From Alkalibacter rhizosphaerae (GTDB lineage Bacteria; Bacillota; Clostridia; Eubacteriales; Alkalibacteraceae), in the NCBI RefSeq assembly GCF_017352215.1, contig NZ_CP071444.1, positions 434,001 through 498,000 on the forward strand: a DNA stretch of 64,000 bases, given 5' to 3'. The notes beneath the pieces were generated by a model that saw nothing but the letters and a program-made list of their open reading frames with translations, was not told the origin of the DNA and ran no database searches. Positions 1 to 64,000 of the stretch are shown here, one piece after another; position 1 is the first letter of the stretch; every line of letters begins with the position of its first letter. Made by a program: the position numbers and the translations under genes.

Positions 1-339
1 TCGGGATATCTCTCGTTGTTTTTCCACCATCCACTCCCTAAGCTCCGGGATCTTGGCTACTTTGGAAACAAGGCGATTCACCTGGGGCGTTCGGATCGCT
101 TCCCCCACATTTTCACCCTGAACGCAGATTTGGTTGTTCATAAAGGATATTTCTGCTTTTTTGGCCGTCTCCAATACTTGAACGGGATCTTCCGGATCCT
201 TGTCTCCTTTCAGGACCTGCAAGGCTACTGCCCGATACATGGCTCCCGTATCCAGATAATCGATCCCCAACGCTGCTGCCACCAATTTGGCAATGGTGCT
301 TTTACCGGCACCCGCCGGTCCGTCTATGGCGATTTTCAT
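1..339 (-). CDS. cmk: Cytidylate kinase, N-terminal part (runs off the window)
   Basis: This gene would encode CMP/dCMP kinase, which makes CDP and dCDP from ATP and the monophosphates in the cytosol. The protein opens MKIAIDGPAGAGKSTIAK, a P-loop typical of Cmk, followed by the DTGAMYRAV stretch of the family near residues 35-43. Only about 113 residues are present; the C-terminal half lies beyond the left edge. It starts one base after the flavoprotein gene stop, so it is the last visible member of the minus-strand run. Assignment is by motif recognition; the paralogue dCMP kinase or UMP kinase is unlikely given the DGPAGAGKST signature. Confidence 0.93.
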   Translation of the reverse strand, partial: MKIAIDGPAGAGKSTIAKLVAAALGIDYLDTGAMYRAVALQVLKGDKDPEDPVQVLETAKKAEISFMNNQICVQGENVGEAIRTPQVNRLVSKVAKIPELREWMVEKQREISR

Positions 340-340
340 T

Positions 341-1570
341 TCATTTCTCCTGTGCTGTATTTATTCCGGCCAGATATCCGGTAGAAAACGCGATCTGCAG
401 ATTGAATCCGCCGGTCAGTGCATCCACATCGATGAGTTCCCCGGCAAAATACAATCCTTTCACGATCTTCGACTCCATGGTGGACGGATCGATCTCTTTC
501 GGGTCGACTCCCCCGGAAGTGATGATCCCCAGATTGATGTCTGCCTTTCCCTGGATGTTCACCGTAAACTTTTTAAGCAGTCCCACCAAAGCAAGTCGTT
601 CTTCCCTGGAAATTTGATGGACCCGCTTTTCTCCATCGATCCCGCTTCGTTCAATGACGATGGGGATGAGTTTTTTAGGTAGCAGATCGGACAAGCTGTT
701 TTTGAATTCCCGATTGCTGTTTTTTTCAAAATCCCGCTGGATCCGCTTGTCCAATTTCTCAGCATCAAGTGCCGGCTTGAAATCGATGGCGATCTCAGTC
801 TTTTTATTGTCTTTCATCAGGCTGCTCAAGCTTAAGATGGCCGGACCGGATACGCCAAAATGGGTGAAGATCATTTCTCCAAATTCTTCCGCCCTTTTTT
901 TGCCGTTTTCATAGAGGGTCACATTGACATTTTTCAGGGACAATCCTTGAAGTTCTTTTACAAAAGCATCCCCAGATGCCAGTGGGATCAGCGCTCCCGT
1001 CGCCTCACGGACCCCGTGCCCCAGTTCACGGGCGAAACGAAATCCATCCCCTGTAGAGCCGGTTTGACGATAGGTGACCCCTCCTGTTGCAAGAACGACT
1101 TTGTCTGCAGGAAGAAATGACCCGTCTTGCAGCTCCACACCTTTGATCTGCCCCTTGTCTGTCACGATTTTCGACACTTTTGCACCAAGAAGGATCTGGA
1201 CCTGATTTTTTCTTAAAAAATGTTCCATGGCTTTAATAATATCGCTGGAATGATCGCTTTGGGGAAAGACTCGGTTCCCCCGCTCGATTTTTTCCTTTAC
1301 CCCCAATTCATTAAAAAAACGAATGGTATCCATGTTGGTGAAACCATACAATGCGCTGTAAAGAAACCGCTTGTTGGTGACGATGTTGCTAAAAAAATCC
1401 TCGATCTCGCATGCATTGGTAAAATTGCAGCGACCTTTCCCTGTAATAAAAAGTTTCTTTCCCAATTTTTCGTTTTGTTCCACCAGGGTGACCCGGATTC
1501 CCTGACTTGCCGCTATTCCGGCACACATCATGCCGGCCGGTCCTCCCCCGACTACAATTACTTCACTCAT
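341..1570 (-). CDS. HI0933/BaiN-family NAD(P)/FAD-dependent oxidoreductase
   Basis: The product is a 409-residue flavoprotein of the HI0933/BaiN family. It has an N-terminal dinucleotide-binding GGGPAGMMCA motif at about residues 7-16, the GKGRCNFTN family signature, and a C-terminal FAD loop (AGELIDVDALTGGFNLQIAFSTG). The family is widespread next to cmk in Clostridia; its physiological substrate is not known, although the BaiN name comes from proposed bile-acid work. Start chosen at 1570 because AAGGAG lies seven bases upstream and an earlier in-frame ATG would run deep into the RpiR gene. The start overlaps the RpiR gene end by eight bases, suggesting coupled translation. Confidence 0.9.
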   Translation of the reverse strand: MSEVIVVGGGPAGMMCAGIAASQGIRVTLVEQNEKLGKKLFITGKGRCNFTNACEIEDFFSNIVTNKRFLYSALYGFTNMDTIRFFNELGVKEKIERGNRVFPQSDHSSDIIKAMEHFLRKNQVQILLGAKVSKIVTDKGQIKGVELQDGSFLPADKVVLATGGVTYRQTGSTGDGFRFARELGHGVREATGALIPLASGDAFVKELQGLSLKNVNVTLYENGKKRAEEFGEMIFTHFGVSGPAILSLSSLMKDNKKTEIAIDFKPALDAEKLDKRIQRDFEKNSNREFKNSLSDLLPKKLIPIVIERSGIDGEKRVHQISREERLALVGLLKKFTVNIQGKADINLGIITSGGVDPKEIDPSTMESKIVKGLYFAGELIDVDALTGGFNLQIAFSTGYLAGINTAQEK

Positions 1571-2468
1571 GAATTGCTCCTTCATCTTCTTCTTCTTGTT
1601 CGTTCCTGTCGTTTTGAAAAACCTCATGATCCGCCCAGACCTGTTCCAGTTCATCAAAGATCAAGCTCGTTTTCTTCCTGTTGCGATATCCGACGGATAT
1701 GATCAAACCATTGATCAGACCCATAGGCGCCGTGATGCTGTCTACAAAAGCCATAATATTACTTCGGGCGACCAAAACCAGATCGGCGGCTTGGCCCAAC
1801 GGAGACCTCTCATTGTCCGTAATTGCGATGATCTTCCCGCCTTTTTTCCGAACATAAGCAGCGATCTCTTTTGTTTTTGCAGAATACCTGGGAAAACTGA
1901 TCCCGATAAACACGTCTCCCGGCTCCACTTTTACCAACTTTTCATATACATCGCCCAGTCCATGGTCTAAAACGACTACATTGCCGGCGATCATGTCCAA
2001 ATAATAGCCAAGATAATTGCTCAACAATGCAGATGTCCGAAATCCTGCCACAAAGATCCGATTGGCATCGGTGATCCATTCCACCCCTTGTTCAAATTGT
2101 TCCATGGATAATTCCATCAAAGTGCTCTTCAAGTTGTCCATATCGGCGGTGATGGCTTTCTTTACAATGGACCCTGTTTCAAAGTCAGAGAACATTTCAA
2201 TTCGTTGAGTGGTGGTCAGCTTCACTTTCAATACATTCTGCAGTGCTTTTTTAAAAGGCGGATATCCTTCATATCCCAAGACATGGGCAAACCGGACGAC
2301 GGTCGGCTCGCTGATCCCGGCCTGCTCCGCCAGACTTGCACCCGTCATATAAGCGGCTTTTTCGTAGTTTTCCAAAATATAATCCGCCAGAAGCCGCTGG
2401 CTTTTGCTTAGATCCGGATACATGAATTGGATCCGGTTCAATAGATCATTGGCTTTTCGTTCCATCAT
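1563..2468 (-). CDS. MurR/RpiR-family transcriptional regulator
   Basis: A 301-residue regulator. Residues about 10-85 form an HTH_6 DNA-binding domain (SKSQRLLADYI ... LAEQAGISEPTVVRFAHVLGYEGYPPFK) and residues about 125-260 form a SIS phosphosugar-binding domain (VAGFRTSALLSNYLGYYL, GISFPRYSAKTKE). Such proteins usually sense a sugar phosphate and control nearby catabolic genes, but no sugar gene is adjacent here; the neighbours are a methylase and a flavoprotein, so the regulon is not visible. The gene starts one base after the methylase stop with an AGGTGA site. The C-terminal tail is very acidic (EQEEEDEG). Confidence 0.88.
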   Translation of the reverse strand: MMERKANDLLNRIQFMYPDLSKSQRLLADYILENYEKAAYMTGASLAEQAGISEPTVVRFAHVLGYEGYPPFKKALQNVLKVKLTTTQRIEMFSDFETGSIVKKAITADMDNLKSTLMELSMEQFEQGVEWITDANRIFVAGFRTSALLSNYLGYYLDMIAGNVVVLDHGLGDVYEKLVKVEPGDVFIGISFPRYSAKTKEIAAYVRKKGGKIIAITDNERSPLGQAADLVLVARSNIMAFVDSITAPMGLINGLIISVGYRNRKKTSLIFDELEQVWADHEVFQNDRNEQEEEDEGAIHE

Positions 2469-2469
2469 T

Positions 2470-3051
2470 TCACCTGCTCTCCGATGAATATCCTGCTCTT
2501 TTGATCACCAGCAGACAGTAAGGACTGTTTGCTGCATTCAATGTCATGATTTTTAAAACAAATGCCGATTTTGAAGAGAGGCCGGAAAAATAGTGCTCCA
2601 ATGCATCCTTCTCCCTCATGCCTTCCGGATGTCCCGGATAGATGCATATGGTCATGGCCTTGTTGTTCTTAAGGACCTCCAGGGTGTTTTTGAGTGCCTG
2701 CAAGGTGGTGTCCGCCTCCGTTGTAATGCTTTTGTCTCCTCCTGGCATAAATCCCAGGTTGAACATTGCAAAATCCAGGGGACCCTTCACGTATTCTTTT
2801 AACCTGACATGGGAATCCAATATGAATTCTACATTGTCGCTGGTTTTCAACAAGTCTGCTGCAGACCCCAATGCTTCCGGCTGAATGTCAAACGCATAGA
2901 CTTTCCCCGATGGACCGGTCAATTCAGACAGCAGAAGGGTGTCCCATCCATTGCCGAGAGTGGCATCCATGACCACATCTCCTGCTTTTACCCACTGGCG
3001 CGCATATTCCTTTGCGATCTCTGTGATTCGGTAGGAAGTGGGATCAACCAT
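2470..3051 (-). CDS. YtqB/MnmM-type class I SAM methyltransferase
   Basis: This 193-residue protein has the Rossmann methyltransferase core: DATLGNGWDT (motif I, about residues 31-40), the acidic DIQ at the end of strand 2, and FNLGFMPGGDK (motif IV region), all characteristic of the small 'rRNA_methylase' family (PF06962). A Bacillus member of that family, YtqB, has been identified as the MnmM enzyme that methylates nm5s2U in the tRNA wobble position; the same role here is inference. Start is uncertain: ATG at 3051 gives the family's normal length but has a poor ribosome site; in-frame ATG 3129 and TTG 3138 lie upstream inside the previous gene. Confidence 0.8.
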   Translation of the reverse strand: MVDPTSYRITEIAKEYARQWVKAGDVVMDATLGNGWDTLLLSELTGPSGKVYAFDIQPEALGSAADLLKTSDNVEFILDSHVRLKEYVKGPLDFAMFNLGFMPGGDKSITTEADTTLQALKNTLEVLKNNKAMTICIYPGHPEGMREKDALEHYFSGLSSKSAFVLKIMTLNAANSPYCLLVIKRAGYSSESR

Positions 3052-3403
3052 GGGCGCATCGGCTCGCTTCGATAAAATCCTCCAGGACAAAATGACATTC
3101 GTCCTCCCTTTCCTGGATCGGAAAGTCATATTTTCCAAAATAGTCTTTTAGCAATTTGTCGTTTTTTGAATAAGAACCGGTTTGCAGTTCCTTCCAGAAA
3201 AGTTGATGAACAGCTGTTTTTATCAACCCGTCCAAATATTCCAGATGGTCCGCTTCCAAATTTGCCCTCTGCAATTTCCCGTGATTGGAATCCACTACCA
3301 TGTAAATGCTGCCAAGGATCTTCCCGTCTTCTTCCACCCGGCATACATGACTCGCACGCTCTGCCGGCTCGCCTTCCAGTTCCACCAATTCGATTTGAAT
3401 CAT
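3044..3403 (-). CDS. Small conserved-looking protein of unknown function
   Basis: A 119-residue acidic protein that I do not recognise. Start at 3403 is supported by AAGGAG seven bases upstream and by a four-base ATGA overlap with the rluB stop, the arrangement used throughout this run. No signal peptide, membrane segment or cysteine pattern is evident; the first half looks like alternating strands (MIQIELVELEGEP, GKILGSIYMVVDS) followed by helices, which would fit a small GNAT-like or effector fold, but this is only a guess. It is translationally coupled to rluB and to the methylase, so a link to RNA modification is possible. Confidence 0.7.
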   Translation of the reverse strand: MIQIELVELEGEPAERASHVCRVEEDGKILGSIYMVVDSNHGKLQRANLEADHLEYLDGLIKTAVHQLFWKELQTGSYSKNDKLLKDYFGKYDFPIQEREDECHFVLEDFIEASRCAHG

Positions 3404-4128
3404 TTTGCCATCTCCTTCAACAGGTTTACTTCCTGTACATTCAATCTTCTCCACTTTCCAGGCTTCAAATCCCCTAATGTCAAGGGTCCCATGGATACCC
3501 GTTCCAACTCCAGTACCCGATGGCCGATACCTTCGCACATTTTTCGTACTTGCCGATTGCGACCTTCTACAAGAACGATCTCCAGCAAAGTATTTTCTCC
3601 ATGTCGGCGTACCACTTTGGCCTTTGCAGGTGCATACTGGATTTCATCAACGATCATCCCGTTACGCATCGGCTCCAGTTGTGAATCTCTCACGTTCCCT
3701 TCGACAATGGCATGATAGGTTTTGGAGATCTCATGTTTGGGATGGGTCAAGGCATACGCAAAGTCTCCATCATTGGTCAGGATCAATAACCCGCTGGTCC
3801 AATAATCCAACCTCCCCACTGGGTAGATCCGCTGGGGTATGGCGATCAGATCCACTACCGTCCTTCGATTTTTTTCATCATGGACCGTAGTGACCGTTTC
3901 CAGTGGCTTGTACAACAATACATAAACCAACTCTTCCTCCGGCTGGACCAATCGACCCAAGTATTCCACCTGATCTTTTTGCGGATCGACTTGCCAGCCC
4001 ATGGCAGTGATCGTTTCTCCGTTGACTGTAACCTTACCCTCGGCGATCTCTTCTTCCATTTTTCTTCTGGAACCCAGACCGCAACGGGCCAAATACTTTT
4101 GCAAACGCAAGAAAGTCACCTCATCCAT
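3400..4128 (-). CDS. rluB: 23S rRNA pseudouridine synthase, RluB/RsuA family
   Basis: A 242-residue pseudouridine synthase. Residues about 5-50 are an S4 RNA-binding domain (RLQKYLARCGLGSRRKMEEEI), followed by the catalytic domain with the active-site aspartate in GRLD at about residue 107. The usual residue two after that aspartate is replaced by tryptophan (GRLDYWTSGLL), a mild oddity that leaves the catalytic Asp intact. The NRQVRKM motif near the C-terminus is typical. Start 4128 is chosen because it overlaps scpB by eight bases and keeps the S4 domain whole; ATG 4161 would lie 40 bases inside scpB with no ribosome site. scpA-scpB-rluB is a common Firmicute order. Confidence 0.9.
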   Translation of the reverse strand: MDEVTFLRLQKYLARCGLGSRRKMEEEIAEGKVTVNGETITAMGWQVDPQKDQVEYLGRLVQPEEELVYVLLYKPLETVTTVHDEKNRRTVVDLIAIPQRIYPVGRLDYWTSGLLILTNDGDFAYALTHPKHEISKTYHAIVEGNVRDSQLEPMRNGMIVDEIQYAPAKAKVVRRHGENTLLEIVLVEGRNRQVRKMCEGIGHRVLELERVSMGPLTLGDLKPGKWRRLNVQEVNLLKEMAK

Positions 4129-4663
4129 CGATTTTTTCTTGAACGCCTTCCACAAACTCATGATAGGATGGCAGATCTTTTAAACTCGCAATATTGGCAT
4201 ACTTCAAAAATTCTGTCGTTGTTTCGTACAGGTTGGGTTTTCCCGGTGCATCCAGCTTGCCGGCTTCTCGAATCAAGTTTCGATCTGCCAGGGTCTGTAT
4301 GGAACTGCTGGATTTTACACCCCGCAAGCTTTCGATCTCCATCCGGGTCACCGGTTGTTTGTAGGCAATGATGGCCAATGTCTCCAAAGCCGCTTGCGAC
4401 AAGGTTCCCTTGTTTTTCTCATAAAGCAGTTCATGGATGAACTCATAATTGTCCGGATTTGTACACATTTGGTACTTTGTGTTCAGACGTATGATCCGGA
4501 TCCCGCTGTTTCTCTTTTGATAGCTTTCCACCAGTTCCTCAAGGATGGGACGGATCTCGCCTTCCGCGACGTTCATGGACTGGGACAATTCGTGAAGGGA
4601 CACCGGTTCGCCCATGGCAAACAATATGCTTTCAATGATGGATCTCCGTTTCTCTCTTGTCAT
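4121..4663 (-). CDS. scpB: Segregation and condensation protein B
   Basis: ScpB is the winged-helix dimer that joins ScpA and SMC to form the bacterial condensin complex on the nucleoid. The 180-residue length is usual, and the family hallmarks are visible: SILFAMGEPVSLHEL near the N-terminus and LSQAALETLAIIAYKQPVTRMEIESLRGV in the second winged helix. It begins three bases after the scpA stop with an AGGTG site and ends overlapping rluB by eight bases. smc itself is not in the window. Confidence 0.95.
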   Translation of the reverse strand: MTREKRRSIIESILFAMGEPVSLHELSQSMNVAEGEIRPILEELVESYQKRNSGIRIIRLNTKYQMCTNPDNYEFIHELLYEKNKGTLSQAALETLAIIAYKQPVTRMEIESLRGVKSSSSIQTLADRNLIREAGKLDAPGKPNLYETTTEFLKYANIASLKDLPSYHEFVEGVQEKIDG

Positions 4664-4666
4664 GAT

Positions 4667-5386
4667 CTACACCTGCCCGATTCTTATGATCTGAATTTCT
4701 GAAAAATTGCCTTCCTGTTCCAAGCGCAGCCAATTTTCTTTTACCAGCTGGAGCAATGCCAAAAAGGTCGTGATGACCGACTGTACGGTTTTTGCCGACG
4801 TAAACAATCCTCGGAAAAACAACCGTTCCTGATGCTTCATCAGTAGCCGGATCTCCAGGATCTTGTCCTCCACCCGAAGGATCTCCTTCGGGATGGTCCG
4901 CATGGGTTCTTCTTCCTCCCTCAACAGATCCACCGTTGCCAGCACTTGGCGAAAGGCTTTAAACAGTTCTTGGGTATCCACATCCGTTACAAATTCCTGG
5001 GTCCATTCTACATATTCCGGATCCTTGTAATAGGTATGCAAGTATTGGTTTTCCCTGGATTTCATAAAAGCGCTGATTTCTTTGAAGATTTTATATTCAT
5101 ACAGACGTCTGGCCAAAGCCTCTCTCGGGTCCTCTTCTTCTTCCTCTCCGTTGTCTTCAACTGGCAGCAGCATCTTGGATTTGATTTCAATGAGTTGAGA
5201 AGCGACAAGAATAAAAGCGCTGGTCAACTCCAGATTTCGCTCCTTCATTTTTTCCAGGTATTCCAGGTATTGGCTGGTGATGGTAGAGATGGGTATGTCA
5301 AAAATATCGATTTCGTGCTTGTTGACCAGATGCAACAACAAATCGAAGGGGCCTTGAAATTCTTCCAACTGGATCTCGTATTCCAT
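4667..5386 (-). CDS. scpA: Segregation and condensation protein A
   Basis: ScpA is the kleisin that bridges SMC heads in chromosome segregation. The 239-residue protein starts EIQLEEFQGPFDLLLHLVNKHEIDIFDIPI, the classic ScpA N-terminus, has an acidic middle segment (EDNGEEEEEDPREALARRL), and ends with the C-terminal winged helix (SVITTFLALLQLVKENWLRLEQEGNFSEIQI). A strong AAGGAGAGG site precedes ATG 5386. It sits between the M50 protease and scpB in one tight run. Confidence 0.95.
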   Translation of the reverse strand: MEYEIQLEEFQGPFDLLLHLVNKHEIDIFDIPISTITSQYLEYLEKMKERNLELTSAFILVASQLIEIKSKMLLPVEDNGEEEEEDPREALARRLYEYKIFKEISAFMKSRENQYLHTYYKDPEYVEWTQEFVTDVDTQELFKAFRQVLATVDLLREEEEPMRTIPKEILRVEDKILEIRLLMKHQERLFFRGLFTSAKTVQSVITTFLALLQLVKENWLRLEQEGNFSEIQIIRIGQV

Positions 5387-5397
5387 GATTCCTCTCC

Positions 5398-6009
5398 TTA
5401 AAAAAACAGATAAACAAAGCGCAGCAATCCCTGCAGGATAAATCCATAGATCGGTGTGATCAACTTTCCGATGATCCCGCTGACAGCCAAAACCAGCAAC
5501 AGCATGTAGCCGTATCGTTCATACTTCCAGAAGATCGTCTCCAAATGAAGCGGCAGCAGACTGGCAATGATCTTCGAACCATCCAAAGGCGGTATTGGCA
5601 GCAGGTTGAATACTGCAAACAAAATATTGAATTGTACCAGCGTACCAAAAAAACCAGCCAGTGCCTCAGGGGCCAGCATGAAGGAAAACATGGACGCGGT
5701 GGCTATAATCAGATTGGAGGCTGGTCCGGCTACAGCAACCGCCAAAGTGCCCATCTTTCTGTTTTTGAAGTAATTTGGATTGAAAGGCACCGGTTTGGCC
5801 CATCCAAAACGAAACAGAAAGAGCATGATCAAACCGGTAGGATCCATATGCTTTATTGGATTCAATGTCAATCTTCCCATTTGCTTTGCTGTCGGGTCTC
5901 CCAGCAAATAGGCCGTATATCCGTGTGCCAGTTCATGAAAAGTGATGGATATCAAAAGTGCCGGTAGTACGACTGCTATCTGCCGGACATTTGCCAACAG
6001 GTCGGTCAT
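5398..6009 (-). CDS. Site-2-protease-like (M50) membrane metalloprotease
   Basis: A short 203-residue M50 family protein with about five hydrophobic segments. The zinc site HELAH is at residues 25-29 and the second metal motif NLLPIPPLDGSK is near residue 145, so the protease core is complete; there is no PDZ or CBS domain. This YwhC-like subgroup is commonly found beside scpA and lysA in Clostridia; the natural substrate is unknown. Start 6009 is chosen for its four-base ATGA overlap with lysA; a TTG at 6021 is an alternative. Acts in the cytoplasmic membrane. Confidence 0.88.
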   Translation of the reverse strand: MTDLLANVRQIAVVLPALLISITFHELAHGYTAYLLGDPTAKQMGRLTLNPIKHMDPTGLIMLFLFRFGWAKPVPFNPNYFKNRKMGTLAVAVAGPASNLIIATASMFSFMLAPEALAGFFGTLVQFNILFAVFNLLPIPPLDGSKIIASLLPLHLETIFWKYERYGYMLLLVLAVSGIIGKLITPIYGFILQGLLRFVYLFF

Positions 6010-7283
6010 GAAGCATACCAATCCGGCAATCGGTCTTTCAATAGCAGATCGTCATAAGTCTCCCTTTCCACGATCAACTGATCTTGGTCTCCTTTTAAAA
6101 GGACCACTGCAGGTCTGGGGATCCGATTGTAGTTGCTGGCCATGGAATAATTGTATGCTCCGGTATTGAGTACCGCCAATATGTCACCGGCTTCGCATCG
6201 GGGCAGGACCACATCGGATATGAGGGTGTCTGTTTCACAGCACCTGCCGCTGATGGTCACCAATTCTTCTTCCTCTTCTTCAAAGCTTGTCTTGTTTGCT
6301 ATAACGGCGTGATACAGTGCATTGTAGAGTGCCGGTCTTGGATTGTCTGTCATTCCACCGTCCACGCTGACATATTTTCTTGTGTGGGGAACTTCTTTGA
6401 CAGTTCCGATCTCATACAGGGTGATCCCTGCCGGTCCAATGATGTAGCGTCCCGGTTCCACCAGCAGTTTCGGAAACTTCAAGGACAACTCTTCCGATTT
6501 TGTTCGGATGAAGGTCACCAAGTCATCGATGTAGGCATCGATATCAAAAACAGCGTCGTCTTTCAAATATGGAATGCCAAATCCGCCACCCAAATTCAAT
6601 TGTTCCAAATAATATCCTTTTTCTTCCAGCTGCTTGAGCAACTTCAGCATGGTCTCCGAGGCGATCAAAAAAGGGCGATCGTCAAAAATTTGGGAGCCAA
6701 TATGGCAATGAAGTCCCACGATGGACAATTTGTCGTATTTTCCAGCTTCCCCCATGACGGATTCCATGTTTCTCAAGGGAATACCGAATTTGGAATCGAT
6801 CCGACCTGTCTGCACATATTCATGGGTATGGGCTTCGATCCCTGGTGATACCCGAACCAGGATCTCCGGCTTGTGTTCATATTCCCCCGCCAGATCGTTC
6901 AGCAAATGCAATTCGTATTCACTGTCTGCAACGATTTTCCCCACCTTCGTTTCAAATGCCATTCGAATTTCTTCGATGGACTTGTTGGATCCGTGAAAAC
7001 AAATTTTTTCGCGTGGAAATCCGGCTTGCATTGCTGTATAAAGCTCCCCGCCGGAAACGACGTCCAGGGAAAGACCCAGACGATGAATGATCTTGCACAT
7101 GGCCGTATTTAAGAAGGCTTTACCGGCGTAATTGATTTCGTAATCCACACCACTGCGTGCAAATGCGCGCTGAATGGATGTTGCATTTTTTTCAATGATG
7201 TCTTCACTGATGACATACAAAGGGGTATCGTATTTTTTTGCCAACGCCACCGTGTCATGATTCGAAAAAATATAATTGCTCAT
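6006..7283 (-). CDS. lysA: Diaminopimelate decarboxylase
   Basis: LysA removes CO2 from meso-diaminopimelate to give lysine, using pyridoxal phosphate. The 425-residue protein shows the PLP-lysine context YAGKAFLN near residue 55, HIGSQI, the glycine-rich phosphate site GGGFGIPY, EPGRYIIGPAG and the substrate motif GRCCETDTL in the C-terminal beta domain. ATG 7283 follows an ideal GGAGG site; the ORF can be read farther upstream without one. With the DNPR-type MurE in this window it indicates that DAP supplies both peptidoglycan and lysine. A likely promoter lies at 7326-7331, so it can be expressed apart from deoB. Confidence 0.96.
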   Translation of the reverse strand: MSNYIFSNHDTVALAKKYDTPLYVISEDIIEKNATSIQRAFARSGVDYEINYAGKAFLNTAMCKIIHRLGLSLDVVSGGELYTAMQAGFPREKICFHGSNKSIEEIRMAFETKVGKIVADSEYELHLLNDLAGEYEHKPEILVRVSPGIEAHTHEYVQTGRIDSKFGIPLRNMESVMGEAGKYDKLSIVGLHCHIGSQIFDDRPFLIASETMLKLLKQLEEKGYYLEQLNLGGGFGIPYLKDDAVFDIDAYIDDLVTFIRTKSEELSLKFPKLLVEPGRYIIGPAGITLYEIGTVKEVPHTRKYVSVDGGMTDNPRPALYNALYHAVIANKTSFEEEEEELVTISGRCCETDTLISDVVLPRCEAGDILAVLNTGAYNYSMASNYNRIPRPAVVLLKGDQDQLIVERETYDDLLLKDRLPDWYAS

Positions 7284-7325
7284 ATCGTGTCCTCCAGTTT
7301 CATTTCTGCAATTTCTCAATACATC

Positions 7326-7331
7326 ATTATA
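7326..7331 (-). promoter_or_regulatory. Likely -10 box for lysA
   Basis: TATAAT on the minus strand about 40 bases before the lysA start, just after the deoB terminator. The matching -35 is poor (the terminator T-tract sits there), so the site is tentative, but lysA would otherwise lie behind a terminator. Confidence 0.5.
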
Positions 7332-7346
7332 CCATTATCTTTCCAT

Positions 7347-7376
7347 AAAAAAAAGGTTGCATCGAGCAACCTTTTT
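7347..7376 (-). terminator. Rho-independent terminator after deoB
   Basis: Minus-strand hairpin GGTTGC-loop-GCAACC (7366-7371 with 7355-7360) followed by eight T. The upstream side of the hairpin begins right after the deoB TAA stop, so termination is tied to the end of that gene. Confidence 0.9.
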
Positions 7377-8544
7377 ACTGGAGATCCTCCGCAAAGCTGA
7401 TGCCGTTTGGTATGGGGTCTGTTCCCAGCAGCTCTCCAACGGTCTGCCCGATATCTGCGAAACTGGATCGCACACCCAAATTCCTGCCGGGGATCTCTTT
7501 TCCGTATATCAAAATGGGTATATACTCCCGACTGTGGTCCGTACTTTCCGTAGTCGGATCACAACCGTGATCTGCGTTAACGATCAGCACATCTTTATCT
7601 TCCATGTGCTCCATAAGATTTTTCAAGTCAGCATCGAATTCCATCAATGCATGCCCATAGCCTTCCACATCATTGCGATGTCCGTATATCATGTCAAAGT
7701 CCACCAGGTTGGTGTATATAAGACCTTCTTTTACCCGCTCCATGGCCTCCATGGTTTTTTCCATGCCATCTTTGTTGTCTTTCATTTTTACGTATTCATC
7801 GATCCCGTATCCGCTGAAAATGTCATTGATCTTTCCAACCCCAAACACTTTCAATCCCTTTTGCTGGATCTTGTTCAAAATGGTTTCGTGTAATGGGAAT
7901 AAAGAAAAATCCCTTCGGTTGGACGTTCGTTCAAACCCCTCTTCTGTATTTCCAAGGAAGGGTCTGGCAATGACACGGCCCACAGCCAGGTCATCTACAA
8001 ACATTTGTCTGGCCGTCTCACAGATGGCATAAAGTTCTTCTAAAGGGATCACTTCTTCATGAGCGGCTATTTGAAAAACACTGTCCGCAGAAGTATATAC
8101 GATGGGAGAACCGGTTTCCACATGGCGATCGCCCAGTTCCTGGATTATTTGCGTGCCGCTGGCCACCACATTGCCCAGGATCCGTCTTCCTATTTTCTTT
8201 TCAAATGCCTGGATGAATCCTTCCGGGAATCCTTCCGGAAAAACCGGAAAAGGTTTTTTCAAGACGATCCCGGCCATCTCCCAATGTCCGGTAGTGGTGT
8301 CCTTGCCGGGAGACGCTTCTGCGGCTTTCCCATAGGCTCCCAATGGGGCATCCACCTTGGGGATGCGGCTTACACCATCGATATGTCCCATGCCCAGACT
8401 CTCCATGGTGGGCAGGGTCAAGCCGCTGTGATCTCGATACAGGTGCTCCAAAGTATTGCTTCCTTCATCGCCGTACAGCCCGGCATCCGGAGCTTCTCCG
8501 ATGCCTACACTATCTATAATGAGCCATATCACACGTTTTGTCAT
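7375..8544 (-). CDS. deoB: Phosphopentomutase
   Basis: DeoB interconverts (deoxy)ribose 1-phosphate and 5-phosphate in nucleoside salvage. The 389-residue protein has the alkaline-phosphatase-superfamily metal sites: DSVGIGEAPDA at about residue 10, the phosphate-accepting threonine in PGKDTTTGHWE, and the C-terminal VNADHGCDPTTESTDHSRE with the metal-binding D/H pairs. Start 8544 has an AGGGAGGAG site and overlaps the Nudix gene stop by four bases (ATGA), which argues for coupled translation. No other nucleoside catabolic gene is adjacent. Confidence 0.96.
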   Translation of the reverse strand: MTKRVIWLIIDSVGIGEAPDAGLYGDEGSNTLEHLYRDHSGLTLPTMESLGMGHIDGVSRIPKVDAPLGAYGKAAEASPGKDTTTGHWEMAGIVLKKPFPVFPEGFPEGFIQAFEKKIGRRILGNVVASGTQIIQELGDRHVETGSPIVYTSADSVFQIAAHEEVIPLEELYAICETARQMFVDDLAVGRVIARPFLGNTEEGFERTSNRRDFSLFPLHETILNKIQQKGLKVFGVGKINDIFSGYGIDEYVKMKDNKDGMEKTMEAMERVKEGLIYTNLVDFDMIYGHRNDVEGYGHALMEFDADLKNLMEHMEDKDVLIVNADHGCDPTTESTDHSREYIPILIYGKEIPGRNLGVRSSFADIGQTVGELLGTDPIPNGISFAEDLQ

Positions 8545-9095
8545 TCTTGGTCTCCTCCCTTTTTCGATCCCGACAATCGATCCTGACAAAAGGACAATGC
8601 CGCCAACGTTTTTGCATCGGTGATCTTTCCTTCCACCAAATAAGAAGACAGTTCTTTCAATGGGATCCGTTCTACGCCCATAAACTCGTCTTCATCCCTG
8701 TTCAGCGTTCCTTCGATCAGGTCATCGGTAAAATAAAGATGGATCACTTCATTGGAAAAGCCCGGGGATGTGTGGATCAAACCTACTTTTTCCATGGACA
8801 GGGCCCGATATCCCGTTTCTTCTTCCAGTTCCCGAAAAGCACAATCTTTTGGATCTTCTCCCGGATCCAGTTTTCCGGCAGGGATCTCCAGCAACTCCGT
8901 CTCCACCGGCTTTCGGAATTGGCGGATCAATATCAGTTCACCTTCATCCAATGCAAGAACCGCACTGGCTCCAGGATGGGTCACGATTTCTCGTTTGGCC
9001 ATCTTCCCATTGGGAAGGCGAACATCTTTGATATGAAGGTCTACAATGATCCCTTTGTATTTGATTTCACTGCTTATGGTCTCTTCCCTAAACAT
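8541..9095 (-). CDS. Nudix hydrolase, ADP-ribose pyrophosphatase type
   Basis: A 184-residue Nudix enzyme. The full Nudix box runs from GKLDPGED to REL-EEETGY around residues 73-95, with REL followed by EEETG in register. The upstream PAG and family pattern (MFREETISSEIKYKGIIVDLHIKDVRLPNGK) match YqkG/NudF ADP-ribose pyrophosphatases, which make AMP and ribose 5-phosphate. Pairing with deoB is biochemically sensible because both feed ribose 5-phosphate, and the pair is common in Clostridia. TAGGAGG precedes ATG 9095. It lies directly behind the nrdR terminator with no room for a separate promoter. Confidence 0.9.
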   Translation of the reverse strand: MFREETISSEIKYKGIIVDLHIKDVRLPNGKMAKREIVTHPGASAVLALDEGELILIRQFRKPVETELLEIPAGKLDPGEDPKDCAFRELEEETGYRALSMEKVGLIHTSPGFSNEVIHLYFTDDLIEGTLNRDEDEFMGVERIPLKELSSYLVEGKITDAKTLAALSFCQDRLSGSKKGGDQE

Positions 9096-9112
9096 ATTCG
9101 GTATTCCTCCTA

Positions 9113-9140
9113 TGAAAAAACCCTGTCTAAACAGGGTTGT
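9113..9140 (-). terminator. Terminator hairpin spanning the nrdR stop
   Basis: Minus-strand AACCCTG-TTTAGA-CAGGGTT followed by six T. The nrdR TAG stop lies in the loop. The Nudix gene's ribosome site begins only a few bases later, so this is either a partial terminator or a translation-sensitive attenuator. Confidence 0.8.
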
Positions 9141-9591
9141 TTTCTTTTATGAGTTTATTCAATTCTTCCATGAAGGTATTCAGATCTTTGAATTGGCGAT
9201 ACACCGATGCAAAACGGACATAGGCCACCTCATCAAGATCTTTCAAGTGCATCATGATTTTTTCACCGATCTCTTTGGATTGAACTTCCCGATCCGAAGA
9301 TTGGTATACTTCCGTTTCAATGGCATTGACGATGGTCTCGATCTGGCTGATGGATACCGGCCTTTTTTCACAGGCCCGCAAAATGCCGTTCATGATTTTA
9401 TTTCGGTCGAAAGGCTCCCGATGCCCTCCCTTTTTAACAACCATCAACGGAATGTCTTCTACTTTTTCATATGTCGTAAAACGCTTGGCGCAGGAGAAAC
9501 ATTCCCTCCGGCGTCGAATCACATTGCCTTCTTCCGTTGGTCTGCTGTCAACTACTTTACTTTCCATGTGGCTGCAATAGGGACATTTCAA
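9127..9591 (-). CDS. nrdR: Transcriptional repressor NrdR
   Basis: NrdR is the zinc-finger plus ATP-cone repressor of ribonucleotide reductase genes. At 154 residues it has the standard length; the zinc ligands are C3, C6, C31 and C34, followed by the ATP-cone ([21 protein letters not shown]). The start is TTG at 9591, preceded by AGGAGG at ideal spacing; no upstream ATG competes. It follows ftsZ by 16 bases. No nrd gene or NrdR box was noticed in the window, so its targets are elsewhere. Confidence 0.95.
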
Positions 9592-9607
9592 TAGGGCTCC
9601 TCCTAGA

Positions 9608-10666
9608 TCACTTGTTTCGCTTTAAAAAGTTTGGTATGTCAAACTGGTCAAAATGATTGGCGTTTTCCGGTTTTTTAGCTGTTGGTGCCTGAGGACGATA
9701 CGCTTCTGTCGTTTTCTCCGAAAACCCGGTGGCAATGACAGTGATCTTGATTTCGTCTTCCATGCTTTCGTCGATGGCTGCACCAAAAATCACGTTTGCG
9801 TCCGGATCTGCTGCCTCTCTGGCGATTTCCGCCGCTTGGTCCACTTCAAACAAGGTCAAATTGGAACCTCCGGTAATATTCAACAATACCCCGGTTGCCC
9901 CATCGATCTGTGTTTCCAGCAAAGGACTATGGATCGCCTGTTTTGCTGCCTCCACTGCTTTGTTTTCACCGGAAGCAACACCGACGCCCATGTGGGCCAA
10001 TCCGGTATCTTTCATGATCGTCTTGACGTCGGCAAAGTCCAAACTGACCAATCCCGGGATGGCAATAAGATCGGAGATGCCTCGAACACCCTGCAAAAGA
10101 ACGTTGTCCGCCATTTTAAACGCATCCCTTAAAGAAGTGGTCTTGTCTGCCAATTGCAACAACCGATCGTTGGGAATGGTGACCAGGGCATCCACATTTT
10201 CGCTGAGCAACTTGATACCCAATACCGCGTTGTTCATTCGAACTTTCCCCTCAAAAGAAAAGGGTTTGGTTACAACCCCCACCGTCAGGACACCCATCTC
10301 TTTCGCAACTTTTGCAACAATGGGGGCCGCTCCTGTACCGGTGCCTCCGCCCATTCCAGCCGTAACAAAAAGCAGATCCGTCCCTTTGATGGATTCACGC
10401 AATTTATCTTCGCTTTCTTCCGCAGATTTTTGGCCGATTTCCGGGTTTGCACCTGCGCCCAACCCTGCCGTTGTTTTTTCTCCAATTTGAATTCTTTCCT
10501 GGGCCAAAGACAAAGTCAGTGCTTGATTGTCCGTATTGATCACGGCAAAACTGACCCCTTTTAGTCCAGATTCGATCATTCTGTTTACCGCATTGTTTCC
10601 TCCACCGCCTACACCAATTACTTTGATTGATGCAAACTGTTCAAACTCCATATCAAATTGTAACAA
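9608..10666 (-). CDS. ftsZ: Cell division GTPase FtsZ (TTG start)
   Basis: FtsZ polymerises into the septal Z-ring. The tubulin signature [10 protein letters not shown] is at about residues 105-114, preceded by [17 protein letters not shown], and the C-terminal conserved peptide [11 protein letters not shown] is intact. The predicted start is TTG 10666: GGGAGG lies seven bases upstream, giving the N-terminus [18 protein letters not shown] that resembles clostridial FtsZ. ATG 10672 sits directly against the ribosome site and is less likely. The gene follows sbp; ftsA, which usually precedes ftsZ in many bacteria, is missing here. Length 352 residues, with a short linker. Confidence 0.96.
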
Positions 10667-10696
10667 TTTCATACCTCCCGGAAAATTATTTGTGCA

Positions 10697-11047
10697 TCAT
10701 CGATGATATCTCTCTTCCAATCGCTTCAGCATGATTCGTCTTATGATTGCAAAATTTTGGAACATTCTGGTACCAAATGTGAAAATCGCCGCATAATATA
10801 AGGGAATGCCCACCCGGTCTCCAAAATAAGCCAAAAACGTAGCGATCAAAACATTTCCGAAAAACCCGGAAACAAAAATATGTGTGTCGAATTTGTCTTC
10901 CATTTCCGCCCGCAAACCACCAAATACTGAATCCAAAGATGCCAACAAGGCAATAGACATGTAGGAAGTGTACGAAGCCGGAAGGTCGATGGGCAAAACA
11001 AATCCGATCAAAATCCCCAATGCCAATCCCAATACAGCCAAAATCAT
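10697..11047 (-). CDS. sbp: Small basic protein (DUF1290) of the division cluster
   Basis: A 116-residue membrane protein with about three to four hydrophobic segments (MILAVLGLALGILIGFVL, YMSIALLASLDSVFGGLRAEMEDKFD, FGNVLIATFLAYFGDRVGIPLYYAAIFTFGTRMFQN) ending in a basic tail. It matches the 'small basic protein' found between divIB/ftsQ and ftsZ in Firmicutes and Actinobacteria; its molecular role is not established. Start 11047 is chosen by an AAAGGGGAT site; the longer reading frame would run into the DUF881 gene. Confidence 0.85.
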   Translation of the reverse strand: MILAVLGLALGILIGFVLPIDLPASYTSYMSIALLASLDSVFGGLRAEMEDKFDTHIFVSGFFGNVLIATFLAYFGDRVGIPLYYAAIFTFGTRMFQNFAIIRRIMLKRLEERYHR

Positions 11048-11072
11048 TACGGGTCGATCCCCTTTCCAAACA

Positions 11073-11777
11073 TTACAAATTGTCTCTGCTGGCGATAACG
11101 ATCCGGTCTTTCTCCGCAACTTTCACCATGATGTCCCAGTGTCGGAGCAGTTGAACGATGCTGTCCTGGGATTCCAAGCCAGCGTACAGCTTCTCCTTGT
11201 CGCCAATGGCTTCGATGATGAATGGAGTACCGGCAACAAAGTCATCCACATAAATTACTGGTCCTGCACAATCGATCTTCGAATCCCACGTCAGACGATA
11301 TCCGTTGATCGCAATGATTTCAGCCCCATTTGTTTTCAACTCGTTGATGATTTCCAAAACATCACTGTTGTGGATGATGAAATTGTTGATGTTCTCCCCC
11401 GGTTCCAAGATCCGGGTGCTGTCGGCCAATTCGATGCGAACACCCTGGCCTGCGACATCCAACTTTCCTGTAATTATATCATATTTAGACAATTCGTTGT
11501 ACAATTCATTTTCCAATGCATCATAATCCGGTTCTTCCACCTGGTAACTGTCCAGTCGACTTTGCAGTTCATCAACTTTTTGTTCCAATTCTTCATTTCG
11601 AAGCTTATACTGATTGATTTCGTTTTGAAAACTATGGATGGTTTTTGCCGTAACGATCCCAGTCCAACCTTCCCTTTCCCTGGTGGTATTCATGAAAAAT
11701 ACAGAGATGAAGATGCCCAAAAACGCAAAGATGAAAAACAGGAAAAATTTCGTCCTATTCCACTTCATCCTTCTCAT
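11073..11777 (-). CDS. DUF881 membrane-anchored protein, copy 1
   Basis: A 234-residue protein with one N-terminal transmembrane helix (FFLFFIFAFLGIFISVFF), a coiled-coil stretch (about residues 45-100), and an extracellular DUF881 domain (GQGVRIELAD, NNFIIHNSDVLEIINELKTNGAEIIAINGYRL). The domain is a standard neighbour of ftsQ and ftsZ in Gram-positive division clusters, with unknown function. It overlaps the second copy by four bases and probably arose by tandem duplication, though the copies are now only distantly alike. Confidence 0.87.
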   Translation of the reverse strand: MRRMKWNRTKFFLFFIFAFLGIFISVFFMNTTREREGWTGIVTAKTIHSFQNEINQYKLRNEELEQKVDELQSRLDSYQVEEPDYDALENELYNELSKYDIITGKLDVAGQGVRIELADSTRILEPGENINNFIIHNSDVLEIINELKTNGAEIIAINGYRLTWDSKIDCAGPVIYVDDFVAGTPFIIEAIGDKEKLYAGLESQDSIVQLLRHWDIMVKVAEKDRIVIASRDNL

Positions 11778-12484
11778 TCCCTTTCCACTGGTTTGGCATA
11801 TCGATAAACAATGGCGCTTTGATATGCTTCCACGACCAAATCAGGAACATCCTCAATGGATACGCTGATGTAATTGGCACGCATGATGTCGGCGATCCCC
11901 GCCCTTATCAGTACAGCGGAACGAAGGGTTTTTGTATCACCGATCACCTTGAAAACAAAAGGCCTGGAGTGTTTTTTTCCGTTGATGTTGATGTGGCTTC
12001 CCGCCAATCGGATCTCCGACGTACTGATGATCCGCTCTCCGTTGATGGAGATGGCTTCTGCTCCTGCTGCATTTAGTTCATTGACCATCAACAGCAATAA
12101 TTCCGAATTGTATAGAAATGGGTCGAAGCCATCGTTTTCAACGCTTTCGTAATCCAGTGTTATTTGGATCCCCGGTCCAGACACTTCCGTTTGTCCGGAA
12201 TAAAGTTTTGCATTGTTTACATCGGATAGGAGCTTCTCGATGTATCGATTATTGTCGGCAGCCAGTGCTTCAAAGTCCCGGATCTCCGTTTCTAAAACGG
12301 AAGCTCTGGAAGATAATTCCTGGTTTTCTTTTTTTACTTGATTCAACTCGACCAGCAGTTCATCCGCCCTTTGTGTACTGACCAAACCGCCCATGTTCCC
12401 GATGGTTTGCAGTTGGGTGGCCAGCATGATCCCTATTATGGCACATATGATGGCTATTTCCGGTCTTCCTATGAATTTTTTCAA
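11774..12484 (-). CDS. DUF881 membrane-anchored protein, copy 2
   Basis: This 236-residue protein repeats the architecture of its downstream neighbour: an N-terminal membrane helix (IAIICAIIGIMLATQLQT), a coiled coil at about residues 40-80, then DUF881 (GPGIQITLDYESVENDG, SELLLLMVNELNAAGAEAISINGERI). It begins 16 bases after ftsQ. Position suggests a role at the septum outside the membrane, but no biochemical function is known for the family. Confidence 0.87.
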   Translation of the reverse strand: MKKFIGRPEIAIICAIIGIMLATQLQTIGNMGGLVSTQRADELLVELNQVKKENQELSSRASVLETEIRDFEALAADNNRYIEKLLSDVNNAKLYSGQTEVSGPGIQITLDYESVENDGFDPFLYNSELLLLMVNELNAAGAEAISINGERIISTSEIRLAGSHININGKKHSRPFVFKVIGDTKTLRSAVLIRAGIADIMRANYISVSIEDVPDLVVEAYQSAIVYRYAKPVERE

Positions 12485-12500
12485 TTATTTCTCTCCTTCA

Positions 12501-13259
12501 TCACCTGGGTGTAAAAGTGGGGTTCCCCCCATGGGTTAGATCAATTACCATTCTATCATCTTTTTCTCTCAGGTATGTAAACAAAAAGTCAATTTTTGAT
12601 TTCATATTCTCACTGCCTGCCGTTTTGATCAGACTTTCCCCTTTAGTATACAAATGCAATTGGCCGTCTTCCGTCACATTGATCTCTGCAACGAAAGTCA
12701 GCAAGTCTTCCTTTTGAAGGATCTTAAGCGCTGCCAGGACATCTTTCCCCAACCAGGACGGTGTCGTTTGAAAAGGGTCCGTCTCGTCCACCTTGCTGAC
12801 GATGGCCTCCAATCCAGTGATCCATACCAGGTCCCATCGATCCGGACTTTTCGTTTTTTCCGCCACCACTCCATCCATGTCGATGTATGCGTACCCTTCC
12901 GTCCATTTCAATATTGCTGCCGGTTCTCGTGGAGTAATGTATACTTTGATCCGATTTGGAAAAACGCGTACGATGCTTGTGTTTTTGACATATCCCAGCT
13001 GGTTCAGATTTTTTGCCGCCTGCCCTGTATCCATCATGAGGATATGCTCTCCCACCCTTAGTTCAGATCGTTCCAGCAATTGATTTTCTTCCAAATATTC
13101 GTAATCTATAAATTCAATGGATCTCACTAAAAAAATATCCGTCAAAAAAACAAGACAACCCATCCCAACCAAAACAAGGGAGACGATCAAAAATCGGATG
13201 ACATTTCTTCTTTTCTTGATCCTGGCTTCCTTCCTTCGCTGGGAACCGTCAACGCTCAT
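12501..13259 (-). CDS. ftsQ: Cell division protein FtsQ/DivIB
   Basis: A bitopic division protein of 252 residues. A basic cytoplasmic head (residues 1-18) is followed by one membrane helix (FLIVSLVLVGMGCLVFLTDIFLV), a POTRA domain (RSIEFIDYEYLEENQLLERSELRVGEHIL) and the FtsQ beta domain (FPNRIKVYITPREPAAILKW). With FtsL and DivIC it forms the trimer that activates septal wall synthesis. ATG 13259 overlaps the murG stop by eleven bases and has an AGGA site. Confidence 0.9.
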   Translation of the reverse strand: MSVDGSQRRKEARIKKRRNVIRFLIVSLVLVGMGCLVFLTDIFLVRSIEFIDYEYLEENQLLERSELRVGEHILMMDTGQAAKNLNQLGYVKNTSIVRVFPNRIKVYITPREPAAILKWTEGYAYIDMDGVVAEKTKSPDRWDLVWITGLEAIVSKVDETDPFQTTPSWLGKDVLAALKILQKEDLLTFVAEINVTEDGQLHLYTKGESLIKTAGSENMKSKIDFLFTYLREKDDRMVIDLTHGGNPTFTPR

Positions 13260-14382
13260 GCTGTCCTCGCTCCAGCAATGGTTTTATAGCATGGTAAAAC
13301 AGTTCTTCTGCTCCCTCCACCGCCACTTTTTCCACATTTGCCTTCATTTCTATCAATTGTTCCGGATGTTTTGCCCACTCTTCCAGTTGGTTCTTCAGCA
13401 GGAACGGCTCTTCTTTCAGGTCGGCATCCAGGATCAATGCTCCACCGCCTTTTTCCGTAATGCTCTTGGCGTTGAATTCCTGGTGGTTCCCTGTCGCATG
13501 TGGATAAGGCACAAAAATGGCCGGTATTCCAGAAGCAGCGATCTCCGCAACACTCATGGCACCCGCCCTGGACACGGCCACATCCGACAAGGCCATGATC
13601 TCGTGCATCACGTCGGAGTAGCTTAGTATCTTACACCAATTCGACTTGTCTGGATCCAATCCCTTATCCAACATTGATTGATAAAAGTCATCATAACGCT
13701 GTTTGCCGGTGATGTGGATCAATCGGATACTGGGATCATCCGGTGGATTTGTCAACCAATACATCACTGCATTGTTTAAGGTAGTCGCTCCCAAACTGCC
13801 GCCGACGGATAAAACGATGAAATCATCGGCTCCATAACCGTATTTTTCCCTCAAAGTTTTTCGGTCGCCCTGAAAAAAGGCTTTCCGCACTGGATTTCCA
13901 CACAAAAAAACTTTTTCTTCTTGAGGAAACCACTTCGTCGCCTCCGGAAAACTCACACCGATCTTATCAACGAACCTGGATAACAGCCGATTTGTCGCTC
14001 CAGGATATGCATTTTGCTCATGTATGACCGTAGGGATGTTCTTTCGGGCAGCCAACAGCAACAAGGGTCCGCAGACGTAGCCACCCATGCCAATAACCAA
14101 ATCCGGGTCGAAGGATCTCAAGAGTTTTCTGGCATCTCCCATACCCAGGAGCAATTCCTTGATGCTTTGAACGGTCCCCATAGAGATTTTGCGTTCAAAC
14201 CCCTTCACTCGAATGGTTTCCAGGGGATATCCGGCATTGGGCACGATCGTCGTTTCCATACCCCGATCCGTCCCTACAAACCGAATGTCTGCTTCGGGAT
14301 ATTTTTCTTTCAACATATCGGCCAATGCCAAACCAGGATAAATATGTCCACCGGTTCCACCGGCACCAATCAAAATTTTCAT
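13249..14382 (-). CDS. murG: UDP-GlcNAc:lipid I GlcNAc transferase MurG
   Basis: MurG adds GlcNAc to lipid I to make lipid II at the inner face of the membrane. The 377-residue protein begins MKILIGAGGTGGHIYPGLALA, with the G-loop HIYP, and carries VIHEQNAYPGATNR, the second G-loop SVGGSLGA and the UDP-GlcNAc site SRAGAMSVAEIAASGIPAIFVPYPHATGNHQ. ATG 14382 has an AAAAGGAGC site and overlaps ftsW by four bases; the reading frame is open much farther upstream but only inside ftsW. Confidence 0.97.
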   Translation of the reverse strand: MKILIGAGGTGGHIYPGLALADMLKEKYPEADIRFVGTDRGMETTIVPNAGYPLETIRVKGFERKISMGTVQSIKELLLGMGDARKLLRSFDPDLVIGMGGYVCGPLLLLAARKNIPTVIHEQNAYPGATNRLLSRFVDKIGVSFPEATKWFPQEEKVFLCGNPVRKAFFQGDRKTLREKYGYGADDFIVLSVGGSLGATTLNNAVMYWLTNPPDDPSIRLIHITGKQRYDDFYQSMLDKGLDPDKSNWCKILSYSDVMHEIMALSDVAVSRAGAMSVAEIAASGIPAIFVPYPHATGNHQEFNAKSITEKGGGALILDADLKEEPFLLKNQLEEWAKHPEQLIEMKANVEKVAVEGAEELFYHAIKPLLERGQHER

Positions 14383-15506
14383 AACCTGCTCCTTTTCGGC
14401 GTTATATGCTTCGAGATATTTAATAAGATACCCATTCCTCCCATGAGAAAAACAACAGAAGATCCGCCGGCACTTATAAATGGCAACGAGATCCCGGTTA
14501 CGGGGATCAGCTTGGTAACGACTGCCACGTTGATGATCACCTGCAGTCCCACCAATACTACCAAACCAAAAGCCAGCAGGGAACTGAATGTGTCCGGCGC
14601 ATCCATGGATACCTTGATCCCCCGCCAGATCAGTATCAGAAACAGTATGAGAATGACCAGGGTACCGATCAGACCCAGCTCTTCTCCTATATGAGCAAAA
14701 ATAAAATCGTTTTGGGGTTCCGGCAAAAAAAACATTTTTTGCTTGCCATTTCCCAAACCCTGTCCAAAAACGCCTCCGGAACCCAGCGCCAAAATAGATT
14801 GTCTTGGCTGCCATCCCGTACCCATGGCGTTGGATTCTGCAGACAAAAAGTCATCCCACCGGTCTCTTCTCCAGGTAAATAGGATCTGGTAGACCGCCGT
14901 CATTCCGATCCCCACCAACAGGCCGATCAAATGAAACAAGTTTCCTCCTGCAGCAAAAAGCATGGCCAGGATCAGACCTGCGATAATAATGGCCGTACTA
15001 AGATTTGGTTGTTTGGCTATGATGCCGCTGAAGGCTCCCATCAGCAGGAGATACGGTAAAAATCCGACCTTGAAGCTACGCACCTGATCTTTGATTTTTG
15101 TCAAGGAAGCAGCCATATAAATGATGACCGCAATTTTGGCGATCTCTGATGTCTGCAATGTAAATCCGAAGATCTTGATCCAACGATAGGCCCCGTTGGA
15201 ATAATGACCGATCCCTGGAACGAATACCAACACCAGGGAAACAAAAGAGATCACCAGTAGAATGGTGGCATATCGCTGATATATTTTGTAGGGGATCATG
15301 GAAGCTGCAAACATGACAAAAAGACCTGCCAATGCATATCCAAACTGCTTTTGGAAGATCGTGTACTGATCGTTGTAAATGGCGCCGGATTGATAGATGC
15401 TGGCGCTGAAAACCATGATGACGCCGATTCCAGTCAACGCTATGATGCAAAAAGTGATCCAGAAATCGCCGGAATACAATTTTTTCTTTTTTTTCTCTGC
15501 GTTCAT
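14379..15506 (-). CDS. ftsW: Septal peptidoglycan glycosyltransferase FtsW
   Basis: A SEDS-family polymerase of 375 residues with about ten membrane helices. Recognisable are the family loop YRWIKIFGFTLQTSEIAKIAVI (GxxxxQPSE region, here LQTSE), the catalytic-region loop DRWDDFLSAESNAMGTGWQPRQSILALGSGG and KLIPVTGISLPFISAGGSS. It makes glycan strands from lipid II together with the transpeptidase encoded upstream. Start 15506 has AGGTGA at good spacing; a GTG at 15521 is less likely. Position between murD and murG favours ftsW over its elongation paralogue rodA. Confidence 0.93.
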   Translation of the reverse strand: MNAEKKKKKLYSGDFWITFCIIALTGIGVIMVFSASIYQSGAIYNDQYTIFQKQFGYALAGLFVMFAASMIPYKIYQRYATILLVISFVSLVLVFVPGIGHYSNGAYRWIKIFGFTLQTSEIAKIAVIIYMAASLTKIKDQVRSFKVGFLPYLLLMGAFSGIIAKQPNLSTAIIIAGLILAMLFAAGGNLFHLIGLLVGIGMTAVYQILFTWRRDRWDDFLSAESNAMGTGWQPRQSILALGSGGVFGQGLGNGKQKMFFLPEPQNDFIFAHIGEELGLIGTLVILILFLILIWRGIKVSMDAPDTFSSLLAFGLVVLVGLQVIINVAVVTKLIPVTGISLPFISAGGSSVVFLMGGMGILLNISKHITPKRSRL

Positions 15507-15530
15507 ATTCGTCACCTGCACTGCTTCCCT

Positions 15531-16877
15531 TTACAATTGTTCCACCAGTTCCTTAAAGCGGGTTCCCCGCACTTCGTAGTTTTCGAACATGTCCCAACTG
15601 GCACAGGCCGGAGACAACAATACTGCGTCACCCGTTTGGGCAGTCTGTGCACTTCTTTTTACCGCTTCCTCCAGAGAAGAACATATTTCCACGTCTGTAA
15701 AATCCAATTGGAGCGCTTGTTCCTTGATTTTGGCTGCTGTTTCTCCGATCAAAAAAACCTTTTTGACCCTTCCGTGAAACTGCTGGATCCATTCCTTGTA
15801 ATCTGCATTTTTGTCATATCCGCCGGCGATCAACACAACTGGAGCATTCATGGCTTTTAATGCAATGATACCTGCATCCGTATTGGTTCCTTTGGAATCA
15901 TTGTAATAGAAAACGCCGTTTCGGCTGCCCACATATTCGATTCGATGTTCCACGCCGCCAAATTTGCGAATGGCCGATCGAATATGTCCGACCGGGACAC
16001 CCATGAAAAAAGCACCTGCAGCCGCAGCTAAAATATTTTGTACGTTATGTATTCCCGGAACCTTCAATTCATTCAACCCCATCAAATCCAGCGTTTCGTT
16101 GTCCCTGGATAGCATGATCCGCTCTCCTGCAACGAATGCACCATCCTTCACCGGTCCTTTTGTACTGAAATAGAGGATCCTGCACTTCAAGTTTACCGAT
16201 GCCTTTTGGATCAGAGGATCTTCCCGGTTGAGCAATGCAAAATCCATTGAGTCACAGTTTTTAAAAATATTCATTTTTGCGTCGATATAAGCATCCATGG
16301 TATGATGCCGATCCAAGTGATCTGGTGTGATGTTCAAGATCATTCCCAATTTCACCCGAAAGTCATCGATGGATTCCAGTTGAAAACTGGATAATTCCAC
16401 AACAACAAGATCATCCTCGTCTACAAGATCCACCAGATCCATCAATGGATATCCGATGTTACCCGCCAAATACACACTGGAGCCGCTTTCTTTGAAAATT
16501 TCATATACCAGGGTGGTCGTCGTGGTTTTTCCATTGGTCCCTGTGATCCCAACCATGGGCGCCTTGATAAAACGATATGCCAACTCGATTTCCCCTACGA
16601 TAGGGATCCCCAGTTGTCGCACGACATCTACTAAAGGAAGATCTGTCGGAACTCCCGGACTGATGATGGCTTCATCCACGGCCTCAACATCTTTCAGCTT
16701 CCAATCATCTTCTAGGAGACGAATTTTCCATTTTTTTGCCACATCTTCCCATTCCGACTGACGGATAACTTTTCTCGCATTTTTATCGTAGACCACGATG
16801 TCATGTCCCATCTCCAGCATTTTTTTTGCGCAAGCCAGTCCACTTTTTCCCATGCCAATGATCAGTTTCACTTCCAT
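15531..16877 (-). CDS. murD: UDP-N-acetylmuramoyl-L-alanine--D-glutamate ligase
   Basis: MurD adds D-glutamate to UDP-MurNAc-L-Ala. The 448-residue protein has an N-terminal Rossmann-like UDP-binding domain (IIGMGKSGLACAKKM), the ATP-binding GITGTNGKTTTTTLVYEI at about residues 110-127, NITPDHLDRHHTMDAYIDAK and the C-terminal LSPACASWDMFENYEVRG typical of MurD. Start 16877 follows a perfect GGAGGTGCA site. It is 14 bases from mraY. Confidence 0.96.
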   Translation of the reverse strand: MEVKLIIGMGKSGLACAKKMLEMGHDIVVYDKNARKVIRQSEWEDVAKKWKIRLLEDDWKLKDVEAVDEAIISPGVPTDLPLVDVVRQLGIPIVGEIELAYRFIKAPMVGITGTNGKTTTTTLVYEIFKESGSSVYLAGNIGYPLMDLVDLVDEDDLVVVELSSFQLESIDDFRVKLGMILNITPDHLDRHHTMDAYIDAKMNIFKNCDSMDFALLNREDPLIQKASVNLKCRILYFSTKGPVKDGAFVAGERIMLSRDNETLDLMGLNELKVPGIHNVQNILAAAAGAFFMGVPVGHIRSAIRKFGGVEHRIEYVGSRNGVFYYNDSKGTNTDAGIIALKAMNAPVVLIAGGYDKNADYKEWIQQFHGRVKKVFLIGETAAKIKEQALQLDFTDVEICSSLEEAVKRSAQTAQTGDAVLLSPACASWDMFENYEVRGTRFKELVEQL

Positions 16878-16891
16878 TGCACCTCCAGGTG

Positions 16892-17842
16892 TCACAATAC
16901 GCTGGCAATAGCCAGTAGACCAAACAGCGCAGCTGCTGTCCAAAATACCAATACGACTTTCCATTCGCCCCATCCAGACAACTCGAAATGATGATGGATC
17001 GGCGTCATTTTAAAGATCCGCTTGCCTTTGGTGGCTTTAAAGTACAGCACCTGGATCGCCACGGAAAGGGTTTCCAGAAAAAACACACCACCTCCAATGA
17101 GCAGGACCAAAGGCGCGCCAGACAAGACGATCAATGCACAAAGCCCGCCGCCTAAAGCCATGGATCCGGTATCCCCCATGAATACTTTCGCCGGATGTAT
17201 GTTGATCCGTAAAAATCCTCCTAGTGCTCCAACCAAAGCGGCTGCAAAAACGCCGATGGTGGACCATTCAAAAACCAGCCCCATGACAAGGAATATCAGA
17301 AACGCAAAAATAGAAACACCCGCCGCCAGTCCATCCAGACCGTCGGTCAAGTTCACGGCATTGACAAAAGACAAAACAACAAAAACTTGAAAGGGTATGT
17401 ACCAGAATCCAAGATCCCAGGATCGCTCCACGAAAGGGATCATGATGGTCGAACCGACTTTCGAATAGCCGATGATGGAAATGACGATAGCCAATACCAG
17501 TTGAAATGCGATCTTTTGCCAGGCACGAAGTCCCAAATTGCGCTTTAGCACTACTTTTATGTAGTCGTCAATGAATCCGATGGCCCCGAATCCTACAAAA
17601 GACAATACCACGATCGCCAATCGATAGTCTTTTGCAGCCAGGATCGCTGTCGGGATCAGCGCTCCCAAAATAAATACGATCCCCCCCATGGTAGGCGTAC
17701 CGCTTTTTGCCAAATGCCGTTGGGGTCCTTCTTCCCGTATGGTTTGCCCGAATTTCCATTTTCGAAGCAAGGGCAACACCATTGGTCCCATAACCAGGGA
17801 CAATGCCAAACCAAGAAGTCCACTCCAAATATATTGCGTCAT
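16892..17842 (-). CDS. mraY: Phospho-MurNAc-pentapeptide transferase MraY
   Basis: MraY transfers phospho-MurNAc-pentapeptide to undecaprenyl phosphate to form lipid I. The 316-residue protein is polytopic (about ten helices) and shows the key loops: HLAKSGTPTMGG, the metal-binding FIDDYIK, NAVNLTDGLDGLAAG, FMGDTGSMALGG and the MTPIHHHFELSGW histidine loop. It starts immediately after murF with an AGAAGGAAGAG site. Confidence 0.97.
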   Translation of the reverse strand: MTQYIWSGLLGLALSLVMGPMVLPLLRKWKFGQTIREEGPQRHLAKSGTPTMGGIVFILGALIPTAILAAKDYRLAIVVLSFVGFGAIGFIDDYIKVVLKRNLGLRAWQKIAFQLVLAIVISIIGYSKVGSTIMIPFVERSWDLGFWYIPFQVFVVLSFVNAVNLTDGLDGLAAGVSIFAFLIFLVMGLVFEWSTIGVFAAALVGALGGFLRINIHPAKVFMGDTGSMALGGGLCALIVLSGAPLVLLIGGGVFFLETLSVAIQVLYFKATKGKRIFKMTPIHHHFELSGWGEWKVVLVFWTAAALFGLLAIASVL

Positions 17843-19228
17843 TTACTCTTCCTTCTCTTTCATAATCTTTACCACTTCATCCAACTTCATTCCCCGAGAT
17901 CCCTTGACCAAAAACACTCCCGCCTGTCTCCAAAATGGCAGTAACGATTTCAGAAGGTCATCTCGTGTTGAAAAATATTTTGCATGATCGCTTTTCAATC
18001 CCAGGGTCAATGCCCCTTCTACATAATACAATGCGGCTTGACCATATGCAAATAGGTAGTCGATCCCTTGGTCGGCCAGATACGCTCCTACTTTTCGATG
18101 GTAATCCGGCCCTTCCGGTCCCATCTCCAACATATCCCCCAATATGGCAATGGTGGGAGCCGGCCCTTTGTACAATGCCAGCACATCCAGTGCACTTTCC
18201 ATGGACTGGGGATTTGCATTATACGAGTCGTCGATAAGGATCCGGGATCCCATGGTTTGGATCTCCATCCGGTTGTCCATGGGAACAAAAGCGTTCAACC
18301 CTGTCTGAATTTCTTCCTTTGATAGACCCATCATCCTGCCTATGGCGATACCGACCAGACAATTGTACACATTGTGTCTTCCGGGAAGTGTGAAAAAGTA
18401 GATGTCCTCTTGATCTTGATCCTTTTCTCTTACCGTCATGGTCAGACTGATGGCGTCCATTTCATAACTCGTACATGTCCAGTCCAGGTCCTCCCCCTCC
18501 AGACCAAATAGACAGGCGTGATACTTTCCAGGCGGCAATTGTCGCAGATATGGGTCATCGCCGTTGACAAGAGCCGTTTGATCCGGTCCCAGTGTGGAAA
18601 GAATCTCCGCTTTTGCTTTTAAAATATTTTCCCTGCTCCCCAACTGTTCCATATGGGCAGTCCCGATATTGGTGATGATGGCATAATCCGGTTTTGCGAT
18701 CTGAACCAAGGTTTCGATCTCTCCAAATCCGCTCATTCCCATTTCGAAGACCGCGACTTCTGTATCATCGTCCATGTCGAATACCATCAAGGGCATGCCG
18801 ATGTGATTGTTCTTGTTTCCACGAGTGCCGATGGTTTTGTACTTCTGGGACAAAACCTCAACCAGGATATTTTTTGTGGTGGTTTTGCCGCTGCTGCCCG
18901 TCAATGCGATGACGGGAACATCGAACAAAGCTCTATAATAGCTTGCCAGTCGTTGCAGCGCCTTTATGGTGTCATCCACCTGAATGATCGTCAATCCTTC
19001 AATGGGATCAACCGGCTGCTGGCAAAGGGCCGCCGACGCTCCCCCTTCTTTTGCCGATTTCAAATGAAGGTGACCGTCTGTTTTTTCACCGGGCAAGGCT
19101 ACAAACAGATCCCCCGCTTTTATTTGACGGGTGTCGATCTTGACGCCGGTGATCTCTTTTCCCAGATCCCCACCAGATGCGCTCCCGTTGATTACATTGC
19201 ATATTTTCTCAATTTTTATGGGTTTCAT
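17843..19228 (-). CDS. murF: UDP-MurNAc-tripeptide--D-Ala-D-Ala ligase
   Basis: MurF completes the cytoplasmic muramyl pentapeptide by adding D-Ala-D-Ala. The 461-residue protein has the ATP-binding loop LTGSSGKTTTKNILVEV, TNIGTAHMEQLGSRENILKAKAEI (with the carbamylated-lysine region) and IDDSYNANPQSM, which is diagnostic of MurF. It overlaps the murE end by 20 bases, and the ribosome site GGAG is rather distant, so translation is probably coupled to murE. Confidence 0.96.
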   Translation of the reverse strand: MKPIKIEKICNVINGSASGGDLGKEITGVKIDTRQIKAGDLFVALPGEKTDGHLHLKSAKEGGASAALCQQPVDPIEGLTIIQVDDTIKALQRLASYYRALFDVPVIALTGSSGKTTTKNILVEVLSQKYKTIGTRGNKNNHIGMPLMVFDMDDDTEVAVFEMGMSGFGEIETLVQIAKPDYAIITNIGTAHMEQLGSRENILKAKAEILSTLGPDQTALVNGDDPYLRQLPPGKYHACLFGLEGEDLDWTCTSYEMDAISLTMTVREKDQDQEDIYFFTLPGRHNVYNCLVGIAIGRMMGLSKEEIQTGLNAFVPMDNRMEIQTMGSRILIDDSYNANPQSMESALDVLALYKGPAPTIAILGDMLEMGPEGPDYHRKVGAYLADQGIDYLFAYGQAALYYVEGALTLGLKSDHAKYFSTRDDLLKSLLPFWRQAGVFLVKGSRGMKLDEVVKIMKEKEE

Positions 19229-20696
19229 TGCTATCTAATAACTCCTTTACAATGGCACGTTCATCAAAGGGCAGTTTCTTGTCGCCAATGATTTGAAGCG
19301 TTTCATGACCCTTGCCTGCAATCAGAACCAGATCCTCCGGCTTTGCCATTTTAAGCGCTTTGCCGATGGCGTCTTTCCGGTCTATTGACACTGTGTATTT
19401 ATGCATATATTTTTTCATGCCTTCTTCGATCTCTCCAATGATGGCCGACGGGTCTTCTCCTCTGGGATTGTCGGAGGTGACGATCACAAAATCGCTGTTT
19501 TCCACAGCGATGCTCCCCATAACTGGACGCTTCTGACGATCCCGGTCACCTCCGCAGCCAAATACGGTGATGATGCGACCCTGGGATGTTTCCCGTAAAG
19601 TTTTCAATACCTTTTCCAAACCATCCGGGGTATGTGCAAAATCGATGATGACGCCAAAACCTTCCGCCGTTTGGATCTTCTCCATTCGACCCCGGATGCC
19701 CTGCAGCCTTTTCGCCGATTCCATCATCCCTTCGATTTTCAACGATTCCATTTTGCCTGCCAACACGGCACTGGCCAAATTGTACATGTTGAAAGCTCCT
19801 ACCTGATTTGTGGAGATCTTTATGGATTCCATTCCACTTTTCAAAGAGAAAACACCTCCCTGATCTGTCAACTGATGGATGTTCAACAAAAATTCCCCAC
19901 CGATGTCCATCCCGAAGCCTATCGCTCTTGTCGACGTTTTCTTTAACCCTTCATGGATCCGGCGACCATAAGGATCATCCGTGTTGATGACTGCATAGAC
20001 CTGATTGTATCGAAAAAGCTTTTCTTTTGCAATAAAGTATTCTTCCATGGTATGGTGAAAATCCAAGTGGTCCTGGCTGATGTTGGTAAAAATACTGCCA
20101 TGAAAGGACACGTCTTCCACCCGGTACAAGGCCAACGCGTGGGAGGAAACCTCCATCAGACAGTACTCCGCCCCCAAATCTGCCATTTCCTTGAGTATTC
20201 CATGGATCTCCACGGATTCCGGTGTGGTATGGGTGGCTTGGCCTTCCCAGTTTTCAAAATAATTCCCCAAAGTGCCGATGATTCCAACTCTTCGACCTTG
20301 ATCCTCCAGCAGCTCCTTCAGAAAAAATGCCGTGCTGCTTTTTCCGTTGGTTCCGGTTATACCAATCACTTTCATTCTATTTGAAGGATATCCATGGTAA
20401 CAAGCAGCTGCCGCGCTCATGGCTCTTCGAACATCTTTTACCAAAATCACTGGAATGGAATTCTCCGATGCCGTACGCTCCAATGCATTTCTATTTTCTG
20501 AAACGACAGCTACTGCCCCTCTACGAACAGCATCTTCAATATAGGCATTGCCATCGGCCTGAAATCCGCCAATGGCAAAGAATACATCTCCTTTTTTACA
20601 TGTTCTGGAATCATAACACAAGCCTGCAGCATCGATTTGCCCATCTCCATGAAACCATTCCATGTGGACCTTCTGGAACAGTACGCTTAGTTTCAT
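19209..20696 (-). CDS. murE: UDP-MurNAc-tripeptide synthetase, meso-DAP specific
   Basis: MurE adds the third amino acid of the stem peptide. The 495-residue protein has the ATP loop GITGTNGKSST, ISQDHLDFHHTMEEYFIAKEKLF and, importantly, the DNPR motif (TSDNPRGEDP) that reads meso-diaminopimelate rather than lysine. This agrees with lysA in the same window and predicts a DAP-type wall. Start 20696 overlaps the transpeptidase gene by four bases. Confidence 0.96.
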   Translation of the reverse strand: MKLSVLFQKVHMEWFHGDGQIDAAGLCYDSRTCKKGDVFFAIGGFQADGNAYIEDAVRRGAVAVVSENRNALERTASENSIPVILVKDVRRAMSAAAACYHGYPSNRMKVIGITGTNGKSSTAFFLKELLEDQGRRVGIIGTLGNYFENWEGQATHTTPESVEIHGILKEMADLGAEYCLMEVSSHALALYRVEDVSFHGSIFTNISQDHLDFHHTMEEYFIAKEKLFRYNQVYAVINTDDPYGRRIHEGLKKTSTRAIGFGMDIGGEFLLNIHQLTDQGGVFSLKSGMESIKISTNQVGAFNMYNLASAVLAGKMESLKIEGMMESAKRLQGIRGRMEKIQTAEGFGVIIDFAHTPDGLEKVLKTLRETSQGRIITVFGCGGDRDRQKRPVMGSIAVENSDFVIVTSDNPRGEDPSAIIGEIEEGMKKYMHKYTVSIDRKDAIGKALKMAKPEDLVLIAGKGHETLQIIGDKKLPFDERAIVKELLDSNETHKN

Positions 20697-22894
20697 TCTT
20701 CCACCTCAATGTCGTTATCCGGCAAATGTTCAAAGACGACGGAAATGATGCTTCCCCTTGGCACGATAGTACCGGCTTCCGGTTCCTGCATTACAGCAAA
20801 ACCGCCTGTTCCTTGAAAATCCATGATCAAGCCTCTCTGCTCCAGCATCGCAGATGCATTGTGGACCGTCAAGTCCAGTACATTGGGAACAGAAATCAAA
20901 TCGTCACTTTCACCAAGTATTTGTCCCACTTCCAAAGTGATCTTCGTGTTTTCTTCCATTCTGGCTCCAGGGTTTGGCTCTTGATCCAAAACCCCGATCC
21001 CATTGCCGGAGTCCGTTCCGTTCAACTCATAAGATACACCTAGATTGTTCAAGATTTCCTTCGCTGTGGAAATGTCCAGATTTCGAAGATCCGGTACGAT
21101 GTCCGTTCGACCAAAATCAACCGCATCTCCAACCGGAACATTCATGTACTTCAAAATATCGGTGATTATTTCCACGGCCGGTACTCCAGCAGTACTGGAT
21201 CCTGTCACGCTGCCGCCGGTCAATGCTTTCGACGGTTCATCGACGATCACAAGCAAACTGATCTTTGGATCATCCACTGGTGCAAATCCGAAAAAAGAAG
21301 TTATGTACAGCTCATTGGAATACGCTCCATCGACGATCTTCTGCGCTGTCCCCGTCTTGCCGCCCATGGAAAACCCTTGGGTCTTGCTGGACATGGAGGC
21401 AGATTCCAAAATCACATTCTCCATTGCTTCTTTAAGCCCGTCTGCTGTCTTTTTTGATATGATTTTTCTGGACACGTCGGTCAGATAGGATTCAATGACC
21501 TCTTCTGTCTCGCTGGATCTTGTTTCCTTGACGACCGTCGGTTTGATATAATCGCCGCCATTGACAATGGCTGACAAGGCAGTGATCAATTGGATCGGCG
21601 TTACACCGATCCCCTGGCCAAAGGATTTGGTGGCATAATCCACCTTGTTGATATTCTCATTGACCGGTACGATCCCGTATTGTTCTCCGTCCAGTTGGAT
21701 CCCGGTCCGATCTCCAAATCCAAAATTATATACATATTGATAAAACGTATCCGGATTCATGCGGAGGATCGTCTCCACCAGTACCGGATTGCATGAATTG
21801 GATATGGCTTCCAAGAACGTCTCGTTTTCGTGGCCTCTGGGATAGATATGGCAGCGTATACGGACCCCGTCCACCATGATGAACCCTTCGTCGTAAAATG
21901 CACTGTCCGGTCGCACTACGCCTTCTTCCAAGGCTGCAGCACCTGTGATCACCTTGAAAGTGGAGCCCGGTTCAAAATTGTAGCTTACAGAAGGATTGTT
22001 CCACATGATCTGTTGTTGTTCTCCAAGGTTTTTCCCTTCCAACTCCTTGACCAGGGCATCCTTGATCTCCTGGGTCACCGTACGCGGATCATTCAAGTCG
22101 TAATCCGGATTAGCACTCATGCCCAGTACCTCTCCTGTACCGGGATCCATGGCAATGGCGATGACACGTTTTGCACCAGTATCGGTCAACAGCTTCTCCG
22201 AAGCAGACTCCAAATAATGCTGGATGATGCTATCCAAGGTCAAGACGACATGATTTCCAGGCTTGGCGGGGATCAGGATCTGATATCCGGAAGGGACACG
22301 TTGATTTTTTCCATCTTTTTCATAGACAAGTACTCCGTCTTCACCTCTCAGATCATGATCAAAGATCCGCTCGATCCCATAAAGTCCTTGATGGTCCGTT
22401 CCTGTAAATCCCAAGACATAGGATGCAAAATTTCCATTTGTGTAATATCGCTTCTTGTCTTCCGAGATCTCCACACCGGCGATCTGTTGGTCTTTGATCA
22501 AAAAAGCTTTTTCATTGTCCACTTTTCTGGCGATCAATACCAGGGAGCGAGTTTCATCCCTGCATTTTTCGATGGTCTCCTCCAAATCGAGCTGGAGGAT
22601 CTCACTCAAATAAGTTCCGGTCGCTTCCGGATCTTCCAATGCATCCGGTCTTGCGTATACACTGCTGGCAGATGCATCCTGGGCCAGCACATTTCCGTTG
22701 CGGTCATAGATATTTCCTCTGGACGCCGTTACCGGGATCTCCCCCATTAATTGGTTGATCTGTGCATCCGACAATTCCATGGATTGATATGCTTGGATAT
22801 ATGTAAGTCTTGCTGCAAGTACGACAAAAAGTATTGAAAAAACAAAAAAGGCAAAAATCAGCCTTTTTTTTCTTCGTAGTTGATACAGGGACAT
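20693..22894 (-). CDS. Class B penicillin-binding protein with PASTA domains (SpoVD/PBP2 type)
   Basis: A 733-residue transpeptidase anchored by one N-terminal helix (RLIFAFFVFSILFVVLAARL). The dimerisation domain holds ASRGNIYDRNG near residue 57; the catalytic motifs are SxxK at S311 (EPGSTFK), SxN at S367 (NSCN) and KTGT at 513-516. Two PASTA repeats follow, about 595-655 and 660-725, before an acidic tail. The cluster position corresponds to both ftsI/pbpB and spoVD; PASTA repeats are seen in both groups, so sporulation versus vegetative role is undecided. ATATGGAGG gives a strong start at 22894. Confidence 0.92.
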   Translation of the reverse strand: MSLYQLRRKKRLIFAFFVFSILFVVLAARLTYIQAYQSMELSDAQINQLMGEIPVTASRGNIYDRNGNVLAQDASASSVYARPDALEDPEATGTYLSEILQLDLEETIEKCRDETRSLVLIARKVDNEKAFLIKDQQIAGVEISEDKKRYYTNGNFASYVLGFTGTDHQGLYGIERIFDHDLRGEDGVLVYEKDGKNQRVPSGYQILIPAKPGNHVVLTLDSIIQHYLESASEKLLTDTGAKRVIAIAMDPGTGEVLGMSANPDYDLNDPRTVTQEIKDALVKELEGKNLGEQQQIMWNNPSVSYNFEPGSTFKVITGAAALEEGVVRPDSAFYDEGFIMVDGVRIRCHIYPRGHENETFLEAISNSCNPVLVETILRMNPDTFYQYVYNFGFGDRTGIQLDGEQYGIVPVNENINKVDYATKSFGQGIGVTPIQLITALSAIVNGGDYIKPTVVKETRSSETEEVIESYLTDVSRKIISKKTADGLKEAMENVILESASMSSKTQGFSMGGKTGTAQKIVDGAYSNELYITSFFGFAPVDDPKISLLVIVDEPSKALTGGSVTGSSTAGVPAVEIITDILKYMNVPVGDAVDFGRTDIVPDLRNLDISTAKEILNNLGVSYELNGTDSGNGIGVLDQEPNPGARMEENTKITLEVGQILGESDDLISVPNVLDLTVHNASAMLEQRGLIMDFQGTGGFAVMQEPEAGTIVPRGSIISVVFEHLPDNDIEVEE

Positions 22895-22909
22895 AATCAG
22901 ACCTCCATA

Positions 22910-23374
22910 TCAGTTGATCAATTTTGCGATCCAAGAAACCAGTTTGCTTTGGGATGCTACCGAAACTGTTTTTACAGCATTTCCTTCCGCTGTTCGTACT
23001 CCTTCGTTGATGGCGAGATACGTATATTGGTCACTGGCAGGTTCTACCATGCCCAGCACGCTTTTTGCATAATTCTCGATATGATTCAAGTCCAAACTGG
23101 ATACGATCTGACCTTCCTTGGAATCGTTGATCATCTGAATTTCTTTTAAGTCTTTCTCCATTTGAACGATATCCTGATTTACAGCATTGATCCGAGAGTA
23201 TTGGTACAATACACCCATCCCCATGAAAAACAGCACGAAAACCATCATCAGACATTTGGCCTTGGTCATGGGTTTCATCCGTTGTTTTTTTTCGTATTTG
23301 TTTCGAATGCGCGTAATAGCGATATCGTCGTCTTCCAGATAGTAATTATATAGTTTTTTCTCGGATATGACCAT
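22910..23374 (-). CDS. ftsL: FtsL/DivIC-like septum protein
   Basis: A 154-residue bitopic protein: basic cytoplasmic segment, one membrane helix at about residues 38-58 (AKCLMMVFVLFFMGMGVLYQY), then a coiled coil (NQDIVQMEKDLKEIQMINDSKEGQI). This matches FtsL/DivIC septum initiators, which pair through the coiled coil and recruit FtsQ. The gene symbol rests on its place between rsmH and the transpeptidase; sequence alone cannot separate FtsL from DivIC. Confidence 0.82.
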   Translation of the reverse strand: MVISEKKLYNYYLEDDDIAITRIRNKYEKKQRMKPMTKAKCLMMVFVLFFMGMGVLYQYSRINAVNQDIVQMEKDLKEIQMINDSKEGQIVSSLDLNHIENYAKSVLGMVEPASDQYTYLAINEGVRTAEGNAVKTVSVASQSKLVSWIAKLIN

Positions 23375-23391
23375 ACCCTACACCCCTTGAT

Positions 23392-24327
23392 TTAAATTTT
23401 TTCTGCAATTCTTAGTTTGGCACTTCTCGCTCTTGCATTGGATTCCAGTTCTTCCTGTCCTGCCACGATCGGTTTTCGGGTTATGATTTTGATGGTTGCT
23501 TCCTTCCCGCAACGGCACACAGGAAAATCTGGCGGACAAGTGCATGGATTTTGCAAGCTCTTGTATTTGTTTTTGATGATCCGGTCTTCCAGAGAATGGA
23601 ATGTTATGATGGCCAGTCTGCCACCGGTTTTCAAACTCTTTACTGCATCTTCCACCGTTTGTTCCAATATTTCCAGCTCTTGGTTGACTTCGATTCGGAT
23701 CGCCTGAAAAGTTCTTCTTGCCGGATGAGGTCCCACACGGCGAAATTTTGCAGGAATGGCGGATTTGATGATCTCCGCCAATTGGGTCGTCGTATCAATG
23801 GGTTTCTTCGAACGTGCTTCTACTATAAATGAAGCGATCCTTTTTGCGAATTTTTCTTCTCCGTACTGTCGAATCACTTTTTCCAGGGAGGCCAAGTCGT
23901 ATTCATTGACCACATGGTATGCGGTGATCCTTTGTCGATCGTCCATTCGCATGTCCAGTTTTGCGGTGTTGTGGTATGAAAATCCTCGATCCACATCATC
24001 CAATTGGAAAGAACTCACACCCAGATCCAATAAGATGCCATCCACCTTGTCCGGTGCGTGTTGTTCCACGATGGCGGCCATGTTTCGAAAATTATCACGG
24101 ACAAAAACGGTTTTACAAGTCACACCGAGAAGTCGCTGTTTCGCTCTCTCCAATGCATATGCATCCTGATCGATGCCGATAAGCACACCCTCTTTGCCAA
24201 GCTTGCTGCATATGGCCAAGCTGTGTCCCCCTCCTCCAAGGGTACCGTCGATGTAAACGCCATCTGCCTTTATGTCCAAACCTTCCAGGCATTCGTCCAA
24301 TAAAACGCTTTCATGTTTTAAATCCAT
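23392..24327 (-). CDS. rsmH: 16S rRNA (cytosine1402-N4)-methyltransferase RsmH
   Basis: RsmH (MraW) methylates N4 of C1402 in 16S rRNA. The 311-residue protein begins MDLKHESVLLDECLEGL and has the SAM loop DGTLGGGGHS, LLDLGVSSFQLDDVDRGFSY and the C-terminal TFHSLEDRIIKNKY. Start 24327 is preferred because TATAGGTGA lies at the right distance; a GTG at 24336 is an alternative, adding three residues. It follows mraZ directly. Confidence 0.96.
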   Translation of the reverse strand: MDLKHESVLLDECLEGLDIKADGVYIDGTLGGGGHSLAICSKLGKEGVLIGIDQDAYALERAKQRLLGVTCKTVFVRDNFRNMAAIVEQHAPDKVDGILLDLGVSSFQLDDVDRGFSYHNTAKLDMRMDDRQRITAYHVVNEYDLASLEKVIRQYGEEKFAKRIASFIVEARSKKPIDTTTQLAEIIKSAIPAKFRRVGPHPARRTFQAIRIEVNQELEILEQTVEDAVKSLKTGGRLAIITFHSLEDRIIKNKYKSLQNPCTCPPDFPVCRCGKEATIKIITRKPIVAGQEELESNARARSAKLRIAEKI

Positions 24328-24336
24328 GGTTTTCAC

Positions 24337-24768
24337 CTATATCCCCAACATGGCCATTTTTTCAGCAATGGCATCATAACTAAGATCGTCTTCCTGATTG
24401 TAATCCACCCAGTTGGTTTTGCTCCAGATCTCCAATCGTCCGGAAACGCCGATGACGTAGGTGTCTTTATCTATTTGCGCATACTCGCGCAGATTATTCG
24501 GGATCATGATCCTTCCTTGTTTGTCCAGTGCGCACTCAGCTGCACCTGCGAAGAAGAATCGGGAAAAAGCGCGGGCATCTTTGCTGGAAATGGGAAGGGT
24601 ACGAAGTTTCTCCTCGAATTTTTCCCACTCATCTTCCGGAAACACAAAAAGACATTTATCGAGTCCTTTGGTAACGATAAACACTTCTCCTAATTTGTCT
24701 CTAAATTTCGATGGTACGATCAATCTTCCCTTGACGTCCAAGCTATGTTGATACTCGCCAATGAACAT
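24337..24768 (-). CDS. mraZ: Transcriptional regulator MraZ
   Basis: MraZ is a ring-forming SpoVT/AbrB-fold DNA-binding protein that controls its own division/wall operon. The 143-residue protein contains two copies of the MraZ fold with DxxxR motifs ([19 protein letters not shown] and [19 protein letters not shown]). It is the first gene of the dcw cluster, with a strong promoter and tandem TGG boxes immediately upstream at 24771-24817, so auto-regulation is strongly suggested by the sequence. AGGTGGGAAC is the ribosome site and doubles as a box. Confidence 0.96.
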
Positions 24769-24770
24769 GT

Positions 24771-24817
24771 TCCCACCTCAATCCCCACTATACTCCACAT
24801 TATACCACTATCCCCCA
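24771..24817 (-). promoter_or_regulatory. MraZ boxes, 10-bp-spaced TGG repeats
   Basis: On the minus strand the repeats TGGGG, TGGTA, TGGAG and TGGGG begin at 24817, 24807, 24797 and 24787, exactly one helical turn apart, with a fifth TGGGA at 24775 inside the ribosome site. MraZ proteins are known to bind direct repeats of TGGGN near the mraZ promoter. The repeats cover the spacer, the -10 box and the start region, so binding should block RNA polymerase. Confidence 0.85.
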
Positions 24818-24827
24818 CTATGTACAA
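24799..24827 (-). promoter_or_regulatory. dcw operon promoter
   Basis: TTGTAC (24822-24827), 17-base spacer, TATAAT (24799-24804) on the minus strand. Predicted transcription start is near 24792, giving a leader of about two dozen bases before mraZ. Confidence 0.88.
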
Positions 24828-24854
24828 TAAATTTTGGGATTTTTAGAATAATTA

Positions 24855-24885
24855 TAAAAAAAACCCGACTTTGACAGTCGGGTTG
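24855..24885 (-). terminator. Terminator after lgt
   Basis: Minus-strand stem AACCCGACT / AGTCGGGTT (24876-24884 with 24862-24870) followed by a run of eight T. It separates lgt from the dcw promoter. Confidence 0.93.
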
Positions 24886-24900
24886 GTTTTCTTCTTATTT

Positions 24901-25656
24901 CTAAAGCAATTTTTGATCTCGTCTTCGTTTTTTTAACAGCAGGGTACACACAACGATGATCCCAAAACTGATCAGTTGTGCCACCCTCATGTTCATGAAC
25001 ATCAAGCTGTCGGTACGCAATCCTTCAATAAAAAACCGTCCTGTGGAGTAGAAAATGCCATAAAGCAGAATCAGTTCGCCCTCCACTTTCTTTTTTCCCC
25101 GCTCGAAATACAGCAAAAGAAACAAAACCAGCAGATTCCATATAGATTCGTAAAGGAAAGTAGGATGTACCTGGATCAGTCCTTTTGCCGGATCATTGAC
25201 GGTGATCGCCCAAGGCAGATCCGTTTCCCTTCCATGGGCTTCCTGGTTAAAAAAGTTTCCCCATCTTCCAATGGCTTGCCCCAGGGGGAACGCCGGTGCA
25301 AATACATCCAGCACCGTCCAAAAATGAAGTTTCTTCAACCGACAGACCACATAACCGGCAATAAAAGCACCAATAAGTCCTCCGTGAATGGCCAATCCGC
25401 CCTCCCAGATCATGAAGATCTCTCGGGGATATTTTATATAATACTGCCACTCAAACACCACATAATAAAGACGGGCACCAATCATGGCGGCAGGAACACT
25501 GACCAGGACGATGTCGAGGATATCGTCGGCAATGATCCCCTTTTTCTTTCCTCTATATGTTGCTATGGCGATTCCAATTAGTATGGCTGCCGATATCAGA
25601 ACGCCATACCATCGGATCTCTAATCCAAAAATTCGAAAAGCTATCGGGTCCGGCAT
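24901..25656 (-). CDS. lgt: Prolipoprotein diacylglyceryl transferase
   Basis: Lgt transfers diacylglycerol from phosphatidylglycerol to the lipobox cysteine of prolipoproteins. The 251-residue polytopic protein shows IRWYGVLI near the N-terminus, the GGLAIHGG loop, the Lgt signature GRWGNFFNQEAHG and HPTFLYESIWNL, then FFIEGLRTDSL. It is a single-gene unit with its own promoter and terminator; AGGAGGGG precedes ATG 25656. Confidence 0.96.
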   Translation of the reverse strand: MPDPIAFRIFGLEIRWYGVLISAAILIGIAIATYRGKKKGIIADDILDIVLVSVPAAMIGARLYYVVFEWQYYIKYPREIFMIWEGGLAIHGGLIGAFIAGYVVCRLKKLHFWTVLDVFAPAFPLGQAIGRWGNFFNQEAHGRETDLPWAITVNDPAKGLIQVHPTFLYESIWNLLVLFLLLYFERGKKKVEGELILLYGIFYSTGRFFIEGLRTDSLMFMNMRVAQLISFGIIVVCTLLLKKRRRDQKLL

Positions 25657-25692
25657 GCAACCCCTCCTGTCCTTGTTTCATTCTATTCCATT

Positions 25693-25721
25693 ATTATATC
25701 CAGTTGATAGTTTTGTTACAA
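25693..25721 (-). promoter_or_regulatory. lgt promoter
   Basis: TTGTAA (25716-25721), 17-base spacer, TATAAT (25693-25698) on the minus strand, about 35 bases before the lgt start. The -35 box overlaps the T-tract side of the pduL terminator. Confidence 0.8.
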
Positions 25722-25748
25722 GAAAAAAGCCCTGTTTTAACAGGGCTT
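25720..25748 (-). terminator. Terminator after pduL
   Basis: Minus-strand hairpin AAGCCCTGTT-AAAACAGGGCTT followed by TTTTT, 15 bases after the pduL stop. Confidence 0.9.
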
Positions 25749-25762
25749 AAGAAAGGATTAAG

Positions 25763-26332
25763 TTATAGGATCTCCACCAGCTGACCGTTGGAAACTCCTG
25801 CTGCATTGCCTTCTTCTACATCTACGTGCATCTCCAAGGCATACTTGTCGCTTACACGAACCAATACGTTGGAAAAGATCAGTCCACGCTTCCCGCCTAC
25901 TTGCACTTGAACCTCGTCTTTATCCTTCAGTCCGAATTCCTTTGCATCATCCGTGTGCATATGAATGTGTCTAGAAGCAACAATGGCTCCTTGACCGATT
26001 TCCACAGAACCTTTGGGACCATCGATTTTTATGCCGGGTGAATCTGCAATGTCTCCGCTGTCTCGCACGGGCGGTTTGATCCCCAATGCATAACTGTCGG
26101 ACACGGAAATTTCCAATTGGGTTTGGGGTCTCGTGGGTCCCAGGATCCGAACCCCTTTTATGGTTCCCTTGGGTCCGGAAACATCCACTTTTTCTTCACA
26201 TGCATATTGTCCTGGTTGAGACAAGTCCTTCATGGGCGTCAACTCGTAATTTGCTCCAAACAACGTTTCCAAGTCCTCTGGCGACAAATGGATGTGTCGG
26301 TTGGACATGGCGATGGGTACTAGTTTTTTCAT
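25763..26332 (-). CDS. pduL: Phosphate acyltransferase PduL
   Basis: PduL interconverts acyl-CoA and acyl phosphate (propionyl or acetyl). The 189-residue protein has both histidine-rich metal sites of the family: SNRHIHLS near residue 12 and ASRHIHMHTDDA near residue 120, with the repeated beta-barrel pattern (GPTRPQTQLEISVSD). No microcompartment genes or encapsulation peptide-like N-terminal extension are visible, so this is probably a soluble phosphotransacetylase. It is a stand-alone unit; a kinase-like partner at 49756-50952 is 23 kb away. Start 26332 follows TTGGAGGT. Confidence 0.92.
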   Translation of the reverse strand: MKKLVPIAMSNRHIHLSPEDLETLFGANYELTPMKDLSQPGQYACEEKVDVSGPKGTIKGVRILGPTRPQTQLEISVSDSYALGIKPPVRDSGDIADSPGIKIDGPKGSVEIGQGAIVASRHIHMHTDDAKEFGLKDKDEVQVQVGGKRGLIFSNVLVRVSDKYALEMHVDVEEGNAAGVSNGQLVEIL

Positions 26333-26360
26333 TATTAACCTCCAAGATTTAATATTTATC

Positions 26361-26389
26361 ATTCTATCACAGCTGAAGTTTGTTTAAAA
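26361..26389 (-). promoter_or_regulatory. Possible pduL promoter
   Basis: TAGAAT (26361-26366) with a weak TTTTAA -35 at 17 bases (26384-26389) on the minus strand. Only the -10 half is convincing. Confidence 0.4.
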
Positions 26390-26415
26390 GATAACGATGT
26401 TGTTTTTTTTTGTAT

Positions 26416-28098
26416 TTACAGAAGATCGTTTCGCTTCAACAATTCCATGGAAAGCTCTCTGCTTTTCGGGGTATCTTTGCCATCCATCATAACAGCCAGA
26501 GCTCGTATTCGATCGTCAGGTCCCAACTTTCGGAAAATAGTTTTTGTTTTTTCTCCGGTGGAATCTTTTGTTACTTCGAAATGGGTAGGCGCCATGGATG
26601 CAATTTGCGGCAAATGGGTGATGGCGATCACCTGGGCGTGGCGGCTCAGACCTTCCAGTTTCGCTCCAACGGAACCGGCGGCTTTTCCGCTGATGCCTGT
26701 ATCCACTTCATCAAAAACCAGGCACTTGGTTCCCATGGTCAATCCGATGATGCTTTTAATGGCCAGCATGATCCTTGACACTTCCCCACCGGATGCGATT
26801 TTGATCAATGGTTTATGGGCTTCTCCCTTGTTGGTTCGGATAAAAAACTCCACCAGATCGGAACCTGTTGGGGAAAAGGAAGATTCACCCTCTGACCATT
26901 CAATGCTGATGTCCACATCGCTTTCAGGCATGGCAAGCTGGTGGAGTTGTTCGTTGATTTTTCCTTGAAAATCACGGCCCACCTTCTTTCTTTCTTCGTG
27001 AAGCTGGCCGGCTGCTTCCAAATAATCATTTTTTGCTTGATCCAGTGCTTTCTCCAGTTGGTCCAAAAATTCGTCTTTTCCCTCGATCCGCTGGATCTTT
27101 TCCTTCAGTTCTTCTTTATACGCCAAAACCTGTGTCAAATCAAACCCGTATTTTCTTTTCAATCCGTTGAGTTTGTTGAGTTTGCTCTGGGCCTGATTCA
27201 GTTCTTCATCGTCAAAGGCAATTCCTTCTTTGTAGTTTCTTATAAAAAAACTGATGTCTTCCAATTCGATGATCATTTCTTCGAGACGACGACCTGCGTC
27301 CTTTAGAAGGCCGTCGATCCGTTCCATTTCCTCCAGATCTTTCTTGGCTTGAAAAAGGAGACCCAATGCAGCATTTTCTCTGCCATAAAGGGATTCGTAA
27401 ACCTGGATTGCATTGCGGAAAAGAACTTCTGCATGACTCAAGATTTTGATTCGCTCTTCCAAACGTTCGTCTTCATCCGGTTCAAAGGAAAGGGCATCGA
27501 TCTCCTTGTGCTGGAATCGATACATTTCCAGTTCTCTTTCTCCGCGTTGGATGGCTTCCAACATGGCCCGTTTTTCTTGGCGCAGTTTATACCAGTTATC
27601 ATGAGCCGTTTCCGTCTGTTGTTTCTTTTCTTGTATGGCTTCTGCTCCGTAGGAATCCAGGATCCCAAGATGTTCCTCCCGGTTCAAGATCAAATTATGA
27701 TCTCGTTGGCTATGTATGTCCACCAGCTGATCTCCCACTTTTTTCAAATCGGAAACCGTGACCATCATGCCGTTGACACGACAAACATTGCGGCCATTCT
27801 CATGGAGTTCGCGATAAAGGATCAACGATCCTTCCACCTCGATCCCCATGGCATCCATTACTTTTTTCAAGTTATCTGGTACGATCTTATGAAAAAATTC
27901 TGCTTGCACCACCAGCCGGTCTTTCCCTGTCTGGATCATTTCCCGGCTTCCTCGGGCACCCAATACCATCATCAAGGCATTGATGATGATGGATTTTCCC
28001 GCACCGGTTTCTCCTGTGAGTACGTTGAGTCCCGGCTCAAATTCCATGCACAAATTGTCGATCAAAGCGTAGTTTTTAATATTCAATTCCGCGAGCAT
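26416..28098 (-). CDS. recN: DNA repair ATPase RecN
   Basis: RecN is the SMC-like ATPase that acts early at double-strand breaks. The 560-residue protein has Walker A GETGAGKS at about residues 29-36, long coiled-coil arms in the middle (about 155-370), the ABC signature ASGGEVSRIMLAIK and Walker B CLVFDEVDTGISG, then THLPQIAS. It follows argR by 16 bases in the classic Firmicute order tlyA-nadK-argR-recN. Acts in the cytosol on DNA. Confidence 0.96.
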   Translation of the reverse strand: MLAELNIKNYALIDNLCMEFEPGLNVLTGETGAGKSIIINALMMVLGARGSREMIQTGKDRLVVQAEFFHKIVPDNLKKVMDAMGIEVEGSLILYRELHENGRNVCRVNGMMVTVSDLKKVGDQLVDIHSQRDHNLILNREEHLGILDSYGAEAIQEKKQQTETAHDNWYKLRQEKRAMLEAIQRGERELEMYRFQHKEIDALSFEPDEDERLEERIKILSHAEVLFRNAIQVYESLYGRENAALGLLFQAKKDLEEMERIDGLLKDAGRRLEEMIIELEDISFFIRNYKEGIAFDDEELNQAQSKLNKLNGLKRKYGFDLTQVLAYKEELKEKIQRIEGKDEFLDQLEKALDQAKNDYLEAAGQLHEERKKVGRDFQGKINEQLHQLAMPESDVDISIEWSEGESSFSPTGSDLVEFFIRTNKGEAHKPLIKIASGGEVSRIMLAIKSIIGLTMGTKCLVFDEVDTGISGKAAGSVGAKLEGLSRHAQVIAITHLPQIASMAPTHFEVTKDSTGEKTKTIFRKLGPDDRIRALAVMMDGKDTPKSRELSMELLKRNDLL

Positions 28099-28114
28099 GG
28101 TTCACCACCCGGTT

Positions 28115-28564
28115 TTATTTAGTCAATTTCTTGAACTTCTCCATTGCCGGCATTACCTGTTCCTGTTCTCGAATAGCGACAAATATGGTATCGTCTCCTG
28201 CCAGACATCCAACGATTTCCGGCCACTCCAGCGAATCTACTGCTACAGAAGCGGCCATGGCAGCTCCCGAAAAAGTCTTCAAGATCACCAGGTTGCCGCT
28301 GTGGTCCACACTGATCACCGATTCGCGAAAAACATTCACGATTCGTTCATTCATCTGACTGTTGTTTTCTTTGAAGGACGCATAGTGATAAGATCCTCCG
28401 GACCCCATTATTTTGATCAGCCGCAATTCCTTGATGTCTCGAGATACGGTCGCCTGGGTCACATTGAACCCCAGATCTTTCAATTTTGTCGCCAATTCTT
28501 CCTGGGTCTCGATTTGATTGGATTCGATAAGCTCCAGAATTTTTTCCTGACGTTCTGATTTCAT
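28115..28564 (-). CDS. argR: Arginine repressor ArgR/AhrC
   Basis: A 149-residue arginine-dependent regulator. The N-terminal winged helix carries TQEELATKLKDLGFNVTQATVSRDIKELRLIK, and the C-terminal hexamerisation/arginine-binding domain has GCLAGDDTIFVA near residue 122. It represses arginine synthesis and activates catabolism in Firmicutes. No ARG box was searched for here. A good GAGGAG site precedes ATG 28564. Confidence 0.95.
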   Translation of the reverse strand: MKSERQEKILELIESNQIETQEELATKLKDLGFNVTQATVSRDIKELRLIKIMGSGGSYHYASFKENNSQMNERIVNVFRESVISVDHSGNLVILKTFSGAAMAASVAVDSLEWPEIVGCLAGDDTIFVAIREQEQVMPAMEKFKKLTK

Positions 28565-28589
28565 AGATTCTCTCCTCGTACCGTTGGAT

Positions 28590-29444
28590 CTAGATCCGTT
28601 CGGATAGTTTTTTTCGTAAGATGTTAAAGAAATTATACTCCTTGAATTTGATCAACTTGACATTGGTCAGCGATTTCTTTATAAGAATGGGTTTATGATT
28701 GATCTCGAGAAACTTCTGCCCATCCACCGCCACGATCATATTGTTGTCTTTTGAATCGGCTTCAACACGTATGGTATTGGCTGCATCCAGCACAATGCTT
28801 CGATTATGGAGGGAGTGGGGACAAATGGGTGTAATGACATATACACTATCATTGGTTGGTTCAATAATGGGACCTCCTGCAGAAAGAGAATATGCCGTCG
28901 ATCCTGTAGGTGTGGCAACGATCAATCCATCCGCTCGATACTCTTCGATCAACGTATCGTTTCCATAGACCCGGATGTCGATCAACCTGGTATTGGCTCC
29001 CCTGCTGATCACCACGTCGTTCAAAGCAGTGAATCCATGCTCCTTGGCATCAAATCCATCGATTTCCAAGTCGATCATCATGCGTTCCTCCACAAAATAA
29101 TCCTTTTCAAGAAGTCGCTGGATGCTATCCACCATGCTTTTTTCTTCCACTTCCGCCATGAACCCCAGGTTCCCGTAATTCACACCAAACAAGGGGATCT
29201 TTCGCTCCCCCATTTTTCGAACAGCTTCCAGGATGGTTCCATCACCGCCAAAAACGATGATCGCATCCGACTTATCAAACATTTCCACGTCGTCGTTATC
29301 GATCTCTTGATCCTGGATCTCCCGTTTTGCGTTTTCCGATACATAGACGAATTTGCCGGCGTCTTTGAGCATTTTGATGGCGATCCGTGCATTTTCAAAA
29401 CTATGGCTTTTGCTGGGATTGATGTACAACCCTATTCTTTTCAT
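28590..29444 (-). CDS. nadK: NAD kinase
   Basis: NadK phosphorylates NAD to NADP. The 284-residue protein has the GGDGTILEA catalytic loop at about residues 66-74, the NYGNLGFMAEVE motif and the ATPTGSTAYSLSAGGPI segment. It has its own promoter at 29473-29500 within the tlyA tail and leads the nadK-argR-recN unit. Confidence 0.96.
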   Translation of the reverse strand: MKRIGLYINPSKSHSFENARIAIKMLKDAGKFVYVSENAKREIQDQEIDNDDVEMFDKSDAIIVFGGDGTILEAVRKMGERKIPLFGVNYGNLGFMAEVEEKSMVDSIQRLLEKDYFVEERMMIDLEIDGFDAKEHGFTALNDVVISRGANTRLIDIRVYGNDTLIEEYRADGLIVATPTGSTAYSLSAGGPIIEPTNDSVYVITPICPHSLHNRSIVLDAANTIRVEADSKDNNMIVAVDGQKFLEINHKPILIKKSLTNVKLIKFKEYNFFNILRKKLSERI

Positions 29445-29472
29445 AAACAGCCTCCGTCACCGATCTATATTT

Positions 29473-29500
29473 ATTATATAATGTCACATATTTATTACAA
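29473..29500 (-). promoter_or_regulatory. nadK promoter
   Basis: TTGTAA (29495-29500), 16-base spacer, TATAAT (29473-29478) on the minus strand. The -35 overlaps the tlyA stop codon. Confidence 0.72.
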
Positions 29501-30289
29501 GGTGCTTTGGGCGTTTTTTACCACCAAATCGATTTCTGCAGACCACTCTTCATCCTCCGGAGAAGAATTCTCCAATAAAACCAGATATTCGATATTTCCT
29601 TTTGCTCCTTTGATCGGTGAAAAATCCAATCCGATGGGCTTCAGGCCATTTTCGACAAACGCTTTCAGCGTTGTTTCCAAAACTTCCCGATGGACCTCTT
29701 CGCTTTTTACGATCCCGTGCTTTCCCACTTTATCCTTGCCTGCCTCAAATTGCGGCTTGATCAAAACTACGGCCAATGCCCCTGCCTTTAAAAAGAGAAG
29801 CATGGATGGGATCAGCTTTGTTACAGAAATAAAGGAAACATCCATGACAAAAAAATCCACTTTTTCTCCAATTTCTTCATAGGTCAAATAACGAAAATTC
29901 GTCCGTTCCATGGAGATGACCCGTGGATCACTCCGAAGCTTCCAATCTAGTTGCCCATATCCCACGTCGATGGCATACACCTTGGCCGCTCCATTTTGCA
30001 GCATGCAATCCGTAAAGCCGCCGGTGGACGCACCGGCATCCATGGCAACCTTGTCTTTTAAATCAATGCCAAAGCGGTCCATGGCTTTTTTTAATTTCAA
30101 TCCACCCCGGCTAACATATGGACAGTCTTTTTCTCGAACGTCGATTTGATCATCGTCTTTTACTTTGGTTCCCGCCTTATCGACGATTTGGCCGTTGACT
30201 GTCACGTTGCCTGCCATGATGTTCCTTTTCGCCGATTCCCGACTGTCAAAAAAACCATTCTCATGAAGATATACATCCAGTCTAGACAC
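29495..30289 (-). CDS. tlyA: TlyA-family rRNA 2'-O-methyltransferase (hemolysin A type)
   Basis: A 264-residue protein with an N-terminal S4 RNA-binding domain (RLDVYLHENGFFDSRESAKRNIMAGNVTVNG) and a C-terminal FtsJ-like methyltransferase (DAGASTGGFTDCMLQNGAAKVYAIDVG, FFVMDVSFIS, LIKPQFEAGK). Mycobacterial TlyA methylates 16S C1409 and 23S C1920; the same role is likely but untested for this group. The start is GTG 30289 after AAGGGGGG; it overlaps the membrane-protein gene by eight bases. Confidence 0.92.
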   Translation of the reverse strand: MSRLDVYLHENGFFDSRESAKRNIMAGNVTVNGQIVDKAGTKVKDDDQIDVREKDCPYVSRGGLKLKKAMDRFGIDLKDKVAMDAGASTGGFTDCMLQNGAAKVYAIDVGYGQLDWKLRSDPRVISMERTNFRYLTYEEIGEKVDFFVMDVSFISVTKLIPSMLLFLKAGALAVVLIKPQFEAGKDKVGKHGIVKSEEVHREVLETTLKAFVENGLKPIGLDFSPIKGAKGNIEYLVLLENSSPEDEEWSAEIDLVVKNAQSTL

Positions 30290-30902
30290 TGCCTTTCCCC
30301 CCTTTTCTAAATTCCATCGGGTGTTTTAGAAAAGCCAATACAGAGCCAAATCGATACACGATCTGCGTGTTGTGTTCCATAGCAATATTCTTTCCAAATG
30401 CTTTCCCACCGACCGTGAAAGCTGCGACAAACCCATTGATGATGATCACCAGTATGGTCGTGTCCCGCAAATTATACGAACTGCCAATTTGGTACACGAT
30501 GCTGATCGCCGTTGCCCCACTGACGATGCCACAGATGTCTCCGATCACATCGTTGCAGAAATTGGAAACCTGACTTGCATTTTTGACGATCCCCACCGCT
30601 TCCCTGGCACCCCGGACCCGGTTTGCCGCCATGGAATTGAAAGGGGTCATGTTGGCAGAGGCGACCGCAATTCCCACCATATCAAAAAAAATCCCAATAG
30701 CAACTATTGTGATTAGAATACTGACTGAAAACAAAATTTTTGTATTTTGGATAAAAAGTTCCGTGATCAGATTGATGCCGATGGACAAAAAAAACGTCCA
30801 GATGGTAATGAAAATCATCCATCTTCGTTGTCTCTGCAGTTTCAATTCTTTTGTAGATTGTTTTGTGCGCCTCTTGGGCACCTCTTTCGAATTCAATACC
30901 AT
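30282..30902 (-). CDS. oapA: OapA-like integral membrane protein (OLE RNA partner)
   Basis: A 206-residue membrane protein with about four hydrophobic segments (IFITIWTFFLSIGINLITELF, LFSVSILITIVAIGIFFDMVG, NDVIGDICGIVSGATAISIVYQIG, LVIIINGFVAAFTVGG) and a highly basic N-terminus. The central segment (MAANRVRGAREAVGIVKNASQVSNFCNDVIGDI) recalls the DUF21 domain of CorB-like proteins, without CBS domains. Placement just downstream of a large structured RNA and upstream of tlyA matches OLE-associated protein A, which binds OLE RNA at the membrane. Start is ambiguous: ATG 30902 abuts the GAGGG site, while TTG 30896 has ideal spacing. Name is by synteny and general character. Confidence 0.75.
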   Translation of the reverse strand: MVLNSKEVPKRRTKQSTKELKLQRQRRWMIFITIWTFFLSIGINLITELFIQNTKILFSVSILITIVAIGIFFDMVGIAVASANMTPFNSMAANRVRGAREAVGIVKNASQVSNFCNDVIGDICGIVSGATAISIVYQIGSSYNLRDTTILVIIINGFVAAFTVGGKAFGKNIAMEHNTQIVYRFGSVLAFLKHPMEFRKGGKGSV

Positions 30903-30904
30903 CC

Positions 30905-31493
30905 CTCATATCATAATAAAATATGGTGGCAGTGCAACAAGTAAACTTTGCGCCTTAGGTCCAGCAGGTTTTCCCAAAAAGAGACCGATTCGTCACCAAA
31001 CCGGCGGTTTCCCTTGCCCTTTTTTCATTTTGTCACCAAAAATGAGGCTGGATTGCCACTTAGTACACACTGTAATCCTTGCTGCACTTCCTGCGGAACA
31101 GTCTAGGAGTTTTCCTCAACAGTCACATCGCTTCCTAGCCTCTTTTGCAAGACAGGTTTCGACGAGCAATACCCATTGGCTTGGAGCTCTCAAGCCGAAT
31201 AGACTGATCCCATCATCTCCCTGTCTCACTCAAGGCAGGCTACGCTGCATCCATATCTTGCGCAAGCAAAACATTTCGGCAGGTTTCTCCCGATTGCTCG
31301 GGTCTCCGCGGAAGCAGGGTCCACGCCCGCATGCCATTGCGGATCGCCCCGTCTCCCTTTACTCCCTGTAAAAGCCCCCAACTGGGCGTCGAAAGCCAAT
31401 ACAAGAAACTTCATCGATGTGCCCTTCGACGGATTTTTAGCCCCGCCTTGAGAAGCGATAGATCTGACTAGAATACTGCACCACCATATAATC
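30905..31493 (-). ncRNA. ole: OLE RNA (large structured noncoding RNA)
   Basis: This 590-base stretch holds no plausible gene but is densely structured. Minus-strand hairpins include GGCTTG/CAAGCC (31178-31196), CCCGA-GCAA-TCGGG with a GNRA loop (31289-31302), CCGCA/TGCGG (31327-31342), TCATTTT/AAAATGA (31025-31045) and AAACC/GGTTT (30998-31010); TTTGGTGAC occurs twice, 40 bases apart. A consensus-like promoter lies at 31500-31528. Length of about 600, position between ispA and a small membrane-protein gene, and the xseA-xseB-ispA / tlyA-argR-recN surroundings match OLE RNA, which localises to the membrane with OapA. Ends are estimated: 5' from the promoter, 3' from the oapA ribosome site. 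Confidence 0.82.
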
Positions 31494-31499
31494 AATAAA

Positions 31500-31528
31500 A
31501 TTATATCATACTGCATATTTATTTACAA
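31500..31528 (-). promoter_or_regulatory. Promoter of the OLE RNA
   Basis: TTGTAA (31523-31528), exactly 17 bases, TATAAT (31500-31505) on the minus strand, starting just after the ispA stop. Predicted start of transcription is near 31493. The transcript would continue into oapA and tlyA unless processed. Confidence 0.82.
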
Positions 31529-31534
31529 TCAACC

Positions 31535-32410
31535 TCAGTAGTCCCGGTTGCAGATGAACCCTGTCAATTCCACCAAAAAATCATTGGAAATCCCAGACTT
31601 GTGCAGGCAGTCCAAGGATTGGTGGTACAGTTCGTCCACGATTTTTACCGTCTTTTCCAAACCATAAAATCCCGGATAGGTGATCTTGTTGTTTTTGGAG
31701 TCATTTCCCGTTTCTTTCCCGGTTCGCGATGCATCTCCGGTGATGTCCAACAAGTCGTCAACGATTTGAAACACCAGCCCGATGTTTTCACTGTACTGCT
31801 CCAAATACTTTAGTTGCTCCTTCGTCTTGTTGGCCATAATGGCTCCAGCCATGACGGAGGCTTTGATCAGTGCACCTGTTTTCCTTTTGTTGATGCTCTC
31901 CAGTGTATCGATGTCTTGGATGTTCCCTTCGTTTTGAACATCATCGGCCTGACCTCCTACCATTCCCTGTACCCCGGCAGCTTCTGCGACTATTCTCATG
32001 GCCGCCAAGTACCTGTCGGCATGGGATCGGGGAATCCCGTCCAATAACGTTTCGAAGGCAAAATTCAACAATCCGTCTCCCGCCAGAATGGCTATTTGTT
32101 CTCCATAAACCATATGATTGGTGGGTTTGCCTCGTCTCATGGAATCATTGTCCATGGCAGGCAGGTCATCGTGGATCAACGAATAGGTATGGATCATCTC
32201 CAATGCCAATGCCAAAGGCAACGACCCCTCCATGGAACCGGCCATTTCCAGGAGCAACATGGGACGTATCCGCTTTCCTCCCGCCAACAGGCTGTACTCC
32301 ATGGATTCAAAAAGGGGGGTCGGGATCTTTCCTTTTAATTCTTCCATGCGACATGCAAGGTTCACTTCTATATACGCCCTTTTCCTGTCCAATTCCTCTA
32401 AAAATATCAT
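31535..32410 (-). CDS. ispA: Farnesyl/geranyl diphosphate synthase
   Basis: A 291-residue short-chain polyprenyl synthase that condenses IPP with allylic diphosphates. The first aspartate-rich motif is DDLPAMDND at about residues 81-89 and the second is DDLLD near 218; GGKRIRPML and the KTGALIKASVMAGA segment are also typical. It overlaps xseB by four bases in the xseA-xseB-ispA order standard for Firmicutes. Product length (C15 or C20) cannot be told from this reading. Confidence 0.94.
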   Translation of the reverse strand: MIFLEELDRKRAYIEVNLACRMEELKGKIPTPLFESMEYSLLAGGKRIRPMLLLEMAGSMEGSLPLALALEMIHTYSLIHDDLPAMDNDSMRRGKPTNHMVYGEQIAILAGDGLLNFAFETLLDGIPRSHADRYLAAMRIVAEAAGVQGMVGGQADDVQNEGNIQDIDTLESINKRKTGALIKASVMAGAIMANKTKEQLKYLEQYSENIGLVFQIVDDLLDITGDASRTGKETGNDSKNNKITYPGFYGLEKTVKIVDELYHQSLDCLHKSGISNDFLVELTGFICNRDY

Positions 32411-32634
32411 GAATCCACCTCGCCAAAAGGTTCTTTGATCGTCCCGTCTTTGCCGGCAGCCAATTTGACCACCTTTTGCTGGGTCGATTCCAGTTCTTCT
32501 TCACACAAACGCACCAATTCCATGCCTTCTTCGAACAATGCAACGCTTTCTTCCATGGTCGGCTGGTTGGTTTCGATCCGTTTGACGATTTCTTCGATCC
32601 GTTTGACACGATCCTCATAGGACTGTTTTTTCAT
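32407..32634 (-). CDS. xseB: Exodeoxyribonuclease VII small subunit
   Basis: A 75-residue helical protein with the family pattern YEDRVKRIEEIVKRIETNQPTMEESVALFEEGMELVRLCEEELESTQQKV. It pairs with XseA to form exonuclease VII, which degrades single-stranded DNA. Four-base overlaps with both xseA and ispA indicate strict translational coupling. Confidence 0.93.
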   Translation of the reverse strand: MKKQSYEDRVKRIEEIVKRIETNQPTMEESVALFEEGMELVRLCEEELESTQQKVVKLAAGKDGTIKEPFGEVDS

Positions 32635-33839
32635 GATTTTTCACTTCCTTTTCCGATGATTTTTGCCGTTGCACTGCCGGATGCAAATACCAGCTCTACC
32701 GGATCTCCCACGTTCAAGTCCTGTGGACCGGTGACAAAATCACCTTCTTGATTTTTAACTGCTGCATAACCACGACGTAAAATGGATTGGGGATCATATC
32801 CCTTCAATTTCAGTTCCAATGCTCCAATACGATTCGTCTCTTTCGTCAGATATTCGTGAAAGCGATCCGTCAATTGCGATTGCAATACATCCAGCCGTTG
32901 TATGTTTTGAACATAAAACATCTCCGGTTTTCCAAAATAATAGCTGTTTTTTAAACGATGGATCCGATCCTTTTGATACTTGAGCTTGGCAATGGCATCG
33001 GTGGTCAGCCTCTTTTTAAACTGATGGAGCCGTTGTTTTTGCTCCTCCATGGAAGGCACCGCCAGTTCTCCTGCTGCGGAGGGAGTAGGTGCCCGCAGAT
33101 CTGCTACAAAATCTGAAATGGTAAAATCCGTTTCATGACCTACGGCACTGATGACCGGTATCCTCGATCGATGGATGCTTTCTGCAACGATCCGTTCGTT
33201 GAACGCCCACAACTCTTCTATGGATCCACCACCTCTTCCAACGATGATCACTTCCACTTCTTTCTGATCATTAAAAAAGTCGATGGCTTGGCTTATTTCT
33301 CCCGGAGCCCGATCTCCCTGAACGGACACCGGATACAATTGGATCTCCATGTTTGGAAACCTTCGGGTGATCACCGTGATCATGTCCCGAATGGCGGCCC
33401 CCGTAGGCGAAGTAACGATGCCAATGGAATGAGGAAGGTAGGGCAAGTCTTTTTTTCGATCCCTGTCAAACCACCCCAAGGCGTCCAACGCTGTCTTCAT
33501 TTTTTCAAACTCTACATACAAGTCACCCAATCCCTTTTTTTCACACTGCTGTACGTAGAGCTGATATTGACCATTTTTTTCATAAACGCTGACGCTTCCG
33601 CGAAGAATGACCTGGTCTCCATCCTTTAGATCCGGAGCTTGAACAGCCACATTTCGAAACATGACGCACTGGATCCTTCCTTCTCCATCCTTCAGACTAA
33701 AATAGGCATGGCCGGAAGAATGAAGCTTGAAATTGGAAATTTCCCCTTCCACTAAAACGTTTCGCAGGATCGGGTCATTTTCAAAAATTGTTTTAATGTA
33801 TTTCGTCAGTTTCCCGACGCTCATCACTCGCTGTTTCAT
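32631..33839 (-). CDS. xseA: Exodeoxyribonuclease VII large subunit
   Basis: XseA is the catalytic subunit of exonuclease VII. The 402-residue protein has an N-terminal OB-fold (ILRNVLVEGEISNFKLHSSGHAYFSLKD) and the catalytic domain with IGIVTSPTGAAIRDM, IIVGRGGGSIEELWAFNE and ISAVGHETDFTISDFVADLRAPTPSAAGE, then a coiled coil and a small C-terminal beta domain (ILRRGYAAVKN). It overlaps its neighbours on both sides by four bases. Confidence 0.96.
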   Translation of the reverse strand: MKQRVMSVGKLTKYIKTIFENDPILRNVLVEGEISNFKLHSSGHAYFSLKDGEGRIQCVMFRNVAVQAPDLKDGDQVILRGSVSVYEKNGQYQLYVQQCEKKGLGDLYVEFEKMKTALDALGWFDRDRKKDLPYLPHSIGIVTSPTGAAIRDMITVITRRFPNMEIQLYPVSVQGDRAPGEISQAIDFFNDQKEVEVIIVGRGGGSIEELWAFNERIVAESIHRSRIPVISAVGHETDFTISDFVADLRAPTPSAAGELAVPSMEEQKQRLHQFKKRLTTDAIAKLKYQKDRIHRLKNSYYFGKPEMFYVQNIQRLDVLQSQLTDRFHEYLTKETNRIGALELKLKGYDPQSILRRGYAAVKNQEGDFVTGPQDLNVGDPVELVFASGSATAKIIGKGSEKS

Positions 33840-34801
33840 CGGTTGCTCCTTTTGTATGCATCCAATCCGATCAATGCAGCACCGACTGCATTATCGGTAC
33901 AATCCTTTTTACTGCAGAAAATGGGTTTTATATCTTTTTGCGACAAATGTTCCATTAAATATTCACGAATAAGGGTGTTGGCGGCAACGCCTCCTGTCAG
34001 CAAGACCGTTTTTTTCTTCTCCGATCCAGCATAATGGAGAATGGCCCTCTCCAATACTTCCGCCACATTTCGAAAAGTTCCATAGGCAATGTGATCCAGG
34101 GGATCTCCATGTTCCAGACGTTGTGTCAAATGATTTTCCAATCCGGATAAATTCATGATTCCGTCTTTAAAGAAACCTTTATATCGATATGACTTCTTGT
34201 ATTCCTCCAGCTTTGAAGCCTCCATGAGTTGGTCCATTTGCTTCCCTGCGGGAAAGGCAAACCCCATTTTGACACCGATCCGATCGATCAACTGGCCGGC
34301 ACTGATATCCGAGGTCCCCCCAAGGATCATCTCTTCCAGGATGCCCCTGGCATAGTTTCCAGTCAGCACTTCCGTCGTCCCCCCGCTGATATGAAGTCCG
34401 ATGAAGGAAACGGGATCCTCGTCGACCCCTTCCAATGCGACCCGCAGATGTCCTCTTTGATGGGATGTCTCCAGCCAAGAGGCATCTGTCATGCCGGATA
34501 GAAATATTCCGACATTTTTGGAAACCTCGAATACAGGCATGTAGGAAGTTGTCTCCATCCTCGGTTTTGTGCTGGATGTGACGGTCTGGATCTCACCATG
34601 CAAATCATGTATGTCTTCCACCAGTGCCGATAGGTTTCGAATATGTTGAAAGACTGCTTCTTGTTGTCGCAGCCCCCGTTCCCCCAACTCCACTTGAAGG
34701 GGTATTCGACGATCCACGATCCGACTCCCCTGTTCGTCCACTACTGCCAAACTGGTGGTGTAGTTGCTGGTATCCAAACCTGCAAAAAGAAGATTATTCA
34801 T
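33836..34801 (-). CDS. Kae1/TsaD-like ASKHA protein (paralogue)
   Basis: A 321-residue member of the Kae1/TsaD/O-sialoglycoprotein endopeptidase superfamily. It keeps the ATPase fold (FAGLDTSNYTTSLAVVD at the N-terminus; GLHISGGTTEVL; LLTGGVAANTLIREYL) and an HxxxH metal motif (SHQRGH near residue 113), but lacks the normal TsaD wording and length. Clostridia often carry this second protein between nusB and xseA; whether it makes t6A or does something else is unknown. Start 34801 overlaps nusB by eight bases and has a weak ribosome site. Confidence 0.78.
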   Translation of the reverse strand: MNNLLFAGLDTSNYTTSLAVVDEQGSRIVDRRIPLQVELGERGLRQQEAVFQHIRNLSALVEDIHDLHGEIQTVTSSTKPRMETTSYMPVFEVSKNVGIFLSGMTDASWLETSHQRGHLRVALEGVDEDPVSFIGLHISGGTTEVLTGNYARGILEEMILGGTSDISAGQLIDRIGVKMGFAFPAGKQMDQLMEASKLEEYKKSYRYKGFFKDGIMNLSGLENHLTQRLEHGDPLDHIAYGTFRNVAEVLERAILHYAGSEKKKTVLLTGGVAANTLIREYLMEHLSQKDIKPIFCSKKDCTDNAVGAALIGLDAYKRSNR

Positions 34802-35210
34802 GGCCGATTTTGTCCAAAACGGCATTGATGTATTTCGTGGATCCGGCATCCCCAAATTTTGCAATCAGATTCAATGATTCATTGATCACTACTGCTCTTG
34901 GTGTTTCCTTGTGAAAGAGGATCTCATAGGCTGCGATGCGCAATACCGCTGCATCCAGGTTGTTCAACCGATCCATCCTCCAATTGACCAAATGTGCATT
35001 GATTTGTTCGTCCAAATATTCTTTTTCTCGCTGGATCCCGTCGATGATCTCGTTGACGTACTCTTTATCCGGTTCTTTCAGCTGTACCAAATTTCCTTCT
35101 TCCAGCTCCATTTCCAATAGATCCTCCAATGGGATCTTTTCCGGATTGGCTTCAAAACTCAACTGAAATGCTGTTTTCAAAACCATCTCTCTTGCAGTTT
35201 TTCTACTCAA
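34794..35210 (-). CDS. nusB: Transcription antitermination factor NusB
   Basis: NusB binds boxA RNA with S10 in rRNA antitermination. The 138-residue helical protein begins SRKTAREMVLKTAFQLSFE and has the second-half signature NLDAAVLRIAAYEILFHKETPRAVVINESLNLIAKFGDAGSTKYINAVLDKI. Start is TTG at 35210 with GGAGGAG at good distance. It lies behind the asp23 terminator with no obvious promoter of its own, so read-through from asp23 or an unseen promoter must supply it. Confidence 0.93.
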   Translation of the reverse strand: MSRKTAREMVLKTAFQLSFEANPEKIPLEDLLEMELEEGNLVQLKEPDKEYVNEIIDGIQREKEYLDEQINAHLVNWRMDRLNNLDAAVLRIAAYEILFHKETPRAVVINESLNLIAKFGDAGSTKYINAVLDKIGHE

Positions 35211-35238
35211 ACTTACTCCTCCATTCCTTTCGCGGGGT

Positions 35239-35275
35239 AAAAATACCGCCCTTCAGCAAGATCTTGAAGGGCGGC
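35239..35275 (-). terminator. Terminator after asp23
   Basis: Minus-strand stem CCGCCCTTCA / TGAAGGGCGG (35265-35274 with 35246-35255), nine-base loop, then TATTTTTA. The T-tract is imperfect, so partial read-through into nusB is plausible. Confidence 0.85.
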
Positions 35276-35283
35276 ATATATGG

Positions 35284-35643
35284 TCAATCCGTATGTTTCG
35301 GCGTCATTCGGACACCTTCTACATTGACGTTTACCTCCATGACCGTGGCTCCCGTCATGGCTTCTACGGCACTTTTCACCTTTTGTTGGATCTTCTTTGC
35401 AACCTTTTGAATCTGTACACCAAATTCTACGTCGACGGATAGTTCAATGGTCACATCATCGTCCTTCTGCAAGACACGTATGGTTTTCGCATTTTTCTTC
35501 CCAAGCTTTTCCGCTATGCCTCCTGTCAACCCATGATGCAGATTTGCAACACCTTCCACATCTGAAACGACAGAAGCGGCGATCGAAGAGATCACATCTT
35601 CACTGACGATAACATTTCCTTTTACCCGATCTTTATCTTCCAT
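35284..35643 (-). CDS. Asp23/Gls24-family envelope stress protein
   Basis: A 119-residue DUF322/Asp23 protein with the family start GNVIVSEDVISSIAASVVSDVEGVANLHHG and the C-terminal VSAVEAMTGATVMEVNVNVEGV-like segment. Family members (YqhY, YloU, AmaP partners) are small alkaline-shock-type proteins associated with the membrane; the copy next to nusB is usual in Firmicutes and resembles YqhY, linked to fatty-acid synthesis in Bacillus. Start 35643 is set by a TTGGAGGT site. Confidence 0.9.
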   Translation of the reverse strand: MEDKDRVKGNVIVSEDVISSIAASVVSDVEGVANLHHGLTGGIAEKLGKKNAKTIRVLQKDDDVTIELSVDVEFGVQIQKVAKKIQQKVKSAVEAMTGATVMEVNVNVEGVRMTPKHTD

Positions 35644-35680
35644 AGGTTCTACCTCCAACCTTCCGTTTTCGTATAACTCT

Positions 35681-35709
35681 ATTATAGATTTAATTGAGGT
35701 AAAATACAA
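35681..35709 (-). promoter_or_regulatory. asp23 promoter
   Basis: TTGTAT (35704-35709), 17-base spacer, TATAAT (35681-35686) on the minus strand, about 40 bases before the start codon. Confidence 0.8.
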
Positions 35710-35764
35710 ACCTTTCTTCCATCTTTCCCTTCGAAAACCTGGAAATGGTCCCCTTCAGGTTGCA

Positions 35765-36955
35765 CTATGGATACCATCGTCGAACTACGTGATCCGCCGC
35801 TTCATCCAAGAGATGCAGTTGGTTCAAAAAAGTGAAAATAGTGAAACGATCGCGGATGAAGCCTGCATTTGTTACCAATTCTCTCAACAATGTTTTGTCC
35901 ACTTCGTATCCGGAGGGCTCCAAGGACAAACCGATCACATTCAACCATTCTTCTGTTTGCTTTACGGATGGCAGATATGGATGGATCGCTTCCACGATTT
36001 CAGCCGCATCATCTCTTGCCTTGAACACGGGATGGTTCATAAGAAACTCATACAGGCTGCTGACGACCAAGGTGCCAAATGCCACCGTGATTCCATGGGA
36101 GGGAATGATCTTCCCCTTCTCTATGTCTTTCATTACCATATAGTGAGATATCAGGTGTTCTCCCCCAGAGGCCGGTCTGGTATCATCCGCCAGTGACATG
36201 GCGATTCCAGATAGAACGAGGGCATCGATCAATTTTTCGATGGCTTCTCTTTCCCGAAAGGCAATGGCTTCTCCATTTTCAATACAAGCATCTGCCGCAT
36301 CTTCCACCAAAGATACGATATCGTCACACCAGTACTCTCCAGTGACCACTCTGGACAAGGCCCAGTCTGCCAGGGAAGTCTTTTTACCGATTATGTCTCC
36401 AAAACCTGCCTGGATCATCTCATAAGGAGCGCCTGCCACCACATCAAGATCGCCATAAATGGCTGTTACCGGTACTCCTTTCAACGTTTTTTTCGCTCCT
36501 TTGACGACCAGGGAAGATCCGGCTGCCGCATAGCCGTCCATGGATGGCGCTGTTGCAATGCTGATCACCGGACAATCCATACGGCTACCAACAAAACGGG
36601 CGAGATCATTGATGGTTCCGGAACCGATTGCTACGATACCCTTGGTGTTCCGCATCGATTCCATGAGGATGGCTCCTACTGCACGTTCATCCGGGACCAG
36701 CTTCGTATCCATAAATCGAATGACAGAAATGTCGTATCCTTCTTCTCTCAATATGCCAACAACTTGGTCGTTGATCTGCTCGTCCGTATGATGATCCACC
36801 ACCACCAAAAGGGCATTGCCGTCCACCAATCGTTTCACGATGGCGCCGATTTGGTCTGGTTTGAATCCGAAATCCACTTCCTTGATGGGAACAAAATGCT
36901 TTCTTCCACACTCACATTCCAATTCTCTGTTCAACAATTCTTCGTACTTTTTCAT
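35765..36955 (-). CDS. sn-Glycerol-1-phosphate dehydrogenase (AraM/EgsA type)
   Basis: A 396-residue iron/nickel/zinc-type dehydrogenase of the AraM/EgsA family, which reduces dihydroxyacetone phosphate to sn-glycerol 1-phosphate. Visible are the nucleotide-binding AIGSGTINDLARFV, TAPSMDGYAAAGSSLVV with the metal aspartate, and the metal histidines in GGEHLISHYM and IPSHGITVAFG. In Bacillus subtilis araM sits beside the phosphatase gene araL; here too a NagD-like phosphatase gene lies directly upstream. Archaeal-type G1P lipids or phosphorylated polyol metabolism are both possible fates. Start 36955 has AAGGAGGG. Confidence 0.88.
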   Translation of the reverse strand: MKKYEELLNRELECECGRKHFVPIKEVDFGFKPDQIGAIVKRLVDGNALLVVVDHHTDEQINDQVVGILREEGYDISVIRFMDTKLVPDERAVGAILMESMRNTKGIVAIGSGTINDLARFVGSRMDCPVISIATAPSMDGYAAAGSSLVVKGAKKTLKGVPVTAIYGDLDVVAGAPYEMIQAGFGDIIGKKTSLADWALSRVVTGEYWCDDIVSLVEDAADACIENGEAIAFREREAIEKLIDALVLSGIAMSLADDTRPASGGEHLISHYMVMKDIEKGKIIPSHGITVAFGTLVVSSLYEFLMNHPVFKARDDAAEIVEAIHPYLPSVKQTEEWLNVIGLSLEPSGYEVDKTLLRELVTNAGFIRDRFTIFTFLNQLHLLDEAADHVVRRWYP

Positions 36956-36976
36956 TGATAAAGCCCTCCTTGGCAA

Positions 36977-37762
36977 CTAGATTTGATCTTTCATTTCATC
37001 CACAGAATCAAAGATGAAATCCGCCTGGATCGGCGACGCCTGGTAATCTTCCATGGAGGTTTCTCCGGACAACACCAAAACAGAGGTGATACCCAGGTCT
37101 TCTCCCATTTTTATATCCGTGTAGAGCCGATCTCCCACCATGGCCACCGTCGTTTTGTCCAATCCGTAGATCTCCAAAATGGCATCCAACATGTGGGTTT
37201 TGGGCTTCCCGATCACAACGGGTTCCTTCTCCGTAGCTGCTTTTATAAACGCGATCATGGCACCGATGTCCGGCATGAACTTGCCCCCTTCCAATGGACA
37301 GTTGAAGTCCGGATGAGTAGCGATGTAGGGAAGTTCCCGGACGTAATCGCAAGCTGCCCAAAGTTTGTCGTAGGTCAGGGTCGTATCGAATCCAAGGACA
37401 ACACATTCCACATTTTCGTTTCTTTCATTGTATACTTTAAAACCCGCTTTCCGAAAAGACTGTTCCAGGGCTGGGGTCCCAAGCAAAAACAAGTGCTTGT
37501 GATCCGTATGTTTTTTCAAGTAGTGAATGGTAGCGTCTCCGGAAGAAAAAACATCATCTAATGTGGCTTCAATACCCATGTTGGAAAGTTTTCTTACATA
37601 TGCCTCCTTGTCTTTGGAGGAATTGTTCGTAAGAAACAAATAACTTTTTCCTTCTGCCTTGATTCTATGTAAAAATTCTTTTGCCCCTGGTATGAGTTCA
37701 TTTCCAAGATAAATGGTTCCGTCCATGTCCAAAAGAAAGCATTCCACGTTTTTTAAATTCAC
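36977..37762 (-). CDS. NagD/AraL-type HAD sugar phosphatase
   Basis: A 261-residue HAD phosphatase with motif I DMDGTIYLGNELIPGA (nucleophile D12), motif II FLTNNSS, motif III lysine in VIGKPKTHM and motif IV VGDRLYTDIKMGEDLG. The C2 cap is typical of the NagD/AraL subgroup, which removes phosphate from sugar phosphates or glycerol phosphates. The preferred start is GTG 37762 with AAAGAGGTT upstream, giving NLKNVECFLLDMDG; ATGs at 37801 and 37807 lack ribosome sites. Paired with the glycerol-1-phosphate dehydrogenase gene, recalling araL-araM. Confidence 0.87.
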   Translation of the reverse strand: MNLKNVECFLLDMDGTIYLGNELIPGAKEFLHRIKAEGKSYLFLTNNSSKDKEAYVRKLSNMGIEATLDDVFSSGDATIHYLKKHTDHKHLFLLGTPALEQSFRKAGFKVYNERNENVECVVLGFDTTLTYDKLWAACDYVRELPYIATHPDFNCPLEGGKFMPDIGAMIAFIKAATEKEPVVIGKPKTHMLDAILEIYGLDKTTVAMVGDRLYTDIKMGEDLGITSVLVLSGETSMEDYQASPIQADFIFDSVDEMKDQI

Positions 37763-37829
37763 TATAGTAACCTCTTTCCGTATGATTATTGGTTTCTTCA
37801 TATTCATCTTACCACAGGATCTTCCGCTA

Positions 37830-37877
37830 AAACAGAAAACCGCAAAGAACCCAACTCAAGAGTCGGTTCTTTGCGGC
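37830..37877 (-). terminator. Terminator of the polyol PTS operon
   Basis: Minus-strand 12-base stem CCGCAAAGAACC / GGTTCTTTGCGG (37865-37876 with 37840-37851) followed by TTTTCTGTTTT. It lies 32 bases after the dehydrogenase stop and should separate the PTS operon from the phosphatase/dehydrogenase pair. Confidence 0.92.
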
Positions 37878-37908
37878 CTACACATTTTACACTGGCTCGT
37901 TTATTCGA

Positions 37909-39204
37909 TTATCCGATCAATGTTTCCTGCAATTCACGAAGTTTGTAGATCAGTGTTGTCTTGTCCAGTTCGATATCATCATAAGTAATGATCTCGCCTG
38001 TCTTCTTCGGTTTGAGCAATTTGGTATTCTTTGTGATCAGTCCCAATGGAACCGCTCTTTCTGCTTTTGCCGTTTCATACTCTTCGAATGTGCCAAACAC
38101 TGTAAATCCTCCGATGCCATCCAGCATGTCTCCAGCGGCCAGGTCTTTCTTCACAACGGTGATGGTCTCTGCCACCGGTTTTCCAGGCAATGGAACGATG
38201 GTGGGCTCATTGTAGATGACTGCTCTTGCAGCAGACAAGGGAGTTTCCAGGCTGGTCAGATGATATGGTCGGAACAAGACATAATTCGGTCCCGGTCCCA
38301 TGCTCAAATATTGCATTTCATGGTGGATCTGGGGAAGATCTGTCGTAACGATGACAAATACTCCAGGTGCAACTCCGTTGACGTAATCAACGATCTTTGT
38401 ACTGCTCAAGATCCCTCCGTTTTCTTTCAGTTGGAAAATCCCTGGCAATTCATTGACGACAGCAGATGGTCCGTGTCCGCCTCGAACATCCGGGAGATAT
38501 CCAGTGGCATTAGCCATGGCGGTCATTTCCACCATTGTTTTCGTGCCATCTTTGAATGCAGTAAGCATTTTGGGGCTAACGCCGCTGTTGATGGCTTGCT
38601 CCCGTACGGTATCCGGGTTGCATCCGGCTACGACCGGGTTGTTTTTGCCTTTTCCGATGGCGACGATGTCCATTCCCATTCCATCGGCAAAATCATACAG
38701 TTCCATAACGGCACCAGGCTCGTCTCCGGCAGATCCGGTATATATGACGCCTGCATTATCCGCCATTTTTTTCAAATAAGCGCCAATAACCACGTCCGTT
38801 TCCACATTAAGCATAACGACATGCTTTTTGTTCATGATGGCATCAATGGCGATCTTTGCGCCAACATCCGGTACGCCAGTCGCATCCACAACGACATCCG
38901 TCAAGTTTGCTGCTGCAGGGATATCTGCATTGGCGGATGCCACGTATTTGCCTTGTTCCATGGCAACATTTGCTTCCGACAACAGGTCGGTGACCACGAT
39001 CTCGTCTCTGGCGATACCGGTCAGTGTGTAGGACTCAATGGCGTTATCCACATTGATGTCAACAACGATGGCCGGGATCATGCCTTTCATTTTCATGATT
39101 TGGCTGACCATGCCCTTTCCCATTTGCCCTGCTCCCACCAAACCCAGTTTGATCGGCTTTCCTGCTTCTTCCAACGCTCTCAATTTGCGATTCAAATTCA
39201 ACAT
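37909..39204 (-). CDS. COG4091-type NAD(P) dehydrogenase with SAF domain
   Basis: A 431-residue oxidoreductase. The N-terminal Rossmann fold has GLVGAGQMGKGMVSQ at about residues 21-35; the middle resembles the homoserine dehydrogenase NAD-binding family (VVVDATGVPDVGAKIAIDAIMNKKHVVMLNVETDV); the C-terminus (about 345-410) fits an SAF domain (VVKKDLAAGDMLDGIGGFTVFG). The enzyme is the last gene of the PTS operon, in the place where sorbitol-6-phosphate dehydrogenase would be expected, so it probably oxidises or rearranges the imported polyol phosphate. Substrate unknown; true homoserine dehydrogenase activity is unlikely. AAGGAGG precedes ATG 39204. Confidence 0.82.
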   Translation of the reverse strand: MLNLNRKLRALEEAGKPIKLGLVGAGQMGKGMVSQIMKMKGMIPAIVVDINVDNAIESYTLTGIARDEIVVTDLLSEANVAMEQGKYVASANADIPAAANLTDVVVDATGVPDVGAKIAIDAIMNKKHVVMLNVETDVVIGAYLKKMADNAGVIYTGSAGDEPGAVMELYDFADGMGMDIVAIGKGKNNPVVAGCNPDTVREQAINSGVSPKMLTAFKDGTKTMVEMTAMANATGYLPDVRGGHGPSAVVNELPGIFQLKENGGILSSTKIVDYVNGVAPGVFVIVTTDLPQIHHEMQYLSMGPGPNYVLFRPYHLTSLETPLSAARAVIYNEPTIVPLPGKPVAETITVVKKDLAAGDMLDGIGGFTVFGTFEEYETAKAERAVPLGLITKNTKLLKPKKTGEIITYDDIELDKTTLIYKLRELQETLIG

Positions 39205-39216
39205 TTCGTTTCCTCC

Positions 39217-39570
39217 TTAAAAGATAATGATACTCGATCCGATCTCGATTTCCGGTACTCCGTCACCTTTCAAATGAACCGTTCCCGGCAATTGAGGTTC
39301 TTCTGCTCCGTCAAAACGCAGGGAACAATGTCCCATGGTTTTTAGTGTGTGATTTGCTTCATCTCCGACAGCAGTGACAAAATATTCCTTGCCGGCAATA
39401 TCCATCAAATCTCCAACTTGTACTTCCGAAGCCAACTCCGAAATTTCATGCCATACAGAAATCTCCTTCAATTCCGCCGGGGCGTTCTCATTAAATATGA
39501 TGAGCATGTTTTCCGACAAGAAATCCAACGCCATGTCTCCGAATCCGGTGACTTTTACATTGTACTTCAT
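39217..39570 (-). CDS. PTS glucitol/sorbitol-type EIIA
   Basis: A 117-residue SrlB-like EIIA. It has the family framework FLSENMLIIFNENAPAELKEISVWHEISEL, with the histidine of VWHE as probable phosphorylation site, then FVTAVGDEANHTLKTMGHCSLRFDGAEEPQLPGTVHL. It accepts phosphate from HPr and passes it to the EIIB part of the neighbouring subunit. AAAGGAGG precedes ATG 39570. It is separated from the EIIBC gene by about 210 bases holding a hairpin and a small palindrome. Confidence 0.9.
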   Translation of the reverse strand: MKYNVKVTGFGDMALDFLSENMLIIFNENAPAELKEISVWHEISELASEVQVGDLMDIAGKEYFVTAVGDEANHTLKTMGHCSLRFDGAEEPQLPGTVHLKGDGVPEIEIGSSIIIF

Positions 39571-39589
39571 AGCAATCCTCCTTTGTTTT

Positions 39590-39603
39590 TTGACCTTTGT
39601 CAA
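39590..39603 (-). promoter_or_regulatory. Palindrome TTGACAAAGGTCAA before the EIIA gene
   Basis: A 14-base inverted repeat TTGAC-AAAG-GTCAA sits directly upstream of the EIIA ribosome site. It contains a TTGACA hexamer but no -10 follows. It could be an operator or a chance feature. Confidence 0.35.
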
Positions 39604-39739
39604 CGCTTCTATCCACTTATGCTCGACTGAGCTTGAATTACGATTTTATGATCCACTATATGTATGTATACCAAATTCAGGCATTTATTTTCGATTTTAA
39701 AATTAACAAAAATTCTATGTATCCTATCCCCTAAAATAG

Positions 39740-39768
39740 TGAAGAAAGAAGGTGCGGCAAGCCGCACC
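39740..39768 (-). terminator. Intra-operon hairpin between EIIBC and EIIA genes
   Basis: Minus-strand stem GGTGCGG-CTTG-CCGCACC (39762-39768 with 39751-39757) followed by TTCTTTCTTC. It could be a leaky terminator or an mRNA-stabilising hairpin that sets subunit ratios. The following 140 bases to the EIIA gene contain no gene that I can support. Confidence 0.6.
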
Positions 39769-39784
39769 GTTTTCTTTCCATTTT

Positions 39785-40765
39785 TTAAAACAATCCAAAG
39801 CTGAACAAAAATGCGATCACTACGGAAATTGGTCCGGTGATCAATCGGGAGAACAATACGGCCGGAACTCCGATTTCAACGGTTTCAGGAGTTGCTTCTC
39901 CCAAACTCAAACCTACAGGTACAAAGTCGCAACCAACTTGCGGGTTGATGGCAAACAATGCCGGCAAAGCGTATTGAGGAGGAATGTTTCCTTTTCCAAT
40001 TTCAACGCCCAAGAACACGCCGACTACCTGTGCGATTACAGCACCTGGTCCCAAGATCGGCGACAGGAACGGCAATGCGCAGACAATACAAACGATCAAC
40101 AGTCCTATCAGACTTCCTGATATAGGAGCAATGGCTTGTGCAATGATATTACCGATACCAGACTCGGAAATGATACCGATCAACATGGATACGAATGCCA
40201 TGAAAGGCAGAATGTTGTTGATGACCATTTGAACCGTTTGCTTTCCTGCTGAGAAGAACTTGTTTACAACGCCTCCAACAGATTTACCCAGTCGTACGAT
40301 CAGACCGCTTTTCTTTTGATTGCCTGCAGCCGCGGATGCAGCGGCTTTCGGTGCATCTTCCGTTGCCTTCGCTGCTTGACTGACGGTTGCTCCTTCGTCT
40401 GCCAATGTTACGTTTTCCACTTTGACTCCGGATACGTAAATGTCTTCCTTGATGTATTGCGCCAGCGGTCCAGATTGGCCTACGGGCGTCAAGTTGACGG
40501 TGTACACGCCTTTTTTGGGATAAACACCACAACGGGCGGTGCCGCCACAGTCTACAACGGCAACAAACACTTCTTCATCCGCTACAGTGGTAGCGAAACC
40601 ATCCACGACTCTGGCACCAGAAAGCTCTGCGATTCTTTGCGATACTGGGTCGATGCCTCCTCCGGTGACGGACAATACTACATTTCTTTTTTCATCAGGT
40701 TTGATGACCAACGGGCCACCCCAACCAGCTTTTCCTTTTTCAAGTCGAATTGCATTATAAGCCAT
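39785..40765 (-). CDS. PTS glucitol/sorbitol-type EIIBC
   Basis: A 326-residue SrlE-like subunit. The cytosolic EIIB domain (about 1-130) carries the phosphocysteine region VDCGGTARCGVYP (C73 and C79; C73 is the likelier site). An Ala/Lys linker (about 131-160) leads to an EIIC part with four or five membrane helices (ILPFMAFVSMLIGIISESG, LLIVCIVCALPFLSPILGPGAVIAQVVGVFLG). It works with the separate EIIC gene upstream to import and phosphorylate a polyol. AAGGGAGGCGG precedes ATG 40765. Confidence 0.9.
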   Translation of the reverse strand: MAYNAIRLEKGKAGWGGPLVIKPDEKRNVVLSVTGGGIDPVSQRIAELSGARVVDGFATTVADEEVFVAVVDCGGTARCGVYPKKGVYTVNLTPVGQSGPLAQYIKEDIYVSGVKVENVTLADEGATVSQAAKATEDAPKAAASAAAGNQKKSGLIVRLGKSVGGVVNKFFSAGKQTVQMVINNILPFMAFVSMLIGIISESGIGNIIAQAIAPISGSLIGLLIVCIVCALPFLSPILGPGAVIAQVVGVFLGVEIGKGNIPPQYALPALFAINPQVGCDFVPVGLSLGEATPETVEIGVPAVLFSRLITGPISVVIAFLFSFGLF

Positions 40766-40766
40766 A

Positions 40767-41291
40767 TTATTCCGCCTCCCTTCTGGACATCATCATGATG
40801 GTGATTCTCTCAGTTACGATACCGCGAATGAGTATTACGATAAGTCCTACGATCAGATATCGAACCGCCAACTCGGAGATCCCCAGTCCCAATTGAGTGA
40901 TCCCTTGAGAAATACCCAACCATACGAACAACTCCCCTGCATTGGCATGGGGGAACAATCCGGTGATCGGATGTACGAAAGATACAGCAGCATCATAGAA
41001 TGCAGGCTTGTATTTTTCCTCCAAAAACTTCCCGAAAGTGTAAGCCATCGGGTTGGTCAGAAAGAACACAGCAAGAAACGGGAAGACGGTGTATCTTGTA
41101 AAGAAATTGCCCGTCATTTTCTTGGCAAAGCGCTCGACCTTCTCCTCCCCAACGATCATGATGATGGAATTGACGAAGGTGATCAACACGACCAAAGTCG
41201 GAATGATTCCTGTGACCAATCCCATGAAGGTAGCTCCACCGGCATTGAACAAACCGATAAAACCTTCAGCTAAACCAGCTAAAAAATCCAT
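40767..41291 (-). CDS. PTS glucitol/sorbitol-type EIIC
   Basis: A 174-residue SrlA-like membrane subunit with about four helices. The pattern FIGLFNAGGATFMGLVTGIIPTLVVLITFVNSIIMIVGEEKVERFAKKM and TNPMAYTFGKFLEEKYKPAFYDAAVSFVHPITGLFPHANAGELFVWLGISQG is characteristic of glucitol-family EIIC. AAGGAGG precedes ATG 41291. A small hairpin (41319-41336) lies in the 60-base gap after gutM. Confidence 0.9.
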   Translation of the reverse strand: MDFLAGLAEGFIGLFNAGGATFMGLVTGIIPTLVVLITFVNSIIMIVGEEKVERFAKKMTGNFFTRYTVFPFLAVFFLTNPMAYTFGKFLEEKYKPAFYDAAVSFVHPITGLFPHANAGELFVWLGISQGITQLGLGISELAVRYLIVGLIVILIRGIVTERITIMMMSRREAE

Positions 41292-41318
41292 CTAATATCC
41301 TCCTTGTTGATATATTTA

Positions 41319-41336
41319 ACAGAAATTTCTTTCTGT
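41319..41336 (-). other. Intercistronic hairpin upstream of the EIIC gene
   Basis: Perfect minus-strand stem ACAGAAA-GAAA-TTTCTGT with a GNRA tetraloop, 20 bases before the EIIC ribosome site and without a T-tract. Probably an mRNA-processing or stabilising element. Confidence 0.5.
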
Positions 41337-41350
41337 CATTAACCAGAATT

Positions 41351-41788
41351 TTATTCAGTAACGGAATCTGTTGATGTTTCATCTTCTAATGCTTCCAAGT
41401 CTGCCAGTTTTTTTGCTTCCAATTGTTCCATCATAGTGGTAATGGCGGTCTTGACCGCTTTTTTCAATTGCTCGCTCTTGATTTTTTTTACCCAGGGATC
41501 TGTCTCAAAAACATTTCTTCCATCAAAATCATGGATCACCTTGAATTTGTGCAAGACGGTCCTTCCCAACATGCAACGGGTTTCCAAAATGTTCCCGTCC
41601 GGATCCAGGGCCATCATGACGATACAGCCAGGTTTGAAACCACCCTTGGCCTGGCCGACCAGCATGTCGCCGATCATCCGTATTTCTTTGGCGTTCTTTT
41701 GATAGTTTTTTATCTGAAAAAAAGTCATGCCGCCTTGAACGACCATCATTCCGAAAAAGACAAATACCAGTTTTACCATATTATCCAT
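41351..41788 (-). CDS. gutM: GutM-family glucitol operon activator protein
   Basis: A 145-residue protein with one N-terminal membrane helix (MVKLVFVFFGMMVVQGGMTFFQI) and a cytosolic GutM domain (IGDMLVGQAKGGFKPGCIVMMALDPDGNILETRCMLGRTVLHKFKVIHDFDGRNVF). GutM proteins accompany glucitol PTS operons and act as auxiliary activators, although the mechanism is not well defined. It begins ten bases after the SorC-type regulator gene; the C-terminus is acidic. Confidence 0.87.
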   Translation of the reverse strand: MDNMVKLVFVFFGMMVVQGGMTFFQIKNYQKNAKEIRMIGDMLVGQAKGGFKPGCIVMMALDPDGNILETRCMLGRTVLHKFKVIHDFDGRNVFETDPWVKKIKSEQLKKAVKTAITTMMEQLEAKKLADLEALEDETSTDSVTE

Positions 41789-41798
41789 TTGAAGAACT

Positions 41799-42752
41799 CT
41801 ACCCTCTTTCTACCAGTGCTTTGGCTACTCCTATATCGGTTATCAAAACGTTTATTATTTTAGTTTTAACGACACCGCAGATCGCGTCCATTTTGCTCAT
41901 GTGTCCGGCGACTCCTACGCGGATCGGGGTCTTTTTGATGTTTTCCAGCGTTACGCCGATGACCCGGTCATTGGACTCGAATCCCTCACCATTTCCATCT
42001 TTATCCACAAAGATGTTGCAAACGTCGGCAACGGCTCCCTTATCCTGGATCTGGGCGAGTTCTTCGTGATTCAAAAATTCTGCGATCATTTTTACTGTAG
42101 ACTGCAGAGAAGAACTACCGATCCCCATCAAGGCCACATCCAGTTTCTCTGTTAAGGACAACACATTTTTGATCCCTGGATCTTCCACCAGCATGCGCTT
42201 GTTCTCAATACGTTCCACCATCGCCGGTGCATGAAGTATTTTTGCATCCGCCTTGAAAACCCGGGCAAAATTTAGAGCGATGTTGTTTGTTTGGATCTTG
42301 GGGATGTATTGTCCATTTCCCCCAACCATGGGAACAAATGTGTAGTCGTTGATCTTGTTGTTTTCGATGTATCGGGGGATCTCTGCCAAGGTAGTACCGC
42401 TAGAAACACCCACCAGCATTCCCGGTTTCAAGATTCGATTCAAATACTTGGCGGCTTCTCGTGCTATGGCCCGCTTTATTTCCCATTCATCGTCCGATTC
42501 CACATCGGCGATGATGACTTCCATGAGTCGGTATTTTTTTTCCAGTTCCTTTTCCAGCCAAAGGATCTCTTCCGGATAGGGGGTGTTGATTTTATATTCA
42601 ACGATGCCAACTTCCTTTGCATAGTTGATGATGCGAGATACCGTTGCTTTTGAAATGCCCAGTCGATCTGCAATTTCGTTTTGCTTAAGATTTTCCTCGT
42701 AATGCATTTTCACACAACGGACGATCAACCGCAAATCATAACGATATTCCAT
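41799..42752 (-). CDS. SorC/DeoR-family sugar-binding transcriptional regulator
   Basis: A 317-residue regulator. The N-terminal HTH (residues about 8-55) reads LRLIVRCVKMHYEENLKQNEIADRLGISKATVSRIINYAKEVGIVEYKI; the C-terminal sugar-binding domain contains LKPGMLVGVSSGTTLAEIPRYI and GIGSSSLQSTVK. It is the first gene of the PTS operon and probably senses the phosphorylated polyol or a product. Start 42752 follows GGTGA at good distance. A near-consensus promoter lies at 42804-42832. Confidence 0.9.
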   Translation of the reverse strand: MEYRYDLRLIVRCVKMHYEENLKQNEIADRLGISKATVSRIINYAKEVGIVEYKINTPYPEEILWLEKELEKKYRLMEVIIADVESDDEWEIKRAIAREAAKYLNRILKPGMLVGVSSGTTLAEIPRYIENNKINDYTFVPMVGGNGQYIPKIQTNNIALNFARVFKADAKILHAPAMVERIENKRMLVEDPGIKNVLSLTEKLDVALMGIGSSSLQSTVKMIAEFLNHEELAQIQDKGAVADVCNIFVDKDGNGEGFESNDRVIGVTLENIKKTPIRVGVAGHMSKMDAICGVVKTKIINVLITDIGVAKALVERG

Positions 42753-42803
42753 TTCACCAACTCCCTGAAACAAATTTCATACTCTGATATTGATTTCATC
42801 TAC

Positions 42804-42832
42804 ATGATAACTTGTAAAAACCCTCTTGTCAA
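42804..42832 (-). promoter_or_regulatory. Promoter of the polyol PTS operon
   Basis: TTGACA (42827-42832), 17-base spacer, TATCAT (42804-42809) on the minus strand. Downstream, ATGAAAT occurs twice 19 bases apart in the leader (about two helical turns), a possible regulator site. Confidence 0.85.
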
Positions 42833-42892
42833 TAATTTTTCACACATTTTTTTTGCACATCGCAACGCTTTTTTAATTTTTTACCCAATAAC

Positions 42893-42928
42893 GGAAAAAA
42901 GAAGCAAAAGCTTACACTTTTGCTTCTT
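42893..42928 (-). terminator. Terminator at the end of the activase gene
   Basis: Minus-strand stem GAAGCAAAAG / CTTTTGCTTC (42917-42926 with 42901-42910) followed by TTTTTT. The TAA stop of the activase gene lies in the loop. Confidence 0.9.
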
Positions 42929-45900
42929 TAACCTTTTTATCGTTTTTCTTTTTAATGTTTTTGTTGGCAACGGCCAGCATCAATTTGATTCGATTCAATT
43001 GATTTACTTCACTGGCACCCGGGTCATAATCGATGGCTGCAATGTTTGCGTAAGGATATTCTTCCCGAATGGGCTTCATCATCCCTTTTCCCATGACATG
43101 ATTGGGCAAGCAGGCAAATGGTTGCACCAAAACGATGTTTTCTATCCCGTCCTCGATCAGCTCCACCATTTCTCCAGTCAGGAACCATCCTTCTCCGCCC
43201 TGGTTCCCCAGATCGATAAGTTTTTGCGCCAAGGACGCCTTGTGGGTGATCTCGCTAGGTGCTCGGAATCGTTCGCTTTTCAACAAGGCATTTTTCATGG
43301 CCTTTCGGTACCATTCTATGAGACCGATGAAGCGATTGCTGTTGGTCTTGGATTTTTTGCTGGATCCGATGCTGGCGTTGTGTTTGTACACGCTATTGTA
43401 AGCACAATAGAGGAAAAAGTCCAAAATATCCGGAACAACGACTTCTGCTCCTTCTTCCTCCAATACTTTGATGATGTTGTTGTTGGCAGTGGGATGATAT
43501 TTGACCAGGATCTCCCCAACGATCCCCACTCTCGGCTTCTGTTTTTCGATCAAGGGAATCTGGTCGAACTCTCGAACGATCTTTTGGATCGTTTTTTTAA
43601 ATTCCACCAAATTTCCCTTTCGGATGTTTTGCTTTGCAACAGCCGCCCATTTCCGGTGCAACCGGTCCACCGACCCTGGAACCTGCTCGTAGGGCCGGCA
43701 TCGATAAACCACCCGTTGGAACAAATCACCATAGATCATGGCCATAATGGCTCGATTGACCAAAGGCAGTGTCAGCTTAAACCCGGGATTGGACTCCAAA
43801 CCGGTAAGGTTGGCACTGATGACTGGGATATGACCCATGCCTGCGTCCTGCAGGGCTTTTCTCAAGATCCCTACATAATTGGACGCACGGCAGGGACCTC
43901 CCGTCTGGCTCATGACCAAAGATACGTTGTTCAAATCGTATTTCCCGGATTTCAGCGCATTCATCATTTGTCCCACAACCAAAATTGTGGGATAACAGGC
44001 GTCGTTGTTGACGGATTTCAGTCCTTCGTCGATGGCACGATTATCCACCTCAGGCAAAACCTCCACTCGATATCCCGACTTGCCCATGGCATCTTCGATA
44101 AACTCGAAGTGTATAGGAGACATTTGCGGGATCAGGATCACATGGTCTTTTCGCATTTGTTTCGTGAATTCCGGATATTGGATCACTCTCGGTTGTTCCT
44201 TCAACACGTAGTTATTGTTGAATCGATCGTCCATGGCAGCTTTCAGGGACCGCAAACGGATCCGAATGGCTCCCAGGTTGTTTCCTTCGTCGATCTTCAC
44301 CAACGTATAGATGCGGCCTTTTTCTTTGAGCAGCTCTTGTGCCTGATCGCTGGTCACTGCATCGATGCCGCACCCGAAAGATGTCAGCTGGACAAATTCC
44401 AAATTTTCGTTACGGGAGGCAAATTCTGCTGCTGCATACAAACGGGTATGGTATTTCCATTGGTCCAGGACCCGAAGAGAGTCTTTTATAACGCCCAAGT
44501 GAGAAACGGAATCCTCCGTCAGTACGGCCATGCCCAGGTCCTTGATGAGATCGGGGATCCCATGATGGATCTCCGGATCGACATGGTAGGGTCTGCCGGC
44601 CAGGACGATACCCTTCAGTTGATGTTCTTTGATAAATTCCAGCGTTTCTTCGCCTTTTTTCTGTATGTCTTTTCTGAAATTCTCCCTTTCTTCCCAGGCC
44701 TGTTTACATGCCTTGGTCACCAACTCTTCCGTAAAACCTCTTCCCACAAATTCCCGGATCAATTTCTTGTTCGCTTGTTCTTTATTCTCCAGTGTGACGA
44801 AAAAATTCACATATTCGCTCTTGGACGTTTTGATGGCGTCCATGTTGTGTTTGATGGTCTCCGGATAGGAGGTGACGATGGGACAGCTGTAGGAGTTGTC
44901 TGCGCCTTCAAACTCCTTTTCTTCATAAGGGATGCAGGGGTAAAACACCATGTCCAAATCATCTTTTAACAAGCTGGCAATATGTCCGTGGACCAGCTTC
45001 GCCGGATAACAGACAGACTCAGATGGGATGGTATCCATACCCATCTCAAAAATTTCCTTGGAACTGTGAGGAGAAGCTTTAACATTGTACCCCAAGCTGC
45101 GGAAAAATGTGACCCAAAACGGGAAGTTTTCATACATGTTCAAGGCCCTTGGGATCCCCACGGTGCCTACGGCGTTTTCCAATGGAGGCAGCTTGTCGTA
45201 GGAGGAAAGCTTGTTGATTTTATACTCGTACATGTCCGGCAATGTGATTTTTTTGCTTTCTCCGATGATCCCCAAACCTTTTTCGCATCGATTTCCAGAT
45301 ATGAACCGATGCCCGTCTTGAAACTTGTTGATGGTCAACAGGCAATTGTTGGTGCAGCGTTTGCATCGACCAAAGCTGATATCCACCGTGAAATCTTTCA
45401 ACTCTTCTGCAGAGAGCATGGTGCTGACCCCAGTGCCTTCATAGCGCTCCATGGCTATGAGGGCTGCACCGAAAGCTCCCATGATCCCAGATATGTCCGG
45501 TCGAATGACAGTCCTTTCCGATACCAGTTCCATGGCTCGCAACACGGCGTCACTATAGAACGTTCCACCCTGAACAACGATTTTATCGCCAAGTTCATCC
45601 ACGTTTCGAATTTTAATGACCTTCTGCAATGCATTCTTGATGACGGAATAGGACAGACCAGCGGATATTTCCCCAACCGTAGCCCCTTCCTTTTGGGCTT
45701 GTTTGACCCTGGAATTCATGAAGACCGTACAACGGGTCCCCAAATCTACGGGTTGGGCTGCCGTCAGAGCTGCTTCCGCAAATTCCTCTACATTCATACC
45801 CAACGATTTGGCAAAAGTTTCTAAAAAGGAACCGCATCCGGAAGAACATGCTTCATTCAATACTATGTTGTCGATGACACCATCCACGATCTTCATGCAC

Positions 45901-47186
45901 TTCATGTCCTGGCCACCAATGTCCAGAATAAAGTCCACTTCAGGCTGGAAGTATTTGGCCCCCTTGTAATGGGCCATCGTTTCAATTTCTCCAACATCCA
46001 ACTTGAGAGCCGACTTGATCAACGCTTCACCGTATCCCGTCACTGCGCTATGTACGATCTGCACGTCCACTGGAAGTAGATCGTATACTTCCGCAAGGAT
46101 GGTCCTTGCCTGATTCAAGGGGCTTCCCTGGTTTCCGCTGTAATAAGTATACAAGATCTGTCCATCTTCACCGATCAGTGCCGCTTTTGATGTGGTGGAT
46201 CCGGCGTCGATTCCCAAAAAAGCTTTGCCCTGATAGGAGGACAACTCCTGCCTTTTCACTTGTTCCTTTCGATGTCTTGCCCGGAATTCTTCCAGTTCCA
46301 AGTCATCGGCAAACAACGGAGGCATTCGATGAACTTCTTTTAGTTGCAGATCTCCCATTTGACGGGTCTTTTCCAACAACCCCTCAAAAGATACGATCTC
46401 CGTATTCTCTTCAGAATCATAAGCAGCACCCAATGCTACAAACAGTTGAGAGTTGTCCGGAAATCGAATTTGATCCTCCGACAAGTCCAGTGTTTCAATA
46501 AACCGTTGTCGTAGTTCCGACAAAAAATACAATGGTCCTCCAAGAAAAGCAATGTTCCCCTTGATGGGTTTCCCGCAGGCCAAACCGCTGATGGTCTGAT
46601 TCACCACCGCTTGAAATACCGATGCAGCAATGTCTTCTTTTTTTGCCCCTTCATTGAGCAATGGTTGCACATCGGTTTTCGCAAAGACGCCGCATCGGGA
46701 TGCGATGGGATAGAGTACTCCATAATCCTTGGCCAGCGTATTCAAACCTGCCGCGTCGCATTCCAGCAAGGACGCCATCTGGTCGATAAACGCTCCGGTT
46801 CCGCCGGCACATGTGCCGTTCATCCGCTGTTCGATGGACGTCCCGAAGAAAGTGATCTTGGCATCTTCTCCACCCAGTTCGATGACCACATCCGTGTCCG
46901 GTATGGTGGTTTCCACCGCCAAGGTGGACGCAATGACTTCCTGGACAAATTTGACCCCCAACCACTTGGACACGGACAATCCTCCAGATCCAGTGATGGA
47001 TGCTTTAATGGAAATGTCCCCCACTTGATCATGGGCTTCCTCTATGATGTCTTTGATCGTTGATTTTATATTGGATAAATGGCGCTTGTACGTACTATAG
47101 ATGATTTTTCCCTTATCCAGTATCACCAGCTTGACGGTGGTTGAACCAACATCCAAGCCCATGTTGAAATATGAGTTTTTTGACAT
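42912..47186 (-). CDS. Double-domain 2-hydroxyacyl-CoA dehydratase activase-related protein
   Basis: A 1424-residue protein with two BcrAD/BadFG ATPase domains in tandem: the first starts GLDVGSTTVKLVI at residue 10, with cysteines C126 and C165; the second starts GIDAGSTTSKAAL at residue 325, with C447/C451 and C486. A Cys motif RCKRCTNNC follows near 607, then a DUF2229 region (about 660-870) and an HgdB-like segment (about 990-1200). Related small activases use ATP and a 4Fe-4S cluster to drive an electron into 2-hydroxyacyl-CoA dehydratases. No dehydratase subunits are nearby, so the target of this fused version is unknown. It ends in a lysine-rich tail. Confidence 0.9.
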   Translation of the reverse strand: MSKNSYFNMGLDVGSTTVKLVILDKGKIIYSTYKRHLSNIKSTIKDIIEEAHDQVGDISIKASITGSGGLSVSKWLGVKFVQEVIASTLAVETTIPDTDVVIELGGEDAKITFFGTSIEQRMNGTCAGGTGAFIDQMASLLECDAAGLNTLAKDYGVLYPIASRCGVFAKTDVQPLLNEGAKKEDIAASVFQAVVNQTISGLACGKPIKGNIAFLGGPLYFLSELRQRFIETLDLSEDQIRFPDNSQLFVALGAAYDSEENTEIVSFEGLLEKTRQMGDLQLKEVHRMPPLFADDLELEEFRARHRKEQVKRQELSSYQGKAFLGIDAGSTTSKAALIGEDGQILYTYYSGNQGSPLNQARTILAEVYDLLPVDVQIVHSAVTGYGEALIKSALKLDVGEIETMAHYKGAKYFQPEVDFILDIGGQDMKCMKIVDGVIDNIVLNEACSSGCGSFLETFAKSLGMNVEEFAEAALTAAQPVDLGTRCTVFMNSRVKQAQKEGATVGEISAGLSYSVIKNALQKVIKIRNVDELGDKIVVQGGTFYSDAVLRAMELVSERTVIRPDISGIMGAFGAALIAMERYEGTGVSTMLSAEELKDFTVDISFGRCKRCTNNCLLTINKFQDGHRFISGNRCEKGLGIIGESKKITLPDMYEYKINKLSSYDKLPPLENAVGTVGIPRALNMYENFPFWVTFFRSLGYNVKASPHSSKEIFEMGMDTIPSESVCYPAKLVHGHIASLLKDDLDMVFYPCIPYEEKEFEGADNSYSCPIVTSYPETIKHNMDAIKTSKSEYVNFFVTLENKEQANKKLIREFVGRGFTEELVTKACKQAWEERENFRKDIQKKGEETLEFIKEHQLKGIVLAGRPYHVDPEIHHGIPDLIKDLGMAVLTEDSVSHLGVIKDSLRVLDQWKYHTRLYAAAEFASRNENLEFVQLTSFGCGIDAVTSDQAQELLKEKGRIYTLVKIDEGNNLGAIRIRLRSLKAAMDDRFNNNYVLKEQPRVIQYPEFTKQMRKDHVILIPQMSPIHFEFIEDAMGKSGYRVEVLPEVDNRAIDEGLKSVNNDACYPTILVVGQMMNALKSGKYDLNNVSLVMSQTGGPCRASNYVGILRKALQDAGMGHIPVISANLTGLESNPGFKLTLPLVNRAIMAMIYGDLFQRVVYRCRPYEQVPGSVDRLHRKWAAVAKQNIRKGNLVEFKKTIQKIVREFDQIPLIEKQKPRVGIVGEILVKYHPTANNNIIKVLEEEGAEVVVPDILDFFLYCAYNSVYKHNASIGSSKKSKTNSNRFIGLIEWYRKAMKNALLKSERFRAPSEITHKASLAQKLIDLGNQGGEGWFLTGEMVELIEDGIENIVLVQPFACLPNHVMGKGMMKPIREEYPYANIAAIDYDPGASEVNQLNRIKLMLAVANKNIKKKNDKKVKEAKV

Positions 47187-47251
47187 GCCCTATTGATCCT
47201 CCTGTATATTGTTTCCGTTAGACTTTGCTTATTTACTTGCAATTAAATTAT

Positions 47252-47280
47252 ATCTTATTCCACATTTTATGGATTGTCAA
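47252..47280 (-). promoter_or_regulatory. Possible promoter of the activase gene
   Basis: TTGACA (47275-47280), 17-base spacer, TAAGAT (47252-47257) on the minus strand, overlapping the kinase stop. A TATAAT occurs slightly downstream at a non-ideal distance. Confidence 0.55.
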
Positions 47281-48829
47281 TATCATCGATCTTTTCCATG
47301 GCCATGTAGATCGGTTTAAGCCGATGATATAATCTTTTGTAAGCACCCTCGTACAGGTCCAGATAGATGGATTTTTTCCGTTCGTCCGGAACGTATCCCT
47401 CTACGATTCGAATCATTTCTTTGGAAGCCGTTTCAAAATCAGGATAAACCCCCAAGCCTACGAACGCACAAATGGCAGCTCCCAGGCCGGAGGTCTCAGA
47501 AGTTTGGACTTTGTAAATGGATCTGCCAAAAATGTCCGCCATCATCTGACAAATGATATCGCTCTGGGCACCTCCTCCAGATATGGAAATCTTTTCGACT
47601 TCCACCTTGGATTTTGCTTCGATCTTCAACAACCCTTCTTTTAATGCATAACCGATCCCTTCAAGGATCGCCCTGTAAATATGATATTTGGTGTGCTCCT
47701 CGCTAAATCCAATAATGGCCCCTCTCGATTCCGGTCGGGTCAGCTCATTGCCCCAAAACGGTTGAAGCATGAGTCCCTTGGACCCCGGTTCGATGGAGTC
47801 GATGCGTTGATTCAATAATTCTTCTGCTGGAATGCCCATCTTTTCGGATGCCAGTTTTTCTTCAAATGCAAATTCGTCCCGAAACCAGGATACCATCCAA
47901 AAACCTCGATACACGGTGATCTCCGGATTATAGATCCCTGGAATCGCCGATGGAAAGGGCGGAATAAAGGGTTGAACTTCGTAATAACGGCTGCTGGCGG
48001 TTTCTATGGTTGCCTGAGAACCAAGGGACAAGCTTGCCGTTTTTTCATCGACACATCCCGTCCCCAGGGTTTCGCATGCTTTGTCGGACCCGGATGCCAA
48101 CACGGGCAATCCTATTGCTAGACCGCTGTCTTTTGCGAAGCTTTCGCTCACATTCCCCAATATAGTTCCCGCTGGATGTATGGGATAGAGCATTTTTTTG
48201 GGGATCTGAAAAATCTGTCCCTTAAGGCCAAAAGGTCCCTCCCATTCCTGCTTTTTAAAATTGAAGGGCATGTGTCCGGTTTGGGCGGAAATGGAGTCCA
48301 CCAGCTTCCCCGTGATCTTATAGTGCAGATAAGTGGACAACAATACGTACTTGTGCACTTTTTTCCAGACGTTCTTTTCATTTTCCATCAGCCAGTGGGC
48401 CGGCGTGGTCTTGCTGAAATCTTCAATGGTTTTTTTCATACCGATGATCCGGGTCCCTGCTTCGTAGATGGGATGAATGGGTCTTGCTTTCTTGATTTTT
48501 CTTTTATCCAACCAAAGGATGGCCGGGCGCAATACGTTGAGATCCTTGTCTAAAACAATGGTGGTGTCCCGCTGTGTGGTGATGGTCAAACCTGCAATGC
48601 TTTCCATGATTTTTTCGTTTTTTTCACGAAGGGTACGGAGGATCTGCACCAACTCTTCATAATATAGGGCAGGATCTCTTTCCGCCCACTCCGGCTGGTC
48701 AGAAACGTAAGGCGGATCGTAGACCAGCTTTTCCTGGGCCACAATGATCCCTTTTTTGTCAAAGACCAACCCGCGAATGCTTTGGGTCCCACAGTCCACT
48801 GCAAGGACAAAAGGTCCATTCGTATTCAT
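47267..48829 (-). CDS. FGGY-family carbohydrate kinase
   Basis: A 520-residue FGGY kinase. The N-terminal lobe has the phosphate loop LAVDCGTQSIRGLVFDKKG and TITTQRDTTIVLDKD; the C-terminal lobe has LSLGSQATIETAS and the FGGY signature region with ISISGGGAQSDIICQMMADIFGRSIYKVQTSETSGLGAAICAFVGLG. It should phosphorylate a pentulose, hexitol or related sugar, but the substrate cannot be assigned. It may serve the polyol locus, though the activase gene and a terminator stand between. A TATAAT at 48862-48867 may be its -10 box. Confidence 0.87.
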   Translation of the reverse strand: MNTNGPFVLAVDCGTQSIRGLVFDKKGIIVAQEKLVYDPPYVSDQPEWAERDPALYYEELVQILRTLREKNEKIMESIAGLTITTQRDTTIVLDKDLNVLRPAILWLDKRKIKKARPIHPIYEAGTRIIGMKKTIEDFSKTTPAHWLMENEKNVWKKVHKYVLLSTYLHYKITGKLVDSISAQTGHMPFNFKKQEWEGPFGLKGQIFQIPKKMLYPIHPAGTILGNVSESFAKDSGLAIGLPVLASGSDKACETLGTGCVDEKTASLSLGSQATIETASSRYYEVQPFIPPFPSAIPGIYNPEITVYRGFWMVSWFRDEFAFEEKLASEKMGIPAEELLNQRIDSIEPGSKGLMLQPFWGNELTRPESRGAIIGFSEEHTKYHIYRAILEGIGYALKEGLLKIEAKSKVEVEKISISGGGAQSDIICQMMADIFGRSIYKVQTSETSGLGAAICAFVGLGVYPDFETASKEMIRIVEGYVPDERKKSIYLDLYEGAYKRLYHRLKPIYMAMEKIDDIDNP

Positions 48830-48912
48830 TCCATCCCACTCCGATCTATTTTTCTACAAATATTATACCTCATGATTCTTGATTTCAGCTGTACTTTTGC
48901 GCCGTAAGATCA

Positions 48913-48940
48913 TTGACAATGATTTCGTCTCCGTTATAAT
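48913..48940 (+). promoter_or_regulatory. Consensus promoter for the plus-strand membrane gene
   Basis: TTGACA (48913-48918), 16-base spacer, TATAAT (48935-48940), both boxes perfect. Predicted start is about 25 bases before the GGAGG ribosome site. It is divergent from the FGGY kinase gene. Confidence 0.88.
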
Positions 48941-48971
48941 GGATGTAGACAAAACAACTGGAGGTTTTTTC

Positions 48972-49775
48972 ATGACATTGGAAAATCTATATCGCTCATC
49001 CATACTGCCGTTTCGTCAGCACCTGCTGGTGTCAAAAGGTGTATTCCGCTCGTCTTTGCGGATATTGCTGTATTTGGCTGCTCTGCCTTTGATCAGCTAC
49101 AGTTTCATGTATATCTACATCGGAGACGGCACGGTTGAATCCATCATGGCCATGCCCCAATCCATCGCTTTCGTCATCTTTTTTTTGAATATACTGATCT
49201 TCATGGTGCTCATACCCTTCATCATGACCATCACCCAGCGCTTTGTTTACAACAAACCATTCAGCTTCTCGGAAATGCTTCGAGATGTAGGGAAACGACT
49301 GCTACCCCTCACCCTTGGCTTTTTATTGCTGGGTGCCGGGCTGGCATTGCTTTTCACCGCAGTATTGGCGGTCATTCCCCTGTTTACCAGCCAAACGGGA
49401 TTTACCCTGTTTTCCTTGTTGTATTTTGCTGTGGTCGTCTATGTTTACCTGAACATCCTCTTTTGGAGTCATTTTGTCGTTTTGGCTGAAATGAACACCC
49501 TTTCTTCCTTTCGAGAAAGCAGAAAAGTATTCAAAAGGCATGGCAGACAAATGATCACCTATACCCTGTCCCTGGCATTTCTCAGCCTGATTTTTTTAAA
49601 TGGGATCGCTTGGATCTTGTCTGCGCTAATAAGAAACGCCATGGCAGCAAATGTCACCTTGGCGTTCGTTCAAAGCATTGTTTTGATTTTTTCGCAGATC
49701 ATGCTGACGAGCTTCTTTATGAATTTTTCCTTGTTTGGCTCCGATGCCCCCGATGCTACTTCATCCCAATCTTGA
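48972..49775 (+). CDS. Unknown polytopic membrane protein
   Basis: A 267-residue protein with about six membrane helices (e.g. ILLYLAALPLISYSFMYIYIG, IAFVIFFLNILIFMVLIPFIM, LLPLTLGFLLLGAGLALLFTAVLAVIPLF, LLYFAVVVYVYLNILFWSHFV, MITYTLSLAFLSLIFLNGIAWIL). I do not recognise the family; the arrangement resembles DUF975-like or glycerophosphodiesterase membrane-domain proteins. It is one of only two plus-strand protein genes here, has a perfect promoter, and its last 20 bases overlap the end of the convergent acetate-kinase-like gene. Start 48972 is set by GGAGG eight bases upstream. Confidence 0.8.
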   Translation: MTLENLYRSSILPFRQHLLVSKGVFRSSLRILLYLAALPLISYSFMYIYIGDGTVESIMAMPQSIAFVIFFLNILIFMVLIPFIMTITQRFVYNKPFSFSEMLRDVGKRLLPLTLGFLLLGAGLALLFTAVLAVIPLFTSQTGFTLFSLLYFAVVVYVYLNILFWSHFVVLAEMNTLSSFRESRKVFKRHGRQMITYTLSLAFLSLIFLNGIAWILSALIRNAMAANVTLAFVQSIVLIFSQIMLTSFFMNFSLFGSDAPDATSSQS

Positions 49776-50952
49776 AAGTATCCATGGCGATGATCTCTTC
49801 TTCGTCCACTTTTGTTATCAACACTTTCGTTCTGGACCGTTGTGTGGAGACAACACCAGAACCTTTTATTTTTTTGTTTTTTTCATGATCCAGTTCTATC
49901 CCTAAAAATTCCATGCCGTCGCAAACTTTTTCTCGAGCATACCAGGCATGCTCCCCTACACCTCCGCCAAATGCCACCAGGTCTATTCCACCCATGACTG
50001 CAGCATAAGCACCTATGTATTTTTTGATGCGATGACTCAAGGCATCGATGGCTACCTGTCCGCGTTCGTTTCCCTTTTCGGCTGCATCATGTATCTCTCG
50101 CAGATCGCTGCTGATTCCGGACATGCCCAGCCATCCGCTTTGTCGATTCATCAGATCGTCGATTTGATCCGGTCCCCATCCTTCTTTTCTCATAAGAAAA
50201 GTGTATACAGCAGCATCCGTGTCTCCGGATCTGGTGGATTGGATCAATCCTTCGTGAGGAGTAAACCCCGTACTGACATCATAGCTGACTCCATTGATGG
50301 AGGCATTTGCCGTTGTACCGCTACCAAGCATGAGAAGGACGATCTTTTTGTCTTTCAGCTCACTAGCTAAAATCTTTTTGCTGCTTTGGAGCATGCTGCG
50401 AAAAGCGATGCCGTGAAATCCATATTTTCGAATGCCGTATTTCTCTGCTAGGCCATAGGGTATGGCATAGGAGGCGGCCGCTTTGGACAAGGATTGATGA
50501 TAGGCGTTGTCGAATACGGCGATTTGCCGCACTCCTGGCAGGATCTTGCCACAAGCCAGGATACCGGCAACATGGGCCGGGTTATGCAAGGGCGCCAAAT
50601 CGGAAATATCGACCAAATACTGGATCAACTCCTTATCCACCACAGTGGATCCTGTCATTTTCCCACCATGAACGATCCGATGACCGATCAAATCTATTTC
50701 TTTTTTATTGATGGACAATTCTCCCAGAAGAAGGTCCAAAATGATTTGGATCCCCTCTTCATGATTTGATACATGCTGCTGAAAATCCCGGTTTACCTTT
50801 TCAGACTGGATTTTTACTTCACCATAAGGAAGGCCGATCCTGCCAATATCGATGGATGCAAGGATACTGTAGTGAGGCATATCCACAAGTTTGCACTTTA
50901 TAGAGGATCCTCCACAGTTCAAAATCAAAATACTTGCACTCTTGTCATGCAT
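49756..50952 (-). CDS. Divergent acetate/propionate kinase-like protein
   Basis: A 398-residue member of the AckA family (ASKHA fold). Conserved features are ILNCGGSSIK, GHRIVHGG, PLHNPAH (H123), FDNAYH (D148), YGFHG (H180) and TRSGD (R241). However, the catalytic loop normally reading HLGNG is MLGSG, so the residues aligning with His208 and Asn211 of Methanosarcina AckA are Met and Ser, and HGTSH has become HGIAF. The phosphoryl-transfer activity may be altered or the substrate different. It overlaps pheT by eight bases and the plus-strand gene by 20, and is far from pduL. Confidence 0.82.
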   Translation of the reverse strand: MHDKSASILILNCGGSSIKCKLVDMPHYSILASIDIGRIGLPYGEVKIQSEKVNRDFQQHVSNHEEGIQIILDLLLGELSINKKEIDLIGHRIVHGGKMTGSTVVDKELIQYLVDISDLAPLHNPAHVAGILACGKILPGVRQIAVFDNAYHQSLSKAAASYAIPYGLAEKYGIRKYGFHGIAFRSMLQSSKKILASELKDKKIVLLMLGSGTTANASINGVSYDVSTGFTPHEGLIQSTRSGDTDAAVYTFLMRKEGWGPDQIDDLMNRQSGWLGMSGISSDLREIHDAAEKGNERGQVAIDALSHRIKKYIGAYAAVMGGIDLVAFGGGVGEHAWYAREKVCDGMEFLGIELDHEKNKKIKGSGVVSTQRSRTKVLITKVDEEEIIAMDTFKIGMK

Positions 50953-53353
50953 CCCGAAGCACCAGCCCCAGTTCTTCCTGACATGCTTCCAGGATCCTGT
51001 CCATTTGTTCTTTGATTTCCGGTTCTGTCAACGTTCGGTCTGTTGCTTGAAAATACAGGGAGTATGCAATGCTCTTCTTTCCGGATTGGATCTGTGCCCC
51101 CTGATACACATCAAAGAGCTCCACTTCCTTGAGCAATGTGCCCCCATTGTCAGAAATGACTTTTGCAATATCTCCTGCCGGAATCCCTTCATCGGCCAAG
51201 AATGCCAGGTCCCGATGAACGCCCGGATATTTTGGCAGCTCTTCAAAGCGGATCTCTCCGGTTCCATTTTCAAACAAAACATCCAGATCCAACTCTCCGA
51301 CATAGGTTCGTTTTGGTAGATCGTAGGTTTTCACCACTTTTGGATGAACTTCCCCAATGATCCCGATCTCCTTGCCATTTACATGGACCAAGGCATGGCG
51401 GTTGGGATGAAACATGGGATGATCCCCTTTTTCAAAAGATACGGATTGCATGGAGATCCTGGATTTTTCCAGCAGCATTTCCACGATCCCTTTCAGATCA
51501 AAAAATGTTGTCTCTCCATACATGCCCAAGGACATTTTTTTGGTTTCCACCGGCAATTTCGCATTTGAACTTCCTTTTTCATAAACTACTGCCGTTTCAT
51601 AAAAACTGCCTTCCGGAATATTTCTATTGAAGTTGTGGGATATGACCGGTAAAAGACCGGCGAACAAGGTTGTCCGCATCAATCGGTTCTCTTCCCCCAA
51701 AGGATTGAGCAATGGGATCGCATCTGCCATCCAGGAATGATCGGATCCAATATTCAGGTCCATCAATTTATTTTCACTGGTGAAAGAATAGGTCAAGATC
51801 TCATAGAAATTCTTGTCGGTCAAAACTTGCTTGAGATCCAGCTCGAAGCGTTGCCGCTTGGTTCTTCCGCCCTCTGTTGCCGTACCACTGATGATGGTGT
51901 TAGGTATGTTATTGTATCCATATAATCGGGCGATCTCTTCTGCAATGTCTTCCTTGATCTCCAGATCCTGACGGAAAGTGGGAACTTCGATCATCAGATC
52001 ATTCCCTTGAACCTCTACATCCAGATCCAGTCGTTCCAGCAAGGACGCCATCTTGTCGATTTCAAGGTCGATCCCGACAAAACGATTGACCCAGGGTCCG
52101 TCAACGACGATCCGTCGTTTGGATGGTGCCTCTGTGTAAACATCCAGTTTGCCTTTGATCAATTGACATACACCCATGTCCAGTAGAAGTTGTGCCGCAC
52201 GGTCTGCCGCAAAACCAGCCAGTTCCGGATCGATCCCCTTTTCAAACTTGGAGCTGGAATCGGTTCTGAAATTCAACCGCTTGCTGGTGTTGCGGACGTA
52301 ATTTTTATCGAAATTAGCAGACTCGATGACGATTTTTGAAGTCGTATCTTCGATATCTGAATTTTCGCCACCCATGACCCCTGCAATGGCCACCGGTTCT
52401 ATTCCATTGGTGATGACCAGATCCTGATTGGACAATATTCGTTTGTTTCCATCCAGGGTCACCACTGGTTCACCCTCTGTGGCATTTCGTACCAGGATCG
52501 TCTTGCTTCCTAGTTTGTCATAATCAAAAGCGTGAAGAGGCTGCCCCGTTTCCAGCATGACATAGTTGGTTACGTCCACAATGGCATTGATGGGTCGGAT
52601 CCCGCAATGGAGCAAACGATGCTGCATCCACAAAGGGGAAGGCCCGTTTTGCACCACATTCATCATTCTGGCTGTATACCTGGGACATCCCTGGGGATCG
52701 TCCACCTCGACAGACAGAAGATCCTGGATGGATCCCGTTCCGTCATTTTCGGAGATCTCCACTACAGGTAATACCAAATGCTCATCAAAAGTTGCGGCAG
52801 TTTCTCTTGCCATACCGATGACGGACTGGCAATCGGAACGATTTGCCGTCAATTCAAATTCCACCACCACGTCATCCAATCCAAGAATGGGTTTGGCATC
52901 TGTGCCAACTGGAACTTCATCCGTAATGATATATATGCCGTCGATCTCTTCTTTTGACATCAGAGAGGTATTCATTCCCAGTTCTCCGGCAGAACACATC
53001 ATTCCACTGGATTCCACTCCTCTCAAATCGGTGACTCCGATCTTCATTCCACCAATCAAGGTAGCGCCTGGCAGGGCGACCGGGATCAGCTGAGCTGGAG
53101 CAACGTTTTTTGCTCCGGTAACAATGGTCAATTCCTTGTCACCCACATCCACTTGACATATCACCAGTTTGTCTGCCTGCGGATGGGGCTCCACCTTCAA
53201 TATTCGACCAACAACGACTTTGGAGATCTCTTTCCCCACGTCAACGACAGATTCTACTTTACTGCCGGACATGGTCATGCGGTCGCTATATTCTTTGGGC
53301 GACATGCCCTCCATATCCACATAATCTTTCAACCAATTAAATGTTACATGCAT
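50945..53353 (-). CDS. pheT: Phenylalanyl-tRNA synthetase beta subunit
   Basis: An 802-residue PheT. Domains in order: tRNA-binding/EMAP-like (about 40-150, VVGRILKVEPHPQADKLVICQVDVG), B3/B4 editing region (TANRSDCQSVIGMARE), B5 (about 400-475), the catalytic-like core (LRMTT-type stretch as LMRTTLFAGLLPVI) and the C-terminal FDX-ACB anticodon-binding domain (FEELPKYPGVHRDLAFLAD). It forms an alpha2-beta2 enzyme with PheS. Start 53353 has GGGAGGACA and lies 15 bases after pheS. Confidence 0.96.
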   Translation of the reverse strand: MHVTFNWLKDYVDMEGMSPKEYSDRMTMSGSKVESVVDVGKEISKVVVGRILKVEPHPQADKLVICQVDVGDKELTIVTGAKNVAPAQLIPVALPGATLIGGMKIGVTDLRGVESSGMMCSAGELGMNTSLMSKEEIDGIYIITDEVPVGTDAKPILGLDDVVVEFELTANRSDCQSVIGMARETAATFDEHLVLPVVEISENDGTGSIQDLLSVEVDDPQGCPRYTARMMNVVQNGPSPLWMQHRLLHCGIRPINAIVDVTNYVMLETGQPLHAFDYDKLGSKTILVRNATEGEPVVTLDGNKRILSNQDLVITNGIEPVAIAGVMGGENSDIEDTTSKIVIESANFDKNYVRNTSKRLNFRTDSSSKFEKGIDPELAGFAADRAAQLLLDMGVCQLIKGKLDVYTEAPSKRRIVVDGPWVNRFVGIDLEIDKMASLLERLDLDVEVQGNDLMIEVPTFRQDLEIKEDIAEEIARLYGYNNIPNTIISGTATEGGRTKRQRFELDLKQVLTDKNFYEILTYSFTSENKLMDLNIGSDHSWMADAIPLLNPLGEENRLMRTTLFAGLLPVISHNFNRNIPEGSFYETAVVYEKGSSNAKLPVETKKMSLGMYGETTFFDLKGIVEMLLEKSRISMQSVSFEKGDHPMFHPNRHALVHVNGKEIGIIGEVHPKVVKTYDLPKRTYVGELDLDVLFENGTGEIRFEELPKYPGVHRDLAFLADEGIPAGDIAKVISDNGGTLLKEVELFDVYQGAQIQSGKKSIAYSLYFQATDRTLTEPEIKEQMDRILEACQEELGLVLRDA

Positions 53354-53368
53354 ATCTGTGTCCTCCCT

Positions 53369-54391
53369 CTATTTGAACTGCTGCAAGAAACGAATGTCGT
53401 TTTCGAACATCAAACGCAGATCGCCAATGCCATATTTGATCATGGCGATCCGATCCAATCCCATTCCAAACGCGAATCCGCTGTATTTTGTAGAATCGAT
53501 CCCACATACTTCCAAGACATTGGGATGGACCATGCCGCAGCCAAGGATCTCGATCCAGCCCGTATGGTTGCACACCCGACAGCCTTTTCCATGACAAACA
53601 AAGCAAGTCACGTCCATCTCCGCACTGGGTTCTGTGAAATAAAACTGGTGAGGCCGAAACTTGGTCTTCGTTTCCGGGCCAAACATTTCTTTTGCAAAAA
53701 GGTCCAGGGTCCCTTTCAAGTCACTCATGGTGATCCCCTCATCCACTACCAACCCTTCCGCCTGGTGAAACACCGGAGAATGGGTCGCATCGATCTCATC
53801 GGAACGATAAACCCTTCCCGGCGCCAAGATCCGGATCGGAGGTTTCCGGTCCATCATGGTTCGTACCTGGATAGGCGACGTTTGGGTTCGCAGAACCATG
53901 TTTTCATCCACATAAAAGGTATCCTGAAAATCACGGGACGTATGATCTTTTGGTATGTTGAGATGATCAAAATTGTATTCCGCCCATTCGATTTCGGGAC
54001 CTTCTTCTATGGTAAAACCCAATCCGATGAAAATATCACTTAAATGCTCTACAACGATGTTCAACGGATGACGGCTTCCCACTGCTTTTTTAGTTCCCGG
54101 CAACGTGATATCGATCACTTCTTTTGCAAAAGTCTCCTCATATTCCAGCTCGATGATCCGTTCCTTTTGTAATGCCATTCGATTTTCGATATCTTCCCGA
54201 ACTTCATTGGCCAATTTCCCCATCATGGGTCGTTCTTCCTTGCTGAGTTTTCCCATGTCCCGAAGCAGGGTCGTCAACTCCCCCTTTTTTCCCAGTACTT
54301 TTACCCGCAAGTCTTCCAGTACCTCCGATGAGGTCGCCTGGGCGATCTTTTCACCATACTGCTGTTGGATCTGTTTTAGCTTGTCTTTCAT
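53369..54391 (-). CDS. pheS: Phenylalanyl-tRNA synthetase alpha subunit
   Basis: A 340-residue PheS. An N-terminal coiled coil (about 1-90) precedes the class II catalytic core with motif 2 ([28 protein letters not shown]), [16 protein letters not shown] and motif 3 [22 protein letters not shown]. Start 54391 follows AAGGGAGA; the frame is open upstream but that DNA is the T-box leader. Expression should be induced by uncharged tRNA-Phe. Confidence 0.96.
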
Positions 54392-54419
54392 GTTCGTCTC
54401 CCTTCCTTTTCCATCAAAA

Positions 54420-54658
54420 TAAAAAAATCCCCTGCTCTCGCAAGGGACGATATAAACCGCGGTGCCACCCATGTTGATACAAAATGCGTATCCACTTGAA
54501 ATATAACGGCTGTGCCGGCGAAATGTACTTGTTTTCCAATTCGCACTCCGGAGTGAATTTCAACCTGGTTTCATAAGAATTCTTTCAGCTGTTGAATTCT
54601 CTCTCTTAAAAAAACCGTTTGGTCTCCCGTCTCCATCATCATTTTTTTTATGCAATTA
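54420..54658 (-). promoter_or_regulatory. T-box leader of pheST
   Basis: The minus strand contains the T-box core GGGTGGCACCGCGGTT (about 54458-54473), followed by the terminator TCCCTTGC-GAGA-GCAGGGGA plus seven T (54427-54449). Upstream are the stem I region and purine-rich loops typical of these leaders. Several TTC triplets could be the Phe specifier; one in GAAATTCACTCC (about 54558) is a candidate but was not resolved by folding. Uncharged tRNA-Phe should stabilise the antiterminator and switch on pheST. Confidence 0.93.
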
Positions 54659-54664
54659 TAAGAA

Positions 54665-54692
54665 ATTATAACACGCTTGTTAAAAATGTCAA
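54665..54692 (-). promoter_or_regulatory. Promoter of the pheST T-box transcript
   Basis: TTGACA (54687-54692), 16-base spacer, TATAAT (54665-54670) on the minus strand; both boxes are perfect. The -35 overlaps the stop of the methyltransferase gene. Confidence 0.9.
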
Positions 54693-55480
54693 GAAATCTC
54701 TCCGAAATGGTACAATAGGATCCCTGCTGCAATGGAAACGTTCAAGGATTCCACTTTCCCGTGCATGGGGATCTTCACATTTTTATCGCTCTGTTCCAGT
54801 ATTTCTTCACGGATCCCGGATCCTTCATTTCCTAAAATCAATACATGTGGTTGCTTTCTTTCCATGGAACGGTAATCCACACTATTGTTCAATGCTGCCG
54901 AAATGACATAAAATCCATTACCTTTCAAAAACGGCAACACGTCATCGCCTTTGGCTTCACAGGCAACTTTCATGGTCACCACGCTGCCCATGGTAGACCG
55001 GATGGTTTTTGGATTGAACAAATCGGCACAGCCCATGCCGCATACCACCAAATCATAGCCAGCAGCCTCCGCTGTGCGTATGATGGTACCCAGATTCCCC
55101 GGATCTTGCACTCGGTCCAAAAACAGGATCTGTTTCAAACTATCGTCCCATAAAAAGTCAAAATCTGTAGACGGTTTTTTAGCAACTGCCAAAACTCCCT
55201 GGGGACTTTCCGTTTCGTACAAGGGTTGCAGCAATTCGTCCTCCACAATAAATATATTATCCTCCGGGAAATCGATTTGATCCAGAAAAGACAAACGACC
55301 TCTGTCAAATTGGGTCTTTTCCAAGTAGATCCCATCTATGGTGGATTGCTCGGTCAAAGCCAGTTCGATGGATTTGAATCCCTCCAAAAGGTATTCTCCA
55401 AACCGGTCACGATATTTTTTGCTTTTCAATTTCTTCAATCTTTTAAGTTTTGTGTTTTGACTGCTGGAGATTCCCATCAT
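54689..55480 (-). CDS. SpoU/TrmH-family RNA 2'-O-ribose methyltransferase
   Basis: A 263-residue SPOUT methyltransferase. An N-terminal substrate-binding domain (KLKSKKYRDRFGEYLLEGFKSIELAL) precedes the knot fold with motif 1 DRVQDPGNLGTIIRTAEAAG, motif 2 LILGNEGSGIREEIL and motif 3 IPMHGKVESLNVSIAAGILLY. This YsgA-like type modifies 23S rRNA or tRNA; the exact target is not evident. Location next to pheST is common in Firmicutes. Start at 55480 (ATGATG) is a choice; TTG 55492 is possible. Confidence 0.9.
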   Translation of the reverse strand: MMGISSSQNTKLKRLKKLKSKKYRDRFGEYLLEGFKSIELALTEQSTIDGIYLEKTQFDRGRLSFLDQIDFPEDNIFIVEDELLQPLYETESPQGVLAVAKKPSTDFDFLWDDSLKQILFLDRVQDPGNLGTIIRTAEAAGYDLVVCGMGCADLFNPKTIRSTMGSVVTMKVACEAKGDDVLPFLKGNGFYVISAALNNSVDYRSMERKQPHVLILGNEGSGIREEILEQSDKNVKIPMHGKVESLNVSIAAGILLYHFGEIS

Positions 55481-55481
55481 T

Positions 55482-56135
55482 CTACTTCTCAAGCCCCTGC
55501 AATTTGATCAGATCGGAGTTTTCTCCGACGACAATAAGGACATCTTCCTTGAAGATAGGATCGGTGGCTGCTGGAGAAATGACGATTCCAGATTCCCTCT
55601 TGATCGCTATGACATTGACTCCATATCGGGCACGCAGATCCAATTGGGTCAAGGTCTTTTGATTCCATGATTTTGGCACTAGGATCTCCTGAACGCTGTG
55701 GGTCGGGTCCAGTTCGATCAAATCCAGAATGTTGCTGCTGGCAATGTGTTGGGCCACTCTTCTTCCCATGTCCCTTTCCGGCAAAAACACTTTCTCCACT
55801 CCGATTTTCTGCAACACTTTTGCATGCTGTTCGTTTTGCGCTTTTGCGTAGATCTCCTTGATCCCCAGATCCTGCAAATGAAGCACCGTCATCAAGCTGG
55901 CATGGATGTCGGAGGCGATGGATACCACCGCAACGTCAATATTTTTTAAACCGATGGACCGCAGAGTACTTATGTCCGTCGAATCTGCCTGGACGGCAAA
56001 AGTGACCAGGTCCGCTATTCCTTTAATGATTTCTTCATCTTTATCGATGGCCAGCACATCATAACCTTGTTCGTACAATTTCGTTGCAAGGCTGTATCCA
56101 AAACGGCCAAGTCCCAATACTGCAAATTGTTTCAT
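55482..56135 (-). CDS. KtrA/TrkA potassium uptake regulator
   Basis: A 217-residue RCK protein. The N-terminal Rossmann domain has AVLGLGRFGYSLATKLYEQGYDVLAIDKD with nucleotide-binding glycines at residues 8, 10 and 13; the C-terminal RCK_C (about 135-217) includes QLDLRARYGVNVIAIKRESG. It forms a gating ring that controls the neighbouring KtrB-type channel in response to ATP/ADP or c-di-AMP. GGAGG precedes ATG 56135, 26 bases after the channel gene. Confidence 0.93.
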   Translation of the reverse strand: MKQFAVLGLGRFGYSLATKLYEQGYDVLAIDKDEEIIKGIADLVTFAVQADSTDISTLRSIGLKNIDVAVVSIASDIHASLMTVLHLQDLGIKEIYAKAQNEQHAKVLQKIGVEKVFLPERDMGRRVAQHIASSNILDLIELDPTHSVQEILVPKSWNQKTLTQLDLRARYGVNVIAIKRESGIVISPAATDPIFKEDVLIVVGENSDLIKLQGLEK

Positions 56136-56161
56136 GTCACATCTGCCTCCTTGTTTGATGA

Positions 56162-57526
56162 TTATACAATAACTTTTCCATCCGGATAACGATATTTTCC
56201 GGACTCTTTGGAAGATTGGATTTCGCTGATCGCAAATGCGATAGTCAGTGGACCGACCCGACCAACAAACATGGTAAGCATGATCATCAATCTGCCTACA
56301 ACTGTCAGCTCTGTGGTGATCCCCATACTCAGTCCTACTGTTCCAAAAGCAGAAACAGCTTCGAAAACGATCTCTGTCAGTCCGGCTGCTTCTGTGGTGG
56401 ACAAGATCAGGATATCAACAAACAACAGTCCCAAGCCGATCATCGTCAAGGCCAAGGCTCTTCGTACCGTGTCTGCATTGATGGTCCTTCCAAACACTTC
56501 CGTATCTTGTCTCCCTTTCAACACACTGATCAAGGAAAAAAGCAGAACTCCTACGGTAGTGGTTTTGACACCTCCAGCCGTCGATCCAGGCGATCCTCCG
56601 ATAAACATCAACAAAATAACCAGGAATAGCGAACCAGTAGACAAACTCGCAATATCCAAAGTATTGAATCCCGCCGTTCGTGGCGTCATGGACATGAACA
56701 GGGTAGAAAGGGCCTTTCCCTGTACCGGCAGCTGAGACATGGTATTGTTCTTTTCCAGTAAAAAAAGGATGATCCCAGAACCGACCAACAAAACCCCTGT
56801 CAGTGTCAATACTATTTTTGAATGAAATTGCAGTCGCTTCCACTTTCGAGTTTCAAATACGTCGTGTACAACGGAAAAACCCAGTCCCCCCATAATAACC
56901 AGAAAAGAAATGGTCAAATTGACGATGGGATCATTCACATAGGGCGTCAAACTCTGAAAGTTGCCGATCAAATCGAATCCGGCATTGCAAAATGCAGATA
57001 TGGAATGAAAAACGGACAAGACCAGTCCATGTTGCCATCCATACTCCGGTACAAACACAAGAGAAAGAAGGACTGCTCCACCCAACTCCATGATAACGGT
57101 AAAAATCAAGATATAGCGAACAAATCGTACAATCCCTTCCAACGTATTGCTGTTTAAGGAGTCTTTGATCAATAGGCGTTCTCGCAGGGTGATCCTTTTT
57201 CCTGCAATCAAAAAGATCAATGTTGCCATGGTCATGAATCCAAGTCCTCCGATTTGAATGAGCATCAAAATAACGCCTTGTCCAAATCCAGACCAATAGG
57301 TGGCTGTATCCACCACCACCAGGCCGGTAACACAAACTGCCGATGTGGCTGTAAACAATGCTGTAACCAAGTCGGTCCCTGTCCCGGACGCAGAAGACAC
57401 TGGCAATGTCAGCAAGGTTGCTCCAAGCAAGATCAAAATCCCGAATCCAATAACGAGAATTTGCGGAGGTCGCAATCGTTTTCTCTTGAAAATGTAGCCT
57501 ATCCAGCTTGCTAAGATTCTTTTCAT
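56162..57526 (-). CDS. KtrB/TrkH-type potassium transporter subunit
   Basis: A 454-residue polytopic channel with the four M1-P-M2 repeats of the Trk/Ktr/HKT family. The filter glycines are visible in TSAVCVTGLVVVD, SISAFCNAGFDLIG, TPRTAGFNTLDI and SAFGTVGLSMGI. The membrane subunit works with the RCK protein encoded downstream. The length suggests KtrB rather than longer TrkH. Start 57526 has AAGGAGG at good spacing. A TATAAT at 57555-57560 (minus strand) is a probable -10 box. Confidence 0.93.
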   Translation of the reverse strand: MKRILASWIGYIFKRKRLRPPQILVIGFGILILLGATLLTLPVSSASGTGTDLVTALFTATSAVCVTGLVVVDTATYWSGFGQGVILMLIQIGGLGFMTMATLIFLIAGKRITLRERLLIKDSLNSNTLEGIVRFVRYILIFTVIMELGGAVLLSLVFVPEYGWQHGLVLSVFHSISAFCNAGFDLIGNFQSLTPYVNDPIVNLTISFLVIMGGLGFSVVHDVFETRKWKRLQFHSKIVLTLTGVLLVGSGIILFLLEKNNTMSQLPVQGKALSTLFMSMTPRTAGFNTLDIASLSTGSLFLVILLMFIGGSPGSTAGGVKTTTVGVLLFSLISVLKGRQDTEVFGRTINADTVRRALALTMIGLGLLFVDILILSTTEAAGLTEIVFEAVSAFGTVGLSMGITTELTVVGRLMIMLTMFVGRVGPLTIAFAISEIQSSKESGKYRYPDGKVIV

Positions 57527-57602
57527 TCCAGCCTCCTTCACCCCATTTGCATTAATTATAACACATCCTTTTCCCCTCTCGGTCAGGAAGGTTTCACAAT
57601 AA

Positions 57603-57631
57603 GAAAAAAAGACCGGACTTTGCCGGTCTTT
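57603..57631 (-). terminator. Terminator after tRNA-Leu
   Basis: Minus-strand stem AAAGACCGG-CAAAGT-CCGGTCTTT followed by TTTT, a few bases after the tRNA 3' end. Confidence 0.92.
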
Positions 57632-57642
57632 ACATTTCTTTA

Positions 57643-57729
<87 letters not shown>

Positions 57730-57745
57730 AACAACCAATGAATGT

Positions 57746-57774
57746 ATGATAACACAAAACTATTATTATTTCAA
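57746..57774 (-). promoter_or_regulatory. tRNA-Leu promoter
   Basis: TTGAAA (57769-57774), 17-base spacer, TATCAT (57746-57751) on the minus strand, 17 bases before the tRNA 5' end. It faces away from the plus-strand promoter of the next gene. Confidence 0.78.
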
Positions 57775-57802
57775 AACATTTGTTTTATTTTTATACCAAT
57801 AG

Positions 57803-57808
57803 GGGTAT
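57803..57808 (+). promoter_or_regulatory. Likely -10 box for the small Cys-rich gene
   Basis: TATAAT on the plus strand about 30 bases before the AAGGAGGT ribosome site of the gene at 57841; the -35 (TTTATT at 16 bases) is weak. Confidence 0.55.
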
Positions 57809-57840
57809 AATTATTTTATTACATACTCAAGGAGGTCACC

Positions 57841-58155
57841 ATGTCAAAAGTATATGTGAATCCAGGTGTTTGCGGTTTGGAAACTACCATACTCGTCGAA
57901 AAATCAGGACGAAGCGACCTAAAAATCACCTTGGACACCAAATGCCCCTACATCAAAAATATGGAACCAGATCTGCAGGAATTGGACGCTTACACAGAGT
58001 GCTTCAGCAAATTTGGCGATTCTGCCGTTTATGAATCCGCCAATCGAAATTGCAAGCATCTGGCTTGTCCCGTTCCAAGTGCCATCATCAAGGCCATTGA
58101 AGTGGAAAGCGGTTTGGCTTTACCCAGGGAAGTTCAATTTATCATTGAAAAATAG
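57841..58155 (+). CDS. Small cysteine-rich protein of unknown function
   Basis: A 104-residue protein with cysteines at about residues 11, 35, 54, 71 and 76 (NPGVCGLETTI, DTKCPYIKNM, TECFSKFG, NCKHLACPVPSAIIKAIEVE). From memory this resembles a family annotated DUF6951 in Clostridia and archaea, but the name is uncertain. The spaced cysteines suggest a metal or Fe-S site, or a redox role. It has an ideal AAGGAGGT site, a -10 box and a terminator of its own, so it is an independent plus-strand gene. Confidence 0.82.
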   Translation: MSKVYVNPGVCGLETTILVEKSGRSDLKITLDTKCPYIKNMEPDLQELDAYTECFSKFGDSAVYESANRNCKHLACPVPSAIIKAIEVESGLALPREVQFIIEK

Positions 58156-58181
58156 CGGACCATTCGGCCCGCCATTTTTTT
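58155..58181 (+). terminator. Terminator after the small Cys-rich gene
   Basis: Plus-strand stem GCGGACC-ATTC-GGCCCGC (one mismatch) followed by CATTTTTTT, directly at the stop codon. Confidence 0.8.
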
Positions 58182-58195
58182 ACTCTTTCTTTTGA

Positions 58196-59533
58196 TTACA
58201 ATAAAATATAAACCAGGAACAGGAGTGCTACAAAATACATTACCGGATGAATATCCTTTTTCTTTCCACTCAACAACTTGATCAGAACATAAGATACGCC
58301 TCCGAAGGCAAGGCCATCGGAAATGCTGTAGGCAAGAGGCATCATGATGATGGTCAAGAATGCCGGAAGAGCTTCAGAATAATCCGTAAAATCGATATCC
58401 ACCACGTGTTCGATCATAAATAAACCTACAATGATCAGGGCAGGAGCTGTCGCAAAGGATGGGATCACGGATATGACGGGACTAAAGATCAAAGCCAACA
58501 AGAACAAAATTCCTGTCGTCATAGCCGTCAAACCTGTTCTTCCTCCATCTGCAACACCGGAAGCACTTTCCACGTAAGTCGTCGTTGTAGATGTCCCCAA
58601 AACGGCACCGGCAGTCGTTGCAATGGCATCTGCCATCAGCGCTTGCTTTACTTTCGGCAATTCTCCTTTTTCATTCAAAAACCCGGCTTTAGTAGACACA
58701 CCGATCAATGTACCCAGTGTATCGAAAAGATCCACAAACAAGAAGGTAAATATGACCATCACAAAATTGATGGACAACACCTGAGAAAATTCAAATTTAA
58801 AAAAGATCGGCGCCAGAGAAGGCGGTGTCGATACGATGCCGGACGGGATCAAAGAGAACATCCCCATGTCAGGATTTACAATGTAAAGTCCCGTCAGCTG
58901 GCATATAACACCTAAGACGTAGGTTGCCAGGATACCCCAAAGAATAGCTCCCCGTACTTTTTTTACCAGCAGCAGTACCGTTAAAATAACGCCAAACAGG
59001 GTCAATACGGTCGTGATCTCTTTGATGTTTCCCAAGGCCAGCAACGTCGCGTCATCGTTGACGATGATCCCCGAGTTTTGCAGACCGATAAATGTTATGA
59101 ACAGACCGATCCCGACACTCACCGCTTTTTTCAGTGTTTGTGGAATGGCATTGAACAAAGCTTCCCTTACATTAAAAAAGCTCAAAAGAATAAAAATAAT
59201 ACCTTCAGCAAAAATTGCAGTCAACGCCAACTGCCAGCTGTATCCCATTTGTCCAACGACAACAAATGCAAAATAAGCATTCAATCCCATCCCAGGTGCC
59301 AAAGCAAATGGGTAATTTGCATATAATGCCATGACAAATGTTCCGATGGCTGCCGCCAGCGCCGTAGCTGTGATCAATGCGTTGAAGTCCATTCCTGTAG
59401 CAGACAAGATACTTGGATTGACGATCAAAATATACGCCATTGTCATGAAAGTAGTGATCCCTGCCATTACCTCTGTTCGAATGGTAGTATCGTTCTCTTT
59501 CAGTTTAAACCTTTTTTCTAAAAATGCTCTCAT
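58196..59533 (-). CDS. AzgA/NCS2-family purine permease
   Basis: A 445-residue transporter with about twelve to thirteen membrane segments. Family motifs are AGITTFMTMAYILIVNPSIL, FALAPGMGLNAYFAFVVVG, FLFVDLFDTLGTLIGVSTKAG, LGTSTTTTYVESASGVADGGRTGLTA and FTDYSEALPAFLTIIMMPLAYSISDGLAFG. It is probably a proton-coupled importer of hypoxanthine, guanine or adenine (PbuG/PbuO type). Start 59533 has GAAGGAGG. There is a TAGAAT -10 at about 59560, and the leader is too short for a purine riboswitch. Confidence 0.93.
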   Translation of the reverse strand: MRAFLEKRFKLKENDTTIRTEVMAGITTFMTMAYILIVNPSILSATGMDFNALITATALAAAIGTFVMALYANYPFALAPGMGLNAYFAFVVVGQMGYSWQLALTAIFAEGIIFILLSFFNVREALFNAIPQTLKKAVSVGIGLFITFIGLQNSGIIVNDDATLLALGNIKEITTVLTLFGVILTVLLLVKKVRGAILWGILATYVLGVICQLTGLYIVNPDMGMFSLIPSGIVSTPPSLAPIFFKFEFSQVLSINFVMVIFTFLFVDLFDTLGTLIGVSTKAGFLNEKGELPKVKQALMADAIATTAGAVLGTSTTTTYVESASGVADGGRTGLTAMTTGILFLLALIFSPVISVIPSFATAPALIIVGLFMIEHVVDIDFTDYSEALPAFLTIIMMPLAYSISDGLAFGGVSYVLIKLLSGKKKDIHPVMYFVALLFLVYILL

Positions 59534-59605
59534 TTCTGCCTCCTTCAAGTTAGTTTAAAACCATTAATATTCTATCACATCCTGAAGAAAACATGAATAT
59601 TTTTC

Positions 59606-59636
59606 ATAAAAAAAAGCCTTTCGTTCGTGAAAGGCC
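59606..59636 (-). terminator. Terminator of the rRNA-tRNA transcript
   Basis: Minus-strand stem GCCTTTC-ACGAAC-GAAAGGC (59629-59635 with 59616-59622) followed by eight T, just after tRNA-Lys. Confidence 0.93.
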
Positions 59637-59646
59637 GATCTACAAA

Positions 59647-59722
59647 TGGTGACCCATCCGCGACTCGAACGCGGGACACCCTGATTAAAAGTCAGGTGCT
59701 CTGCCAACTGAGCTAATGGGTC
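59647..59722 (-). tRNA. tRNA-Lys (TTT)
   Basis: A 76-base tRNA with CCA encoded; anticodon loop CTTTTAA in stem CCTGA/TCAGG gives anticodon TTT. T-loop GTTCGAGTC. Last tRNA of the rRNA operon. Confidence 0.96.
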
Positions 59723-59726
59723 AAAA

Positions 59727-59811
59727 TGGTGGGGGAAGGTGGATTCGAACCACCGAAGGCGCTGCCAACAGATTTACAGTCTGCCCCCTTTGGCCACTCG
59801 GGAATTCCCCC
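59727..59811 (-). tRNA. tRNA-Tyr (GTA)
   Basis: An 85-base class II tRNA with CCA and long variable arm; anticodon loop CTGTAAA gives GTA. Acceptor GGGGGAA pairs with TTCCCCC. Confidence 0.96.
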
Positions 59812-59819
59812 TAAATAAA

Positions 59820-59894
59820 TGGAGCTGGTGATAGGAATCGAACCTACAACCTGCTGATTACAAGTCAGCTGCTCTACCGTTGAGCCACACCAGC
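59820..59894 (-). tRNA. tRNA-Thr (TGT)
   Basis: A 75-base tRNA with CCA; anticodon loop CTTGTAA in stem GCTGA/TCAGC gives TGT. Acceptor GCTGGTG pairs with CACCAGC. Confidence 0.96.
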
Positions 59895-59928
59895 GTATGA
59901 AATGATTATTGGTTTGTCAAAATAAAAA

Positions 59929-60005
59929 TGGCGACCTGGAAGGGACTCGAACCCTCGACCTCCAGCGTGACAGGCTGGCATTCTAACCAACTGAACTACC
60001 AGGCC
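59929..60005 (-). tRNA. tRNA-Asp (GTC)
   Basis: A 77-base tRNA with CCA; anticodon loop CTGTCAC in stem CCAGC/GCTGG gives GTC. The 65-base gap upstream to tRNA-Glu contains two small hairpins. Confidence 0.96.
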
Positions 60006-60070
60006 GCAGTAAGTCACAAGCGAACTTGGACTTAAATATTTGTCTGCAAGCAGACTGTGTTAAGACAAAT

Positions 60071-60145
60071 TGGTGACCCCTAGGGGACTCGAACCCCTGT
60101 TACCGCCGTGAAAGGGCGGTGTCTTAACCGCTTGACCAAGGGGCC
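60071..60145 (-). tRNA. tRNA-Glu (TTC)
   Basis: A 75-base tRNA with CCA; anticodon loop CTTTCAC in stem CCGCC/GGCGG gives TTC. Confidence 0.96.
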
Positions 60146-60148
60146 AAA

Positions 60149-60223
60149 TGGCTCCCCAGGCTGGATTCGAACCAGCAGCCTACCGGTTAACAGCCGGTTG
60201 CTCCACCATTGAGCTACTGAGGA
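60149..60223 (-). tRNA. tRNA-Asn (GTT)
   Basis: A 75-base tRNA with CCA; anticodon loop CTGTTAA in stem CCGG/CCGG gives GTT. It follows 5S rRNA by four bases. Confidence 0.96.
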
Positions 60224-60227
60224 ATGG

Positions 60228-60345
60228 ATTCCGCAGCGACATACTCTCCCAGGACGTCACCATCCAAGTACCATCTGCGCTGGAGGACTTTACTTCTGTG
60301 TTCGGGATGGGAACAGGTGTAGCCCCTCCGCCATTGCCGCGGAAT
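60228..60345 (-). rRNA. rrf: 5S ribosomal RNA
   Basis: About 118 bases. Terminal helix ATTCCGCGGC / GCTGCGGAAT, and the internal CCTGTTCCCATCCCGAACACAGAAGT stretch typical of 5S rRNA. It lies about 80 bases after 23S. Confidence 0.95.
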
Positions 60346-60427
60346 CATTTGGTTATAAATCTCATCAATGAGATTTGAAAACTGCATGGGAATCATCGTA
60401 AAGTATTCTTCTTCTTATCATCTACTT

Positions 60428-63338
<2,911 letters not shown>

Positions 63339-63544
63339 TAAATCTTTTGTTTCGTTTCCAAAACGATAGATGTTTAGATGATCGTTTGTTTCTTTACTTT
63401 ACTTTTCTTCCTATGCAGTTTTCAAAGATCACTGAGGATCAGCGAGGATCGCTGATTGTCTCTTTCTGGCGCTCCCCGGGTTTCTAGAGTAAAAACCGAA
63501 CCGTCTTTTCGACCGATTCGCTCTGTCTTCCCGATTCACTTAAA
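63339..63544 (-). other. Spacer between tRNA-Ile and 23S rRNA
   Basis: A 206-base spacer without a gene. It contains GATCTTTGAAAACTGCAT (minus strand, 63413-63430), complementary to the 23S 3' flank at 60374-60387, and a perfect hairpin ATCAGCGA-TCC-TCGCTGAT (about 63438-63456). These look like rRNA-processing elements. Confidence 0.75.
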
Positions 63545-63621
<77 letters not shown>

Positions 63622-63626
63622 AAGTA

Positions 63627-63702
63627 TGGTGGAGATGAGGAGATTTGAACTCCTGACCCCCTGCTTGCAAGGCAGGTGCTCTCCCAGCTGAGCTACACCC
63701 CC
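63627..63702 (-). tRNA. tRNA-Ala (TGC)
   Basis: A 76-base tRNA with CCA; anticodon loop CTTGCAA in stem CCTGC/GCAGG gives TGC. In the 16S-23S spacer, five bases from tRNA-Ile; the order 16S-Ala-Ile-23S is the reverse of the common Ile-Ala order. Confidence 0.97.
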
Positions 63703-63765
63703 ACACGCTTTCTGAGAAATACAAAGATCTCTCAAAATAAAATAGCACATTACTCGCTTGCTCCC

Positions 63766-64000
<235 letters not shown>

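Follow-up and report, generated by a model that had tools for sequence, protein, structure and literature searches.

The window, that is, the whole stretch of DNA analyzed here (64,000 nucleotides from Alkalibacter rhizosphaerae, contig NZ_CP071444.1, positions 434,001 to 498,000), contains a non-coding gap between the stop codon of ispA (31535) and the start codon of oapA (30896 or 30902). The gap and its neighbors are arranged as follows:

31535 to 32410, minus strand: ispA (polyprenyl synthetase), the upstream neighbor; PF00348, E 3e-56
30910 to 31500, minus strand: gene for the OLE RNA, matching RF01071 over its whole length; predicted transcript from ~31493 to ~30922
30282 to 30896, minus strand: oapA, membrane partner protein, adjoining OLE downstream; weak CNNM match and CNNM-like predicted fold
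29495 to 30289, minus strand: tlyA, the downstream neighbor; PF01728 and PF01479

When the window was scanned with the Rfam OLE covariance model RF01071 (cmscan), a full-length match was obtained on the minus strand at 30910-31500, covering model positions 1-616 of 616 with 492.1 bits and E 2.3e-141 (the gathering score is 50 bits). The original prediction had proposed an OLE (Ornate Large Extremophilic) RNA at 30905-31493, coordinates that are present in the sequence, within an xseA-xseB-ispA ... tlyA-argR-recN neighborhood. The covariance model bears out the RNA, and the gene order xseA-xseB-ispA-OLE-oapA-tlyA-nadK-argR-recN is confirmed. Judged by its sequence, the locus almost certainly encodes a full-length OLE RNA. 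A search of the 2.45-Mb genome with RF01071 found one OLE copy. In Bacillota, 2,822 OLE matches have already been reported (PMC11332333, available in part). Our literature search found no paper joining Alkalibacter and OLE RNA.

In the 24 loci that were chosen by OapA and used as alignment rows, the neighbors were tlyA (24 loci), ispA (23), recN (23), and argR (16); oapA was adjacent to OLE in 25 of the 29 loci retrieved with the RNA model. Elsewhere in the window, a lone phosphate propanoyltransferase (PTAC) gene at 25763-26362 adjoins recN; its other neighbor presumably is lgt, which it resembles by eye. At 37909-40765, a DRL-type oxidoreductase gene adjoins a glucitol/sorbitol PTS IIA gene, which could represent a sugar-alcohol cluster together with what we take, by eye, to be one more PTS gene. 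A T-box leader (108.1 bits) lies on the minus strand at 54440-54648.

A promoter with a 17-base spacer had been placed just upstream of the RNA, and a matching site with 10 of 12 consensus positions and a TG before the −10 element is found there:

31500 to 31528, minus strand: predicted promoter of the extended −10 type, TTGTAA-17-TATAAT, the −10 being preceded by TGA; transcription should begin near 31493

Within 30000-32500, four promoter-like sites were counted compared to 3.5 ± 1.8 in shuffled sequences, so that the window alone gives no significant signal. Such a chance-level count is what would be expected if the promoter-like site were incidental and the OLE RNA were only cut from an ispA-to-recN operon transcript, and the H. 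halodurans cluster is indeed described as being transcribed into one polycistronic RNA (PMC12265935, available in part). Conservation argues otherwise. Two congeners carry identical TTGTAAA and TATAAT upstream of OLE. When motifs were counted in a 42-base stretch whose end lies 8 bases upstream of the conserved AGTAT block at the RNA 5′ end, with dinucleotide shuffles for comparison, an exact TATAAT was present upstream of 51 of 54 OLE genes (shuffle mean 9.3, maximum 17) and of 29 of 32 non-redundant ones (shuffle mean 5.6, maximum 13). The extended form TGnTATAAT preceded 24 of the 32 non-redundant genes (shuffle mean 0.5, maximum 4). In 49 of 54 cases, a −10 element, exact or with one mismatch, ends 13 to 24 bases before the AGTAT block, which would set the start at or just before helix P1. 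Moreover, H. halodurans ole, while lying within a large operon, has its own promoter as well (accessible text of PMC9723947), and operon transcription and an own promoter are compatible with each other. We therefore consider transcription from the operon alone improbable. The counts show that a predicted promoter belonging to ole itself is general in the clades sampled; it was earlier known in one species, and the conservation count is new here. An own ole promoter is not mentioned in the available portions of PMC12265935, PMC11332333, and PMC12286853, which were searched for the promoter term. In those of PMC12054373, promoters come up only for vectors and T7 and in the title of one reference, and in those of PMC10898510 only for the ykoY riboswitch and in one reference title.

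No terminator-like site was found on the minus strand between the OLE RNA and oapA, and P1 ends ~20 to 25 bases ahead of the oapA start. Because there is no terminator there, the mature 3′ end is probably made by processing. The same two features would be expected if the stretch were an extended, structured 5′ leader controlling oapA in cis and yielding no free RNA. Contrary to this, OLE and oapA are not adjacent in four genomes, namely, G011, G015, and G028 (all genus g10), and G061; in G015, they are ~200 kb apart on one contig, and in the others they are on different contigs. Both are nevertheless kept in genus g10, and a cis leader could not act from such positions. In addition, a free RNA of ~630 nt is reported in H. 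halodurans (PMC9723947, seen in part). The leader-only explanation is thus largely refuted and, in our estimate, very unlikely.

To return to OLE as an RNA in its own right, we asked how well the published fold describes it. We aligned 54 distinct OLE sequences: the window, 29 from relatives, and 24 from named contigs. In 32 named loci, RNA coordinates were found by profile, with a plus-strand match in all 32, and 24 of them were used as rows. Left out were L002 to L004 (probable copies of the G002, G001, and G003 OLE), L007, L008, and L020 (truncated at the 5′ end), L026 (a stretch of N in place of the 5′ half), and L027 (contig beginning within the RNA). We aligned by sequence (MAFFT), took the structure from Rfam, and counted the 146 Rfam pairs with letters in the window. 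A non-redundant set comprised 32 sequences less than 85% alike.

Standard pairs occupied 87.7% of cells in the 54 sequences compared to 73.8% with shuffled partners (maximum 74.6 in 100 shuffles), and there were 1278 two-sided cells compared to 445 (maximum 512). Two-sided changes were seen in 110 of the 146 mapped pairs (shuffle maximum 90), that is, paired-base covariation rather than codon-like substitution, as expected in the original prediction. All four covariation measures exceeded each of the 100 shuffles on these 54 sequences, and sliding the partners by 1 to 3 columns lowered pairing to 43 to 47%. In the non-redundant set, 87.0% of cells were paired (72.4% shuffled), with 811 two-sided cells (281 shuffled, maximum 319). 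In the window itself, 140 of 146 pairs are standard and six are non-standard. The weakest helices on the alignment were the distal P9 stem and P8, with 63.3 and 72.6% of cells paired. Overall, the published OLE fold most likely applies to the window RNA, as far as can be judged from the alignment.

In the Rfam alignment of the window, the first 53 bases are without pairs, and helices P1 and P3 are absent from the Rfam pairs. We scanned for helices of at least 4 pairs between bases 13-53 and the unpaired bases 351-591 (nucleotide 1 being window position 31500) and obtained 60 candidates. The top two by two-sided pairs, 41-50/366-375 and 13-21/571-579 in RNA numbering, fit the published P3 and P1 by position:

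31480 to 31488, minus strand: P1 5′ strand, pairing with 30922-30930; 9 bp, 83.9% of cells paired (shuffle mean 71.4, maximum 74.0)
30922 to 30930, minus strand: P1 3′ strand, from the same helix scan
31451 to 31460, minus strand: P3 5′ strand, pairing with 31126-31135; 10 bp, 80.1% of cells paired (shuffle mean 61.7, maximum 65.1)
31126 to 31135, minus strand: P3 3′ strand, from the same helix scan

For both helices, the numbers of paired and of two-sided cells were above every shuffle on 54 rows and again on 32; the counts of two-sided pairs on 32 rows, 9 for P3 and 8 for P1, were not above the shuffle maxima of 10 and 8. P3 has two-sided changes in 9 of 10 pairs on 54 rows and forms 10 continuous pairs in the window. 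P3 has been proposed to span the membrane (PMC12265935, available in part).

Many further helices are present, including four elements that bear on the original reading and on the class of the RNA:

31289 to 31302, minus strand: P7, a 5-bp GCAA hairpin of 14 nt (median 23); shorter in just 1 of 54 rows
31245 to 31282, minus strand: P8, 13 pairs, 72.6% of cells paired, the alignment being weak here
31025 to 31045, minus strand: GUGA-capped hairpin with the first TTTGGTGAC copy at 31040-31032
30984 to 31005, minus strand: GUGA-capped hairpin with the second TTTGGTGAC copy at 31000-30992

The GNRA-capped CCCGA/TCGGG stem noticed originally corresponds to P7 (CCCGA-GCAA-TCGGG, 31302-31289). As for the motif TTTGGTGAC, described as repeated, both copies were found; they are not a DNA repeat and instead belong to two adjacent GUGA-capped stems, whose loops keep the GNRA form in 53 and 54 of the 54 OLE sequences. 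By analogy with the family, the second of these hairpins is probably a part of the P12.2/P13 region, where the OapB binding site has been mapped (PMC9723947, seen in part).

Two reduced OLE classes were considered. In variant 1, P7, P8, and P9 are all short and the OapB site is often missing; in the window, P8 is 38 nt (median 32) and P9 is 99 nt (median 98). Variant 2 is devoid of P7 and P8, both of which the window OLE has. Both labels were rejected because P8 and P9 are not reduced: the window OLE is a typical full-length OLE in which P7 is very short, within the known family. Its resemblance to the full-length type of Fernando and Breaker 2024 (PMC11332333, available in part) extends to size, a model match from end to end, helices P1 and P3-P9, and the 3′ domain, as well as to gene order, an adjoining OapA, and the presence of OapB, a candidate OapC, and bS21 in the genome. 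It differs from that type in that P7 is a 5-bp GCAA hairpin, P6 lacks CCUCCU, and an MpfA-type protein is also encoded. Separately, the OLE at L043:711-1358 (G003) has an unusually long P8, of 92 nt compared to the median of 32.

OLE dimers are held together at four contact points: the A-rich P4 loops, two pairings of a P5.1 with a P6.1 loop, and the P9 loop, which is self-complementary (accessible parts of PMC12286853 and PMC12265935). In the window, the loops at these contacts are UAAAAA, GCCCA, UGGC, and AGCU:

31428 to 31447, minus strand: P4 hairpin with the A-rich loop CUAAAAA, putative dimer contact 1; UAAAAA in 54 of 54 rows
31412 to 31419, minus strand: palindrome CAUCGAUG in P4a, which corresponds to the OapA site mapped in the family; AUCGAUGA in 54 of 54 rows
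31362 to 31408, minus strand: P5/P5.1, with the putative dimer-contact loop GCCCA at 31387-31383; GCCCA in 53 of 54 rows
31310 to 31357, minus strand: P6/P6.1, bS21 region, with GGC at ~31335-31333 complementary to the P5.1 loop; GGCAU in 54 of 54 rows
31138 to 31236, minus strand: P9 arm, with the apical loop AGAGCUC (31190-31184) containing the self-complementary AGCU, the predicted kissing loop of the dimer

The P6 and P6.1 helices were paired in 96.1 and 100% of cells across the 54 sequences. A 4-nt palindrome occurs in the P9 loop of all 30 non-redundant sequences that have this loop, while its letters vary (letter shuffles gave a mean of 15.0 and a maximum of 23). The remaining two of 32, L016 and L017, are without the distal P9 stem and the kissing loop. 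L016 comes from a metagenome-assembled genome labeled delta proteobacterium and could be a Bacillota contig under a wrong name. Since the contact loops are conserved and the P9 loop palindrome is kept, the OLE sequences agree with dimer formation. The window shares the A-rich P4 loop, the GCCCA loop, the GGC loop, and the self-complementary P9 loop with the C. acetobutylicum OLE dimer solved by cryo-EM (PMC12286853, available in part). It differs in the P9 loop, which is AGCU, a variant listed there beside GGCC, and in that its dimer is predicted from sequence. A palindromic OapA binding site near P4a is described in the accessible text of PMC12265935.

The original prediction took the gene next to the RNA for the membrane partner OapA, and a weak CNNM match together with a CNNM-like predicted fold upholds this. 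The more likely start of oapA is the TTG at 30896, 6 bases after GAGGG, rather than the ATG at 30902; the two congeners have GGAGG followed by TTG at the same position. The 204- to 206-residue protein matched the CNNM family at E 0.0016 and 18.6 bits, below the cut-off of 28.4, and matched nothing in Pfam at E 0.001, in NCBIfam at 0.01, or in a PDB sequence search with either a single sequence or a profile. Its closest relative is OapA of Alkalibacter mobilis (76%). The AlphaFold model (mean pLDDT 81.4) aligned with the CNNM transmembrane domain 7m1t with Z 13.7 and rmsd 2.2 over 129 residues (VIA-align), although helical models can reach Z ~14 by arrangement alone, without kinship. Four CNNM entries led the VIA-align fold search, the next chain having Z 7.0; a Foldseek search with the model gave CNNM matches of E 2.3e-3 at best, none reaching E 0.001. 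The model-based evidence that OapA is a CNNM-type membrane protein is good but not final. While its model thus resembles the membrane domain of MpfA/CNNM Mg2+ transporters, OapA, encoded next to ole, differs from them in lacking CBS and CorC domains; that an RNA stands in their place is a hypothesis from the literature.

Of the other known partners of OLE, the genome also encodes OapB, a candidate OapC, and bS21. The best PDB match of OapB was 7k9b, “OLE-associated protein B” (E 1.5e-10), the next family being eL14 (E 0.01). Its gene adjoins infA on one side and, as we take it from open reading frames read by eye, map on the other. The OapC candidate best matched YbxF structures (E 2.1e-13) and scored 75.5 bits against the NCBIfam L7Ae-like equivalog, below the cut-off of 113. 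In the OLE family, OapC is orthologous to YbxF and binds the RNA at its k-turn; reading the open frames by eye, we presume that the candidate gene lies between rpoC and rpsL.

A gene for bS21 is present as well. In H. halodurans, a CCUCCU sequence in the P6 region of OLE mimics the 16S tail (PMC12054373, available in part). CCUCCU was found in none of the 54 OLE sequences, the window having CUUCC, and CCUCC was found in 10 of 54. Thus, in the clades sampled, the CCUCCU mimic is not a general feature of the aligned sequences, and the predicted bS21 binding is less sure here because CCUCCU is absent. Mimic mutants that keep conserved G-C pairs still bind bS21 (accessible text of PMC12054373), and three adjacent P6 G-C pairs, given by alignment position and not in H. 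halodurans numbering, are invariant in all 54 sequences. In comparison with the H. halodurans OLE ribonucleoprotein (PMC9723947, PMC12054373, and PMC12265935, each available in part), the window is alike in having oapA as the next gene, genes for the partner proteins (a candidate in the case of OapC), and an own promoter inside an operon, here a predicted one. In H. halodurans, in contrast, P6 mimics the 16S tail perfectly and mpfA is absent, while in the window there is no mimic and the genome has an MpfA-type gene.

The distribution of OLE and its protein partner was assessed in 81 genomes, OLE being searched for with stricter filters that may lose weak matches. OLE was present in 35 of them, and OapA in all 35 genomes with OLE compared to 2 of the 46 without (uncorrected for kinship); weak OapA matches in G014 (a 51-residue piece with a stop) and G017 (E 1.3e-4) were not counted. 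The two genomes with OapA and without OLE are G034 and G071. In G071 (0.9 Mb, 100% complete), the OapA homologue (E 4.1e-40) lies at L069:2371-2970, followed by a sub-threshold L20 leader and preceded by a gene that, by eye, we take to be proS. No OLE was found in L069 or in L070, the region around OapA of G034, nor with looser filters in the whole genomes G071, G034, G065, and G068; the same model does match in the A. rhizosphaerae genome (G000). A conserved OLE 19-mer, allowing up to 3 mismatches, was found in G000 and G069 and not in G071 or G034, controls showing that this search is near chance level. G034 is 84% complete, and absence of OLE there means little. In G071, either OapA occurs by itself or an OLE is present that has diverged far. 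Separately, a full OLE RNA (399.8 bits) was seen at L068:2986-3650 on the Pusillibacter faecalis plasmid pMM59_01 (NZ_AP023421.1; 504 kb, typed conjugative); after it come a CNNM-domain (OapA-like) gene, dxs, and tlyA.

One complete CNNM-CBS-CorC (MpfA-type) protein is encoded in the A. rhizosphaerae genome. Such a protein is the proposed all-protein substitute for the OLE system. A CorC_HlyC domain was found in 15 of the 35 genomes with OLE compared to 42 of the 46 without (Fisher p 3.7e-6, uncorrected for kinship), in line with the published anticorrelation, which places the window in a minority with both systems. With this substitute encoded in full and usually found where OLE is missing, the window RNA might be suspected to be a decaying, non-functional copy whose role has been taken over. 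The state of the locus speaks strongly against this: the RNA scores 492 bits, its conserved blocks and dimer elements are intact, as is the oapA frame, 140 of the 146 pairs counted above are standard, and there is 87 to 90% identity to two congeners, which likewise have both systems. We regard decay as highly improbable.

Last, an overlooked protein-coding gene was considered, since a 96-amino acid sense frame and antisense frames, the longest of 262 amino acids, span the OLE region. The longest open sense frame is 90 codons in the window and 85, 76, 58, 46, and 64 codons in L042, L039, L043, L044, and L047; the longest open antisense frame is 153 codons in the window and 87, 87, 59, 104, and 80 codons in the same five relatives. 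A hidden gene is next to inconceivable given that the sense frame has no Pfam match at E 0.001, frames of both strands are shorter in each relative and not kept, and two-sided pair changes run along the whole RNA, all of which supports the original description of the gap as non-coding.

Overall, it is very probable that the locus is best explained by an OLE RNA with its own promoter, the published fold, and partner proteins. Under the proposed mechanism, the RNA would be transcribed from the extended −10 promoter in the ispA-ole gap, starting near 31493 and reading on into oapA, and its mature 3′ end would arise by processing. P1 would close the molecule and P3 would link domain 2 to domain 1, while the P4, P5.1, P6.1, and P9 loops would join two copies as a dimer. 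The CNNM-type OapA from the next gene would anchor the RNA at the membrane, and addition of OapB, OapC, and bS21 would complete a stress-response ribonucleoprotein. Taken as a whole, this mechanism seems reasonably likely. The dimer, the membrane location, the stress role, and partner binding are taken from other species, where OLE plays a part under stress from cold, alcohol, Mg2+, and the carbon source according to the published accounts available in part, and they may be used in the same way here. The ribonucleoprotein status that the original prediction gave to the locus likewise follows by analogy with the OLE family.

Tentatively, OLE and OapA may form a tightly kept but separable pair. 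In this somewhat doubtful reading, ole would stand as a unit of its own, with an extended −10 promoter conserved across these clades, it and oapA could lie far apart, as in genus g10, and OapA could persist without OLE, as in the complete and strongly reduced genome G071. If true, OapA would have an RNA-independent function, against the published statement that oapA occurs only with ole. Few conserved bacterial RNAs are as large as OLE, which is proposed to form a membrane-crossing dimer. A complete OLE in an anaerobe genus that has an MpfA-type protein too would bring both proposed Mg2+-stress devices together in one setting.
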